A stretch of 64,000 nucleotides of DNA from positions 38,208,672 through 38,272,671 of the forward strand of contig OX031063.1 of NCBI GenBank assembly GCA_943736015.1, in the 5' to 3' direction. Below the pieces are notes generated by a model, which saw only the letters and a program-made list of their open reading frames with translations, was not told the origin of the DNA and made no database searches. Of this stretch, positions 1 to 64,000 are shown piece after piece. Both the position numbers and the translations under genes were made by a program. How positions within the stretch are numbered: the stretch's first letter is position 1; each line of letters begins with the position of its first letter. This DNA comes from Tridacna crocea (taxonomy: Eukaryota; Mollusca; Bivalvia; Cardiida; Cardiidae).

Positions 1-127
1 CTTATACTTGTGAAAAGGTTGTGGCAATAGGAGAATTCCTTGGCATCAAAGCATTTTATAAAGCATCTTCTGCAAGACGTATTAATGTTAATGTTTTATT
101 CTTCAGCAAAAGACAGAATTTTACATC

Positions 128-335
128 AGTTCAACTAGAGAGCATTCGCAGACGACAAAGGAAATGATATTCAAACATTGTGGGAAAAGGAGAAAATGCT
201 GGTTATCAGCATTTTCTCCTTTTCCCACAATGTTTGGATATCATTTCTTACTGCTTCTAACAAGCGTTTCTTCTCTTCCCACACTGTTTTCTAATACCTT
301 TTACCTCAGGTTCGTAGCAAAGGATTGTTTAGTAA
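128..335 (+). mobile_element. PAL-A, copy with worn ends
   Basis: Core palindrome 172-236 is near perfect; the left domain GCATTCGCAGACGACAAAG is present and the right part is rearranged. Confidence 0.65.
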
Positions 336-552
336 TGAATAAAGGACAAGATAATGGGGTTTGTTATCGAGCTATTAAATCAGAAGTGAATTATTAAAGA
401 CTCATGAACTGCGATGTGATAATAGAAAGTTTGATCTCTTATCTGATTCTCTTTTTGAATGCAGAAAAGATGATAGAGTATCTGCTTAACGTAATGTATT
501 TTTCTCGTCACCATTCTTTTAAATTTAGTTTACAAGCCGGATTTTGCAAGTC

Positions 553-814
553 CGATCGGGAAGCTCAGTAATAAACGTATCTGACTTGCGACCTGAAGGT
601 TACGGGTTCGATAACCGGTTGTAGCGAACTTTCTTTCAGGCGAATTTTCGCCTTTTATCTCTGATGCATATGAGAAAGGTAGTTATTGGCCTTGGAAAGA
701 AAGTTGTTTCAGCACTGGTGTGAGAAAGCCAGGAAACACATGGGTGCGTCACTGACCGCCATGATATGACCTAAGCTGTTGAAATGGCGTTAAACACTAA
801 TACAAACCAAACCA
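553..814 (+). mobile_element. tRNA-derived SINE
   Basis: A tRNA-like head (GGGAAGCTCAGTAATAAACG with A-box-like sequence; GGGTTCGATAACC as B box). The body contains TTTTCGCC and GAAAGCCAGGA; the end is TGACCGCCATGATATGACC..GGCGTTAAACACTAATAC and a (CAAAC)-type tail. Typical of mollusc SINEs. Confidence 0.75.
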
Positions 815-1614
815 TATGGACTTCCTTAACAGTAACGGGATTGACGAGCTAGAGAAAAGGGGGAGGGGTAGATGAACGGAGCGACGGACGCGAGGACGGA
901 CAGACAGACAGATAAACAGACCATGAATGTTTTAGAAGGTTCGGTTTTCGTTGATTGAGATGAGGTTTGCGAGTGGGTGGGAGAGAGAGAGAAAGAGAGA
1001 GAGATGTCCAAGATATTCACTTTGTGTGACAAACGGTCCATCTCAAATTTACAAGGGTCACACAAGTTTTATTGTAGTATTTAAAAGAAAATACGGCTAT
1101 TGTGGTCGGCAGTGACTAACACGACACATTTGAAATAATTTTATGACGTCCGAAGCAGTCGCCAGTCTAGCAAAAATTGATTATAACAAAGCTTTACGAA
1201 GAAGGCGTAGTTCCTCAATGATTCGTAACTATTCACTTTAATGAGAAGTTCATGAATGGATGTCAGTGTATAAAGACTTACAATACCTACTAGTTTCGGT
1301 TGCTTAAATGGACAGCATAGAGCAAGATCAGTATACACAACATTTTTTTTTAAATCTAGATTCTTTAGTTATTTTTTGTAGGTTTTATTTTTGCTAGAAG
1401 TGGAGTTCAAGACTCAGTTGGGTTTTTTTTTACTGATAATAGAAAAAAAAAGAAATAGAAAAAAAACTATTTAGTTTCTTGCATGGGTCAGTAAATCTTA
1501 ACACAAAACCTCTCAGTCATAAGTTAACCGTAACCGTGTCTTTAAAAATATCCCCGTAAAAATTAGACAATTACGCTAGTAAACTGAATAAAGTCTTAGT
1601 ACATGACTACGTAT

Positions 1615-1690
1615 CAAAACATTGAGATCAAAGGAAAAATTGCTCGTCCCGAGCAATTTCTCCTTTGGCCTTAATGTTCTTTCTCAACAT
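1615..1690. mobile_element. PAL-A core, GCTCGT variant
   Basis: Palindrome ATTGCTCGTCCCGAGCAAT within AACATTGAG...CTTAATGTT. Confidence 0.55.
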
Positions 1691-2384
1691 TAACTGTAGC
1701 AAAACGAAAATAGAAAAAAGTTTCTACAGGAAGTAAAATTTTGAAGGAGGAACACAGGTTGTACACAAAGCCACGCGAACAAAAGAACGGCACAAGGTTA
1801 TCTTGTTTAGGGCGATAATCCGCTTTCTTAAGCGGCTATGATATGACCTTAAACAAATAATCCGGAGACTTAATCTATCTTGAAAATCAAATACAATTTT
1901 GACAACGGTATCTTACTGGTAATCGTAAGCATTTAAAACGCTTATCATATCCCACCACCCCCATGAATACATTTCAAGCCCTAAAATTGGTTACCTTCAG
2001 AAGACATTGTGGAAAAAAGAGCTGTTGCTTGGAACAATTTTGAATGTCTGATACATTTTGTGACATTTCACATCACAACGACACTAAGTTATTCACACCT
2101 TACCGGAGTTTTTACCAGAACTGAGCCAAAGCTCACTCATATCTCTATGACTTCAAAAGCAGCTGTAAAAATTGTACATAAATTTCAAGATTGCTTAAAG
2201 CAACTACACTTTTTCCCACAACGTTTTCCTATAGCCGTCTCCTGCAAGGGCGTGAAGATAATGTTAATACCGCATCTAATCATGAGGAGATAAAAGACAT
2301 GCATTTTAAACGTCTATATGGCTGTCCGTAAGGTGCCGTGACATTCCACTGGCAAAATTGTATTCGGCGTTCAAAGACTTGAAC

Positions 2385-2452
2385 ATGGCTGAGTAGTATC
2401 ACGGCGAGCAAGAAGAGCTGCAGATTACGAGTTCGAATCCTGGCCGCCTAAA
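2385..2452 (+). repeat. tRNA-like fragment (probable SINE head)
   Basis: GGCTGAGTAGTATCACGGCG with B-box-like GAGTTCGAATCCTGG. No convincing cloverleaf, so not called a tRNA gene. Confidence 0.4.
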
Positions 2453-2715
2453 CTGTTTAATATCCCTCACTCAGTCACTTAGTCAGGGCTCACCCTCTTT
2501 GATCTTAGAGGAGCATTTTGTCTTCGTGTCTTTTTTGTGAAAAGGCAGCCAGTGATGGTGTTCGTATAGCACTTGACAAGAAACTCAGAAAACGTATGTT
2601 TGTTGATTTGGTACCATGGTGCATCTAAAATATTGCTACAATCGCTTACGATGCAGAGTAAAAATGTGCATGATATGGAAATATACGGAGCTACAAAGGA
2701 AAGTATATATTGCAT

Positions 2716-3941
2716 ACTAGAAAAAATATGAATGCCGAATGATTATTATCCCGCCTTGATTCTGCCAATAGCCTTTTCCGGAAACCAGGTTATCCGCCCC
2801 TGATAAAGTCAATGGTTCCATTGAAGCCATGTTGGACAGTTAATTATGCGCAACCAATCTGCTCGACGTTGGGGATTAGTTGTAATATTGATCTTGGAAA
2901 ACAATGCGGGGAGTTCATTGATTTTCTATAAGCGGATGCCGATACGGGAAAAAGTCTTTGATAAAAGGGAGTTCCCTTGGGGCAGAAGTGGGCCCGACGT
3001 CTGTCGTTATGAAAGGGACAGCGAGGCTACACATCTGTGATATTTTGAAAGTAGAATGAGATTATGCATCTTTGTTTGCTTAATATACAGGCTGTACATC
3101 ACTGTTTGTTGTGTAGTTTTGGTCAATGTCTATCTCTTTATCACATGACGAAATTTTAGACTTGTGTGGAGGCATTTGCAGACGACAAATGCAGCTCGAA
3201 TGGCGGATGTTTTGGTGGTTGTGTTTTTTTTTTCTTTCACGTAAGAATTGCAGATTTTATTTCCTTGTTACGCATGTCCATGAAGAACTGTTTGCGTGTT
3301 TAAGGTCATTGATCATGATAAGCTCAGTTTATTGTGATGAAATAATTCCCGCTTTAAAAAAATGGCGGTAAAAATTTTGTTTTTGCGAAAATTTGTCAAC
3401 GGATTACAAGAAATTTTCTCCAATTTTCACATAGATGTCAAACTGGACCGCGACATAATTGCTTAACGCATCCTCGCCGTTGCAACACTTGTCAGCATAT
3501 TGAACTAATTTAAATTGTGCCGGAATTCACAATGTATCCCTCCGCAGCTCCCCGCCGGGTTCGTTTAGTCGTACCTGTAGACCTATTGTGAAATGTAACC
3601 GTTTTCAAAAGTGATGTGAAAAGGCTTAGAAATGAAATGAATGGAAAGGAACAGTTTTAGAATAAACATTCACGCCTAAATTAACACAACGGGGTGACCC
3701 ATTCACGGGCCGAATGACAGATTTCCGTTACCTTTAACTGGACAAAAGGTTTCGCACGAGGAATGTCTCGATTTATTGAATGCAAGCGAAAAAAAGAGCA
3801 CCCCTTTAAAACTGTTACAGTTTCTCGACAGGCTTGTTGTTGGGTTATGTCATTCGGACTCGAATGTCACTTTTTGCATCTCTTCAGTTATTCGTATGAG
3901 GTCATCCTAAGGTTGGGATATTCCGATTACCGGTGATTAAA
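2716..3941. other. no gene seen; one PAL-A fragment
   Basis: Mostly unique sequence. A PAL-A left-domain fragment lies at 3140-3198 (GACGAAATTTTAGACTTGTG..GCATTTGCAGACGAC). Nothing else supported. Confidence 0.5.
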
Positions 3942-4009
3942 TTAAGACCTCGAATTTTGCATATATTTTCGTCTTACGCCAATTTCATTTAAGCAATGGT
4001 ATTCCTTTA

Positions 4010-4231
4010 ACACTATACCAAACAATCTCTGTTTTTTGCGACCAAGAGGAAGAAGCCTTTTGAAATATTGTGGAAAAAGAGAAAATCCTGTTACCTTGCA
4101 TTTCCCTTTTTCCACAATGTTTTTTACTCTTCTATGGTCAAGTTTCAAGTTTTGAACCATATTCATGTTGTCGTCTGGAAATGCTTTCAATTTTTTGGAA
4201 GGGTTTCAAAATTATCTCGTTTGTTAAATGG
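4010..4231 (-). mobile_element. PAL-A, worn copy
   Basis: Order of domains is intact (AACAATCTCTG, GAAGCCTTTTGAAA, core, GTCGTCTGGAAATGCTTTC, TTGTTAAATGG); the core is mutated. Confidence 0.65.
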
Positions 4232-4368
4232 CTGTTTGAATAAAAAAAAATACTGTAAGAATGTTCTGTCAAATCTTGGATTCACACTCCACTGTTCAAG
4301 CTTTAAGTTCGACGTATAAAACTTCACCCGTATGGCCTCTTTAACAGCTTTAGTTGCTTTTGCGACAA

Positions 4369-4433
4369 GCGAAGATCAAGATCAGCCTGTGCAAAAATTG
4401 CAGTCTGATCTTTGTTCAACACTGTCCTTTTAA
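4369..4433. repeat. PAL-B, shortened copy
   Basis: AAGATCAAGATCAGCCTGTGC and GCAGTCTGATCTTTGTTC arms; reduced and worn. Single-arm traces of the same family also occur at 5699-5736, 6800-6830, 12582-12651, 49503-49530, 50358-50404, 50894-50955, 54752-54800, 55755-55815, 57240-57279, 59130-59163 and 60898-60951. Confidence 0.5.
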
Positions 4434-4772
4434 CCAAGACATTCATGACGGGACCAATGTTAAAACTACAATCTTATAAGGTTTTATCTCTGCCTAAAAG
4501 TGTCTGTTTCAGTTTATTCGGCGCTGCAAGGATGAAAACTAGTCCCGTTTTCTTTTGCCGATTTATCAAAGTTATTTAGAAGGTCTTTAGGCAGAACATG
4601 AAAAAGCACATGTTTATCGTCAAAATCTTCCGCAACATTTCTAACAGATATTAAAACCACGTGTTTTAACCTTTATCCCATTTAACTAAGTTGAATACAA
4701 CTTTTAAAATCGAAAGTAAGAACACGAGTCATGATATTTCAAATAAACTTTTTAGAAAAAAATATCATTATA

Positions 4773-4838
4773 CCGGACAGTGTAGATCAAGATCAGACTG
4801 TACAGAACGTGCAGTCTGATCTTGATCTACACTATCCG
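4773..4838. repeat. PAL-B, near-complete palindrome
   Basis: About 66-bp fold-back: CGGACAGTGTAGATCAAG, GATCAGACTG, a short loop, and the inverse ending CTACACTATCCG. Its typical flank (GGTCATTGAGGTGCGCTTTGAAGC) follows. No protein or transposase is linked to the family. Confidence 0.75.
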
Positions 4839-5447
4839 TTAAAGGTCATTGAGGTGCGCTTTGAAGCCTAAGGGTTATGTTTCCGTGAGCATTCAAGCAT
4901 AGCAACATATCCCCAAAATATCGTCTCATTCATTCCGTTATAATATTTTCAAACTAACGGTAAATTGACAAAAATCCTGAAAAATCGATAGAAACAGGCG
5001 CTGAATCCCGTTGCTCTGGGATACCGTTAGGATGGGAATCGATCGAAAGCTGGCAGCCCTTTTATTTCATATTTTGTCAATTATTTGAGTATTTAATTTC
5101 TGTAACAGCACGCCGAGAACAAAGGGCCCTATCTGGCGCCCAGATTCCGTAGCATTTGTGTTGGAATTTTAGCGAACAACGGATGGTATGTCGGAATGAT
5201 CTTTTAATTCTATCTTTATTTAGTGTTTTGTTTGTATTTATCTGTTTGATTTAGAATGGTATCTCTTTTATCAATTTTTATACGAAATTATGTTTTATTA
5301 CTTTTTCTACGTTTCTGTTTAGGAATGATAACTAAAGCTTTGGTGTAGCTATCGTGTCTGTCTGGCTGAAATAACCTCATTGTTTATTAAGTTATGTTAT
5401 GATGTTATGAATATAAATGCTTTTTTGGTCGAATAATAAATTGTGCT

Positions 5448-5448
<1 letters not shown>

Positions 5449-5479
<31 letters not shown>

Positions 5480-5488
5480 AAGAGGGGG

Positions 5489-5516
<28 letters not shown>
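5449..5516. repeat. (AG)n microsatellite
   Basis: Interrupted AG repeat; a shorter one lies at 981-1003. Confidence 0.9.
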
Positions 5517-5519
<3 letters not shown>

Positions 5520-5849
5520 GGAGACAGACAGAAAGACCAAGGAACCGAGGAAGAGAGATAGAGATGGGGTTGAGCTGCATAGTTAACTACGTGTATTCAG
5601 ACGGACTATTCTGACTTGTAAGGACCAAAGGACCAACGATTGTTGTGAATTCAGCTAAGTTTAGTTTGGAATGTTTCAGAAAGTTGTAGAGTTAGACTTC
5701 ACGATCTTTGCAGTCTGATCTTTATCTAGTAATGTCTATCGCAATCTGAGGCTAAATGGCGGCATGTCAGAAGAACATAAGATACCGTAATCACTGCGAT
5801 TCTTTAATCTTTTACCAGGTAATTCGAGTCTAAACCGTGGAGAATCCAT

Positions 5850-6010
5850 TTCCCCATTACACCAGAGCTTCAGATAAGAGGGGGTGATGGCTTTCTAAAT
5901 CCATTATTTCTCTTCGAAACCCTATGTTGTGGGTACTCATTAGAATCGTCTCCATGAGACGATTCTAATGAGTACCCACAACATAGGGTTTTGCAGAGAA
6001 TGATTAATAA
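5850..6010. mobile_element. PAL-I, 91-bp palindrome with flank
   Basis: Palindrome 5909-5999: arms include CCTATGTTGTGGGTACTCAT and TTAGAATCGTCTC with their exact inverse, around CATG. The flank CAGATAAGAGGGGGTGATGG is shared with the copy at 22.6 kb in opposite order. Confidence 0.75.
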
Positions 6011-6149
6011 AATTTTCAATTTTGAAATCAAAGTCACTCCCTCTATCTGGAACTTTTAATACACCCTTAAAACATTTTGGCAGTCTATTTCGAAAATGAC
6101 GACATTGTAAATAACATATTCATATTTAAAACCAAGTGAGATTTACGAA

Positions 6150-6405
6150 ATCAATACACATTAAAAAACATTGCGACAAAAGGAGAAAATGTTTGCCACG
6201 AACGATTTCTCCTTTTGCCATAATGTTTTTCGTGAAAAAAGGGAGTAATGACTAATTCTTTACCAAACGACAAAAAATAAGCCTTGTTCAAAACTGGTGG
6301 AATTTGAGGCAACAAAAAGTATGTGCTGAAAACTATCTGTCTTTGAAGATGTAGAAAACATTGTGGGAAAAAGAGATAATGCTTTTCACACAATGTTTTC
6401 ATAAA
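6150..6405. mobile_element. two PAL-A-like palindrome cores
   Basis: 6168-6233 (ACATTGCGACAAAAGGAG.. and its partner CTCCTTTTGCCATAATGT) and 6357-6401 (ACATTGTGGG..CACACAATGT, internally shortened). Confidence 0.5.
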
Positions 6406-6955
6406 ATCTTCTTTTCGGGTCTTCAGACTCGGGGTTTCATGGTAAAAGGGTAATTGCGTACAGGTATATGTGCCTTCGATGGCTAAAAACCGATTCGACA
6501 CGCATGGGGGAGGGGGTCTTCAAAGTTTCTCGGAAATGTGAATTGACCGCATATGCGCGCAATGGACCCTCAAAATGACTGACAACAGCCCCGTTCGCCC
6601 GTTAAAGTTCTGTAAAAGATTAAGTAAACATGTGTCTGCTAACAGATGTTTCTTTGTGAAGACCGTGTAAATGTTCTGTGTCTTGGAATACCATGGCAGG
6701 AGAAGTCAAGACATTTGAACGGCTGTTAATTCATTATGACTCCTAAAACAATTCGAAAGGGGACGAATTTGAAAACATTTATATATTACATTATAGCATT
6801 AACACGAAATCAAGATCAAGATCAGACTTAAGTTTTCATTTTTTTTTGCAGTAACACTATCGTATAATCTCATTTCTAAGGTGATGGAGGGAAGAGAGGT
6901 CCGAGTCTTGTGCAGTAACACAACACTCAGCATAACTGCTATACGATATAGATAA

Positions 6956-6980
6956 GACAAACAGACAGACAGACAGACAT
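6956..6980. repeat. (CAGA)n microsatellite
   Basis: Short CAGA run; related GACAGACAGACA at 898-915. Confidence 0.8.
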
Positions 6981-7012
6981 TGTGTGAATTTGGTTGAAAC
7001 CTGTTCCAAGCT

Positions 7013-7241
7013 TTAACTCATTACCAAACAACAAATTTGTAGACTGGTCCAAACTGAAAGCATTTGCAGAGGACAAAATAAATGTGATTGAAAAGTTAAA
7101 ACTTGCTATGGGAAGGGTAGAAAACATTGTGGAAAAAGGAGAAAATGCTGGTTACCAGCATTTTCTCCTTTTCCCACAATGTTTACAAAAGTCTTCTAAC
7201 TCAGGGGTGTCAAAAGTAGGGATTGTGTGGTAATGGGTTAA
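7013..7241 (+). mobile_element. PAL-A, full copy (reference example)
   Basis: 229 bp with TTAA at both ends. Left end reads TTAACTCATTACCAAACAAC and the right end is its inverted partner TGTGTGGTAATGGGTTAA. The left domain includes AAAGCATTTGCAGA. The core (7121-7184) is a palindrome whose arms run ACATTGTGG...GCTGGT and back. TTAA target sites and CCCTTTACC-like termini suggest a non-autonomous piggyBac-type element; no transposase is present. Strand in all PAL-A entries: plus means the AAAGCATTTGCAGACGAC domain is on the left. Confidence 0.85.
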
Positions 7242-7694
7242 TGCTTTATTTTGATCTACATGAACATGGATATCGCAGAGACGTCATACTCAATATTCTG
7301 TTAGTTTTACCAATACTAAGCAGTGGCTTGGATTTGTCTTACGTGCGTGGTAGACAGACGAAGACGGACGGACAGAGAGAGAGACGTAGACAGAGTGACA
7401 GAGTCGGATAGAGGTGGAATTACGGGATTACGATATGATATGTCGTATTTCCATCTAAAGAGTGTAACCGTTCTTTATCTGGAAGACAGACAACAAGCAG
7501 TTTTTGCGCCAAAAGTCAATTAGCATTGGAGATCATTATCTTTGATCAGATAATCCCGGTATTTATGAAACCTTCATTAGAAAGGTTGCGTCTAATTGAA
7601 AATAACCGCCTGTTACCCTACGATTCGTCTCACTCTTATCTCGCTCCTTCATTGAATCGCGCTTTTTGTAGCCTCTGTCAGAATAAAGACCTGC

Positions 7695-7765
7695 TGAAAA
7701 TATCGTGGAAAATGGAGAAATTGCTCATTTTGAGCAATTTCTCCATTTTCCATGATATTTTTGGT
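7695..7765. mobile_element. PAL-A core, GCTCATTTTGAGC variant
   Basis: Near-perfect palindrome with both arms changed together (ATATCGTGGAAAATGG / CCATTTTCCATGATAT). Confidence 0.6.
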
Positions 7766-7967
7766 AGCTATAAAAGATTTTCTTGTCCTGTTATGGTCTC
7801 CTTGTTTTGTGAGAGCTTGTCGTGTAGGCGAATGCAAAAGTTTGTTTGTGGAACATTTCAGTGTCTTTGATCCTGCTTATTTATTTCCATGGCATTAAGA
7901 TGTTTGTAAACTGGAATTTTTCATGGTAGATCTAAAGACATTTCTTGCCTTTATTTCGTGTTGCTTA

Positions 7968-8078
7968 CTTAACTCTTTCCCAAACGACAAAACGTTTGGC
8001 TTGTCCAAATCGAAAGCATTTGCAGACGACAAAATAAAAGTGACTAATAAATTGAAATTGGTTTTGACATTCAGAACA
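7968..8078 (+). mobile_element. PAL-A, left half
   Basis: TTAACTCTTTCCCAAACGAC to ACTAATAAATTGAAATTGG; stops before the core and is joined to repeat H. Confidence 0.65.
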
Positions 8079-8148
8079 TTGAGACTCGGAGTATTTGTTT
8101 TGCAGTTTAACTTGATGGTTTTATCACGGTTTTAATGATACCAGTCTA
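8069..8148 (+). repeat. repeat H, copy 1
   Basis: CATTCAGAACATTGAGACTCG, TTGTTTTGCAGTTT, ATACCAGTCTAAG also occur in the same order at 11452-11553. Confidence 0.5.
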
Positions 8149-8179
8149 AGTTACCTATTGCAGTTGTCTATAGCATTGA

Positions 8180-8255
8180 AAAAAATATTGTAGGAAAAGG
8201 AGCTATTGCCTACGCTTATGCAATGCACTTGCTCTTTTCCCACATTTTTTTTCAT
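8180..8255. mobile_element. PAL-A core, decayed
   Basis: ATATTGTAGGAAAAGGAGC and CTCTTTTCCCACAT facing arms around a scrambled centre. Confidence 0.4.
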
Positions 8256-8399
8256 ACTGTAACTGTTTGTTTAACATTTCTTATGGGGCAGGGATTATAA
8301 TCTGTATTTTCATATTCGATCCCTGTTTGGATTCATTATATTGCCGCCTCAAAACATCAGAGGATATTTATAACTTTTTCTCAATCTTCCAATCTTTAA

Positions 8400-8640
8400 A
8401 CCTTTAGCACACAATCCTGACTTTAAACGATCCTAATAGAGAAATTTTTTGAAAACATTGTGGAAAAAGAAGAAAATGCTGGTAACCAGCATTTTCTCCT
8501 TTTTCCACAATGTTTTCTTCTCTGCCAAAAACAAATTACAACTTTTGGGCCTCTTGCATTTTATCCCTTGAAAATGCTTCCAACTTGGACATCCCTACTG
8601 TTTGATAGAGAGATAAAAACTTCCGGAGCATCCAGGGTAA
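8400..8640 (-). mobile_element. PAL-A, copy with intact core
   Basis: Left domain CTTTAGCACACAATCCTGAC, core palindrome 8451-8517; right domain largely lost. Confidence 0.65.
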
Positions 8641-8905
8641 TGCTTCTTTGCACGTGCATTGATCCTCTGGATTTATTTTTTACTTAGGCCGTATCCGGGG
8701 CGTGTCCCTGTCCATTGTGACAAATGATCACCTTCTCTGCGCTGACAAGAAGTAATTATACCCGAACACCGGTGTTCCCTTTTTTATAGTGGACGACATA
8801 TTGGGGTATACATTGATAAATGACCGTTTTGTAAAATGCCATTTGTCAATCATGTCGATAGGCTACAGTCCGCTAATGATTACTCTAAAATCTGTCGCCT
8901 CGGAT

Positions 8906-8941
<36 letters not shown>

Positions 8942-8983
8942 TTCTTTTCTTTTCTTTTCTTTTCTTTCCTTTTCTTTTCTTTC
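8906..8983. repeat. (CTTT)n/(CTTTT)n microsatellite
   Basis: Tetramer repeat passing into a pentamer repeat. Confidence 0.9.
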
Positions 8984-8989
8984 CGACTG

Positions 8990-9155
8990 TTTTTTTCGTT
9001 CTTCGGTCTTATATGATACCTTTCACATTGCAATGCTATGGCGAAAGGGCACTTATTAATCGGGGGGAAAAGTGGTAAACCATACAAATTGTATTGTGCA
9101 AACGTTTCATAGAAAAAGAGGATGTGCAAAAGAATGCGTCAAATAAAAAAACTAC

Positions 9156-9195
<40 letters not shown>

Positions 9196-10249
9196 GCGTT
9201 CTGTTGCTTGTTCGTCTTTTTAGGGAAAGAAAAGCGTTGATACTCTAAAAAGTTGATAATACAGTAATAAAAAATACTTGCATTGAATACTGTATTTTGT
9301 AAGCGGAAATCGGACGTCAAATCCTGGCGACTTTCCCGCTATCATTCCGCCATTAATCTCTGTCAATCAGGGGTCATTTTTCTCGATGACCCTTTAATAA
9401 GAAAGATGACCACTAAATAAGATGATGGTCAATGGTCAAGGTAAAATTGTCCCCTCAGAACATCTCGAAGACTGTCATTTTCAAGTCCCCTCGATTTCCG
9501 TTCATTGAAATTCCGGTATATTTTATGAAACTTCATTTACATATTGGAGACTCATTGCAAGAGCAACCTAAGTGAAATGGCAAAAGCTTCTAGTTATGGT
9601 CGTTTTTCGTATCGTTGAATGGTTTGTTTAAATTTGAAGATCTGTTCTTGTAAATGTTAGCAGCTTGCCTTTTTGATATGATTTTATTGACGGAGAATCT
9701 GGTAGTGTTATGAAATATTTGTATTAAGGGATAGTTTCAATTATTTTGAAATGATGAGATTTTTTTTAAAATCCAAGTGTCAAATTTCGCATGACCCCAT
9801 TTCCAGCTGGTCAGTTATACAGTGAATGGGATTCGTAATGACTCGGACATGTAAAATACGACCATCATCGCCTTGTCGGCAAAGGCTATTAAGTGACCAC
9901 AGAAGGGTCTCGGTTTTCACAAAAGGGGTCATCTGCCTGACCCCTTTCCAATATAATGGGCCCACTTGTTGGGTTGCAGATCCGTCCGCGAAGAAGATTT
10001 CAAAAACCTCTCCATTTTCACTCAATTTCATTCTGGATGGTCCGCCATTAAAATTTCTTTTGAACAGTTGGAGAATAAATAAATAAAATACCGTGTATTA
10101 AAGCGCAACTCTAGTTCCCCAAGGGTACTAAAACGATCCCCGGTCCTTTTTTTGATTGATGGTCCTTTCTCTCGGGGTAAAACAGGTCTTTTTGACAGTT
10201 TTAACGATATCACTTCTTGATTAGATTATGTTCGATTAACTTTTACTCC
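8990..10249. other. no gene seen
   Basis: Apart from the CT run, 9200-10249 shows no repeat family, no splice-supported frame and no RNA gene. Confidence 0.5.
9159..9191. repeat. (CT)n microsatellite
   Basis: Uninterrupted CT run. Confidence 0.9.
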
Positions 10250-10478
10250 TTAACCCTTTACCAAACGACAAAATTTTAGACTGGTCCAAATTGCAGGCGC
10301 TAGCAGACGACAAAATAAATGTTACTCAAACATAGAATTTTTTTTCCAGCTGGGTAGAAAACATTGTGGGAAAAGGAGAAAATGCTGGTTACCAGCATTT
10401 TCTCCTTTTCCCTCAATGTTTTCAAAAGGGTTCTATCTCAGGGTCGTAAAAACCAGGGATTGTTTGGTAAAGGGTTAA
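10250..10478 (+). mobile_element. PAL-A, full copy
   Basis: 229 bp, TTAA at both ends, TTAACCCTTTACCAAACGAC left terminus and near-perfect core palindrome; right domain GGTCGTAAAAACCAGGGATT. Confidence 0.85.
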
Positions 10479-10641
10479 CTGGCCACTGGTTGGTTCGCTA
10501 TTATTTTCCCTCTGATTAGACCACCCGTGTGAAGCGGCAATAAACATATTACTTAATAATGGTCGATGCCAAACGAATGGTGTCAAACTTGTCGAAATCT
10601 ATATGTACAGACGAGTTCCACAACTCATGTATTTTTTTACC

Positions 10642-10806
10642 AGTCCGCTTTGCTCAATAGGTAGAGTGTAGGACTCGCGAACGTGATGTTTCGAGTCACT
10701 TGAGGGTGTGGGTTCGATCCCACGGCTAGCGAATATTCTTTCGGGTGAGACATTAAACCGAGGTCCTGTGTGACAGTGCTATATACCGAGCACGTCAAAG
10801 AACTAG
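10642..10806 (+). mobile_element. SINE of a second family
   Basis: tRNA-like head GCTCAATAGGTAGAGTGTAG with an insert before the B box GTGGGTTCGATCCCAC. The body TTTCGGGTGAGACATTAAAC..GAGGTCC..GACAGTG is found inverted at 53.4 kb. Confidence 0.65.
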
Positions 10807-10813
10807 GCCTAAC

Positions 10814-11043
10814 TTAACTCATTACCTAAACGACAAAATTGTAGCCTGGTTCAAATTGAAAGCATTTGCAGACGACAATATAAAGGTGACTGAAAAATTG
10901 AAATTTGTTCTGGGAAGGGTAGAAAACACTGTGGGAAAAGGAGAAAATGCTGGTTACCAGCATTTTCTCCTTTTCCTACAGTGTTTTCAAAAGGCTACTT
11001 TCTCAGGGGCGTCAAAAGTAGGGATTGTGTGGTAATGGGTTAA
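10814..11043 (+). mobile_element. PAL-A, full copy
   Basis: 230 bp, TTAA at both ends. Core arms carry the matched variant ACACTGTGGG / CCTACAGTGT. Confidence 0.85.
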
Positions 11044-11451
11044 GACGGGTTTCGTCCCATATCTGCACTATCCCTCCTAACAATACTAACAGCCTTCAGA
11101 GGGGCGTCGCCCATATGGGCAACCGGTGGCGACGATAAATAAACGCAAATCATTCATTCACTAGTCATGTTCATCCCTCATGTTTTTGAAAAAAAAAAAC
11201 ATCGAAGTATAATAAAAGCCCTGGCATGGTGTACCAGTGCAAAACCTTTGACATTTAAAATACCTCTGTTATTTCTTTCTGAGGATATTTGCTTCAAAAT
11301 CGGACTAGTTGCTAACTATTTAAAGGGGGAAGCTAGCCTGGCATTCAGGCCCTGCATTTAAGTCATTCTAATTAAAAAAGATACACAACTGTATCAACTC
11401 ATCGAAATATGTGTTGTTACTTGCCCTTCTTCTGAAATACAGGTTAAATCG

Positions 11452-11553
11452 GACATCAGAACATTGAGAACACAGAGATTTCGTTTTGCAGTTTTACAAG
11501 ATGATTTTGTTTTAATGAAAAGGCTCTATTTAACGGACTGACACCAGTCTAGG
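11452..11553 (+). repeat. repeat H, copy 2
   Basis: GGACATCAGAACATTGAGAAC and ACACCAGTCTAGG match copy 1 with extra bases between. Confidence 0.5.
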
Positions 11554-11559
11554 GGGAAG

Positions 11560-12560
11560 CATACAACAGAGACGGGTAACAATAAGAATGTATACTGGTC
11601 AAAATTTACATATCTTATTCCTATCGTCTCAAATGCGAAATAAAAACGCGTGGGAACTAGCATCTTACATCTTTATATTTATGTTCTTGTTCCTTTGCTT
11701 GGAAAAATTAGAGGAATAAACATAAATAATAAATTATTTTGCATGCGTTGATGCCCAGATAAGGATAGAAAAAGGACAAAAAAATAAGCTTTCACAGAAT
11801 GAAACATTTACTATTTATATCGACTGGGTACGAATGATATTTTGGACGCCAAATTCTGCCATTAATGTGATAATTAGTACCTGTTTTTAGCTGTCAATCA
11901 ATTTATAAACATGAATTGATGTCTAATTGGTTACGGTTATAAACGCTGTCATAAAGTGACGTTACGTGTAGAACTGTTACGTCATCCATTGTATATTTCT
12001 TTTGTCCGTTACGTGATCGATATCTGTTCGAAGTTAGACAGTTTCACGTCCCATCTTATCTGCGTTAGCATCATCATCAGGCAGTTTACTTTTTGACTGT
12101 CGACCGGATTCTCCAGGTCCATTTGGTCTGTAATGTTTGAGATATGCGAATCGTGATTCATGTCTGTGCACTGCGGTATTCTAAGACACACTTTTTTTTG
12201 TTCAATATGGATATTTGCAGGATAAGTAAAGTAAGTTTTATTTGATACCCGATGTCTTATTTATCATTGTTATTCTTGGCTTTCTTTGTATCATCTTAAA
12301 AAATTATAAGGGTACAGATTTGAATTGAAGTGATTTGAATCGGATGTTTGTGCAGGCAAATTAAATTTCTCATGACATCTTGCTATTATATTTTTTTACT
12401 TTCTGCGTAACCAAAGTATAATTTTCTTCCACTAAAGGATGTTCCGATTTTTTGCAATATATTTTTTATTTAAACCGCTTCACCAAACACAAGAAATTGA
12501 TCCTTAGCCTGCTAAATACCTAATGTTAAATTTTCATTTTTATATAAGAAATGAAAATAT
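11560..12560. other. largely unique segment with clustered GTTACGT sites
   Basis: About 1 kb without any of the local repeat families, unusual here. Three GTTACGT(G/C) sites (11961, 11976, 12008) resemble bZIP/CRE-type half sites. A short frame MDICRISK (12207-12230) runs into a strong donor GTAAGT at 12231, but its phase 0 does not match the ovo acceptor at 19374. It could be an upstream promoter or noncoding exon of ovo; this is inference only. Confidence 0.25.
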
Positions 12561-12800
12561 CGCTACCTCGAAGTTATGCTTTGGCAGGGATCTTGATCTA
12601 AACTGTCTGCAAAAGGTCAGCCAGTCGTGCTTAGCAGCCTAAGGGTTAACTTGTATACGGTTTAACTGGTTGTGTCTCAAATTATGTTACCCCACCCACC
12701 AAATAAACCAAACGGGCATTTATAATCTAAAATAAGAAGCAGCATTACTTGGTGCTATTTCAAGACTGCTTTTGTCCAGATCTCCTAAGCAAATCACATA

Positions 12801-12858
12801 GTGTAGATAAGAGATCGGACTACACATTATATGCAGTTTGGTCTTGACCTACGCCGGT
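12801..12858. repeat. PAL-B, worn
   Basis: AGTGTAGATAAGAGATCGGAC and inverse GTTTGGTCTTGACCTACGC. Confidence 0.5.
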
Positions 12859-13035
12859 CACAAAGTTGAGAAAGGTGCATTTTATTTTGAATTTTGGAAA
12901 ATTCGAAAGACGTACTGATACTTTGCGCATAAGAGTTTGATCACTCGCAAGCCTTGCCGATAAATATCTTTTTATGTTATCTTTTCGTTTGTGTTCTGAA
13001 ATTTCAGGGGTGACGTTAGATGTTTTTCTTTTAAA

Positions 13036-13072
13036 TAATAATAACAATAATAACAATAATAATAATAAAAAT
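13036..13072. repeat. (AAT)n-type microsatellite
   Basis: AATAATAACAAT units. Confidence 0.8.
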
Positions 13073-13298
13073 ACAAACATGTAGATAAAGTGAAACAAGT
13101 TTCTTTGTAGAAAAGTACGACTTTGACAGCTTCCTCTCTGAAGATACCACCGGTACTTTAATATCTAATTTTGCAAGGGAGGTAACTGTTGTCTGGTCGT
13201 ATCGAAGTTTTGAGTTACGTCCCTTGGATGGGATGTTTGCATTCGTAAATCTTTTACTCGAACTGAGATACAAATGCACTCTAGCTTGTTTTCTTTTC

Positions 13299-13517
13299 TT
13301 AACTCTATACCACACTTTTAACGACCTACAGAAAGAAGCCTATAGAAAACACTGTGGGAAAAGGAGAAAATGCTGGTAACCAGCATTTTCTCCTTATCCC
13401 ACAAGGTTTTCTACCCTATCAAAGTCAGAAATCATCATATTACCCAGATTTAATTTGTTGTTTGCATATGCTTTGAATTTGGCCAAGTCTAAAATGTGTT
13501 GTTTGGTAAAGAGTTAA
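13299..13517 (-). mobile_element. PAL-A, full copy
   Basis: 219 bp, TTAA at both ends, reverse orientation; core 13346-13411. Confidence 0.82.
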
Positions 13518-13589
13518 CCGATATGGTCGAAGGGAAGAAAGATATCACCAGATTCAGAGAGCGACAGAGAAAAAGCTTTTTAAAACACG

Positions 13590-13900
13590 ATGCCGAATTT
13601 TAACGACCCTGACAAAGCATAGTAGTGGGAAAAGGAGTGAAATACGATAAGCACCAATTTCTCCTTTTCCCACTAAGTTTTCCACCCGATCAAAAATAAA
13701 GTTCCAAAAATTGAACATTTTCTATACTGCCGTCTGTAAATGCTTTCAACTTGGATCTTTCCTATAATTCGTACTTTACGACAAAGCTTTTGATAGGTCC
13801 ATATTGAAAGCGCTTGCAGATGACAAAATAAAGGTAACTCAAAAGTTTGAATTTGTTTTGATCAGGGTAGAAATCATTGTTGGAAAAGGAGAAAATACTG
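13590..13900. mobile_element. two worn PAL-A copies in series
   Basis: 13590-13765 is a degenerate reverse copy with core GTGGGAAAAGGAG...CTCCTTTTCCCAC. 13775-13900 is the left half of a forward copy that stops in the first core arm. Confidence 0.6.
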
Positions 13901-13979
13901 GAGTTTCGGAGGATTGCATTTTCAATCGTCAAAATAGATGAGGTTTTATATATTTGACCCTAAAAGATTCAACACCGAG

Positions 13980-14084
13980 GCTGCTAAGCGCGACTCACTG
14001 ACCTTTTGCGGACAGCGTAGTTCAAGATCAGACTGCACAGAACATGCAGTATATTCTTGGATCTACACTATCCGCTAAGGAGTT
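13980..14084. repeat. PAL-B with flank
   Basis: Flank GCTGCTAAGCGCGACTCACT then palindrome from GCGGACAGCGTAG; one arm has several mismatches. Confidence 0.65.
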
Positions 14085-14216
14085 ACCCCCCCCCCCCAAA
14101 AAAAAAAAAAAAAAAAAGAAAGAAATAGCTTCGAATTTAACTTTTGTGTGTGTGTGTGTTTTTTTTTTAACTATCAACTTGAAAGTCTTATTTTTCCGAA
14201 CTTAACTGGCTAAAAG

Positions 14217-14447
14217 TTAACTCTTTACCAAAAGACAAATTTTTTAGACTTGACCAAATTCAAAGCATCTGCAGACAACAAATTAAATCGTGTTAATATG
14301 ATGGTTTCTGACTTTGATAGGGTAGAAAATATTGTGGGAAAAGGAGAAAATGCTGGTTACCAGCATTTTCTCTTTTTCTCACAATGTTTTTCTACAGGCT
14401 TCTTGCTTAGGTTTGGGAAAAGTCGGGTTTGTGTGGTAAAGAGTTAA
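14217..14447 (+). mobile_element. PAL-A, full copy
   Basis: 231 bp, TTAA at both ends, intact palindromic core (14325-14391). Confidence 0.85.
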
Positions 14448-14663
14448 AAGAGCACTGTGGACCTCGAATTTACATAAAACTGCAATCTCAGGTGTCTCGT
14501 CTGTTAGCTTTATGTAACCTCACATTGTCGCCTGCAACAATTTGGGTGTTCATTAGATATCAGCATAATGCCGCAGCTGAAATTTACAGCGACATTCTCC
14601 TTCAAGTCGTCTTGATCAGTTTCCCTTTTTTATTTCACTTTGAATTAATAAATAGTATGCTCG

Positions 14664-14902
14664 TTAACTCTTTACCACCAAAGCCCGGGATGTAAAAGAT
14701 CCTGCCAGAGAAGGTTTTTTGAAAGCATTGTGGGAAAAGGAGAAAATGCTGGAAACCAGCATTTTCTCCTTTTCCCACAATGTTTTACACTCTGTCAGAA
14801 ACAAATCCAACCATTTTGGGCACATTTGACTTATTATCTGCACTTTTCCCCATTTTGGAAAAGTATTTTTTTTTTTTTTGTTTTCATGTATAAAAGTGTT
14901 AA
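14664..14902 (-). mobile_element. PAL-A, copy 1 of a three-copy chain
   Basis: Starts TTAACTCTTTACCACC; strong core palindrome 14722-14784; ends at a TTAA (14899-14902) that also begins the next copy. The right domain is diverged and includes a T-run. Confidence 0.7.
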
Positions 14903-15125
14903 ATTTTTATCACATAACAGAAGTTTCGACTTCCTGACAGAGAAAATATTGTGGGAAAATGAGAAAAATGCTGGTGGCCAGCACTTTCTCCTTTTCCTAC
15001 AATGTTATACCCTCTGATAGAGAATAATCCAATTATTTTAACCACATTTGATTAGATGTCTGCATTGAAAATTTTGTTCCAAAGTTGGACAAGTCTAATT
15101 TTTTGTTCATGCAATAGAGTGTTAA
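14899..15125 (-). mobile_element. PAL-A, copy 2 of the chain
   Basis: Shares TTAA with both neighbours (14899-14902 and 15122-15125). The core centre is GCTGGTGGCCAGC. Confidence 0.7.
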
Positions 15126-15332
15126 CTCTTCACAACATAAAATAATCATGTTTAGACTCGTTCAAATTGAGAGTATTTGTAGAGGAAGAATAAAGTATCT
15201 CAAATGATTGAATTTGAGGTTGAAAGGGTAGATAACGTTGCTAAAGGAAGAGGTGAAAATGCTGGTTTTCAAAAGCATTGATTTCTTACATCTTCGTTAA
15301 AACAGGTGATTGTGCAGCAAAACCTTTAATCA
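15122..15332 (+). mobile_element. PAL-A, copy 3 of the chain (decayed)
   Basis: Left domain TTAACTCTTCACAACATAAA is recognisable; the second core arm is lost and the right end (ACCTTTAAT) is mutated. Confidence 0.55.
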
Positions 15333-15594
15333 AGAAATGTCTTTCAAAAAGATAGATGGCATAAGTCTGCCCGCAAATAGAGAGAGGCCCGTAGAATAAC
15401 CGTGTCTACATTTTTGACCAATTGTATAATTATATTCCTGTGTTATCAATACCAAAATGTACGTCAGAAGAGCCCATTCAGCTATGCCACCAAACTCGAT
15501 GTACGCTACGTCGTGGTACTAACTAAATGATGTCACACAATAACATAAAATAGAGCATTTCCGTCATCTCAACTTCGCAAAAATCAAAACTCTT

Positions 15595-15802
15595 TTAACG
15601 CTTTCCCAAACAATCCCTGGTTTTTGAAAACATTGTGGGAAAAGGAGAAAATGCTGGTAACCAGCATTTTCTCCTTTTCCCACAATGTTTTCTACCCTAT
15701 CATAAAGAAAAATCATCTTATTAGCATGTTCAGTTAATTTGTCATCTTCAAAATGCTTTGAAATTGGTCTGGTCCAAAATTTGCAGTTTGGGAGAGAATT
15801 AA
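15595..15802 (-). mobile_element. PAL-A, full copy
   Basis: 208 bp, TTAA at both ends, perfect-looking core palindrome 15628-15692; short right-end domain before the core. Confidence 0.82.
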
Positions 15803-15857
15803 AGCATTTCAACTCGAAAAGAATGGGATATATTTTTTTCTTTCTGAACTTTTTGTC

Positions 15858-16020
15858 TTAACCCTTTAGCAAACTGTTGCGAGTTTTTAAGAATCTTTAG
15901 GGAAAAGAGCTTTTGAAAACATCTTGCTAAAAGGAGAAAGTGTTTTGAAACATAACAAAACATTTCCCTCTTTTCCACAATGTTTTGTACCCCATTATGT
16001 TTTCTATCCTTTCGGAGACA
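15858..16020 (-). mobile_element. PAL-A, decayed copy
   Basis: TTAACCCTTTAGCAAAC terminus and TTTTGAAAACATC; core scrambled. Confidence 0.5.
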
Positions 16021-16204
16021 TTTCTCTAATCAAGCACTAGGATGAATTTTTGTGTCTTTCTCTCTTTTTAAAGAATCTGAAACAGACACATTTCCTTTTA
16101 AGGTCTGCCGTCAAGGGCTGTTGCATTTGTATGTAGAAGTACTGACGAGCGATTTAGAAATGCTTTCAAAAAACTCTCAACAAGCAATCTCAACAGTCAA
16201 CCCT

Positions 16205-16345
16205 GAACCCTGTACTAAACTGTCCCTTGTTTTATGGACCATTGCGAGAAATATCGTCGAAATCATTGTGGAAAAAGTCGAAAACCAATACACTGTATTT
16301 CCTACTTCCCTCACAATGTTTTCTACCACTTTGAAAACACATTCA
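16205..16345 (-). mobile_element. PAL-A, decayed copy
   Basis: AACTGTCCCTTG domain, ATTGTGGAAAAAG and CTCACAATGTTTTCTACC arms. Confidence 0.45.
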
Positions 16346-16529
16346 GTCAATTGTGCGATATCCAGTTTTTTTTATTACGATTGTTTTCAATTTCAGCACA
16401 TCTAAAGATTGGTAGAGTTCAACTGCGAAGTAGATCTAGATTAAAATGAAAAATTTCTTGCGAATGGAAAAAAACGACTTGAAAAGTTACGATTTTAAAA
16501 TTCTTTTCGCCCTCAATAAGTTACCGTAT

Positions 16530-16595
16530 CGGACAGTGTAGATCCAAGATCAGACTGCACGTTCTGTGCAGTCTGATCTTGATCTACACTGTCCG
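16530..16595. repeat. PAL-B, near-perfect
   Basis: 66 bp from CGGACAGTG to CACTGTCCG, loop ACGTTCTGT. Confidence 0.75.
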
Positions 16596-16921
16596 AAAAA
16601 AGCGCTTTTATTCGAGCTAAGTAGACGAAGGGTTGGAAAGAATGCTATTGATAAAGCTCGATTGCATTCAGCCGCGGTATCTCGCCATCAAAACGAATTT
16701 GAAAGAAAAAGAAAAAAAAACCGACACAATTTCTCGACTAGGTTATTTGCAAATTCTTTCAAGCAGACGAACAATAGAATTGTAACAATATTGTGATAAC
16801 GCGAATGTCGTCTGCGGAAAACATTTGTTTCTTTACAGCCCGTTGCCCCTTGAAATAGAAAAGAAACTTGCAGCATACTTTGGAAAAGTCCTTGTGAAAT
16901 ATCGATCATTCTGATAGATTG

Positions 16922-17270
16922 TCTTTTTACCACACAGTCCCGACTTTCAACGACCCTGAGATAGAAGCGTTTGAAAATACACGATTGCCTCAGTTGTTAA
17001 AAAAAAATGAAGATTATGGATTCATAATTATGTAATGGCTAGTTTGAAACTATGAATCACGGAGATGCATTAAGCCCCATTTTTGCCGGAGTATGGCTCA
17101 AATAAAAGGTTGCTCAAATGATGGGATGAGGCAAAGACATCGTTTAATTCATGGTAGGAAAAAGGAAAGATGGTGGTATACAGCATCGTGTCCTTTTTCT
17201 TACACTGTTTGCTTGAGCATTCTTGTATACGGCAGTTGAAAGGATGGGATTGTGTAGTAAAGTTTTAATT
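16922..17270. mobile_element. PAL-A fragments around a PAL-D-like tail
   Basis: 16922-16985 is a right-type end; 17060-17105 resembles the PAL-D tail (GATGCATTAAGCCCCATTTT); 17152-17270 is a shortened PAL-A with a GGTGGTATACAGC centre. Confidence 0.4.
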
Positions 17271-17386
17271 TCTAAGGCAGATCATATTTATGCAATTCTT
17301 GATGAAAATAAATCTAAGTGGTTAAACCAAATGATTTTAAACTTCTAGCCAATCGGAAATTAAGGAGGTTTTAAAATCTAAATTGA

Positions 17387-17619
17387 CTAACCCTTTGCCA
17401 ATCGACAAAATTTTAGACTTGTTCAAATTGAAAGCATTTGCAGACAACAATATAAATCCCACTCAAAAATTCAAACCTGACTTTAGAAGCATATATAGAA
17501 AACATTGTACAAAAAGGAGAAAATGCTGGTTACCAGCATTTTCTCCTTTTCCCACAATGTTTTCAGAAAGCTTTTTCCTTGGGGTCGTAAAAACCAGGGA
17601 TTGTTTGGTAAAGGGTTAA
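17387..17619 (+). mobile_element. PAL-A, full copy
   Basis: Left target site mutated to CTAA, right TTAA intact; core 17500-17564. Confidence 0.82.
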
Positions 17620-18228
17620 GATGAATAGTTGGCGAATAAGGCCCGATCTGAGTGCATATCACGAGCACCATGTTTGCAATGGGTTGCTTTTCTTTTTATT
17701 TCAAACTTTGCCACAGAATTCTCCTTAAAAATCGTGTTTTTCGGCGATTTGGGATAAAAAGTAATTTATATGGCAGCAAAAGAGATAATTGTAATTCAAC
17801 ATTTGAAGAGCCTTGAAGAAGACACTGGTTTAGTTGACATCTGTCTATTAACCAGTGTTACGGTCATGTTTATTTCAGGTCAGGTGTTTCGGATACATTT
17901 CACCATTTTAATGGCACGTGCAAGTCACCAATTTCACAATACAGAATTTAATTAAGACATGCCGGTTCTTCTTTTTCGTATTTCTTTCCAAATTCGAGCA
18001 TTGTCAAGAGAATTTTTTGAAAATTCCCTCGAGATAAAATTGCCCCTGGTTTTTTTTTTTTTTAACATTGAAGAAAATTTATATTAAAGCAATAATGTCA
18101 TCAAAATGAAAATGGCCACTCGCCTCCTTGATAAACATTCCTCTCAATAATGATGTCTTTTTTTGGAGAAGAAATGAGACCCTTCTTTATCAACCCTTTT
18201 TCCTGCTAAAGAACTGAAATGAAACTTT

Positions 18229-18457
18229 TTAACTCTTTCCCAAACGACAAAATTGTGGACTAGTCAAAATTGAAAACATTTGCAGACGACAAAATAAATG
18301 TGAATCAAACATTGAAATTAGATTTGGAAAGGGTAGAAAACATTGTGGGAAAAGGAGAAAATGCTGGTTACCAGCATTTTCTCCTTTTCCCGCTATGTTT
18401 TCCAAGGCTTTCTTCCTCAGGGTCGTAAAAACCAGGGATTGTTTGGTAAAGGGTTAA
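18229..18457 (+). mobile_element. PAL-A, full copy
   Basis: 229 bp, TTAA at both ends, core 18337-18403. Confidence 0.85.
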
Positions 18458-18510
18458 ACCAATTTTTTCTATTTTAAATGTATTTTAGGGGGTAAAATAT
18501 ATCTTCGTAT

Positions 18511-18616
18511 CGGACAGTGAAGATCTAAGAGCATACAGCACGCCCTGTGCAGTCTGATCTTGATCTACACTGTCCGCTAAAAGTCCTTGAATCGCGCTAA
18601 GCAGCTGAGGGGTTAA
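18511..18616. repeat. PAL-B with full tail
   Basis: Palindrome 18511-18576 (first arm mutated), then the family tail AATCGCGCTAAGCAGCTGAG to GGGGTTAA. Confidence 0.7.
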
Positions 18617-18832
18617 CCGATTACCATACTTTTGACGACCCTGAGAAAGTAGCCTTTAGAAAACATTGTGAGAAAAGGAGAAAATGCTGGTAACCAGCAT
18701 TTTCTCCTTTTTCCACGATGTTTTCTGTCCTTCACAAAAGAAATTGTAAATTTTCAGTCACTTTAATTTTGTTGTCTGCAAATGCTTTCGATTTGGACAA
18801 GCCTCAAATGTTGTCGTTTCGTAATGAGTTAA
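18613..18832 (-). mobile_element. PAL-A, full copy
   Basis: 220 bp, TTAA at both ends. It follows a PAL-B unit directly, the last bases of PAL-B (GGGGTTAA) overlapping its first TTAA. Confidence 0.85.
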
Positions 18833-19051
18833 GGAGATGAAAAAGACGTAAAATCTGAAAACAATTATCTCAATGAAAATGACCACACGATCATGTCAAA
18901 CTTAAAAAGTTTTCGATTAAAATGATAATAGTTTTTCGACTATCATAATAACCTTGAAACCGCTAGATGAACGCATTTTAGTCCGGTAAAAAATACCCAT
19001 TTGTTTCATATTCCAGACTATTTGGGCCAGGAAAGGTCACAAAACAGCAGT

Positions 19052-19116
19052 CAGTGTAGATTCAGGATCAGACTGCACGTTCTGTGCAGTCTGTTGTTGC
19101 TCTATACTGTCCGCGA
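19052..19116. repeat. PAL-B, worn
   Basis: AGTGTAGATTCAGGATCAG and its worn inverse CTCTATACTGTCCG. Confidence 0.6.
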
Positions 19117-19373
19117 AAAAGTGCTATAAGTGTAGTATGCGGTGCGAATACTATATTAATGATCGTTTCTTTAGAAATAGGGGTTAATATTTGCACTCCT
19201 CATGCCTAAATTGTACTGTTGTAGTATTTGGGAAGTGCTGGATTACAAATATGGAGCACACATTGTGGAAAACGCTCTTTTTTTGTCTTTATTTCATTGT
19301 ATAGGTTAGTCACTGTACGGTACAGATGTAGGGTCTCTCAACGAACTGTAAAAGATACCATTTCTATTTGCAG

Positions 19374-21895
19374 GAGAAGCAAGTATGGAGTTAAATCAGT
19401 CTAAGCTAAACAGTGGGTCCAACATGGTGGAACGTATGAATTCAGATGAGATCTCTCTTGAAGAGGAACGAAACATAGAGCCAACTACAGAGAATGACGG
19501 AGATTCCAACGATACTCAGCCTGTTAAAAATGAATGTTGTCAAAGTGATAATGAAACGAGTACTGTGTGCAAAGAAGAAAGGCTTAAATGCGAAATAAGC
19601 AAGGATCCTCCAACTGAAATAAATCACATTTCAACATCACAAGAAAATAAAGAACGTGTGGTTGATCCTACAAATAAAGACAGTGAGACATTAAATATGT
19701 CAGGAAACGATAGTACAACTTGTGTCCTGAGTAAAGCTCTAAAAACTTTGGCTAATAAAGAATATGATATGGTTACACCACCAAAACAAACAGTAAAAAA
19801 AGATGAATCTGCTAAAACGGAGAAAAAATTTTCTTTATTCCGGCCTTACGATCTTGACGACCGTAAACATAGTTCCAAATCAAAAATACCCAAGATGCCG
19901 ACTGAATCTCCGATGTTATTACGCTCTAATTATATGGACAGAAACTCTTGGCTAATAGAAAGAAGGCAGAAATCAGAAGCGATAAGCAACCAATTGTTGC
20001 TTCAGCCTTCAGGATACGGAAGTGTTCCAGTAGTTGTTCCAATTCTGCCGAGGCCGGTAGAAAGGTCAGGTCATAAGTCATCAACAACAATAGCTACTTT
20101 CAGCTCTTCAATTTCGCAAGACGTAAGACGCAGCATATGTGGTGTGGGTAAAATATGTTCAACGATGCCTAGTGAGAGAGACCAGTATTTAAAAGAGGCC
20201 ACAAAAGACGACGATAAAGATGCAGTGCCCTGTGTTCCATTGCCAAGACCACTGAAAACGTCAACACCGAAAGATTCGCACTGTCCGGCTATGCCTGAAG
20301 AATCTATTACAGTTGTGCCCAATATATCACAACACTTGCAACCAATTTCAAATTATGTCCAGAAATCTGAAGATTCTCATACAGATAGGTTAAAAGCAGC
20401 AAATCTGCGATCAGGTCCAGACTGTACTCCTGTAAAGATCATTTCTAGAGAGGTGCTTCGCGTGAGAACACCAACTCCAGAGCTTCAGCCAATTGCGCCT
20501 GCGCGATACAACTCTGTTGATGGTCATCGGCTTCCGCTGAAACACAGTTACAAGCACCAAGCGTCCACTGTTACTCAGCAGACTGAACGGCCTTCCACAC
20601 CAGTCAGCAGTGTAAATCAAGCGTCCGTCCAAACGAATGTCAAACAAAGATTTCGTTCTTTGAGTTGTCCTCCAATTACAAAAGTGTCTGATGTCATCAA
20701 CGAAGTTCTACAAAAGGATATAACCTCCACATTATCATGTCCATCATCACTTGTTCAGTCAATGCAGGTTCTCGACCAGAAAAGTATTTTTACACAGTCA
20801 AAAAAAGCCATCGTTGAGGCTGTGAAGGAAACCTGGGCCCTGCATCATTCTGTGATTACGAGCCAGCTCCCTGTCGCCGAAAATGGAAAACCAGCTCTTC
20901 CGTCCTTCTCGACGTTTACCAATAAGACTTTATTACCGAAAACCAACTTTATCTCCAAAATATCGAACAAAGATGTGCCAAGGCTGTCCTGGAATGAAAA
21001 TATGTCATCTGATAATATTTCACGAAAGCATCAATACGTTGAACACGACAAACAAACATTAAATAAAATTGAAAGCAAAGAAGCACATAAAGAGCCTGTC
21101 GTTAATGTAGTTCCACCGTTTCAGAATGATCCGAGTCATCTAAGCTCAGCACATACAAAGGTAAACAAATCAGAGACTTGTATTAATAGAAAAATTGGCG
21201 ACTTTTCTACTAAGGTCTGTCAACGTTCTGACAAAGTTTCAGGTTACCCTGACACAAACATTGAGAAAGATGTTCATAAAGTTCGTAACTGGCATGTCCC
21301 ACATCGGATCTTTGAACTTGCAACGGAGAGGAGTTCACTGTGCTCTTCTGATCAAATTGAAAATAAGACAAAATCTGTATCGTTTTATACCGGTTCTCGA
21401 GATTATGTGGGTAGTAGAAACAATCTAGTCACAACACAACAGCCAGTCTATCCATCTAGTCATGACATCAAAAGGTACTATGAACAGGATGTCAGACTGA
21501 AAAAGTCTGAAACCCGACCAACTATCAAGTTAGAACCTAAACCATTCAGCAGCGGTACCATTCACGGCCATCAGATATATCGTGACCCTCAACCCTTGGG
21601 CTTTTCCAGAGGAGGGTTGTCTACATTGTCCACTCAACAGCCTGGACTAAGAATTCCTGGATTGGCCGACACAGATCCTATCCATCGTTATTCTCAGAAC
21701 AGAGCGTACATTGCACCACATCAGGCTCTTCTCTCCCCCGCACTAGAGTCTCGGACTCATGTTTCAGAGATCAACTCAATGGTGAGCGAGACTAGGCGAC
21801 CATTGGGTCAGTCACATCTTCAAAACCAAGCGTTAAATCCGACTGTCCAAACAGATAGCAAACTACCTATGGCAGCGATGATGATGATGATGAAG
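19374..21895 (+). CDS. ovo: ovo, large N-terminal coding exon (CDS from ATG 19385)
   Basis: First coding exon found here of an OVO/shavenbaby/OVOL zinc-finger transcription factor, a nuclear DNA-binding regulator of epidermal and germline genes in animals. The acceptor is a pyrimidine-rich TTTCTATTTGCAG ending at 19373; the donor AAG|GTAAAT is at 21895/21896 in phase 0, so the open frame that runs on to 21943 is intronic after residue 837. The region is hydrophilic and rich in Ser, Thr, Pro and Lys, with a charged motif FSLFRPYDLDD at residues 149-159 and a run of five Met just before the donor. I recognise no folded domain, as usual for the long N-terminal regions of OVO isoforms. The 11 bases before the ATG are open in phase 1 (GA-GAA-GCA-AGT-ATG), so an upstream phase-1 exon could add an N terminus. 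I saw no SNAG exon between 1 and 19373; it may lie before the window. Confidence 0.9.
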
Positions 21896-21958
21896 GTAAA
21901 TGAAACTTCTTCCTTTGACATGTACTACTTTATCTACCACTAATACAACTACCACTAC

Positions 21959-22186
21959 ATAACCCTTTCCCAAATGACAAATTTTAGATTTGTCCAAACT
22001 GAAAGAGTTTGCAGATTACAATTTTAACTTTCATAACAATTGCAGAAAATTATCCAAAGGGGCAGAAAACACTGTGGGAAAAGGAGAAATTGCTCGTTAC
22101 GAGCAATTTCTCCTTTTCCCACAGTGTTTTCAAAAGACTTGTACTGCAGACACATAAAAACAAGGGCTTGTTTGGGAAAAGGTTAA
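21959..22186 (+). mobile_element. PAL-A, full copy, GCTCGT core variant, in ovo intron 1
   Basis: Left site mutated to ATAA, right TTAA. The core centre is TTGCTCGTTACGAGCAA instead of the usual ATGCTGGTTACCAGCAT, changed in both arms. Begins 63 bases after the ovo exon donor. Confidence 0.82.
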
Positions 22187-22195
22187 ACTACTGCC

Positions 22196-22430
22196 CACCC
22201 GGGAAGCTCAGTAGTTAACATATCCGACCTGTGACTTGGTGGTTGCGAGGTCGATGCCCGATTTAGGCAAACTGTCTTTTCGGCAATTTTACGTTCATCT
22301 TTGATGTATTGTAGAAAAGTAATTAGTGACAGGGAAAGAATGTTGTGTCAGTACTGGTATGAAGAAAGCCAGGAGACATGCGTAGGTGTACTGACCGCCG
22401 TGATATGACCTATAATACCAAACCAAACTA
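22196..22430 (+). mobile_element. tRNA-derived SINE in ovo intron 1
   Basis: Same family as at 553: head GGGAAGCTCAGTAGTTAAC, B-box-like GAGGTCGATGCCCG, end CTGACCGCCGTGATATGACC, tail ACCAAACCAAAC. Confidence 0.72.
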
Positions 22431-22544
22431 CAACAACCAGTATTAGTACCACTAGCACTACAGCTACCTCCTCTACTACTAATGTTACTACTGCTGCTTC
22501 TACCAAAGCTCCTGAAAGAGGGCGTGATTTTGATAGAAAAATTA

Positions 22545-22705
22545 AAAGTTTTTAATTTTCCTCTTTGAAACCATATGTTGTGGGTACTCATTAGAATCGT
22601 CTCATTGAGACGATTCTAATGAGTACCCACAACATAGTGTTTCAAAGAGAAATAATGGATTTAGAATACCGTAACCCCCCTCTTATTTGGATTTCTGAAG
22701 TCTAC
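22545..22705. mobile_element. PAL-I, second copy, inverted relative to the first
   Basis: Palindrome 22561-22649 has the same arms as at 5.9 kb; the flank ATAATGGATTTAGAATACCG..CCCCCTCTTATTTGG is now on the right. Lies in ovo intron 1. Confidence 0.75.
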
Positions 22706-22860
22706 ATCAACAACTATTACTCATTACTTCTACTACGACGGCTTCATGTTGTTCATCTTCCTCTAATAAAAGTCAGAATGTCCATTCATTGACACCATAG
22801 ATACCTTTACAGCAATTTATCAAGGATGTAGCCTTTGCAGACAGTCCAGTATTTTAAATT

Positions 22861-23094
22861 TGTCCATGGAAGATATTTTCAGCTTGTCTGCGCAAAATAT
22901 TTTCTGTGTGTCTATGGAAGTATTTTTTATTTGTCTAGAGAAAATATTTTCTATTTGTCTGCAAGATATTTCTGTGTTTCTATGGAAGATACTTTGTGTT
23001 TCTCTATGCAATATATTTTCTGTGTGTCTATGCAAAATAGTTTCTGTGTGTCTATGGAAGATATTTTCAAATTGTCAATCGAAGATATCAATTT
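22861..23094. repeat. 24-bp minisatellite in ovo intron 1
   Basis: About ten imperfect copies of TGTCTATGGAAGATATTTTC + TGTG. The period of 24 keeps several frames open (eight-residue repeats), which is why frames here look coding. Confidence 0.75.
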
Positions 23095-23326
23095 ATTCTT
23101 TTGGTAAACGCCATAAAATAGAATGGGTTGGACAGCGTCGCTGAGTGATTGATTAAAGAACTAGATTTATTTTTCACAACCGATACATAAGAAAAGTCCG
23201 TTGATGCTCTCAAGCAAGTCATCGCATAGTGATCGATCAAGCTGACCTAGGCCGATACTTTTTGCAGATGCATTAAACCACCCTTTCTTAGAGCTCGACT
23301 TATAATTTTTAAACTGAACATTTCAG

Positions 23327-23438
23327 AAGCAACACCAACCTGTGCCAAATCCTGGGGTGGAAGTTATCAACGGTGGATATGGAATCAAAAATCCCAGGTT
23401 TTCTGCTCCGAAAGTACAGGATTTCCCGGAAGAATTTA
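23327..23438 (+). CDS. ovo: ovo, short linker coding exon
   Basis: A 112-bp exon between acceptor AACATTTCAG (ends 23326) and consensus donor GTGAGTG (from 23439). It enters in phase 0 and leaves in phase 1, matching both neighbours. It encodes residues 838-874 (KQHQPVPNPG...FPEEF) and joins the N-terminal region to the zinc fingers. It has no recognised domain. A PAL-B palindrome starts about 65 bases after its donor. The exon is too short to stand out as an open frame and is called from splice signals and phase agreement. Confidence 0.85.
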
Positions 23439-23469
23439 GTGAGTGAAAATACCAACAAGTTACCTCTTA

Positions 23470-23568
23470 TAGGCTGCTAAGCGCGACTGATGGATCTTTT
23501 GTGGACAGTGAAGATCAAGATCAGACTGCAGAGAAAGTGCAGTCTGATCTTAGAACTACACTGTTGGG
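23470..23568. repeat. PAL-B after ovo exon 2
   Basis: Flank GGCTGCTAAGCGCGACTGAT, palindrome 23503-23568; its end merges into the 66-bp tandem repeat. Confidence 0.65.
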
Positions 23569-23806
23569 CAAAGAGATATTTTGACCTAAAATAACTGAAA
23601 AAAAACACATGTTGGACATAGACATACACTGTCGGACATAGAGATATTTTGATCTAACATAACTGAAAAAACACATGTCGGACATAGACATACACTGTCG
23701 GACATAGAGATATTTTGATCTAACATAACTGAAAAAACACGTCGGACATAGACATACACTGTCGGACATAGAGATATTTTGATCTAACATAACTAAAAAA
23801 AATATT
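23561..23806. repeat. 66-bp tandem repeat in ovo intron 2
   Basis: Nearly four units containing ACACTGTCGGACATAGAGAT, ATTTTGATCTAACATAACTG and CGGACATAGACAT. The first unit starts inside the last bases of a PAL-B palindrome. Confidence 0.8.
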
Positions 23807-23905
23807 TTGGTATGTTTTGCTATCGGAATGAAGATATCATATAACTATTTCTGCAACACAATTCTTAATACCCACCTAATATCTTATCATTGCATTTGAC
23901 TTTTA

Positions 23906-24162
23906 TCACAACTCCAATAACAGAAGTTTAGACTGGTCCATACCGAATAAATGTGACTGAAAAAAAAGTGAACTTCTTTTTTAAACAGGTGGAATACATT
24001 GTTGCTAAAGGAAAAAATTAACCTTCGAGCAATGTATCCTTTTCCTATTTTTCAAAGGCCGCCCCCTTTCTTGTGGAGGTTCGTTTAAATTCAGTATTCC
24101 CATGCTATTTTTTATCGGAAGATTGAGGGTCGTATGGTTAGGGTTTATTTGGTAAATAATTT
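23906..24162 (+). mobile_element. PAL-A, decayed copy in ovo intron 2
   Basis: AGAAGTTTAGACTGGTCCA left domain; weak core; ATTTGGTAAATAATTTAG right end. Confidence 0.45.
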
Positions 24163-24679
24163 AGTACCATGCAGAGCTATGTCCAGACTGCTCAGGTGCA
24201 AATGTGGAAAACACAAACGGTAAAAAATACACGGTTAAAAGAAAGCGATTTTTATCTCCTAACATATTTGACAGGAGACCTTTTAAAAAACACGGTTGAC
24301 CCAACTTGTACTCTTTATAAAGAACATATGTCTGCTCTGGACTTGGTCATTAGTTCGACAGTCTGTCCCCGCAAGTTAAGATGACCCCTCCCCGACCGTA
24401 GGGGCATTCAAGAACGATTAAACTTCCCTTTTTTAAAGGTGCACACACCGTAACATTATTACCGTAATTTTCCAACTGTCAACAGAATCTTACGGGGCTC
24501 CCACCATCTGCTATACCCCGTTCACGCGCCCACAATCAACCCAATGACCTTTTCACGTAACCAAAGGTCAAGCTCATTATTTAAGAGCTGGTACCTTAAT
24601 CGATCTGGGTACCTTTTGGCAGTGCCCTGCCTTTTGTTACCATGTTGGCCCATTAGCAAAAAGTCCCAAGAACTAATAC

Positions 24680-24850
24680 AAAAAAAAAGATAAGATTTTG
24701 AAAACATTGTAGGAAAAGGAGAAAATGCCTGTAACCGCCATTTTCTCCTTTTCCAACAATGTTTTCTACCCTTTATGGAATAAATCCGATCATTCGATCA
24801 ACATTTCGTTAAACTTATCTACGTCTGAAAGAATCTAAACGCAAAAAGCC
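24680..24850 (-). mobile_element. PAL-A, core plus partial right domain
   Basis: Core 24697-24763 with centre TGCCTGTAACCGCCA; right domain degraded. Confidence 0.55.
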
Positions 24851-25820
24851 TTGAAAAAATATCCTTTTGAAATGTGGAAACTTAACATTTATGGATGATA
24901 AACATATACTTAAACATGTAGAAACATTGTGAGACTGGAAAAAAAAGCACTTTATTGGTAGTTTTCTGGAAAACGAACGATGGATTTTTCAGACAGTAAT
25001 GTATTGTCAGAGTCTGAAATGTGTACACCCGTCTATTAGGTAAAGGATTTATTAGACTGTCATGTGGCCATTGCATCCATTAGAAAGCTTCATTAACAAA
25101 ATGTCGTCTTAAATTGTTGCGGAGGACATTTTTTTAAGGATGGGCGTTTACCGGAAGTAACAGTTGATGCGTGTTTTCAATTACCGTTACACCATAATTT
25201 TGTGTCTGGGGCATGCCCGGGTCACCTAGAGTGAAAAACTGGTGTCCATTGTCCCCGTTTTCAAATTAATTTTGCAAGATTTTTTTGCCTCTCGATTGTT
25301 AAGAAATTTAAACATTCTTGTTTGTTACTCACCTGTAACCGTTCTGGTTTTGGCGCCACGTTTCTACATTCTACGAAAATAAATTTAGGGAAAAATGTAT
25401 GTTCCATAGCTATATTAACGGGTGCAGTCGCTTTTAACTTCGTATGGTAGTATGGACGATTCTAGGCCTCCAAGATTAACGAACGCTTGTAGTAATGTGA
25501 AAAAAAGAAAATGTTACATTTTATCCAGCTTTAAAATGGCTTCTTGCTGTTTTTGGTGTTATAAGATCTACACAAATTATTTCGGATTGTATGTCCACAT
25601 ATAAGATTCCTGCTTTACCCAAAAGCATGAGCTAGCGCAAAGTTTCGCTGATATTTATTCAAATCGTAAAGTTATACAGTTTAATGCAACTTTTACAGAC
25701 TTGGTACTGGCTTACCTAATCTGATATGCAAAGTTCATTCGTTCTCAATTTAGTGAATGGTTGCCTAAGAGGCAACCAAAAAACAAAAACAAATTCGCAA
25801 TGTGCGACCTGTAACATACA

Positions 25821-25926
25821 AGGCTTTCAACACGCAAAAAGAGGCGTTGGGACATTGGCGTAAAGTTTCGTCAAGGATCAGCCAGCGCAGTCAGTATAGA
25901 TCAAGATCAGACTGCACAGAAAGTGA
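25821..25926. mobile_element. PAL-C half joined to PAL-B half
   Basis: PAL-C runs to AGCCAGCGCAG (25883) and continues directly as a PAL-B arm (TCAGTATAGATCAAGATC). The junction is at the CGCAG/CAGT overlap, suggesting a template switch or deletion. Confidence 0.55.
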
Positions 25927-26078
25927 GGGGCTATTGACGTATTCCGTCCAGGCGGGGGTAAAAATAGAATATTAATATATGTAAATTATTTTGACCCGGG
26001 TCAGATTAAATGAAGTAGATAATAACAAACAAACAATCAAAACAAACATTCAAAATACGAACTATTTTTTATCTGCAG

Positions 26079-26255
26079 CATCCACCGATTCCTCGAAGTT
26101 CATCTGTAAATTCTGTAAGAAGGAATTCCAGCTGCAGCGACTGTTAAACCGCCATCTCAAGTGTCACAGTGACTCGAAACGCTACCTATGTACGTTCTGT
26201 GGAAAAGGCTTTAACGACACGTTTGATCTGAAGCGACACACCAGGATACATACAG
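26079..26255 (+). CDS. ovo: ovo, exon with zinc fingers 1 and 2
   Basis: This exon encodes finger 1 (C884, C887, H900, H904) and finger 2 (C912, C915, H928, H932). The stretch from QLQRLLNRHLKCH through RYLCTFCGKGFNDTFDLKRH is the OVO-family signature, nearly identical to fly ovo and vertebrate OVOL1/2 as I know them; this is the strongest identification in the window. The acceptor TTTTTTATCTGCAG ends at 26078; the donor CATACAG|GTATTT is at 26255/26256. Entry and exit are both phase 1, so the split codon with the previous exon reads Thr and the one with the next exon reads Gly. These fingers bind DNA with fingers 3 and 4. A PAL-A copy begins about 25 bases after the donor. Confidence 0.97.
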
Positions 26256-26279
26256 GTATTTGATCTTTGGCTGATCATA

Positions 26280-26460
26280 AAACTTGAGACTTGTCCGAGT
26301 TGAAACCATTTGCAGATTAATAAGTATGAAGTAAATGTGGTTTAAAATATGAGTTTTGTATTTGAAAGGGTAGAAAACATTGTGGAAGAAAAAGAAAATG
26401 CTGGTCATACCAGCATTTTCTTTGTCCCACAATGTTTTCAAAAGCTTATTTTTTTTATCA
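26280..26460 (+). mobile_element. PAL-A, worn copy after the finger 1-2 exon
   Basis: Left domain (GAGACTTGTCCGAGTTGAAA), core 26375-26441 with an imperfect second arm; followed by a T-run. It starts about 25 bases after the ovo donor at 26256. Confidence 0.65.
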
Positions 26461-26473
26461 GTGTAAATATTAC

Positions 26474-26597
26474 TACTTTACCCAAAATGTTTTCTACCCT
26501 TTCCAAATCGAATTTCAATTTTTGATTCACATGTATTTTGTCGTCTGCAAAATAATGCGCTCTAGTCTTAAATTATGACGTTTGATAAAGAGTTAAA
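26474..26597 (-). mobile_element. PAL-A, right half
   Basis: From the second core arm (AATGTTTTCTACCCTTTCC) to GATAAAGAGTTAA; left half absent. Confidence 0.6.
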
Positions 26598-26845
26598 CCT
26601 CCCTTTTCACAGAGCGTGATTCAAATATAAAACCAAAATCTGTGGGGAAGATTTCGTAACATAGACGGGACCATCAACAAACAGGTGCGACTTTTGATTT
26701 CGTTTCGGATAATAATTTCTGTAAATAAAAACCGCTACTTGCAAATAAATGTTTTATTTCCTATCGCTTTTGTAAAAAACAACCGCGATCTTCCCAGCAT
26801 GCAATTTGCATGTCATTATCTATTTATATCATTTGTATTTAGCAT

Positions 26846-27067
26846 TGTACCAAGCGATCTAGATTTTCAACGATTTCGAGAAAAGATCCAACTGAAAACA
26901 ATGTAGGAAAAGGAGAAAATGCTAGTAACCAGCATTTGCTCCTTTTCCTACAATGTTTTCTAAACTAATATAGACATGTTACATTATTTTAGTCACGCTT
27001 AATTTGTCGTCTGCAAATGCTTTCAATTTGAACAAGTCTGAAATTTAGTCGTTTGGTACGAAGTTAA
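26846..27067 (-). mobile_element. PAL-A, near-complete copy
   Basis: Left end worn; core 26892-26958 with matched ATGTAGGAAAAGG / CCTTTTCCTACAT changes; ends GGTACGAAGTTAA. Confidence 0.7.
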
Positions 27068-27099
27068 CGCTCTGTCAGACGACGCGGGTTTAGAGTCTA

Positions 27100-27187
27100 T
27101 TTGAAAGCAGTTACAGACGAGAAATGAAAGACGTCTCAAAAAGTGGGCGTTCTCTAAAACATTGTGGGAAAAGGCAGAAAATGCAGG
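27100..27187 (+). mobile_element. PAL-A, left half
   Basis: GAAAGCAGTTACAGACGAG through ACATTGTGGGAAAAGGCAG, ending in the first arm. Confidence 0.5.
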
Positions 27188-27529
27188 AAGTTTTCTTTGT
27201 AAAGCTGAAGTGATGATACTATTTGTAGTGTTATACGTGCAGTTTTTCACGTGTATTTACTTTTTCTGCGCATTGATTTCTCCAGCCGGAAATATCAAAT
27301 TTATTTTCGCGCATAATTGTGCGTTTCCATGTTTCAGGGATACAATATACCGGATATCTCTTTGAAAAGATAGTTTTCTTGTACGCTAATTCTGGTAACG
27401 CCAAATACATTTGAGCCATGCTCTAGCATAAGGGGGCTTAATGGATCTCCGTAATGTATGACGCCAATAAAGTCATCACATAATTTTGGATCCATAAATG
27501 TCACTTTCTTTTTAACAACCTGCTTAAAA

Positions 27530-27590
27530 CTGAGGTTGACTGGTCCTTGAACAAACAGAAAATTGACCAGTTGCAAAAAGTTTCGGCCCT
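27530..27590. mobile_element. PAL-D, truncated half
   Basis: ACTGGTCCTTGAACAAACAG to GTTTCGGCCCT, where a CTC-rich tract takes over. Confidence 0.5.
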
Positions 27591-27655
27591 CCTCCTCCTG
27601 TTCCTCCTTCTCCTCCTGCTCCTGCTTCTGCTCCTCCTCCTCCTCCTCCTCCGTC
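27588..27655. repeat. CTC/CTG-rich tract
   Basis: CCTCCTCCTG and CTCCTGCTTCTG units; polypyrimidine strand on plus. Confidence 0.85.
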
Positions 27656-27836
27656 TTCATCCCAACCACCATTTCTCTATGATGTTCATAATGAAATGCT
27701 TTATTGACCGTGGAATCTGTATTAAATTAAGAAATATACTGTAAGATAATTAAAAGTACTTCAAAATTTTCTGCAAAATCATTTCCCTTTTCACGAGCGT
27801 TAAAGACGGCTTGCCAGTCAGTATCTCAGTATATAA

Positions 27837-28101
27837 GGCTTGCAACACGCGAAAAGGGGCATACTCGCGGACGTTTGCGTAAAGTTTCGTCTTGGATAAG
27901 CCTGCGCAGTTCGCACAGGCTAATCCGAGACGGCACTTTACGACTACAGTAGATTTTGTGCTAAAGTAGACTTGTGCAAAACAGAAAATTACATAAAAGC
28001 GGAAAGTGTCGTCTCGAATCAGCCTGCGCGGACTGCGCAGGCTGATCCGAGACGACACTTTACGCAAATGTCCGAATACCCCTTTTCACGTGTTGCAAGC
28101 C
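27837..28101. mobile_element. PAL-C, full copy
   Basis: About 265 bp with inverted ends GGCTTGCAACACGCG / CGTGTTGCAAGCC. Each half has its own GC-rich palindrome built from AGCCTGCGC and GCGCAGGCT, flanked by GTCG/CGAC and CTTTACG. This gives a two-stem layout separated by an AT-rich middle (CAGAAAATTACATAAAAGCGG). No coding capacity; a MITE by structure. Confidence 0.8.
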
Positions 28102-28104
28102 ACG

Positions 28105-28815
28105 TAAGGCTTGTCATAAAGATAAGTTGTAAATTCCGATATTACGGGCCATATTTCACAATATACCAATAAATATGGACATAAAAACCCGTTCAGATAC
28201 CATCTACAGTTTCAATATGTAAATCAGTAACGTTTTTCATTGTGCCACCGTTTGATATAATGGCCATCTTGCCCCGTTTATTGCACCTTTTTATCCCATT
28301 TCGGCTTCTCCCTCTGTTATTTCTAAAACCATTTAACCCCTAACCATAGCAGCTTATTTCAGAAGAACGAAATACTGAAGTGTTACATATAGACTAGATA
28401 TCGAAAGAGCTGGGGGTGGGGGGGAGGAAAGAGGGGAACGGTCTTTATTCAAGAGGCAAGAGGTGGAAACAAGGATAGGTGCTTTGGTGAGCGGTGGGCC
28501 AATCCAATCGCTTCTTTTTCCACAGAATGTTCAAAATCTATCTAAAGTAAAGTCGCAAAAACGAGAGACGGGTACAACATTGCACAAACATTGATTTTAA
28601 CAAGATTCACGCCCAACGAGGATTCAAAGTAAAGCTTATTAAAAGCACGAGCGCGTAGCGCGTTTTATGAACGTTTTGATACGAAGATATAATGTATTTC
28701 AATCATTTTATTAAACGAGCAATTTCATAATGTTAACACCGTGACAAAACTAACGCATATACCTGTACAGAAAAAAGGGTACCAACTGGACCAGTGTTGA
28801 AAGTATAAGGGGCGA
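28105..28815. other. no feature seen within ovo intron 3
   Basis: Unique-looking AT-rich sequence with a G-run near 28415. Confidence 0.5.
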
Positions 28816-28819
28816 TATG

Positions 28820-29050
28820 TTAACTATTTAAAAGATGACAAAATTTTAGATTCGTCCAAACTTAAAGCATTTGCAGACGACAAGTTAAAGTTGTTTCAAA
28901 TGAAGAAATTTGTTCGTAGTAGGGCCGAAAACATTGTTGAAAAAGGAGAAAATGCTGGTTACCAGCATTTTCTCCTTTTTCCACAATGTTTTCGGAAGCT
29001 TGCCTCCTCAGGGACGTTAAAACACGAGGTTATTTGGGAAAGGGTTTTAA
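28820..29050 (+). mobile_element. PAL-A, full copy
   Basis: 231 bp, TTAA at both ends, core 28928-28992. Confidence 0.83.
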
Positions 29051-29304
29051 ACGTAAGACCGGAAGTGGGTACATTTCAAAAGGAAGCGCTTTCTAAAAGC
29101 CAACAATGGCCGAAATGGGGTTAAATACGGTACAACCGGGGTGTAAGTACATAATTGTCGGTTCTAAATGCATTAATAACCATTAATAACCTTATCTGAT
29201 CTTATTAATGTCGCTTTTTTTTTTTGGTTATGGAATTCAAAGCCTGGTTTAACTATTTCAGCGGCATGGGCGAAAATGGGAGGCCATTTGTTAACGGCAT
29301 AGGC

Positions 29305-29356
29305 CAAGATCAGATAGCACAGAATGTGCAGTCTGATCTTGAATCTGTACAGTCGT
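29305..29356. repeat. PAL-B, shortened; second trace at 29506-29556
   Basis: GCCAAGATCAGATAGCAC and inverse GTGCAGTCTGATCTTGAATC. Confidence 0.5.
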
Positions 29357-29735
29357 CTTAGTGAGTCAAGTCTATATTAGGTGTAAATATGTTTTACTTT
29401 ACGCAGGTTTTTAGCCGTCGAAAAAAGTAGGATTTCTACATTTGTTATTGAAAATGTTAACCTTTGCTTGACTTTGCTTAAATTTTAGCTTCTCTCTTTG
29501 TAGCTAGAATAGATCAAGATCAGGCTGCGCGGAATACTAGTATATAAATCTGATCTCCTCAACTCATAATAATGTTTGGTTTTAGCAAGTTATAATTCAA
29601 ATTGTATCACACCTGGTCACTCTAAAGGTACTGATTACTAACTGAAAATGCTCATTTTTAAAATTTTAATCAATTAACAAGAAGTACATGAATGAGAGAG
29701 CTGTCGCCGTGACGGAAATATTGCAAGAAAAGACG

Positions 29736-29963
29736 TTAATCCATTACCACACAATCCCTACTTTTGACGACCCTGAGAAAGAAGCCTCTATAAAACATTG
29801 TGGGAAAAGAAGGAAATGCTGGTAACCAGCATTTTCTCCTTTTCCCACAATGTTTTCTACCCTTCACAAAACAAATTTCAAATTTTCAGTCACTTTTACT
29901 TTGTTGTCTGCAAATGCTTTTAATTCAGACAGACCAAAATACTGTAGTTTGGTAATGAGTTAA
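29736..29963 (-). mobile_element. PAL-A, full copy before the finger 3 exon
   Basis: 228 bp, TTAA at both ends; ends about 107 bases before the ovo acceptor at 30070. Confidence 0.85.
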
Positions 29964-30070
29964 ACAATATTCTTGAACGCAAACAAAGGAAAATACAAAA
30001 CAAGTATTGTGAAGTATGAATCAAACGGTAAGGGTATTAAATGATCATTTTTTTTTCTCCATATTTGCAG

Positions 30071-30195
30071 GAGTCAAGCCGTACAAGTGTCCGTCGTGTG
30101 AAAAAGCCTTTACCCAGAGGTGTTCGCTCGAGTCCCATGCCAGGAAGGTGCACGGCGAAGAGCTCCCATACGGCTATAAGGAAAGAAGAACAAAG
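30071..30195 (+). CDS. ovo: ovo, exon with zinc finger 3
   Basis: This exon encodes finger 3 (C940, C943, H956, H961) in [22 protein letters not shown], then the YGYKERRTK linker characteristic of OVO proteins. The acceptor TCCATATTTGCAG ends at 30070 and the donor ACAAAG|GTGGGT is at 30195/30196. The exon enters in phase 1 (completing Gly934) and leaves in phase 0. The intron before it is 3.8 kb and filled with PAL-A, PAL-B and PAL-C copies. Confidence 0.96.
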
Positions 30196-30519
30196 GTGGG
30201 TTTTACCCTAAACCACACGGTCCGGAGTTTTAGTGTCTCTGTGAATATTTGATTGGTTGATAAATTAAATTGTATTTAACGCTGTTTTCAACATTTTTAT
30301 CACATGGTTAGCTCACATATTATTCATTCCCAAACAAGAGTTTCACCAACCCTGAAATAGAAAGCTTTTGAAGACAATGTGGGGAAATGGAAAACTTTGT
30401 GTTAATTAAAACGACCTTTAAACATGTCGAATATGCTATATAACTTGTCTAGTTTAAATTGTTCCCAGCTAAAATACAAATTTAAGCTCTGTCTGGATTA
30501 GGTGATATAATAATTTAAT

Positions 30520-30740
30520 GGCATGTAACACGCGAAAAAAGCATTTCGACTTTTGCGTGAAATGTCGTCTAGGATCAGCTTGCACAGTCCCAGCAGGCTA
30601 ATCCGAAACGACACTTTCCGTTTTTCATCTAATTTTCTGTTTTGTGCTAGCATACCAAAGGACAAAATCTAATGTAGTCGTAAGGAGCCGGACATTTTAC
30701 GCAAATGTCCGTATGCCCCTTTTCGCATATCGCACGGCAT
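30520..30740. mobile_element. PAL-C, worn copy in ovo intron 4
   Basis: GGCATGTAACACGCG start, one worn GC palindrome, and CCGGACATTTTACGCAAATG to TCGCATATCGCACGGC at the far end. Confidence 0.65.
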
Positions 30741-30784
30741 ATTATGTTGTATTGAAATCTCTGCCACGATAGCCATTTTCAACC

Positions 30785-31080
30785 CTTCTCAACGAAGTAG
30801 AGGGGTTATACTGGAATCGCCGTGGCTGCCTGTCCGTCCGTCTTTTCGTGGACACAAATTTGTCCTTAGGGTTACTCCAATAGATTTTCTCGGACTGAAC
30901 TCAAATTTACACACAAGGATCCTATTTATATATATATGAACGTGTGCTTGTGCGATTTTCATGACCTTGCCTCGATTTCTGGTGGAACTATCTCACCTTA
31001 ATCTTTTTGAATTCTTACCACTGTACTAAACCATTCTGCATTCTGTGACAAAGACCTGTTTCTGTGACAAGGAGCTGGTG
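30785..31080. repeat. dispersed mollusc-type repeat
   Basis: AGAGGGGTTATACTGGAATC..GGCTGCCTGTCCGTCCGTC and the TTACTCCAATAGATTTTCTC context resemble widely dispersed bivalve repeats known to me. No second copy is in the window to confirm it. Confidence 0.35.
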
Positions 31081-31160
31081 GTTGGGGGGTATAATCACTT
31101 TTAGCGATAGCTCTAGTTTATTTGATGATTAGCTTGGTACAATGCATCACTAGAGATGAA

Positions 31161-31389
31161 TTAATCTTTTACCACACAATGACGACTTTTGACGACCTTG
31201 TGGTGGAAGCCTTTTGAAAACCTTGTGGGAAAAAGAGAAAAATGCTGGTAACCAGCATTTTCTCCTTTTTCCACAATGTTTTCTACCCTTCCCAAATCAA
31301 ATTTCGATTTTTCAGCCACATTTATTCTGTCGTCAGCAAATGCTTTCAATTTGGACCAGTCTATAAATTTGTTGTTTGGTCAAAGTTAA
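31161..31389 (-). mobile_element. PAL-A, full copy before the last ovo exon
   Basis: 229 bp, TTAA at both ends; ends 51 bases before the acceptor at 31440. Confidence 0.85.
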
Positions 31390-31440
31390 AGCCCCAGAAC
31401 GCCAGAGCACAGCTTATTTATTTTCTTTGCTTATTTGCAG

Positions 31441-32301
31441 GTGTATGTTTGTGAAGAGTGTGGACACGCAACCCCCGACCCGGAAGTACATTTTCAACAT
31501 CTAAAAGACAATCATCCATACAACCCCGCTCTGACTCGCTGCCATGACAAGCGACAGTTCAAATTCAGGTACGAAAAACCGGAAACGGAATCATGTGCAG
31601 ATAGTCCTTCTGGTGAATCGATAGTGATGACGTCATATTGCAGTGACGTCGACGTCGACAAAATGGACGATAAAGACTTGTCAAGGAATACGCAATCAAC
31701 AGAATCTGAAACCGCTGATCGCCAAAACTTTGAGACAATCAACAGTTCTGAGCTAACAGACGTTAGACATAGTTCAAACTATCAACAAACAGGCATTGAG
31801 GTGGCAACTGTGAAAGTTAAAGACAAAGACAGGGAGAGAGACATTAAACAAATAGTGTGTACAAATAATGAATTAAAGAAGCGGCCTTTAACGGAGACAG
31901 ACGTACGCAGTTCTCCACGCAAAAAGCAGAAACAACTTGATTCTCCGAAAAAATCTGGCAAAAACTCTTCTCCTGTCAAAGTGAGACCATTGCACTTCGG
32001 TGACCGACCTGCCATATTGTCTCCAAGATTCGATACCGAGAATATGGTATCTTCACAACAATCACAACCCGTAATAAAGAAACAGCCGCTAGGCTCACTG
32101 ACTCAGAACACGATTCATCTGAACGGAAGTGATATCAGACAACCATCAAAGGCGATTATGTCCCTAGGTCCCTTGACTCAAAATACAGTAAGGGTATTTG
32201 CAAGTGATATCAGACAACCTTCAAAACCAGTTCTGTCGAATCAGCCAGTGATTACCAGATTCCCATTGGGGAACACAAGTCAAAATACACAGTGGCGTTA
32301 G
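31441..32301 (+). CDS. ovo: ovo, last coding exon: zinc finger 4 and C-terminal tail
   Basis: Acceptor TTCTTTGCTTATTTGCAG ends at 31440. The exon begins VYVCEECGH and gives finger 4 (C979, C982, H995, H1000), which is C-X2-C-X12-H-X4-H as expected for OVO. The tail (to residue 1261) is hydrophilic and has a likely nuclear localisation segment (SSPRKKQKQLDSPKKSGK). It also holds two adjacent ~25-residue repeats, each with LTQNT followed by SDIRQPSK. The stop is TAG at 32299-32301. No clear AATAAA was seen in the next kilobase, so the 3' UTR end is not set. The tail is much longer than in vertebrate OVOL proteins, which end soon after finger 4. Confidence 0.95.
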   Translation: MYVCEECGHATPDPEVHFQHLKDNHPYNPALTRCHDKRQFKFRYEKPETESCADSPSGESIVMTSYCSDVDVDKMDDKDLSRNTQSTESETADRQNFETINSSELTDVRHSSNYQQTGIEVATVKVKDKDRERDIKQIVCTNNELKKRPLTETDVRSSPRKKQKQLDSPKKSGKNSSPVKVRPLHFGDRPAILSPRFDTENMVSSQQSQPVIKKQPLGSLTQNTIHLNGSDIRQPSKAIMSLGPLTQNTVRVFASDIRQPSKPVLSNQPVITRFPLGNTSQNTQWR

Positions 32302-32930
32302 CGTTTGGAATGTTTAATGGACCAGGTAGACTTTGAGAATATGCAAAACAGATCTCAAAAGCTCAGTAAATGCCAAAATAGCAAAGCCGTTGTCATATTA
32401 CATTGAAATTTAAATAGTATCACTTAAAAGTGTGGAAAATATGGTGGAGATGACAGTCTGTTATCATGTGGTCTGGCCGTATGTTAGTCGCTGGAACAAA
32501 AAAAAAATAGGCAAAAAGTAAACTAAAGACCCAGCTACCTGGCAGGTTTTAACATAGTTTTAAGATTAGTTTCTCTGTCAGCGACTGTCACTTGGACCGA
32601 TTGATGTCTTCACAATAATTTCGATACTTTTAAATGGTATGATATAAATTCATATGTATTTAAACACCTGCTGTGTTTACATTTTGCCTTTATTATTTTG
32701 ATATTTGAAAATTAACAAAAAAACCTGGTTAGATGATTTGGACAAGACGGCTTTGCAAGGATGTATTTATGTATCGAACAGTTGAGTGACTGCATTTCTT
32801 TCGTGACAAGATTGCTTTCTGCTACAAATTTGTCCTACTTGTTACCAGACAACACAATATTAGACTCGTTCTTGAAAAAAAAAGCCTTAATTTTCAACAT
32901 CAAAGCTATTACAAAAATTTGTCACCATAT
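32302..32930 (+). other. probable ovo 3' UTR and downstream
   Basis: AT-rich, no repeat family seen, no clear AATAAA. Transcript end cannot be placed. Confidence 0.35.
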
Positions 32931-32998
32931 TGGACTGTGTAGATCCAAGATCAGACTGCACGGGACCGTGCAGTCTGATCTTGGATCTACACAGTCCG
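32931..32998. repeat. PAL-B, perfect 68-bp palindrome
   Basis: The arms TGGACTGTGTAGATCCAAG.. and CTTGGATCTACACAGTCCG meet at GGGACCGT with essentially no mismatch. Both arms differ from the family in the same way (GGACTGTG / CACAGTCC). Confidence 0.78.
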
Positions 32999-32999
32999 C

Positions 33000-33850
33000 T
33001 CAAGCTTCTTGAGTCCCGCTTAGTTGCATAAACGTTAACAGTATATTTTTACTTGCCATATGCCATTCTATTTATGTATCTGTATTATTTAATCATCGTC
33101 ATCACAGACTTATGTTATCATTACTTCTCTTTTTTTTTCATCCGATTACACATTTTTTTTTGTATTATATTATAAGATCACAGATCACAAAATTTTCTTT
33201 CTCATAGTCGTAGAGGCCCTAAAGAGGGAAGTGCAATAACATTTGTATATTTTTATTGATTTGATATTGTATCATGTTTTTGTTCGACGTTTTGAAATGT
33301 CAATAAGTTGAACTTGTGATGAGCTATCTAACAGAAAATGTTTTTCAGTTTCCGCTTTAGAACTGCCAGTTCCATGTATCATGCTTCCAAATCATGATGA
33401 GATCAAATGGTTTAATGAAATATCATTCCGGTCTTTATTTGTACTTGATTTTACAGTTATCTTATTGGCCGACCAGGACGGACAATACTATCCGAAAATT
33501 GTACACCGTTTTCTTTTTAATTTACATCGAAAATCTGTTCAACATTAAGTAGGATTGCGATCGTTAAGTTTGAAACGATACGTTGGCTGGAAATCGACAC
33601 GAATAGAAAGATATTAATAATTTTTGTCGGATGCTGGCAGTTACAGGAAGTTTTTACTTTTTCTCCGTGCTGGCAGTTACTGGAAGTTTTTACTTTTTCT
33701 CCTTCATTTCAAAAAGTGTTCAACAGCCAGGCACTGACGTTTGCAAGATTACTTAATTTCTAAACTATATGTACTTGTTACATGGACACATGAATTACCA
33801 GGTTTTGTAGTTATACTTTGAACCGCTGGACTGGCTGTTATTGGTTTTAC
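33000..33850. other. no gene seen
   Basis: AT-rich and unique apart from the 36-bp duplication. Confidence 0.5.
33631..33702. repeat. 36-bp tandem duplication
   Basis: TGCTGGCAGTTAC(A/T)GGAAG plus TTTTTACTTTTTCTCC, twice. Confidence 0.8.
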
Positions 33851-33855
33851 GGATA

Positions 33856-33912
33856 AAGTAGACCATCATCAGGCTTAACAAAACGCCTAGTCTGATCTTG
33901 GTCCCCTCTGTC
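33856..33912. repeat. PAL-B, worn
   Basis: AGTAGACCATCATCAGGC and CTAGTCTGATCTTGGTCCCC. Confidence 0.4.
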
Positions 33913-33976
33913 TGCTGCCTTGTCACGTGTTTTGACCGAAGTAACCTTGAGAGAGAAAAAAAAAATGGTTGTTTTA

Positions 33977-34205
33977 TTAACTATATACCAAACGACAAAA
34001 TTTTAGACTGGTCCGAATTGAAAGCACTTGCCGATGACAAAATAAATGTAACTCAAAAATTGAAAATTATTTCCAGAAGGGTAGAGAACATTGTGGGAAA
34101 AGGAGAAAATGCTGGTTACCAGCATTTTCTCCTTTTCCCGCAATGTTTTCAAAAGGTTTCTATCTCAGAATCGTAAAACCCACACATTGTTTGGTAAATG
34201 GTTAA
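33977..34205 (+). mobile_element. PAL-A, full copy
   Basis: 229 bp, TTAA at both ends, intact core 34083-34149. Confidence 0.85.
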
Positions 34206-34621
34206 GTAAACGCACAAAGTATTAAACATTAGCCTCGTTGCTGTCTCAATCTAAATGATTCTCGGTAATTTGCTTTTTTTTCTCCTTTTTTTTTTGGTCC
34301 CATCTTTTTATTTTGCTCAGGTATTATTTTTGTACTAGTGGCGAGACTTCAAAGCAATAGAATCAGTATTAGCCGCGTTGATGCTTTCTTTTTTTTTCGT
34401 CAAAGTTGTTTACACATTCTTGCGGTCTCCATTTTTGAGACTTTGACATTTTTTTTTTTAGTTAGTTTATATTTTGTTTTTGCTTTTTTTTCCCCGCTGC
34501 TTTTCTACATAACTTTATATTGCCCCTGAAGCGGATGCTAATGAATTCAGAAATGTTTCTCAGTATACGCATTAAAAATGACCTGTCACCGCTATTCGAC
34601 TGAAATTTTGTTTAAAGCGAC

Positions 34622-34851
34622 TTAAACCGTTACCACACATTCCCTGCTTTTGACGACCCTGTGAAATAAGCCTTTAAAAAACATTATGAGAAAAGGAGAA
34701 AATGCTGGTAACCAGCATTTTCTCCTTTTCCCACAATGTTTTCTACTCCTCACAAAACAAATTTCAAATTTTCAGTCACTTTTATTTTGCACTCTGCAAA
34801 TGCTTTCGATTTGGACAAGTCTTAAATTTTGTCGTTTTGTAAAGAGTTTAA
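34622..34851 (-). mobile_element. PAL-A, full copy
   Basis: 230 bp, TTAA at both ends, core 34677-34743. Confidence 0.85.
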
Positions 34852-34929
34852 AAAACGTAATTTAAACATAGATAGGATCATGTGTTCATACTGTATTCCA
34901 GACCACAAAATTTTACAAGTGGGAAACTG

Positions 34930-35041
34930 ATGACGACAAAAAAGTTTTGGCCCAGGCCAGCTTGCGCGTATTGCGCAAGCTGGCCTGGGCCGAAACTTTT
35001 TGCATATGCATTAAGCCCCCTTTTCACAAAACTTGGCTCAT
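34930..35041. mobile_element. PAL-D, copy
   Basis: Core palindrome 34941-35002, AAAAAGTTTTGGCCCAGGCC and its inverse around CGTATTG, then the family tail GCATTAAGCCCCCTTTTCAC. Non-coding fold-back MITE. Confidence 0.72.
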
Positions 35042-35449
35042 ACTTTTTTGTCTTCTGGTGTAGGTGGAATGTGTAACAGGTGCTACTTTTTTGTCAACAT
35101 TCCCCTTTTTTCTGTGTGTGTATATAAATCCATTGCCCCCTTTTTTCCCCCAAAATTTGTGAAAATCAGTAGAGAAGTAGATTAAAACGAAATGACAATT
35201 TATGAAATGTATCTTTTTGTGTTTTTATTTCGCTCTCTGACTCGTTATTGGATCTTTCGCTAACTCTCACAGAACTTCTTCTGAAGTTTGGTGGTTGAGT
35301 AATATTGTTCTTATTCTGATCAGCAGCATTTTCTCCTTTTGCCACACTGTTTCAAATGTCCATTTCCTGAAGATGATTTTAGACGGAATTGATTGGTCTC
35401 GTATTTCAAACACTGAACAATTCAAAGGAGTGGAAGATTGATAAATTGA

Positions 35450-36027
35450 TTGTACGTTGTTAAACGCCATTTTCAACATTATTTGTAATATCGCGGCGGC
35501 TAGTGCAACTGTCCATGTTTTCCGGAAGATTCTTTTACCAGTACTTCGCACAATATTCTTTTCAAGCCACTGGCTGCTTTTCCACATAACCATCATCGAA
35601 ACAATGATCAGCAGGGAAATAGTAATGAGTCCTGCCGCAATGGGCCCGCTCGGGTGGCTCAGTGGTGAGCGTGTCGGACTCATGACCTGGTGGTTGTGAG
35701 TTCGATACCCGGCTGAGGCGAACTTTCTTTCCGGCGTATTTTCGCCTCTGACCTCTGCTGAAGCATGTGAGAAAAGTAGTCGGTGGCTTTGGAAAGAAAG
35801 TAGTGTTAGTGCCGGTATGAGAAAGCCAGGACACACATGTGCGTCACCGACCGCCATGGTATGACCTTAGCTGTTAAAGTGGCGTTAAACCCCAATACAA
35901 CCAACCAACCAACCTGCCACAATGACTCATCAAACCTAGGAAAGAAATCAGCCAAACTAGGGGTACGGACAAGGGACTCTTTGTTCTCAAGTCCTCTACG
36001 CGACCAGCTGCTCTACTGGGCCCGGCA
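35450..36027 (-). mobile_element. antisense SINE interrupted by the previous element
   Basis: The body (35450-35642) is shared with 40650-40867 (CATTTTCAACATTATTT, CCAGTACTTCGCACAA, CATCGAAACAATGA). The antisense tRNA-like head is on the far side (35925-36027, GACCAGCTGCTCTACTGGGC). The two parts become one SINE when the 35643-35912 insertion is removed. Confidence 0.7.
35643..35912 (+). mobile_element. tRNA-derived SINE inserted in another SINE
   Basis: Complete copy of the 553-type SINE: head GGGTGGCTCAGTGGTGAGC, B box GAGTTCGATACCC, body, ACCGCCATGGTATGACC end and (CCAA)n tail. Flanked by a 12-bp target duplication CCTGCC(G/A)CAATG at 35631-35642 and 35913-35924. Confidence 0.85.
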
Positions 36028-36454
36028 ATGGAGTCAAAGAGCCCCAAAAGAACCAATCTATGAGGGAAGTGGGCCCTATATGAACAGTTTATCAAAATTT
36101 GTCAGGTTGTGTTTAGACATCCGCTATATGCATTTTAGTCATTCAAAAAAAAGGAAAGACGCTCTTTCACAGTATTAATTCATATTATTTACAATGTTTT
36201 TGATGTAAAATTGTGAAACACGACACCTTATTTCCTCTCTGAAGAGTGCTATCGCCTTCTTTCTATTCACTTAATTGAATTTAAACCAGAAAAAAAGGAA
36301 CAAAAAGGATGTAAAAGTCACATTTATAAAGAGACAATTAAGAGAATCTGTTAACGGAGTAAGAAGTATGTAAAAAATACAACCTTGAGTTACTTTGATC
36401 TTACCTTTTAACTTTCGTTTATCACTATTTACGATCTACTTTCATTTTGATGTA

Positions 36455-36590
36455 TGTCATGTGAAAAGGGGGTTTAATGCATCTGCAAAAAGTATCGACC
36501 CAGGTCAGCCTGCGCGGACAGCGCAGGCTGACCTGTGTCGATACTTTTTGCTACTCATCATTTTGTGTTTCGTCCATTCCTCATTTATCA
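36455..36590. mobile_element. PAL-D, copy
   Basis: CATGTGAAAAGGGGGTTTAA tail on the left, then palindrome AAAAAGTATCGACCCAGGTC around GCGCGGACAGCGC. Confidence 0.75.
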
Positions 36591-36599
36591 TGTTTGTCT

Positions 36600-37150
36600 T
36601 ATGATGTTGCACATGTATGTTATTTTCACCCCGCATTATTATTTACTAAGTAAGTGCGCCCAATATGACCTTAGTTGTCGACTGGCCTTAAAACGCTATT
36701 CATTCTTTTCATTCTACTTTTTGTTACTGGTTAATTTTCTGCGTTTCCGAGGCCCAGTCTACCTCATGATTCGGTAACATATGAAACAAAACAGATTTTA
36801 TGAATCCACGATTCTATGATGACTTGTAAGATATGATGGATGACGAAGACATATTAAACCCGCTTTTCGAAGAGCATGACTTTTACAGAAATGGACCCCG
36901 AAATACCATCGCTATATACCGGTAGCCGGGAAGGAACTAAGCTATAGAATCAACCAGTGACCACAGGAAATTGTTTTGTGAGAAACTTACCTTAACAATA
37001 GCCTGTGAATGTGGCACCAAGTCGGTGTTAAAAGCTCAACAGAGCTTATGTTACTTTGTTATTGTCCCCGACTTTGTAAATAAAATTTACTTGACTTGAC
37101 TTGACTTGACTTGGTGCAGCCACGAGTGAGAATATTACCGATGGTGTTCC
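36600..37150. other. no gene; PAL-D-like tail remnants
   Basis: CTCATGATTCGGTAAC..TGAATCCACGATTCTATG (36765-36825) is shared with 40238-40300, so it is a dispersed repeat remnant. Confidence 0.4.
37092..37116. repeat. (ACTTG)n microsatellite
   Basis: Five-base unit repeated about five times. Confidence 0.85.
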
Positions 37151-37153
37151 CGA

Positions 37154-37487
37154 GATGAAATAAATTTAGATCTTTCACCGAAAACAAAAGTATATTCTAT
37201 TGATTTCAAGCTTTTAACCCTTTCTTTGGGGAGCTTTATCAAAATCCAGTACAGTTCTTTTACGTTATTCTCCATGGCGTACCCCTCCCGCATAGCAACG
37301 CATTACAATATTACGTCAGGCGCGAGAAAATTAATGTAAGGTAAATGACGTCATATTTCCCATCTGGTTGTGTGGCACGTGCAATTTACCTAGGCAACAA
37401 GAACGTGAAAATCGGTATTTTCATCGGTGGTACCAGTGTCGAAAAATATTTATAGTGCAATTTCTCGATATCCTACCAGAAAGCATG
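37154..37487 (+). repeat. repeat K, copy 1
   Basis: About 330 bp present again in opposite orientation at 41100-41440. Shared landmarks: ATGACGTCATATTTCCCATC, CAATTTACCTAGGCAACAAG and GATATCC..CCAGAAAGCATG. Probably a dispersed element. Confidence 0.7.
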
Positions 37488-37680
37488 GAATAAATAGGGG
37501 ATATTCATTCAGTTCCCTTTTGCCGGAGCAGGGTCCATCTTTTTTCTCTCTTGGTTGAATACTGATTATGCAGGAAGCTCAAAAAGGCTTAGAAAAAGTT
37601 TTGCGCTCGAAGTTACGGTGTGAAAAAAAAAAACTCACACCAGCAAAGTGTCGATAAAATCAGGGGCCGCCAGGATCTAT

Positions 37681-37942
37681 ATGCTTGCAATAAGCTAAAA
37701 GGGGCATTCGGACAATTGCGTAAAGTGTCGTCTTGGATTAGCCTGCGCAGTCCGCGCAGGCTAGTCGAAGACGGCACTTTACGACTACATTAGATTTTGT
37801 GCTACAATAGACTTGCGGAAGATAGAAAAGTACATAAATTCGGAAAGTATCGTTTCGGATTAGCATACGCTGACTGCGACGGCTGATCCGAGACGACACT
37901 TTACGTAAATGTCCGAATGGCCATTTTCGCGTGTTGCTGGCT
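37681..37942. mobile_element. PAL-C, full copy
   Basis: TGCTTGCAATAAGC start and CGCGTGTTGCTGGC end; first GC palindrome AGCCTGCGCAGTCCGCGC is intact, the second worn. Confidence 0.75.
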
Positions 37943-38349
37943 GTTATATCAGTTTTGCCGTTGAAAACGGGGTGAAAAATTAAAAACAAGACTTAGCGAT
38001 ATAAGGGTAAAATTCACAAACTGAGGCTGTATTTTCCCACACTATACCACTGTCATGAAAACATTGTCCCGTTATGTTTTATGGCAATTTCACGAGGACA
38101 GCATGAAAGACAAGCATTTATCATAAAAACGAAAGTGTACAATTTCATACCGCTGAAAAAAAAATAGATACATAATAATAAAAATAACCCCTAAAATCGC
38201 TTCTCATCTTATCTTCTATGAAACAGGTGTACGTTTCTATGATGGGCAAGGCTCTAATATACGCTTGCCTCTTCATCTATTATAATCTTTATCCTGACGA
38301 AGAAAAAATGAAACATTCAGACCGATGTCAAAAATCCAAATTTTACTGT

Positions 38350-38584
38350 TTAAACCTTTACCAAACAATCCATACTTTTAAGACCCCTGTGAAAGAAGCC
38401 TTTTGAAAACATTGTTAGAAAAAGAGAAAATGCTGCATGGTAACCAGCATTTTCTCCTTTTCCCACAATTTTTTTAACCCTTCCGAAAATAATTTCAATT
38501 TTTGTGTTTCGTTTATTTTGTCGTCTGCAAATGCTTTCAATTTGGACCAGTCTAAACTGATTATGTCGTTTGGTAAAGGGTGAA
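38350..38584 (-). mobile_element. PAL-A, full copy
   Basis: TTAA on the left, right site mutated to TGAA. A short insertion (GCATG) widens the palindrome centre. Confidence 0.82.
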
Positions 38585-38617
38585 AGGTATATTTGGAGGA
38601 GTTTTATATCTAGTTAT

Positions 38618-38683
38618 CGGACAGTGTAGATCAAAGATCAGACTGCACGTTCTGTGCAGTCTGATCTTGATCTACGCTGTCCG
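38618..38683. repeat. PAL-B
   Basis: 66 bp from CGGACAGTGTAG to CTACGCTGTCCG, tail GATCAGGGAGTCGGGCTTAG. Confidence 0.75.
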
Positions 38684-38787
38684 CAAAAGATCAGGGAGTC
38701 GGGCTTAGCAACCCAGGGGATATTAGAAAAACACCTCCAAAATTGATAAATAGATTAAACTGGCTAACCTCTGTGAAAAGGAGGGGG

Positions 38788-38788
<1 letters not shown>

Positions 38789-38832
<44 letters not shown>
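38789..38832. repeat. (AG)n microsatellite
   Basis: Follows a G-run; precedes element J. Confidence 0.9.
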
Positions 38833-38838
<6 letters not shown>

Positions 38839-38895
38839 CGGCTCAGTGCGTCTCCATAAAGGCGTCGATCCATGGCAGCCTGCGCAGTCAGGGCA

Positions 38896-40183
38896 AGCTG
38901 TGTTGGATCATATTTGTAACAAATCATATATGTAACACCTGTTACATATATGATCACATATGTAACATGTGTTACATATATGACTCGGAAATCAAGCATA
39001 AATGTAACATATTTTGTGACGAATATGATCGATGCCGGTTTTTGATGTGACATGAAATCACATATGTCACAGGTCAATTTTGATTTAAAAACAGTACAAA
39101 AGAATGCATATTTACATCTGAAACACATTTGTAGCAGGTTTTTATTCACCAGATGGGCCAATATCTTGATACTGATTTGTTGTGTCACTTTGTCCATCGT
39201 CGTCATCGGCGGTGACGTCGACGTCACTCTTTCGCGTCCGCTCCATATTTCCTCAACTCTTTAAAGGATATTCATGAATATAATGTCCGGTATCGTGGCT
39301 GCTCTCTGTTTATATATATAAACATATATATATGGGCCACAACGTGAGAAAATGTACCTTCGGACAATTGGTGAGTATTTGATAAACAACGTTATTTTGA
39401 ATGTATAATATTTCTGGAGTATGTTGGTCTTTATTTGAACAGATTATTCAGGTTATTTTGTGAGTTATGACCAATTTACTATATGAACCCTACAAACGTC
39501 ATTTACCTGAAAAATGAAGTCAAAGTTGCGTAATGCATTTCTGCGTGTTAGTAGAACCTACAAAACTCGATGCATTTGCTTAAAACTGTTTAAGCATTGA
39601 TCAAACCCCGTATTGTTACGGCAATATGTTGAAATTATTTTGTGTATTTTATTGCGATGTGGTTGCTATGGTTACCTTTTAACGATAGATATAGGAAAAT
39701 ATATAAAATGGGCTGAGACAAGGGCAGATAACTCCAAGTATTGAAATAAATATGTTTTAAAACTCATTCAGTTGAAAGATTACAATTACAGTGATATTTT
39801 TAAAACATCTATATTACATGATTTTTCCTCTTTTTGCAGCTTTCTACTAGTGATGACAGAATGTCCGAAGGTACATTTTGTCACGTTGAGGTTCATGCGT
39901 TTGTGTGTGGGGGTGGGTGTGTGTGTGTGTGTGTGATTACACACATGTGTTACATATGTGATCATATATGTGTTACATATGTGATCATATATGTAACACA
40001 TGTTACATTTGTGATCATATATGTAACACATAGACAACTAAACCTGTTACATATATGCTTCTCATGTCAACCCCCATTTCGGACAAACACATTTGTAACA
40101 CACTTTATCTGTTACGAATGTGATCATGTACGTAACAAATGTGTTACATATATGATTTGTTACAAATATGATCCAACAAAGCT
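38896..40183. mobile_element. 1.3-kb element with long inverted termini (element J)
   Basis: The left end AGCTGTGTTGGATCATATTT and the right end's reverse complement AGCTTTGTTGGATCATATTT match and continue for roughly 70-100 bp. Both subterminal regions repeat GTTACATAT / ATATGTAAC many times (38911-39070 and 39935-40180). The interior has no transposase. Non-autonomous DNA transposon by structure; superfamily unknown. Confidence 0.65.
39906..39935. repeat. (GT)n microsatellite
   Basis: Inside element J, next to its ATATGTAAC repeats. Confidence 0.85.
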
Positions 40184-40423
40184 GACATGGGACAAATGTT
40201 TTTGTCACTTATTTTCTGCATGTCCAAATATGACTTGACCTCATGATTCAGTAAATTGACAAAAAAGATATGGCTTTTATTGATCCACGACTGTTATGTG
40301 AAAAAGGAGATGAATCAGGCCCCATTTTGTTAAAGCATAGTCTAAATGTAAATTTCCAACTCAAAATAAAACCGTCATATTCAGATTCAAAAAGTTATTT
40401 ACGCGGAAAAATCTGAAGATATC

Positions 40424-40502
40424 GGACTGTGGAGATTCAAGATCAGACTGCATGTTCTGTGCAGTCTGGTCTTGGTCTACATAGATCAGTCTGGTCTTGA
40501 GC
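40424..40502. repeat. PAL-B, one arm partly repeated
   Basis: ATCGGACTGTGGAGATTCAAG arm; the second arm's CAGTCTGGTCTTG occurs twice. Confidence 0.6.
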
Positions 40503-40649
40503 TATATACGAGTAGGCCGCAAACACAAACCGAGTAACGCATAAATCAGTCGAGGGATTCAAGTACAGAATCTTTAAAAAAAAAAAAAGAGAAACTGACA
40601 CTTTCCATTAACTCGCCGCCTATATAAGGACATATCTCGGACCTGATTT

Positions 40650-40960
40650 ATTGTATGGTCGCCGTTTTCAACATTATTTCAGTTATATCGCAGCGGCCAG
40701 TGCACCTATCCATGCGTTCCTGGAGTTTCTGTTACCAGTACTTCGCACAATTTTCTTTCCAAGCTACTAGCTGCTTTCCCACTTGATCATCGTCGAAACA
40801 ATGAGCAGCAGTAGGAGAGGAATGAATCCTGCTTCAATGACTATATCATCACTCCTCGGAAAGATATTCGGCGAGCCAGGATTCGTAGCCAGGGACCGAA
40901 CCCCGGACCCCGTGCTCTCAGGCCCTGCACGTTACCGACTGAGCTCCCAGGGCTCGGTGA
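40650..40960 (-). mobile_element. antisense tRNA-derived SINE, uninterrupted
   Basis: Body shared with 35450-35642; minus-strand head 40868-40957 reads CCTGGGAGCTCAGTCGGTAA with B-box-like GGGGTTCGGTCCC. Confidence 0.75.
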
Positions 40961-41099
40961 TCTTGATTCTACATAACTCCCCAAAAAACCGGAAAATATA
41001 AAATGGAAGAGACATTGCAGTCTAAGTATCTTTTTACTGATAATAATTTGTTGGTCAGTCTGTTCCTCAAACTGATTTCGGATATAACACGTTTTACTT

Positions 41100-41440
41100 C
41101 ATGCTTTCCGGTAGGATATCGAGAAATAGCAGTGAAAATATTTTTCGATATTACACGGGTACGACCAGTGAAAATACCGATTTTCATGTTCTTGTTGCCT
41201 AGGTAAATTGCGCGTGTCTCACAACCAGATGGGAAATATGACGTCATTTACCTTACATTTCTCGCACTTGACGTAATATTGTAATGCGTTGGTATGGAGA
41301 AGGGGTACGCCAAGGGGAATAACGGAAAAGAACAGTACTGGATTTTGATATTTAAAGGTCCTCGCAGAAAGGGTTAAAAGCATGAAATAAATAGAATATT
41401 TGTTTTTTTTTTCGGTGAAAGATCGAAATTTATTTCATCG
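41100..41440 (-). repeat. repeat K, copy 2 (inverted)
   Basis: Reverse complement of copy 1, ending TTTTCGGTGAAAGATC. A second, truncated start of the element follows (AAATTTAGATCTTTCACC, 41452-41480). Confidence 0.7.
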
Positions 41441-41704
41441 AGTGAACATAAATTTAGATCTTTCACCAAAAAATACAAACATCTTCTATAGCTTTTCAAA
41501 GAGGGCTGAGGGAGTGGGAACAGTAAACTACCGCTAAATGTTTCTTTTGCAAATCTGCCACCTTTGTGATACTCTATTTATCAAATAACGTTATATTCTT
41601 TTCACCCTTAAATTGCTAAATAAGTGAAATGAACTTTCAAGACAATAGTAAGAAACAGTATTTAACGATTTCAAAGATGTATTTTGGGGGAAGGTATATA
41701 TTAT

Positions 41705-41770
41705 CGGACAATGTAGATGCAAGATCAGGCTGCACGTTGTGTGCAGTCTGATCTTCATCTACACTGTCCG
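41705..41770. repeat. PAL-B
   Basis: 66 bp CGGACAATGTAG...CTACACTGTCCG, tail GGTCAGTGAGTCGCGCTTAA. Confidence 0.75.
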
Positions 41771-41900
41771 TAAAAGGTCAGTGAGTCGCGCTTAACAGCC
41801 CAAGGATTAAAAAGGCGTATGCCGAAATATTGTTATACAGAGTTACTCGTGATGTATTATTTTCTTATTTTACCTGCTGAAAAGTTTATTACTATAATAA

Positions 41901-42028
41901 TGGCTTGCGACACGCCAAAAAGGGCATTCGGATATTTGCGTAAAGTGTCGATTCGGATTAGCCTACGCAGTCCGCGCAGGCTAATCCGAAACGACACTTT
42001 CCGTTTTTATGTAATTTTCTGTTTAGTA
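41901..42028. mobile_element. PAL-C, left half
   Basis: GGCTTGCGACACGCC to TTTTATGTAATTTTCTG, with one GC palindrome. Confidence 0.7.
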
Positions 42029-42029
42029 T

Positions 42030-42510
42030 CAGTAGAAATACCTTTGAACTGAATACAATTCGTGATGTACGTCGTTATATCAATATAAGCGGATTTTTTT
42101 AAACTATATATACCTTGATCAAAGACGATTTCTCAGAAACGAGCATGGTAATACATATTTTCTGTACTGTAATCTCCTAGAGACATGATGAGTTTTCTAT
42201 GTGCAAAGTTGTTTTTTTTTTGTTTTTTTTTTTAAATCTGTGTTCGAAAAAAAATGTTATCTATGTCGTTAATTCAAGAATTGGAAATCACCGTGTTACA
42301 TTTCCAGTATAAAAAATGGTAATTACCAATCGCATATTTGAACTTACAATTTGCAAATTTAGGAAAGCATGTATATATGACCATGCCAATATGATATTCC
42401 TTTGAAATACGGCCTATACGACAAAAAAACCCAAAACGAAAATGCAAGACTATTGCGTAAATGGCCCGATCAAATTGGCTGCTGCTGCACGGTGTAAATA
42501 CTAGATGAGT
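42030..42510. other. no feature seen
   Basis: AT-rich, with T- and A-runs only. Confidence 0.5.
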
Positions 42511-42513
42511 CTT

Positions 42514-42758
42514 TTAACCCATTACCACACAACCCCTACTTTTGACACCCCTGAGAAAGAAGCCTTTTGAAAACACTGTAGGGAAGAAAACACTGTGTGA
42601 AAAGGAGAAAATGCTGGTTATCAGCATTTTCTCCTTTTCCCACAGTGTTTTCTTCCCTTCCCAGAACAAATTTCAATTTTCCATTTACCTTTATTTTGTC
42701 GTCTGCAAATGCTTTCAATTCGAACCAGTCTAGAATTTTGTCGTGTGGTAAAGAGGTA
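42514..42758 (-). mobile_element. PAL-A, copy with duplicated arm start
   Basis: TTAACCCATTACCACACAAC left end. GAAAACACTGT occurs twice before the core (42567 and 42585). Right TTAA lost. Confidence 0.75.
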
Positions 42759-42759
42759 T

Positions 42760-44129
42760 GCCGTTAACTTAGAATATTTCACTGAATTTCTTTTTCCTAA
42801 TGGCTCGGAACAAAAACGGCAGTCCCCGACCAGGTAATAGGATCTATTTGAAATCACCGAGTAAAAAACATTACATGACAAGCCATGCTCAGTTTGCCAT
42901 TGTTTGATGCTCAACCAGGGTGCATTACTACCACCAAAAAATGTATTTCTTACGATTAAGAGTGGACCTGTCAGACATGGCGTGGAATAAACACTTCATA
43001 TCTCGACAGTACGATCTTTGTAATGCAAATAATATAGCCTGCATGCCTTCAAAAGAACTGTGAAAATAACATTGTTGCACCCCACAAACAATGTACGTCT
43101 AACTTTTAGCCGAGATGTATTCTACCATTTCATTTTGTCAAACCAAAGTGTATTATAGCATCAATAAAATGTATCACTACGCGATTGAAAGTAGGTCTTT
43201 TGCGCATGGTTCGGGGTATTTCTTTTCATACCAGCAATGTATTTCCAGCAATGCAAGTTTTCAGCAACAAGGCATGAACAATCTATACTGAAATATGTAA
43301 CAGATCACCCGAGTACGCAAAGCTTTTTTTAATATACTGAAGTTGAGCAGACGTCTTTTCCTCTTTTCACAACATTTCGACTGAAGGCAAAACTGCACGT
43401 AACGAGCAGTTTCTCCTTTATCCACAATGTTCTCACTTGTTTTCACCTGTTGAAGCTGATTTTACTTTCAGTATCTCCTATGGTATTCCTGAAGTCGTCT
43501 CGTACAAATGCGTTAAAACAGGTAATGAATTTTAGAGATGTCAGTTAAAAAAAAAAAACAACGCTACATCTATGAGATAAAATAGACAGTAATAAATTAT
43601 CTTTACTGGTGAAAATAAAAGAAAATCGATTCCTTTTCGTTAAAACGCGTAATCTGATCTAACCGCAAACAAAACACAATAGATGGGGTAGAACGATGAA
43701 AATGTTCGCGTTTTACTGTTGCTACATTCCGTTTTTGTAATTTAATGAGGCGGTTTGGTGATATACGGTACGACGATAACGATTTATTCAGGTTTGGTCA
43801 TTCGTGAAGAATTTGTCCAACCCGTTTTATTGTAAGGAAAGGAAAAGAAAATAACGGTCAGAATCGCTTTACTTGTATTACAAGTTTTCTTTTCTAAAAC
43901 TAACACCGTTCGATGTTTATCTGAATCAAACTAACTGATACAGTATATGTACCGATGTACAGTTACACTTCATTTTCAAACTTTTTCTTTTTCAGATTCA
44001 AAAAACAGAAGATTAGACAATCCATCAATATTTGAATATCCATTATATCAATTTAATCACCCTTAATTGGTTGTCCATTTTCGCATGTAACGAATACTCG
44101 TATTTTTCTTATACGACGCACTGTATCCA
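42760..44129. other. no gene seen
   Basis: Unique-looking apart from the PAL-A core fragment at 43374-43445. Confidence 0.5.
43374..43445 (-). mobile_element. PAL-A core fragment
   Basis: AACTGCACGTAACGAGCAGTTTCTCC with flanking ACAATGTTCTC. Confidence 0.4.
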
Positions 44130-44349
44130 AAGCTTTGGCCCGGCCCCTATACGCCAACCATTCTTAAGAACTTTCTTGGTCTTATTCTCCATAATTTTCT
44201 ACATTTGTAAATAACACAACTCCTGATTGGCTAAACCATTCGGTTTAGCCAATCAGAAGTTATGTTACTTACAAATTTAGAAAACCTTGCAGAATAAGAC
44301 TGAGAGTATTCTCAAGAATGGTTGGTGAATAGGGGTCTTGCAGGGCTGA
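44130..44349. mobile_element. PAL-E, ~215-bp fold-back
   Basis: Two ~105-bp arms meet at TGATTGGCTAAACCATTCGG/TTTAGCCAATCA. Outer arm parts: GCCAACCATTCTTAAGAAC and TTCTCAAGAATGGTTGG. No open frame of note; fold-back element. Confidence 0.75.
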
Positions 44350-44884
44350 AATGGAAACCATCTAGCGGCCAAAAAGTATGAACTTCCGTGGTAAAATCGC
44401 AGGAACATTTTATTGATACCATTTATAGTTGTGGACATCATTACGAGTCCTTTTACATTAGGATATCATAGGATAGTTACACTTTGAAACCTTGGGGGGA
44501 AAAGGTAGAAAAAAATCACAGTGAATATTGACAAGATGTCAATGTTTCCGTTAAATGTCTTCTTTCATACATTGTACAATGTGGAGTAAACATAGAGGAT
44601 TACAATAGTCCTTTGACTCCCCACCCTAGTTAGAAGATCTAGACCCCTGCGCGGAAAAAAGACATTCTTCAGGGAAGTATAACAATCAAAGTTTCTTGGT
44701 ATCAGACAAGAAAATCGCTAAAGCTATCCCCGGATTCAATAGTAACTGACGGAGGGTAATGTAGGTGAAACCTTTTAGAAGAAATCCGGTAATGTTGCCT
44801 AGATGACCACCATTGCTGAATTCATAAAAAAAAAAAATAGAAAAATGTTCCCTTCCAGAACCGAGAAAAAGTGTCATAGAAACC

Positions 44885-45110
44885 CAGGCTTGTATTCAAA
44901 CATATTCTTAAAATCATTCTTAGCCTTGTTTTTAAAAAAAATGTCTCCATTGACAGTAACAGAAGTCTTGATTGGCTATACCAAATTGTTAGAATGGTCG
45001 GTGAATATAGACCAATGTAATAATAATCAGAAGTAGGTCTAATACTGCTCATATTTTCTTGAAATATATGATCAAGAAAATATGAGCAGTGCTGCAAGGT
45101 CCAAGATTTC
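44885..45110. repeat. PAL-E-like remnant and small palindrome
   Basis: CCCAGGCTTGTATTCAAACAT and TTGATTGGCTATACC resemble PAL-E outer and inner parts. 45048-45087 is a palindrome (CTGCTCATATTTTCTTGA / inverse). Confidence 0.4.
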
Positions 45111-45194
45111 AATACAAATCCAATCAACCAAAAACCCTCGATTGAGATGGTTCTTGTTCATCGCGTACCGTGCAACGCCATCAGCAATTTCTAC

Positions 45195-45431
45195 CTAACC
45201 CCTTACCACCCAATCCCGATTTGCCACGACACCCTGAAGTGGAAGGCTTTTGAAACCGAATGGTTTAGCCAATCAGAAGTTGTGTTACTTACAAATGTAG
45301 AAAATCCTGGAGAATAAGACAAAGAACATTCTTAAGAATGGTTGGTGAATACGGGCCCTGGGCTCACAATATTTTCAAAAGTTTACACTCTCAAGGTCGT
45401 TAAGATTCAGGGTAGTATGGTGGAGAGTTAA
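45195..45431. mobile_element. PAL-A, copy with both ends of the same type and a PAL-E insert
   Basis: CTAA (mutated TTAA) at the left, TTAA at the right. Both termini are the CGACC-type right end of PAL-A, facing each other. The core is replaced by a PAL-E half (45256-45364) between TTTTGAAA and CACAATATTTTCAAAA. Confidence 0.65.
45256..45364. mobile_element. PAL-E, single arm inside PAL-A
   Basis: CCGAATGGTTTAGCCAATCAG through AAGAATGGTTGGTGAATACG, exactly one PAL-E arm starting at the fold-back centre. Confidence 0.7.
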
Positions 45432-45439
45432 GATAAGGC

Positions 45440-45990
45440 AGGGCGTACGACCCAAAGACTCCGGAAAGGTATTAAATTACTCCACGCGACATCTTCCTGT
45501 TGATAAAACAAGAGAACGGAAAATAAAACAAAGATTTAGTATTGTCTATTATTGAATGCAAAATTGTTACGCTTTTGTTCAAATTATTTGTTATCCTAAA
45601 ACGAGATATTGAGGAATGTGTGTTTCTTTTGTGAAGGTTATCGTAGGTTCATCCCATATTTTCCAAAAACAATGCAAAAGTTACAAATGCCACGGATGAT
45701 AGTCGTCGTTTTACATGTTTACAGTGTCAGTTGATTATTATCCCTGATTCTAACCCGTATCAGCAATAACTAAAGGTTTAGACCAAGAGCACCATCTACC
45801 TGGTCGACGCTCTACGATACCTTGGAAAATACTGAGACCTCAGAAATACTTTATGCAAGGAGATTAACATTATGGCCATCTACAACAAGCTGAAAAAAAA
45901 TTGTTACACAACTCATATATCCCCCAAAATCTAGTAAAAGGGTTTTTTTTTATTCTTGTCGTTGTTGTGGTTTTCGACTCCGTCGTTGTT
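45440..45990. other. no gene seen
   Basis: AT-rich flank of the 42-bp minisatellite. Confidence 0.5.
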
Positions 45991-45997
45991 GTTGTTG

Positions 45998-46533
45998 TTG
46001 CCAGCTCCCTTGTTGTTCTTGTCGGTGTCGTCGTTGCTTCTGCCAGCTCCGTTGTTGTTCTTGTCCGTGTCGTCGTTGCTTCTGCCAGCTCCGTTGTTGT
46101 TCTTGTCCGTGTCGTCGTTGCTTCTGCCAGCTCCGTTGTTGTTCTTGTCCGTGTCGTCGTTGCTTCTGCCAGCTTCCTTGTTGTTCTTGTCGGTGTCGTC
46201 GTTGCTTCTGCCAGCTTCCTTGTTGTTCTTGTCGGTGTCGTCGTTGCTTCTGCCAGCTTCCTTGTTGTTCTTCTCCGTGTCGTCGTTGCTTCTGCCAGCT
46301 TCGTTGTTGTTCTTGTCGGTGTCGTCGTTGCTTCTGCCAGCTCCGTTGTTGTTCTTGTCCGTGTCGTCGTTGCTTCTGCCAGCTTCCTTGTTGTTCTTGT
46401 CCGTGTCGTCGTTGCTTCTGCCAGCTTCCTTGTTGTTCTTGTCAGTGTCGTCGTTGCTTCTGCCAGCTTCCTTGTTGTTCTTGTCCGTGTCGTCGTTGCT
46501 TCTGCCAGCTTCGTTGTTGTTTTTGTCAGTGTT
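45998..46533. repeat. 42-bp minisatellite, open in four frames
   Basis: About 12-13 units of 42 bp (GTTGTTCTTGTCCGTGTCGT CGTTGCTTCTGCCAGCTCC type). Because 42 is a multiple of three and stops are absent, two plus and two minus frames stay open over 190 codons. The minus-strand frame 45931-46593 would read AGRSNDDTDKNNKE repeated 12 times. There is no signal peptide or domain, so I list it as a repeat rather than a gene. Confidence 0.85.
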
Positions 46534-46648
46534 GTTGTAAACTTTGCCGCCGCTGTTGACGTCGATATTGTTGGTGCCATTGGCAAGTATCACATAATAA
46601 GTCCTGTCGGCAATTATGCATAATTACAATTACAAGGAGTTAGGAGCC

Positions 46649-46815
46649 AAGTCCTGTAGTTCAGTCGACAGAGTTTTCACTCCAAGGATCGGAAATTGGA
46701 TTTTCAGCTAGAAGCATCGAGCCACGATTCAATCTTTCCTAAGCACTGTAGCGTAATGGGTAAAGTACAGGGCTTTCTCTCAAGGGGTCGTGGATGCGTC
46801 CCTATCTAGGCCAAA
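46649..46815 (+). repeat. two tRNA-like SINE-head fragments
   Basis: AAGTCCTGTAGTTCAGTCGAC and AGCACTGTAGCGTAATGGGTA each resemble a tRNA D-arm. B boxes are mutated. Confidence 0.35.
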
Positions 46816-47280
46816 TTCTTCCCGAGAGTAATGGTAGTCATTTCGAAAAGATCCATATCCCTCTTACGGCTGTATATTGTTTGAGTAACATGTACTCGCA
46901 TCTAGAGAGCTAGCCGTCGGCTTGGGTTGAATGACTTGCTTTATACAATCTAAACAAAGTCCTGGACAGTGGTGGAAAAAAGGTATATTGAAAAGGTGTC
47001 GGACACCCAACTCAGCCATAAGAACTTTGTATCAGTGCTCGCAACTTTACATAGCAGCACAAAACATAGTGACAGCCTGTTCAGCAGTGAGCTTTTTTGT
47101 AGAAATACATCTCTACCAATTACGTGCTGCAGAGTAAAGACCATCAAACTACGTAGACTAATTGACGAGGAGTGAGCTTCGTATACTGAATGAATTAAAC
47201 AGCGATGGCCTATATGCAGCCCTACTCTTTCCGGACTATTCAATGCTTTGTACCCGATGCTTTGGTGTCATTTGATCAGT

Positions 47281-47544
47281 TTATGTCGACGTGGTAGCAC
47301 TCCAAAGTAAGCAAGGGAACTGACTAGTATAAAGGTGTGCTGGTCCACCAGGACTATGCCCCCTGCTCACAAGTCTATCATTGCCATGGCTTCCATAAAG
47401 AAATGTGGCTTTGAACATCTTAATTGCCTGATCTAGATCCGTCAGACTTTCGTCTATTTCATCGATTTCCACATTAAACATAGACATTTCCGGTATCCAC
47501 TTTCGGTCAGATGATGGCGTCTTACATGTAGTTGACTTACCTGT
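47281..47544 (-). CDS. candidate exon, function unknown
   Basis: A minus-strand frame begins just after a pyrimidine-rich acceptor-like sequence (TTATTTTCTTGTCCGTTCAG, which reads into ACAGGTAAG). It runs 87 codons to a stop at 47281. The protein (VEIDEIDESLTDLDQAIKMF...) is not repetitive and has normal amino-acid balance, with an acidic, possibly helical stretch. I do not recognise it. It could be a last exon, a pseudogene piece or part of an unknown element; the same area also shows unsupported short frames on plus. Confidence 0.25.
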   Translation of the reverse strand, partial: TGKSTTCKTPSSDRKWIPEMSMFNVEIDEIDESLTDLDQAIKMFKATFLYGSHGNDRLVSRGHSPGGPAHLYTSQFPCLLWSATTST

Positions 47545-47656
47545 CTGAACGGACAAGAAAATAACCTCTTGTTTAGTGACATTGACACAAATTAAAAAGC
47601 GTTGTCAAAAGTGCATCAATACCGAAGGGATTTGTGTTGCGAATTAACTCAACTTA

Positions 47657-47880
47657 TTAACTCATTACCACACAATCCCTACTTTTGACGACCCTGAGAA
47701 AGAAGCCTTTAGAAAACATTGAGGGAAAAGGAGAAAATGCTGGTAACCAGCATTTTCTCCTTTTCCCACAATGTGTTTTATCCTCCACAAAACAAATTTC
47801 AAATTTTCAGTCACTTTTATCTAGTTGTCTGCAAATGCTTTAGATTTGGACAAGCCTAAAATATTGTCGTTTTGTACAGG
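47657..47880 (-). mobile_element. PAL-A, copy lacking its last bases
   Basis: TTAACTCATTACCACACAAT left end, core 47712-47777, right end breaks off at GTCGTTTTGTACA. Confidence 0.78.
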
Positions 47881-48258
47881 CTTGGTGTATTATATAATTT
47901 AATACAACTTTGGCATACACTATAACTGTAGTCTTCAGTATGTTAAAATAATCTCGAATTGTAAATCCAAAACTGTACACTTAATTGGCTGAGACTTTCT
48001 ATCTCAGCCATTCAGATGGCTAGCCTCTGAATTTAGAGTAGTTAACTGATAATTATTAGACATTAACTATAAATGGCTCCTGATGGCTCCTGATGGTTGG
48101 TAGCATTACTTTACCTAAAACTGTTGGCATTTCGTAGCAAGAGTATCATGTACAAATAGGTTAGGCGGAGGAAGAAAAGCTTGGGTTCCAGTCCGATCAT
48201 TTATTTCCTTTTATATGTTTGGACGTTACTTTGTCAAAAATAATAAAAGGATCGATTA

Positions 48259-48645
48259 TTAGCTCATTGCTATAGATATGTATAGACCGCGAGAGGAGAC
48301 CACGATAAAGAGAGATGAAAAAAGTATAACAACCAAGACCAAGGCTGTCTGAAGATTGTCCGAACAGGGAACATTACTACACCCAAATCTTTTTTGGCAT
48401 TTCATAGTCTTCAAGTAACAACTAGTTGGGTCGAGGAAGAATGATAAGCGGCGGCAATCAGAAACATTCCATTTCGGTTGTTTTACAAAAAGAAGAGGAA
48501 AATACAAACGGCAATCTTGATCTCGAATGGTTTCTGTTACACATGTATGAAAGACGTGAATACGATAGTTTTTGCCCAGTAACGGCCGAATAGCGTGACC
48601 GCTACACAATGTACATATCCTTATGATTTGGACTCTTAAAACCAT
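48259..48645 (-). CDS. candidate exon or gene fragment: Cys-rich segment plus membrane helix
   Basis: A 128-codon minus-strand frame. Residues 1-100 contain ten or so Cys (CTLCSGH..., SCYLKTMKCQKRFGCSNVPC). Residues about 101-117 form a hydrophobic helix (TALVLVVILFSSLFIVV), which suggests the end of a single-pass surface protein. The ATG at 48645 lies within a PAL-A terminus, so the true start or exon edge is probably different. I do not recognise the family. It is one of the few frames here not explained by a repeat. Confidence 0.3.
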   Translation of the reverse strand: MVLRVQIIRICTLCSGHAIRPLLGKNYRIHVFHTCVTETIRDQDCRLYFPLLFVKQPKWNVSDCRRLSFFLDPTSCYLKTMKCQKRFGCSNVPCSDNLQTALVLVVILFSSLFIVVSSRGLYISIAMS

Positions 48646-48860
48646 TTACCACATAATCCTTAGGTTTAACGATCCTGAGGAGGAAGCCTTTTGAAAGCAT
48701 TATGGGAAAAGGAGAAAATGCTGGTCACCAGCATTTTCTCCTTTTTCCATAATGTTTTCAACCCTATCAAAGACAAATGTCATGCTCATTAGACACATCT
48801 GAATCGTTGTCAGCAAATGCTATCCATTAGGACAATTTTTGTCGCTTGATAAAGAGTTAA
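48636..48860 (-). mobile_element. PAL-A, copy 1 of a second chain
   Basis: 225 bp, TTAA at both ends, core with matched ATTATGGGA / TCCATAAT changes. Its left terminus supplies the ATG of the minus-strand frame at 48645. Confidence 0.8.
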
Positions 48861-48861
48861 C

Positions 48862-49045
48862 GCTAAACACGTTCCCTTACAATCAAGACTTTCAAGATCC
48901 TTCCTCCTGTTGTAGACAGCTTTTGAAAACAATGTGGAAAAGAAACATTTACCTTTGATTGGACTTTTGCCCGTTTTCTCCCACAATATTTCTCATATCA
49001 CGAAAATAAATCTCAATTTTTTTTGTACAGTTTTGATTGGTCAAA
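48862..49045 (-). mobile_element. PAL-A, decayed copy 2 of the chain
   Basis: Right-type end domain (CAATCAAGACTTTCAAGATCC) and GCTTTTGAAAACAATGTGG; the core is eroded and the last domain shortened. Confidence 0.5.
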
Positions 49046-49067
49046 AAAACCTTCTGTATTGTTATAA

Positions 49068-49304
49068 CTAAACCCTTCACCGCACAACCCCTGGATTTAA
49101 GGAAACTGATATAGAAAGCTTTTGAAAACACTGCTGAGAAAGGATAAAATGCCTGTAACCAGCACTTTCTCCTTATCCAACAATATTTGATATTTATTTC
49201 CCATCAAGGCCAATCCCTGTCAATTCAGCCACATCTATTTTGTCGTCTGCCAATGCTTTCAAATTGCACTTGTCTACAATTTTTGTTGTTTTGTGAAGGG
49301 TTAA
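49068..49304 (-). mobile_element. PAL-A, copy 3 of the chain
   Basis: Worn but full-length; right end GTGAAGGGTTAA; core has several mismatches. Confidence 0.65.
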
Positions 49305-49892
49305 CTGAAAAGAAAGAAAACTTTGAAAAACACCCTGGCGAACGTACAAATTTCTCATTGAACCGTGATGATACCCCTATGTCGGATCTCGGTGTCCGAA
49401 GATCATACTAAGACCTCTCGTCGTCCAATGCCACTAAATAGTCACCCTGACTGTCGAAAGTCTTTGAACAACTTTCAGAACTTAAGTCACTCTTGGCAGG
49501 TCGATGTAGATCAAAATCAGACCGTACAACCCCGTCTACAAATGTTGGCAATGAAAGAAAAAAAAAATGTCTGCAGCAAAACCAATTTTCAAATGCAACT
49601 GCGTCTGACATAATATTTTGCTTTGCTAACAGTTCTCGCTATTTCACTTTTATAATGTAATAAAAGCAATGGTCAAAGCGTCTATGGTGTAATTCTATGA
49701 AAGTGTGGGAGAGCAATTTTAACATTGCAATATGGGTTTCGATTATGTATGTTTATGCGGCCTCCTATTTAGGCCCGAACGATAGACTGTTTGTTAAAAT
49801 TCACTGAGCTAATGAACCATCCGGGATACATAAGCAGCCGGATACTATCTCACTTGTATAAAGCATATGTGACACGCTTTTAATGTTCTTGC

Positions 49893-50318
49893 TTAACCTT
49901 ATACCACGCAATGACGACTTTAAAGACCTTGAGAAAGAAGCCTTTCGAAAACATTGTGGGCAAGGGAGAAAATGCTGGTAACCATCCAAGAAGAATTACA
50001 CCATTTGAGGCGAAATTGCCGGTGTAATGCAGAAGAAATGACCCTCCGCTACAAAATGACCCGGGTCATTATTCTACGAAGATAAATGACCCCAGAAGTC
50101 ATATCACTACGTAGAGGAATGACCCATGGGTCATTTCTACATGTAGAGGAATGATCGGAGTCATTTTTCTACGTAGAGAAATGACCCAGAGGGTCATTTC
50201 TCTACGTAGAATAATGACCCGGGTCATTTTGTAGGGGAGAGTAATTTCTCTGCATTACATCGTCAACAAATCTTTCAATTTGGACAAGGCTAAAATTTTG
50301 TCGTCTGGTAAAGGGTTA
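49893..50318 (-). mobile_element. PAL-A split at its palindrome centre by a PAL-F insertion
   Basis: TTAA at both ends. The first core arm runs to GCTGGTAACCA (about 49984), then PAL-F and flanking bases follow, and PAL-A resumes only in its distal domain (TTTCAATTTGGACAAGGC). The second arm was lost. Confidence 0.75.
50019..50260. mobile_element. PAL-F, copy nested in PAL-A
   Basis: Inverted ends CCGGTGTAATGCAGA / TCTGCATTACA. The inside is a run of ATGACC(C)...GGTCAT units separated by CTACGTAGA, themselves mutually inverted. Non-coding. Confidence 0.7.
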
Positions 50319-50560
50319 AGACAGGTTCTTGCTTAATCCTAAGCTAAGCTGTAAAGCTTGACTCAAAGGCCTTGTGCTGTCTGATCTTTGATCTACACTG
50401 TCCAATCAGAAGATATTATTCCCCGAAAAATAAATTTAATATAACATTTTTTTTTATTTATTTTACTATTGCCTTAAAAGTTTTATCTATTTCACAGGAT
50501 ATGGTTTAATGAATATAGGTACGTGTCCACATATAAAATTTTGTCTTCTTTGGGAATACT

Positions 50561-50788
50561 TTAACCCTTTACCCCATAAAGACTTTTATGGTGTCTCTAA
50601 TTGACCCTAAATAACAGCAAGGATGAAACTGTTTCTGATGCGCATATGGCACCTTTTAATAGCATGGAAAACATTGTGACAAAAGGTGAAATTGCTCGTG
50701 ACGAGCAATTTCACCTGTTGCCACAATGTTTTCCGAAGGCTCCTACAAGCAATGTGTAGAAATGAGTATCTATGGAGTAAAGGGTTAA
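50561..50788. mobile_element. PAL-A relative with different side domains
   Basis: TTAA at both ends, termini TTAACCCTTTACCCCAT / ATGGAGTAAAGGGTTAA. The core is GCTCGTGACGAGC with matched changes GGTGAAATT / AATTTCACC. Side domains differ from standard PAL-A, so it is a related subfamily. Confidence 0.7.
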
Positions 50789-51199
50789 AAAATTGCTAAG
50801 AACAGGTTGCTCGCTAAATAGAGACTGCCATTAAGACAGGCTTTACTGAATACCAAAGAGTGCCACGTGACTAGAACGTTCTATTAAATAGTGTCAGTGT
50901 AAAAATCCAAGATCAGAGTGCAATCTCTATGGAGCCTGATCTTTATTTACTCTTTCCCCTAAAACCATAATTTTGCCCGTTCCATTTTGTTTCTCTCCCG
51001 AAGCAAATTTCGGCAAAATGGATACTCGACATCGGCTCCCCTAGCCCACTCCCCACCCCCCCCCCCCCACCCCAAAAAAGGGACATGAATAAACGAACAA
51101 ACAAACACACAAAAATGTACAAAAATACATGTGACAATATTGTAGAAAACTGTGAAATTGTTTATTACAAGCATTTTCCCATTTTTGACAGAATTTCTA

Positions 51200-51780
51200 A
51201 AACCCTCAGCTGCAATGACGAAAATTTATGTGAAAATGCGTAAAATCCATTTCCAGTACAACTGTAAAGTAAACGGTGTTTAATAGCGGTAAAACTAGCG
51301 TCTTATTTGGTTACTAAAGCGTTAAGCGAAACGTTACCAAGGCAGTGGGGGCGGGCCCTCTCGCTTAAAGATGTATCAGAATGACAATTATTGGGTATCC
51401 CAGGTAACGGGTGGTTGAATTTGAATACTGTTATCCATCCCTTTTCCGAGATGAATGATGGGTGATGTTTTAAACGTCTTAAAAGAAGGAGAATCGTTAA
51501 AAAAAAAAGTTAAAGAAAACGGAGATTTTTTTTTTTTCAAATTTCATCTGTTATAATGATAATCGCCACAACCGTTGACAGAATTTCTTCAATCTTTGAA
51601 GAAGAGTAAGAAGATATATAAAATGATATAAGGAGTTTATCTCATTTTATTTTTTTGAGAACCGCAACAGTTATATTTTGAATTACTTATCAAACAGCGC
51701 TTTCTAAAATATTTATCAAAGTTACATATGTGACAAATAAGGATACACCATAGATAAAAGGAAGGACTATTTTTTTTTAA
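51200..51780. promoter_or_regulatory. repeat-free region upstream of the SNAG exon
   Basis: The segment lacks all local repeat families and leads into the TATA box at 51781. It is the natural place for the promoter of the SNAG gene; no specific factor site is claimed. Confidence 0.3.
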
Positions 51781-51788
51781 TATATAAA
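51781..51788 (+). promoter_or_regulatory. TATA box for the SNAG exon
   Basis: TATATAAA lies 112 bases before the SNAG ATG, which would leave a 5' UTR of about 85-90 bases. It sits in a largely repeat-free segment (51200-51890). Position and consensus support it; nothing experimental does. Confidence 0.4.
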
Positions 51789-51899
51789 ACTTATACATCT
51801 TAAACAATTAATGAACAAACAGTGATATAAATAAGACAAATATTTTGGTTGCTTTTCCCGATCAACTCATCTATTCCAAGGACAGTAGATCTAACAGAG

Positions 51900-52008
51900 A
51901 TGCCGAAATCGTTTCTTGTGAAGAAGTTTTCGAAACAGTGTGAAGAAAGACAGTTAGACAGGGAAAGCAGTGGGAAGATCTTCAACAGTGAAGATAGATC
52001 GCAAGACG
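51900..52008 (+). CDS. SNAG-domain first coding exon of a second OVO/SNAG-type zinc-finger gene (partial)
   Basis: The ATG at 51900 opens MPKSFLVKKF, a SNAG repressor motif found at the extreme N terminus of OVOL, Snail, Scratch, Gfi1 and INSM proteins, where it recruits LSD1-CoREST-type corepressors. The frame continues to SEDRSQD and meets a consensus donor GACG|GTATGT at 52008/52009 in phase 1. Vertebrate OVOL2 starts MPKVFLVKR, so OVO is a good fit, but the motif alone does not separate it from Snail or Scratch. The exon is downstream of the ovo fingers on the same strand, so it cannot feed that transcript by ordinary splicing. It most likely starts a neighbouring paralogue whose other exons lie past 64 kb. 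No zinc-finger exon was found between 52009 and 64000. Confidence 0.75.
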
Positions 52009-52160
52009 GTATGTTTCTCCCTTACTTTCCAGTATTGCACTTAACGTTACCTAGTTTACCTTATGTACCAAGTTCTCAGCCAACACCTAACTTTAAAAAG
52101 ATATAGATATAAGATAGATTATCAACGTGAGTTATTAGGGATTGACTCTTTCCAAACTTT

Positions 52161-52228
52161 GTGGACAGTGTAGATCAAGATCAGACTGCACAGAACGTGC
52201 AGTCTGATCTCTGATCTACACTGTCCAC
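52161..52228. repeat. PAL-B, near-perfect
   Basis: GTGGACAGTGTAG...CTACACTGTCCAC; outermost bases changed to GTGG/CCAC in both arms. Confidence 0.75.
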
Positions 52229-52314
52229 TGCGTTATGCTAGATTGTGAACAAATTCACTTTTGATCTTGTTGTGAAACTGTATTTATAGCCTCTGATAGA
52301 ATGCAAACGATCTA

Positions 52315-52470
52315 TTCAGTAGTGAAGGAGTTAAGACAGGCAAACATTTTGAAATATATCGGTTAAGAGAAAAAATGCTCGATACAAGCAATTTCTCCAT
52401 TTGCCACAATATTGTCAACAGCAGCAAGTTGCAAATGATTTTGCAGCAAGTTGCAAATGACTTTTGCATC
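52315..52470. mobile_element. PAL-A core fragment and short tandem duplication
   Basis: Worn core (AAAATGCTCGATACAAGCAATTTC) ending ATATTGTCAAC, then CAGCAAGTTGCAAATGA twice (about 22-bp period). Confidence 0.45.
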
Positions 52471-52591
52471 AACATGATTTACTTTATACACTGTTAGTCA
52501 CTGTAATCGGAATTTTTTCTAGGTCGCAACGTAGATCTCTATTATTTGTAAGATGATGTTTGTTCTTGGCATAAGTTCATCTTAAGGTTTG

Positions 52592-52659
52592 AGACGGCGT
52601 AGATCAATATCAGACTGCCCGCTCTGTGCAGTCTGATCTTGGATCTATCCTGTTCACAA
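52592..52659. repeat. PAL-B, worn
   Basis: GGCGTAGATCAATATCAGAC arm with inverse GTCTGATCTTGGATCTATCC. Confidence 0.6.
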
Positions 52660-52781
52660 AAGTTATTTGACAGTTTATCACAGACGTTTGAAACCATTGT
52701 AGGAAAAAGAGAAACTGCTAATGATAGCATGTTCACATCCTCTGCGTCCACAGCTTCGAACAGGTAGATGTTGAAACCCGC

Positions 52782-53018
52782 TTAACCCTTTACCACACAA
52801 TCCCTGTTTTTGACGTCCCTGAGAAAGAAGCCTTTAGAAAACATTGTGGGAAACGGAGAAAATGCTGGTAACAAGCATTTTCTCCTTTTCCCACGATGTT
52901 TTCTACCCTGCACAAATCAAATTCAAATGTTCAGTCACTTTTATATTGTCGTCTGCAAATGCTTACGATTTGGACACGATTTTACGATTTTAGGTGTTGT
53001 CGTTTCGAAATGAATTAA
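52782..53018 (-). mobile_element. PAL-A, full copy
   Basis: 237 bp, TTAA at both ends, core 52837-52903; the distal domain has a small duplication of ACGATTT. Confidence 0.82.
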
Positions 53019-53095
53019 CGCAACGAATTAATTGCGTTTGCGTGTATTTATCGTTGCAAAAGTTGGCCCATATGAGCGATGCTCCAAAAAGACTG

Positions 53096-53323
53096 CTGAC
53101 CCTTTACCAAACAATCCTTGGGTTTTACGACAATGAGATAGAAGCCTTTTGAAAACATTGTGGGAAAAGGAGAAAATTCTGGTAACCAGCATTTTCTCCT
53201 TTTCCCACAATATTTTCTTCACTGCTGGAAACAAATTTCAATTTTTGAGTTACATTTATTTGTTGTCTGCAAGTGCTTTCAATTTGAACCAGTCTTAAGT
53301 TTTGTCGTTTGGTAAAGAGTTAA
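53096..53323 (-). mobile_element. PAL-A, full copy
   Basis: 228 bp, left TTAA mutated to CTGA, right TTAA intact; core 53151-53216. Confidence 0.82.
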
Positions 53324-53383
53324 GCAGTATTGTTACGGGGAATAGCGCAGGATACAGGACGTAACATATGCAAAGTTATTCTA

Positions 53384-53560
53384 GGTTCTTTGCTCTGTTT
53401 ATGTCACTGTCATATGGGACCTCAGTCTAATGTCTCATCCGAAAGACTATCAGTGATTTTAGATGGCCAGCCGTAGGGCTCTAACCGACACCCTAAAGTG
53501 ACCCTGGACCTCATATTCAAAAGTCCTACACTTTACCATCTTAGTTATGCGGTCTGGTCA
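53384..53560 (-). mobile_element. SINE of the second family, antisense, partial
   Basis: On the minus strand: TTTCGGATGAGACATTAGAC, GAGGTCCCATATGACAGTG, GCAAAGAACC, matching the body at 10.75 kb. Confidence 0.6.
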
Positions 53561-53796
53561 AACGAAACATAATTGTTACGTTATTTAAAGATACAAGCCA
53601 TTTTGTTATTTGAACTATAAGTGATAGTTTTGCATTCTATATCTCCGTTAATTTTTACCACACCAGATGTGACGTCATTGTGCTTGATCGGTGCTTTGGA
53701 AAAAGGTGCTTAAATGAATCCCAGATTGTCCCTTTTCGAGTGACGGATCACAATTTTGAATATAATTTTGCAGTCCCTGTACAGTACGCGTAACTA

Positions 53797-53932
53797 ATAA
53801 CTTCTCCTTTCCCATAATGCATTAGCATTCCGCTCTTTCAAAGAATACGCCAGATTTTTTGCCCGTATTTCATAGTCGTCTACCAATGCTATCAAAATGG
53901 ACTTGTCACAAGTTTTATCATTTAGTATATTA
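53797..53932 (-). mobile_element. PAL-A, right half
   Basis: Starts in the second arm (TTCTCCTTTCCCATAATG) and ends at ATCATTTAGTAT. Confidence 0.5.
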
Positions 53933-53942
53933 TACACATAGA

Positions 53943-54259
53943 TCAAATCCTTTGCCAAACAATCCCGTGTTTTGACGACCTGGAAGTGGGGGGGAGGCAT
54001 AAAAACATAGTAGAAAAAGGAGAAAATGGTTGTAACCTGCATTTTCTCAATTTCCCATAACGTTTTCTGCCCTTTCAGAAACAAATCCAATTACTTGCGT
54101 TGCAGACAATGATTATGCTGTCTTCAAATCGTCCGTTTACTTCGAAAACCTCGTAACTACAGCTTGTTACAAGCTGTAGTTACGAGGTTTTGGAAGTGAA
54201 CCGACGATATGCTTTCAGTTTGGATGAGTGTAAAATTCTGTCGTTTAGTATAGAATTAA
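53943..54259 (-). mobile_element. PAL-A interrupted by PAL-G palindrome
   Basis: Worn PAL-A with core 53999-54065 and right end GAATTAA. A 77-bp fold-back (54130-54206) sits in its distal domain. Confidence 0.7.
54130..54206. mobile_element. PAL-G palindrome
   Basis: 38-bp arms: CGTCCGTTTACTTCGAAAAC, CTCGTAACTACAGCTTGT and inverse, with few mismatches; inserted in PAL-A distal domain. Confidence 0.65.
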
Positions 54260-54261
54260 CC

Positions 54262-54358
54262 CGCTTGCTAGGTGCGACTAACTGACCTTTTGCGGACAGT
54301 GTAGATCAAGATCAGACTGCATAGAACGTGCAGTCTGATCTTGAAACTACACACTCCG
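54262..54358. repeat. PAL-B with flank
   Basis: GCTTGCTAGGTGCGACTAAC flank then GCGGACAGTGTAG palindrome. Confidence 0.7.
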
Positions 54359-54476
54359 GTAAGAGGGATTGCCTTTCCCCAAAATATATATACATTTGAA
54401 ATGGAAATACTTGTGTGTTTTAATTGTAGACGTAAAAAAGAATCATCTTGATTTATCTAGCATGTAAGATATGGTT

Positions 54477-54663
54477 TAAAACTCTTTAACACACAATCAT
54501 GACTTACAACGACCCTAAGAAAGAAACAGTATTTTCTCCTTTTTCCCACAATTTTTTCATCCCGCTCAAACCAAATTTCATTTCTTAGTCACGTTTATTT
54601 TGTTGTCTGCAAATGTTTTCAGTTTTGACATGTCTAAGATTTTGTCGTTTGGTAAAGAGTTAA
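54477..54663 (-). mobile_element. PAL-A lacking one core arm
   Basis: 187 bp, both termini present, but the first palindrome arm is missing (AAGAAACAGTATTTTCTCC junction). Confidence 0.7.
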
Positions 54664-54819
54664 GAGTGCATCCTAAACGACCGATCTTCTTTTTAGAGCA
54701 TTTTCAACCCCTGTGCTACAAAACTCATGCCTGTTGCGAACATCCTTAGTCAAAAGCAGACAGCATGGGACATGCAGTCTGATCTTGGATCCACACTCTC
54801 TGAGATGGTCTAGGCTTCT

Positions 54820-55025
54820 TTTTCCAGTCGAAAACCTCTTCCACAAACACGTGCTTTAAATATCATGATAAAAGAAAGCTTTTGAAATAATTGTAGGGGA
54901 AGAAAAGAGAAAATGCTTGTGAATTGCATTTTCTCAGTGTTCCACGTACTTTTCTCTCCTTTTAGAAGCAAACCACGCCCCCATCGTTTTCTTGACAGTT
55001 GATTTGTCTTCTTCAAGTGCTTTCA
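54820..55025 (-). mobile_element. PAL-A, decayed copy
   Basis: AAGCTTTTGAAATAATTGTAG arm, centre GCTTGTGAATTGC, TTCTTCAAGTGCTTTCACC distal domain. Confidence 0.45.
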
Positions 55026-55107
55026 CCAGATATTTTCTGTCTTAGAATAATCTCCGATAATAATTGCATTTTCAACATTGCTCTTGTCAAGGATATCCCT
55101 GAGAAGT

Positions 55108-55172
55108 GAACAGTGTAGATCAGAGATCGGACTGTACCTTAACTGCTGTCTGATCTTGATCTACACTGATCT
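55108..55172. repeat. PAL-B
   Basis: AACAGTGTAGATCAGAGATC and inverse GATCTTGATCTACACTG. Confidence 0.65.
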
Positions 55173-55263
55173 CAAAGGCAACTGAATTTGTAAAAGGTGC
55201 GTTTTATGGGTAATGAAAGTTGTCTAATATGACTTCTTTCGGAAATTTGCCAAATATATCAGC

Positions 55264-55390
55264 CATGCCCTGTGAAAAGGGGGCTTAATGCATTTGCGAA
55301 AAATTTCGGCCTAGGTCAGCCTGCGCAGTCCGCGCAGGCTGACCTAGGCCGAAAGTTTTCGCTATCGGCCAATTTTCTGCATGTCTAAGG
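55264..55390. mobile_element. PAL-D, copy
   Basis: GTGAAAAGGGGGCTTAATGC, then a perfect palindrome TTTCGGCCTAGGTCAGCC / inverse. Confidence 0.75.
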
Positions 55391-55602
55391 CACAATCTAT
55401 CTTATGATTTGGTCAGTTGTTGAAGAAAGTAGCTATTATGTATTCGTACTTCTGTGATGCCTTACTTATATCATGTATCACGGAAATGCATCAAGCCCCC
55501 TTTTGCGGCAGAACGGTTCATACATTCTTTTTAACACTTGTTCTCCGACCGAACCTGGGATTGTGTACTTTAGATGTCTCCTACAGTTTAACTCTTTCCA
55601 AG

Positions 55603-55727
55603 CCGGTGTAATGCAGAGAAATGACTCCCATTACAAAATGATCCACGGGTCATTATTCTACGTCGAAGAATGACCGTGGGTCATTTTGTAATGGGGGGGG
55701 GGGGGGTCATTCTCTGCATTACACCGG
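55603..55727. mobile_element. PAL-F, shorter copy
   Basis: CCGGTGTAATGCAGAGAA and TTCTCTGCATTACACCGG ends, two ATGATCC/GGTCATT units and a long G-run. Confidence 0.75.
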
Positions 55728-55815
55728 AGGCGAAAAGATCGGCTCATGTCGATGGCATAGGTCAGGATCAGACTAGGAGTCGTGCAGACTTACCCCGTCT
55801 ATGCATCGTCCGCAA

Positions 55816-56320
55816 AAGTCTTTTTTTTTTCTTTCGTGGAAATGAAAGGGTAAATCATCCCTTTTTTAAGAAGAGAAAGATGGATTAAAAGATAGTTAAA
55901 AAAGAAAGGGCCCTGCAATAATTTGCGGTTTTCTGATATCATCTTTATTCTTTCAAAGTGTGTGGGGGTATAGGAGTGTGTGAAAATTGAAATAACGGGC
56001 CGAAAATTAACCCTGTAACTGTACAGACTAATCTTTGAGGGACTCGCACCATGCAGAAGAATTAAGTAATTTGGTGAATTTAAATCAACTAGTTTTCAAT
56101 TAAATAATATTTTAATCGTTACATTCCGTGGTGAACTACGATAATATTACAATCGTTCAACATTTAGCGTTCTTTCTTATTTCCAAGATCCTGTGTATTT
56201 TTTTTTTCTTTTAATGGATTTAGTTTTCCCAATTTTTATATTTTTTTTTCTTCTTAAGACGGTAAATTGACTCTATTGATAAATAAAATACAAATCCGGG
56301 TCTGGTCCTCAGTGCATTTG
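55816..56320. other. no gene seen
   Basis: AT-rich with homopolymer runs. Confidence 0.5.
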
Positions 56321-56323
56321 AAC

Positions 56324-56542
56324 TTAACCCTCTGCCAAACGACAAAATTTTAGACAAGTCCAAATTGAAAGCATTTGCAGGCAACAAAATTTACGTGACT
56401 CAAAAATTAAAGTTTTGTTTTGGGGAGGACAGAAAACATTGTGGGAAAAGGAGAAAATGCTGGTTACCAGCATTTTCTCCTTTTCCCACAATGTTTTCAA
56501 GGCTTCTCCTTCGGGGTCATGAGTTATTTGGTAAAGGGATAA
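56324..56542 (+). mobile_element. PAL-A, full copy
   Basis: Left TTAA, right ATAA; near-perfect core 56431-56498. Its right end directly abuts another, worn copy. Confidence 0.82.
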
Positions 56543-56725
56543 CCTTTTACCAAATGACAAAATTTGGTGACTTGAGAGGGCCAAATTAAGATTATTTGTG
56601 GACGGACGAGTAATTAGATGTAGCACAAATAATAAAATTTGGCCTTGAAATGAAAGAAAACTATTGAGAAAGAGTAAAATCCTGGTAATCGGCAATTTTC
56701 TTTTTTTTTTTTGTACCGCACCGGT
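56539..56725 (+). mobile_element. PAL-A, worn copy sharing its end with the previous one
   Basis: Starts ATAACCTTTTACCAAATGAC at the end of the preceding copy. The core is eroded (ACTATTGAGAAAGAG...). Confidence 0.55.
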
Positions 56726-56821
56726 TTTTAAAACGGTAGTCTTCCGGGTTTTTAGAACACAGCAGTTTAAAGTACTAATGGTACCAAGAGATAATTTGGT
56801 CATAATCCGTATACTAGAGCA

Positions 56822-56889
56822 GTGGACAGTGTAAATAAGAGATTAATCTGCACGTTTCATGCAGTCTGATTTTGAGATACACTGTCCAC
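56822..56889. repeat. PAL-B, worn, GTGG/CCAC ends
   Basis: GTGGACAGTGTAAATAAGAG arm and inverse GAGATACACTGTCCAC. Confidence 0.65.
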
Positions 56890-56936
56890 GAAAGCTTCTG
56901 GTGTCATCTATATCATGGAAAGAGTTAATAAGTTGA

Positions 56937-57161
56937 TTAACCCACACAAACCCGACTTTTAACACCCCTGTGAAAGAGGCATTCTGAAAATATTGTGGGA
57001 AAAGGAGAAAATGCTGGTAACCAGCATTTTCGCCTTTTCCCACAATGTTTTCTTCCATTCCTAAAACAAATCTCACTTCTATGGTCGCATTCACTTTTAT
57101 CGTCTGAAAATGCTTTCAATTTGGACCAGTCTAAAATTTTATCGTTTTGTAAAGAATTTAA
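56937..57161 (-). mobile_element. PAL-A, full copy
   Basis: 225 bp, TTAA at both ends, core 56987-57053. Confidence 0.82.
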
Positions 57162-57289
57162 AAGTCTTTAACTGACAAAATGTAATTTCACTTTTCCAAA
57201 TCCAATGCAGAATATAGCATAATTTGTCTTCTTATATTTGGACGTTTCATACAGTCTGATCTTAATGTACACTGTCCGTAAAAAAAAAT

Positions 57290-57745
57290 GTTAAAAAGTC
57301 ACATTTAACAGACTCAGGGTTGCAGGGGCCTTTTCAGATGTTTTTGCTACAGTTCTGTTTTTTGATAGACACAAATGTATACTGCAAAATAAATGTTTCT
57401 ATGCCAACGTTAAGGAAATAACCGTTAAATGCAATAGAAAGGTTCAAAATTCGGCGTTTAAATAATAGACTGTTCGCTTTGCAATCGGTAACTCCGTCAG
57501 ATATGACGTCATCCTACTTATTTGAATACGAAACTACACAATCGAAGATCGACTGATTACCCCCCCCCCCCCCCCCTCCCTTTTTCCCCTGATATAGGGG
57601 AAAAAAAGGTATATTGAAATCGATTCAGGCTACTGCAAATGGGCAGATTTCTCCCCGACTATTTTTTTTCGAATTATGGAGGGTCACTCTTGCTACTTAA
57701 TATTCAGGGGACGTCACTCTAGTTTCTTGTGATCTCTTCCACAGA
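57290..57745. other. no gene seen
   Basis: Contains only the poly-C run. Confidence 0.5.
57558..57583. repeat. poly-C run
   Basis: Long C homopolymer; others at 14087-14097 (then A-run) and 51054-51069. Length may be unreliable in an assembly. Confidence 0.8.
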
Positions 57746-57749
57746 TGAA

Positions 57750-57943
57750 AAGCCTGCATTACGCACAGGCTAATCTGAGACGGCACTCTACGACTACATT
57801 GGAATTTTTTCTTCAGTATTCTAAACTAAACAGAAAAATACATTAAAACGGAAAGTGTCTTGTTGGATTAACCTGCGCGTACTGCGCAGGCTGATCCGAG
57901 ACGACACTTTACGCAAATGTCCGAATGTCTCTGTTGCAAACCA
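57750..57943. mobile_element. PAL-C, copy missing its left end
   Basis: Both GC palindromes are recognisable; right end GTTGCAAACC. Confidence 0.65.
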
Positions 57944-58079
57944 TATTAATCGTGCACTGACAAGAGGTATTTAATGCATCATTGCATTGTACCACTCAAA
58001 ACACTACATAGTTCTGGATCTACTAAGTCCATTTTGTGTATCATAAGGAAGACCTGTCCTTTGACACGCATGAAACATA

Positions 58080-58190
58080 CAAATAACAAAAAGTGTTGAC
58101 TTATGTCAGCGGCGCGGATACGCAGGATGACATGGGTCGATACTCTTTTTCAGAGGCATTTAGCTCCCTTTTTAACATAGCATGGCACAT
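58080..58190. mobile_element. PAL-D, worn copy
   Basis: AAAAAGTGTTGACTTATGTC and worn inverse; CATTTAGCTCCCTTTTTAAC tail. Confidence 0.5.
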
Positions 58191-59125
58191 GTTTATATAA
58201 AGACAAGTATCAGTAGTGGGTGGGGGGTAAGGCTGACGACCGGTCTATACAAATTTGGCCGCTGTGCCCGAGCGATATCCAACTTCTTATCTCAACATCT
58301 CATATCATATTGTTTGAACAAAACGGGTCTTCTGAAAAGTGTTGCTATGGTATACAAAGAGCCCCCGCGTTTTGAAAAACAAAAATATTTGCATGTAACA
58401 GATACACGAAATTATCTCGGCAGTTGGTTACTTTTGCCACCGAGCATTATTTACTTAGAAGGCTACCTCGTGCGTACAGATCTTGTTATGTAGAGAATCT
58501 CCGCCTTGAACAAAGTTCTTTTCGAGGCTGGCCATACAAATTGTTTCTCTCTTTCATCTTCGAATAGTCTACAAACTTTGCATTGTGATTGAAATGATCA
58601 CTGACTTGGAAAGCTGTATGTACCACTAGTGCAGACAACCATGGGGGCCTACTCACGAAATAGTTGAGTGTTGCACACAAGAAATTTCCCATTTTTAATG
58701 TAACACAGTGTGTGATTGGCTACACTTTGATCTAGCCAATCAGAGATTGTTTTGCTATTCAAAAATACGACTCGCCTCCAGTTTGGATCGTTGATGAACA
58801 CAGATCCAGGACCTAGGAGTCATCCTCAGCAACTAGGCTTAGTTAAAGGCCCAGTTGCGACAAAATGTAAAATATTCAGCGTATTAACTTCAGGTGAATT
58901 TCATTTACGCCAATTTAAGGTATAGCAATTATTTTAAGTCTGGCGATCTGTGAAAGTGTGGTTGGACGAAGTTCACTAGTAGTACAATACGTATTAATAA
59001 AACTAAGATTAAAATTGACCTTCGATAATTATTATCCTGCCAGAGAGTGGAATCCTCAACAGAGATCTATATTGCATCAGGATCCAATGTAACTTTTAGG
59101 ATTTCAGTTAGGTTAGTTTATTTCC
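58190..59125. other. no gene supported
   Basis: A 103-codon plus frame at 58182-58493 starts in PAL-D tail sequence and has no recognisable domain. The rest is unique or the small palindrome at 58690. Confidence 0.4.
58690..58775. repeat. GATTGGCTA-type palindrome
   Basis: GTGTGATTGGCTACACTTTG with TCTAGCCAATCAGAGA; distantly like the PAL-E centre. A smaller one of this kind is at 47980-48015. Confidence 0.35.
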
Positions 59126-59326
59126 CACGCTCTGGACAATCTAATCTTGATGTTCACTGTCCGCAAAACGGCTAAAAGTGCGCCCAGCAGGTTTTAAGGC
59201 TGAATATCGGTGACGTCGTGCAATGTAAATATAGGAACCAACGGAGCTGTCAGTTTTTATCAGCAATAGATATGATTGAGAGGTGGGGATGCTGTTGACT
59301 TACTTATCAAACGGAAGATTTTCATT

Positions 59327-59710
59327 GTGCTCTTTACCAAACGACAAAATTATAGACTGGTCCAAATTAAAAGCAATTGCAGACGACAAAATAATGTATC
59401 CCGAATATTGCAAATTTGATTTAGTAAGTGCAGAAATCATTGAGAGAAAAGAAAGAAAGTGATGCATACCACAATGGATCGATAATATCCTCTTTCTTTT
59501 AACTACCGACTTAACTCTTGGGTAGACTGGTCCTTGAACATACAGAAAATTGACGAATAGCGAAAAGTTTCGGCCCTGGTCAGCCTGCACAGATTGTGCA
59601 GGCTGACCAGAGTCGATACTTTTCGCAGATGCATTAAGCCCCTTTACACAGAGCATGGCTCATTTATTTTGGACTGGTATTGAAAACTTTGACGTCTGGT
59701 AAACAATTAT
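59327..59710 (+). mobile_element. PAL-A, left portion with a PAL-D joined on
   Basis: PAL-A left domain TCTTTACCAAACGACAAAAT (59330) to a broken core at about 59480; PAL-D occupies 59526-59668; a PAL-A-like end (GACGTCTGGTAAACAATTA) follows. Confidence 0.55.
59526..59668. mobile_element. PAL-D, copy
   Basis: ACTGGTCCTTGAACATACAG left, palindrome CCTGGTCAGCCTGCACAG / inverse, GCATTAAGCCCCTTTACAC right. Confidence 0.72.
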
Positions 59711-59945
59711 TTGTTTAATTTCAAAGGTATTGTTTATACTTTAAGAGAAAAAATCGCCGTCAGAAATGTGATATTTTCGAGAAAATCCATACATGTAGGT
59801 GCCGTGGGTTGGTAAATAGGGCGTTAGCCCTTTGATTGATATTTGTTTACCTGTCGACGCCACCGGTTGCCTATTGGGACATATAGTTTATCGCATCGTT
59901 ACATGCGACATAAAATCAAAATATCATGTAAATGACTATTTAGTA

Positions 59946-60151
59946 TGTTACGGGAGACCACTCCTTCCTGCATGGCATACTCCCGATTTAAATACAATAC
60001 CTGGCTACTGCGTCAGGGAGATATCTCTTTGGCTCAGTGGTTAGGGTATTGGCTTTGCGTCCGGGAGTTCGGAGTTCGAATCCCGCTCCGATCCATATTT
60101 CTGCCATGCATTTATTCATTTGTTTCTTTGTTACGGACTTCGTTCGTAAGA
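59946..60151 (+). repeat. left LTR of the miniature element
   Basis: It contains a tRNA-like stretch (about 60022-60094) with an A-box-like TGGCTCAGTGGT and a B-box-like GTTCGAATCCC, the internal RNA polymerase III promoter elements of tRNA genes. A full cloverleaf was not established. Confidence 0.9.
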
Positions 60152-60169
60152 TGGGGGCTCGTCCGGGAT
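60152..60169 (+). other. primer-binding site, tRNA-Pro type
   Basis: TGGGGGCTCGTCCGGGAT is complementary to the 3' end of tRNA-Pro as used by some animal retroelements and gammaretroviruses. It directly abuts the left LTR. Confidence 0.85.
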
Positions 60170-60256
60170 TGGCCATTGAGCCATTAATCCCATTTGTTGT
60201 CCAAAATCGGACTTCCTGCCTAATAAGGCTTTGAGTCATCAATAAATGATGACTTT

Positions 60257-60267
60257 AAGAGGGGGTG
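60257..60267 (+). other. polypurine tract
   Basis: AAGAGGGGGTG immediately precedes the right LTR, where plus-strand priming is expected. Confidence 0.75.
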
Positions 60268-60473
60268 TGTTACGGGAGACCACTCCTTCCTGCATGGCAT
60301 ACTCCCGATTTAAATACAATACCTGGCTACTGCGTCAGGGAGATATCTCTTTGGCTCAGTGGTTAGGGTACTGGCTTTGCGTCCGGGAGTTCGGAGTTCG
60401 AATCCCGCTCCGATCCATATTTCTGCCATGCATTTATTCATTTGTTTCTTTGTTACGGACTTCGTTCGTAAGA
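60268..60473 (+). repeat. right LTR of the miniature element
   Basis: Same 206 bases as the left LTR apart from one substitution in the tRNA-like part (position 60371). Confidence 0.9.
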
Positions 60474-60489
60474 AGTAGTTTCGGTTGAA

Positions 60490-60575
60490 AAGCAGTGGGA
60501 ATCGAACTCTAACCCGTAACTGGCCCACGGTTTTACAGTCGCAAGTCCCATGCTGTACATGGGCTCTTGGTTGCA
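60490..60575 (-). repeat. antisense tRNA-like fragment beside the miniature LTR element
   Basis: Minus strand reads GAGTTCGATTCCCACTGC (B-box-like) downstream of GCCCATGTACAGCATGGGAC. Confidence 0.4.
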
Positions 60576-60604
60576 CGCTATACCCTTAACAAACAAATCC
60601 GTAT

Positions 60605-60837
60605 TCAGCTCTTTCCAAACGACAAAATTATACACTGGTCCAAGTTGAAAGCATTTGCGGACGACAAAATAAATGCGACTGAAGAATAATCGAAATTTGA
60701 TTTTGGGAAGGGTTGAAAAAATTATGGGAAAAGGAGAAAATGCTGGTTTCCAGCAATATCTCGTTTTCCCACAATGTTTTCAGAAGGCTTCTTTCTCAGG
60801 ATCGTGAAAACCCGGGATTTTTGGTAAAACAGTTTAA
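60605..60837 (+). mobile_element. PAL-A, full copy
   Basis: Left TTAA lost, right TTAA present; second core arm mutated near the centre (AGCAATATCTCG). Confidence 0.75.
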
Positions 60838-60967
60838 GATTTAACTGTAAATGGTAAAACATGTATCTGCATGGCGCACCTTCCACGGTATAGGTTTAAT
60901 TAGGATCATGATAGCAAGAACCTAAAGTCGGATCTTGGACCTACATTTAGTTCCGGGCAATTCGAAA

Positions 60968-61185
60968 TTAACCCTTTCCCAAATGGCAAATTTTGGTCCA
61001 GACCAAATTGAAAGCATTTTACAGATGACAAATTAACAGTTGCTAAAAAGATGATTTTTCTATACGATTTGGTAGAAAACATTGTGGGAAAAGGAGAAAA
61101 TGCTGGTTACCAGCATATCGCATGTTTTCAAAAGGCTTCTATTCCTGATCCGTAAAAAAACAGGGATTGTTTGGGAAAGGGTTAA
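60968..61185 (+). mobile_element. PAL-A with shortened second arm
   Basis: 218 bp, TTAA at both ends; the second arm jumps from CCAGCAT to ATGTTTTC, removing most of the palindrome. Confidence 0.78.
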
Positions 61186-61189
61186 ACAA

Positions 61190-61915
61190 AACAATCTCAC
61201 CAAGGCGCGATTGTTTGGTCTTCGGTCGGTGATAAAGTGAGGCATGGGGCTTACAAAGCTCAACCGTTACCCTCTTGATAGCAAAGACATACTTGCAGGT
61301 TGAAAGAAGCGGTTTTACACAAGGAGCAGGGGTATCATTTTAGGCATAGTTCTTTCTTTATGTCTCGAGGAATCCATCCATTCCCGGTTACATCCACACA
61401 CACACCCATCTACCTGTCTGCCCATCCATCAAAAGCAGTGCTAACCGTAAATCTTTGAACTTAAAAAAAGAAAACTATGAACTTAAAAAAAAAAACTCTA
61501 TAAAATCGTTTTTTTTTATTACCATCTCAGTGCAGTGTAAATTGCTTATTATGCAGTTTTTTTTTTATGCAGTAGAAGCACAGATTCACACGAAGTCAAT
61601 TTTATCTTCCCATGTCATCTCCATTACTCGATCTGTTATTACCTTTTTGTGTGCGTTTTTAGCGCAAGATTAATTAGTTTAATTCAGTCTAGATTTCACC
61701 TTTTGCAAAACGTCTTTCATCTTGGCATTGTCAACGAGTTAACGCAAAATGAATGACATACAACGGCATCTAGTGTTATACGATATGTATTTTCCGGTCC
61801 TTTGTATCGTTCCGTTATTCTAGCAGGGACTTTACTCTTAACCGGAACTACAACGTTTCAGATTCGTCAGTTTACGAAAGTTGCAAAGACAACGAGGTAA
61901 CTGTGGTGGAGATAA
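61190..61915. other. no gene seen
   Basis: AT-rich, T- and A-runs around 61470-61570. Confidence 0.5.
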
Positions 61916-61919
61916 TGCG

Positions 61920-62060
61920 GATTTGTATTTCATAGGGTAAAATATATAGTTGGAAAAGAAGAAAATGCTGGTGACCAGCATTTTCTTCTTTTCCCAAAAT
62001 GCTTTCAAAATTATATTTCTTCGGGTTGGTGTTCAAAAGGCGTTGGATAGATGATTAAAA
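61920..62060. mobile_element. PAL-A core with worn ends
   Basis: Near-perfect core 61946-62009 with matched GAAGAAAATGC / GCATTTTCTTC changes in both arms. Confidence 0.6.
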
Positions 62061-62217
62061 CTTTCCTATTAGCATGAAATATTATCGTCATTGTAAAAAA
62101 AAAGGTTGCTTTTTTAAATTTGTCATGAAAACAAGTTTTATTGACGTTGCCGATGAATTAAAAGATTAACCTCCTGTCGACGACTTACTTTGTCTTCCAA
62201 TATGTCTTTTCTATACA

Positions 62218-62345
62218 AGCTACGCTCTGCGAACAAGGGGGTAAAATGCATCTACAAACACTTTCAACCCATGACACCCTGTGCAGTCCGCGGACTTTTG
62301 TCATGGGTCCATTGTTTTTGCTTTTTGTAAATTTTCTGCGTGCCA
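62218..62345. mobile_element. PAL-D, worn copy with different core
   Basis: GGGGGTAAAATGCATCTAC tail; core arms AACCCATGACACCCTG / CTTTTGTCATGGGTCC. Confidence 0.5.
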
Positions 62346-62449
62346 CTGAATGATTATATCACATAATTCAGTTGCTTCCAAGATAATTTCAGTCAAATCT
62401 TTTTGCTATTTGTTAATTTTCTGCATTCCACTGAACAATTCTGCCTTGC

Positions 62450-62590
62450 AACCAGCATTTTCTTCTTTTCCCACAATGTTTTCTACCCCGTATACAACAC
62501 AAAAAATATTTCCAACTATATTTGAATTGTCATCTGCAAATGCTTTCAATTTCGACGACACCAAACTTTTGTCGTCTGGTAAAGAGTTAA
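62450..62590 (-). mobile_element. PAL-A, right half
   Basis: Begins exactly at the palindrome centre (ACCAGCATTTTCTTC) and runs to GGTAAAGAGTTAA. Confidence 0.65.
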
Positions 62591-62637
62591 GACAAGCTAT
62601 CACTCGTACAAGTGCTGCCTATAGAATCAATGGTTTA

Positions 62638-62880
62638 TCCTGCAACACGCGAAAAGGAAAATTCAGACATTTCCGTAAAGAGCTATCTGGCAGGCTGAAC
62701 CGAAACGACATTTTCCGTTTTTATGTAATTTTCTGTTTTGCACAAGTCTGATATAGGACAGAATGTAATGCAGTCATTTAGTGCCGTCTTGGATTAGCCT
62801 GCGCGGACTGCGCAGGCTTACCCGCGACTCCGCTTAAAGCAAACTTTTGTTTCAATGCCCTTTTTCGCGTGTTGTGGGCT
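62638..62880. mobile_element. PAL-C, full copy with eroded first stem
   Basis: CCTGCAACACGCG start, CGCGTGTTGTGGGC end; only the second GC palindrome is intact. Confidence 0.7.
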
Positions 62881-62909
62881 ATATACAAGACAAGACAATT
62901 GAAAGTAAG

Positions 62910-63120
62910 AACGGACAAGATTTTAGACTTATTCAAATTGAAAGTATTTGCAGACGACAAAGGTGACTGAAAAATTGAAATTTGTTATGGGAAGGGTAGA
63001 AAACACTGTGGGAAAAGGAGAAAATGCTGGTTACCGGCTTTTTCTCGTTTTCTTACAGAGTGTTCAAAAGGCCTCTTTCTCAGGGGCGTCAAAAGTAGGG
63101 ATTGTGTGGTAATGGGTTAA
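62910..63120 (+). mobile_element. PAL-A, near-complete copy
   Basis: Left terminus lost (AAGAACGGACAAGATTT); core with centre GGTTACCGGC; right TTAA 63117-63120. Confidence 0.75.
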
Positions 63121-63442
63121 ACATGCAGAAATGACAAGTTCAGATATTGGCTTTTTTTTTCCCGGTCACTGAAGACGACAACGAAATTCTATATTTGTTT
63201 ACTTTCAATTAACACCGTCACCTATTAAAACTTATCTAAATTTTTTTTTCCAACGTGTCTATCTATTATTACCTTTCAATTCTATTACGGTATTTGCATC
63301 CAATCTAGCCCTAATCTAAAGAAAAACTATTTTCATTTCTCCGTTTCATTATCCCCCCTCCCAATGGGTGAAAGCTCCAACTGCCTCGGGGAAGTGTCAC
63401 GACCGCAAGAAAAACCCGTTCACCTAGCGTATCTTTCTTTAA

Positions 63443-63669
63443 ATAACCCTTTCCGAAACAATCACTAGTTTTCACGACCCTGGAAAATAAGCCTCTTGAA
63501 AACACTGTGGGAAAAGGAGAAAATGCTGGTAACCAGCATTTTCTCCTTTTCCCGCAATGTTTTCTACCCTCAAGGAACAAATTTCAAATTTTGAGGCATG
63601 TTAATATTGTCGTCTGCAAACGCTTTAATTTGGACCTGTCTAAAATTTTGTCGTCTGGTAAAGGTTTAA
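63443..63669 (-). mobile_element. PAL-A, full copy
   Basis: Left ATAA, right TTAA, intact core 63498-63564. Confidence 0.82.
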
Positions 63670-63778
63670 TCCATTTCAGCGCCATGTAGATATGTGAACC
63701 TTGTCTCTATCGACGACGTAAAATATCAATTGAAGAGACACAGAATATTTTTCTTCCTATCGGCTCGAAAAAATAAGG

Positions 63779-63843
63779 GGACGGTACAGATCCAAGATAA
63801 GACTACACGTTCTGTGCAGTTTGATCTTGATCTGTACCCTTCG
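63779..63843. repeat. PAL-B, GGTACAGATC variant
   Basis: Both arms changed to GGTACAGATC / GATCTGTACC. Confidence 0.65.
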
Positions 63844-64000
63844 TAAAAACCCATGATTTTTTTTCTTTGACGCCGAAAAGGGTTCAAAAACCGATGACAC
63901 TATTTACTTTCCGCTATTACGAATTTAATCCTTGTCGGTAATTGATGGTCCTTGCCCATGATATAACGGAGAGCCCAATAATTACAGTGACCCCACATTT

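Follow-up and report, generated by a model that had tools for sequence, protein, structure and literature searches.

The 64,000-nucleotide stretch of Tridacna crocea DNA analysed here, called the window in what follows, contains a miniature LTR retrotransposon (TRIM) of 528 bp at positions 59946-60473, composed of a 206-bp LTR, a 116-bp interior and a second 206-bp LTR (Table 1). The paired LTRs with one difference, the primer-binding site (PBS), the purine tract and the AGTA duplication described in the initial annotation were all found again at the locus, and the difference between the LTRs is a T/C mismatch at LTR position 104. We take the PBS to be of the tRNA-Pro type, which is also how it was named in that annotation. 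The element termini are TG...GA and not TG...CA, and the same was observed in all 27 single copies retrieved from the genome. A search for four TATA/poly(A)-type words found none in the LTR, and an AATAAA is located at 60241 in the interior.

Table 1. Features of the TRIM copy, in window coordinates
Feature	Position	Strand	Source
Left target-site duplication, AGTA	59942..59945	.	
Left LTR, 206 bp, begins TGTTACGG, finishes CGTAAGA	59946..60151	+	
A-box-like TGGCTCAGTGG, left LTR	60030..60040	+	box-pair pattern scan
B-box-like AGTTCGAATCC, left LTR	60073..60083	+	box-pair pattern scan
PBS TGGGGGCTCGTCCGGGAT, starts at the first base past the left LTR	60152..60169	+	
Interior, non-coding, 116 bp	60152..60267	+	
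Polypurine tract (PPT) AAGAGGGGGTG, last base abuts the right LTR	60257..60267	+	
Right LTR, 206 bp, 1 mismatch to the left LTR	60268..60473	+	
A-box-like TGGCTCAGTGG, right LTR	60352..60362	+	box-pair pattern scan
B-box-like AGTTCGAATCC, right LTR	60395..60405	+	box-pair pattern scan
Right target-site duplication, AGTA	60474..60477	.	

Further copies were searched for in the window's own assembly (1.05 Gb, 31 contigs), and 41 places at 99-100% identity were obtained; the first look gave 1204 candidates, of which 40 were scored. The 28 loci retrieved cover 29 of these 41 places. All 27 single copies among them are flanked by a matching 4-bp duplication; L005 and L006 have common flanks, so the set represents 26 independent insertions, and the first base of the duplication, counted by eye, is A in 21 of 26. 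In the remaining locus (L028), three LTRs alternate in tandem with two interiors, and ATAA flanks the array on either side. Counted genome-wide as exact matches, which miss decayed or variant sites, the CGTAAGA-PBS junction occurs 1882 times and the 22-base LTR start 3492 times, and the reversed control of each gave zero. A search with the interior by itself produced no hits, which probably reflects the skipping of common words and carries no information on rarity. Since the duplications are present in 27/27 single copies and the LTR-PBS junction recurs throughout the genome, the TRIM is not a local duplication, and the possibility, raised in the initial annotation, that the two repeats are a tandem duplication unique to this locus was rejected. 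The same junction count speaks against the other possibility raised there, namely that copies elsewhere lack the primer site and the purine tract. In the first 16.4 Mb of contig C1, the 100 LTR starts listed fall into 71 groups (24 pairs, one group of three, one of four and 45 singles); 39 of the 45 singles have no exact junction nearby, and 9 of the 42 junctions in this interval have no exact LTR start nearby. By eye, six tandem arrays were recognised among the 100 junctions at the head of the list, which all lie on C1. The genome search with the LTR proposed earlier thus yielded pairs and tandem arrays, but the 39 singles without a junction are either solo LTRs or decayed copies, because only exact matches were counted.

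The family was recently active. In the 26 best-scoring copies (the 28 loci minus the tandem L028 and the duplicate L006, a selection biased to young copies), every LTR pair differs at zero or one position and the mean distance to the majority sequence is 0.36%, which agrees with the recent origin initially proposed. When 20 places on contigs C1-C4 were sampled, 10 kb at each and 200 kb in total, two copies turned out to be full-length (97.5 and 96.4%) and a third was old (about 81%), and there was no separate solo LTR. The boxes are intact in both sampled full copies, and their flanks are compatible with the duplications CATA and GTGT, the latter being ambiguous as it sits inside a GT run. Moreover, a variant LTR end led to three further old loci (L050-L052). 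Their anatomy is unchanged, the LTR identity is 71-87%, and some of the LTRs are truncated or in tandem. Another locus, L047, was considered as a relative with longer LTRs. This was rejected, because the locus is an old copy and another repeat splits its LTR between the two boxes. The splitting repeat is palindromic (GGAAAAGGAGAAAATGCTGGTTACCAGC...) and frequent; it is present at window positions 60740-60781 and 61075-61116 and in several copies in L047.

In each LTR, box A and box B are separated by 43 bp, start to start, a spacing of the tRNA type. The strictest box-pair pattern, scanned on both strands of the window, matches only in the two LTRs. A single strand was scanned in each of 60 simulated 64-kb sequences (first-order Markov), and the pattern did not occur in any of them. 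The tRNA-like block reported for each LTR was therefore recovered as far as its boxes are concerned, and the tRNA models tried gave no match. ARAGORN called no tRNA in the window element or in its relatives, the Rfam tRNA model had no match at E up to 10 in the window element or, with E up to 1, in five loci holding relatives, and the folding of the block was ordinary when compared with shuffles (z of -0.18, 0.72 and -1.03). The negative ARAGORN and Rfam searches and the ordinary folding suggest that the block is a promoter-like relic rather than a tRNA gene, and that the term tRNA-like fits the boxes only.

The boxes are well retained in the family. Both boxes were detected in both LTRs of 25 of the 26 young copies, L017 being short of one B match, and in seven older LTR rows from L050-L052, scanned with relaxed patterns, box A was kept in six and box B in five. 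Box B starts with AG and not GG in the young subfamily (AGTTC); when nine LTR rows were compared, the GGTTC form was seen in 4, each of them belonging to L051 or L052. These nine rows (the window copy, L040 and the seven older rows) were aligned with gaps scored as differences; the old LTRs L052c, in which box A is gone through a deletion, and L047, in which the boxes are decayed, were excluded. The mean pairwise column identity was 0.805 for the 38 bases upstream of box A, 0.836 for box A itself, 0.859 for the next 11 bases, 0.547 for positions 107-126 between the boxes and 0.764 for box B. Box A together with the next 11 bp belongs to the best-conserved windows of the alignment (4 of 185 are as good, itself included). 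Taken singly, neither box stands out: 22 of 196 windows equal box A, and for box B the number is 58 of 195. Furthermore, conservation extends beyond the boxes, and the 38 bp upstream of box A exceed box B. A 19-base stretch with box A occurs 5416 times genome-wide, more often than the 22-base LTR start; this fits its higher conservation, but the count could include copies outside this TRIM family. No match to the A-box stretch was found in a scan of viral contigs. In three of the seven older rows a long stretch with a CCTC...GAGG-like arm lies between the boxes, and a shorter one is found in a fourth; the arm may resemble that of tRNAs with a long variable arm. Elsewhere in the window, positions 35640-35910 hold a separate tRNA-type SINE-like sequence with an A box at 35655, a B box at 35699 and an AACC-repeat tail, which scored 14.4 bits with the Rfam tRNA model, under the cut-off of 29.

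Elements of this kind have been published. According to Kojima 2024 (PMC10886601), Helenus (TRIMp3) comprises TRIMs with a tRNA-like sequence in their LTRs, and 51 Helenus families were obtained from pteriomorph bivalves, so the initial supposition that such an element was undescribed in molluscs does not hold. The same source gives 4-bp duplications for animal Helenus, tRNA-Pro among the bivalve PBS types, the box A letters TRGCY...YGG in most families, a conserved box B GGTTC, solo LTRs, and tandem arrays in zebrafish LTR-11_DR (PMC10886601). Resemblance of the block to a tRNA gene or to a tRNA-derived SINE, as judged with Censor and tRNAscan-SE, is another of the published features; ARAGORN and the Rfam tRNA model gave no match for the block examined here. 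The Tridacna TRIM is assigned to Helenus as a new member on its other features. It is 528 bp long with two LTRs and no coding region, its PBS follows the 5' LTR and its PPT precedes the 3' LTR, TGGCTCAGTGG and AGTTCGAATCC lie in the LTR, with box B departing at one base (A in place of G), and the 4-bp target duplication is found in every single copy; the tRNA-Pro PBS and the tandem arrays are further points of likeness. On the other hand, box B of the young subfamily reads AGTTC where Helenus has GGTTC, and the LTR ends here form TG...GA. The comparison with plant Cassandra made in the initial annotation is apt in that a Pol III-type box A/box B block, the tRNA counterpart, lies within a TRIM LTR. 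Cassandra carries 5S rRNA in its LTRs and its transcription terminates within the 5S sequence of the 3' LTR (PMC10886601), whereas the putative promoter here is of the tRNA type, the element has no T run and the Rfam 5S model found no match in it.

Exact tRNA-Pro PBS sites outside the TRIM point to a possible partner. With a preceding base other than A, 738 such sites were counted genome-wide, and the first 12 of them retrieved all belong to one Gypsy family, 11 at 94.9-99.9% pairwise identity and one (L057) at 81-84%. The 29-base context of this family was found at 693 sites. At another 20 PBS sites the preceding base is A without a G before it, and at least 2 of these 20 lie in old TRIM copies (L050 and L052). 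One Gypsy family hence accounts for 693 of the 758 exact tRNA-Pro sites that lack a preceding GA, and another family could hide among GA-preceded sites outside the TRIM junction. It is this result that is new here, and not the kind of element itself. The Gypsy family was recently amplified. Integrase was found ahead of reverse transcriptase and RNase H, with Gypsy-type domains, in two copies, L049 (G000:C2:64993501-65000500) and L065 (G000:C1:12450700-12454500, which follows the L062 site). This is the Gmr1 order (PMC6238403, citing Goodwin and Poulter 2002). The gag of one copy (L049) contains a SCAN domain, and one copy (L038/L049) has a TTGT 4-bp duplication and LTR ends of the form TGTTA...CGTAACA. 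This Gmr1-type Gypsy resembles the TRIM in its tRNA-Pro PBS, in the 4-bp length of its duplication and in its LTR tips; unlike the TRIM, it is protein-coding, has longer LTRs and a PBS five bases past the LTR, and has no LTR homology beyond the tip. When the LTR tips were compared, the anchored similarity was reached by 0/300 shuffles with the last 7 nt and by 81/300 without them. Just past the PBS it was reached by 2/300 shuffles when anchored and by 207/500 in a longer unanchored comparison. Judged from these comparisons, likeness between the TRIM and the Gypsy beyond the PBS and the LTR tip appears to be absent or weak. Kojima 2024 (PMC10886601) likewise inferred a Gypsy mobiliser for Helenus from a common PBS and reported a tRNA-Pro PBS for Gypsy-13_CGi. 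The Gypsy with integrase before reverse transcriptase is the likeliest mobiliser of the TRIM, although a rarer partner element is possible, since counting by exact match misses decayed or variant sites.

On the sense strand of the window copy there is no TTTT, and none was found in the 26 best-scoring copies or in the two sampled full copies. The lack is only mildly unusual: simulating the 322 unique bases reproduced it at a frequency of 0.044. Among the seven older rows, three have a TTTT between the boxes. The first T run downstream of the window copy lies at 60531. We hypothesize that Pol III would bind the boxes in the left LTR and start about 12-20 bp upstream of box A, a distance known from tRNA genes. 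Because the sense strand has no run of four T, Pol III could then read through the entire element and stop at a T run in the flanking DNA, here at 60531. The resulting RNA would have an R-U5 part at both ends. tRNA-Pro would prime the minus strand at the PBS, the strong-stop cDNA would jump to the right LTR, and the PPT would prime the plus strand. Reverse transcriptase and integrase would be supplied in trans by a Gypsy, most likely the populous family with the tRNA-Pro PBS in this genome.

A probable explanation, and the best one for these observations, is that the locus holds a copy of a recently active Helenus-type (TRIMp3) family with putative transcription by Pol III and mobilisation by Gypsy in trans. 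The promoter step is where a competing account differs, while the anatomy and the kind of element would be unchanged. The TRIM could be an ordinary Pol II element whose LTR captured the head of a SINE, in which case the boxes would be passengers and the start of transcription would lie elsewhere. The failure of the block in every tRNA model tried, the conservation upstream of box A and the AATAAA in the interior agree with such a capture, which the SINE-like sequence nearby at 35655 would make easy. However, the boxes are kept in both LTRs of 25/26 young copies and in 6/7 (A) and 5/7 (B) older rows, the positions between them vary (0.547, against 0.836 for A and 0.764 for B), and the search for four TATA/poly(A)-type words found nothing in the LTR, so we regard this account as unlikely. 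For Helenus in general, Kojima 2024 (PMC10886601) states that the Pol III function is not validated.

Two other assignments concern the element as a whole. Its tRNA-like boxes and short length would suit a SINE, a pair of SINEs or a local tandem duplication misread as an LTR element; with 4-bp duplications around 27/27 single copies, a PBS and a PPT in place and 1882 junctions, this is hardly credible. Membership of biv-TRIM was weighed because that element is also a bivalve TRIM with tandem arrays and terminal repeats of about 200 bp; Satovic 2019 (PMC6934838) gives 202-218 bp, a range that includes the 206 bp found here, together with an interior of 77-80 bp, the motif TGATCCCAAAGGAC, solo repeats and tandem arrays, and no canonical PBS identified. 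The accessible part of PMC6934838 has no mention of a tRNA-like block in the terminal repeats. The Tridacna TRIM, by contrast, has a 116-bp interior, a perfect PBS and a different PPT, and TGATCCCAAAGGAC is absent from it at up to 3 mismatches. Membership was rejected on the published description of interior, PBS and motif, and is very improbable.

The Helenus-type reading can be carried further. In a combined form, a TRIM predicted to be transcribed by Pol III would be copied by a Gypsy of the Gmr1 order through the PBS and about 7 LTR-end bases, and the subfamily would have burst after loss of the between-box TTTT enabled read-through. We offer this only tentatively and consider it rather doubtful that both parts hold. 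If true, the PBS and about seven LTR-end bases would suffice for packaging, priming and integration in trans. The Helenus-type family described here is unusually clean and very young, it has thousands of LTRs, and one populous candidate mobiliser occurs in the same genome. Two matters thereby become testable, the Pol III transcription of Helenus and the minimum that a TRIM must have in common with its autonomous partner.

Two minor observations concern the rest of the window. Just right of the insertion, on the minus strand of 60488-60575, a B-box-like GAGTTCGATTCCCAC was noticed by eye, and the box-pair scan returned no A/B pair around it in this interval. The stretch 45868-46623 is repetitive and open in several frames on both strands, and it is coding-like only through its short-period repeat.
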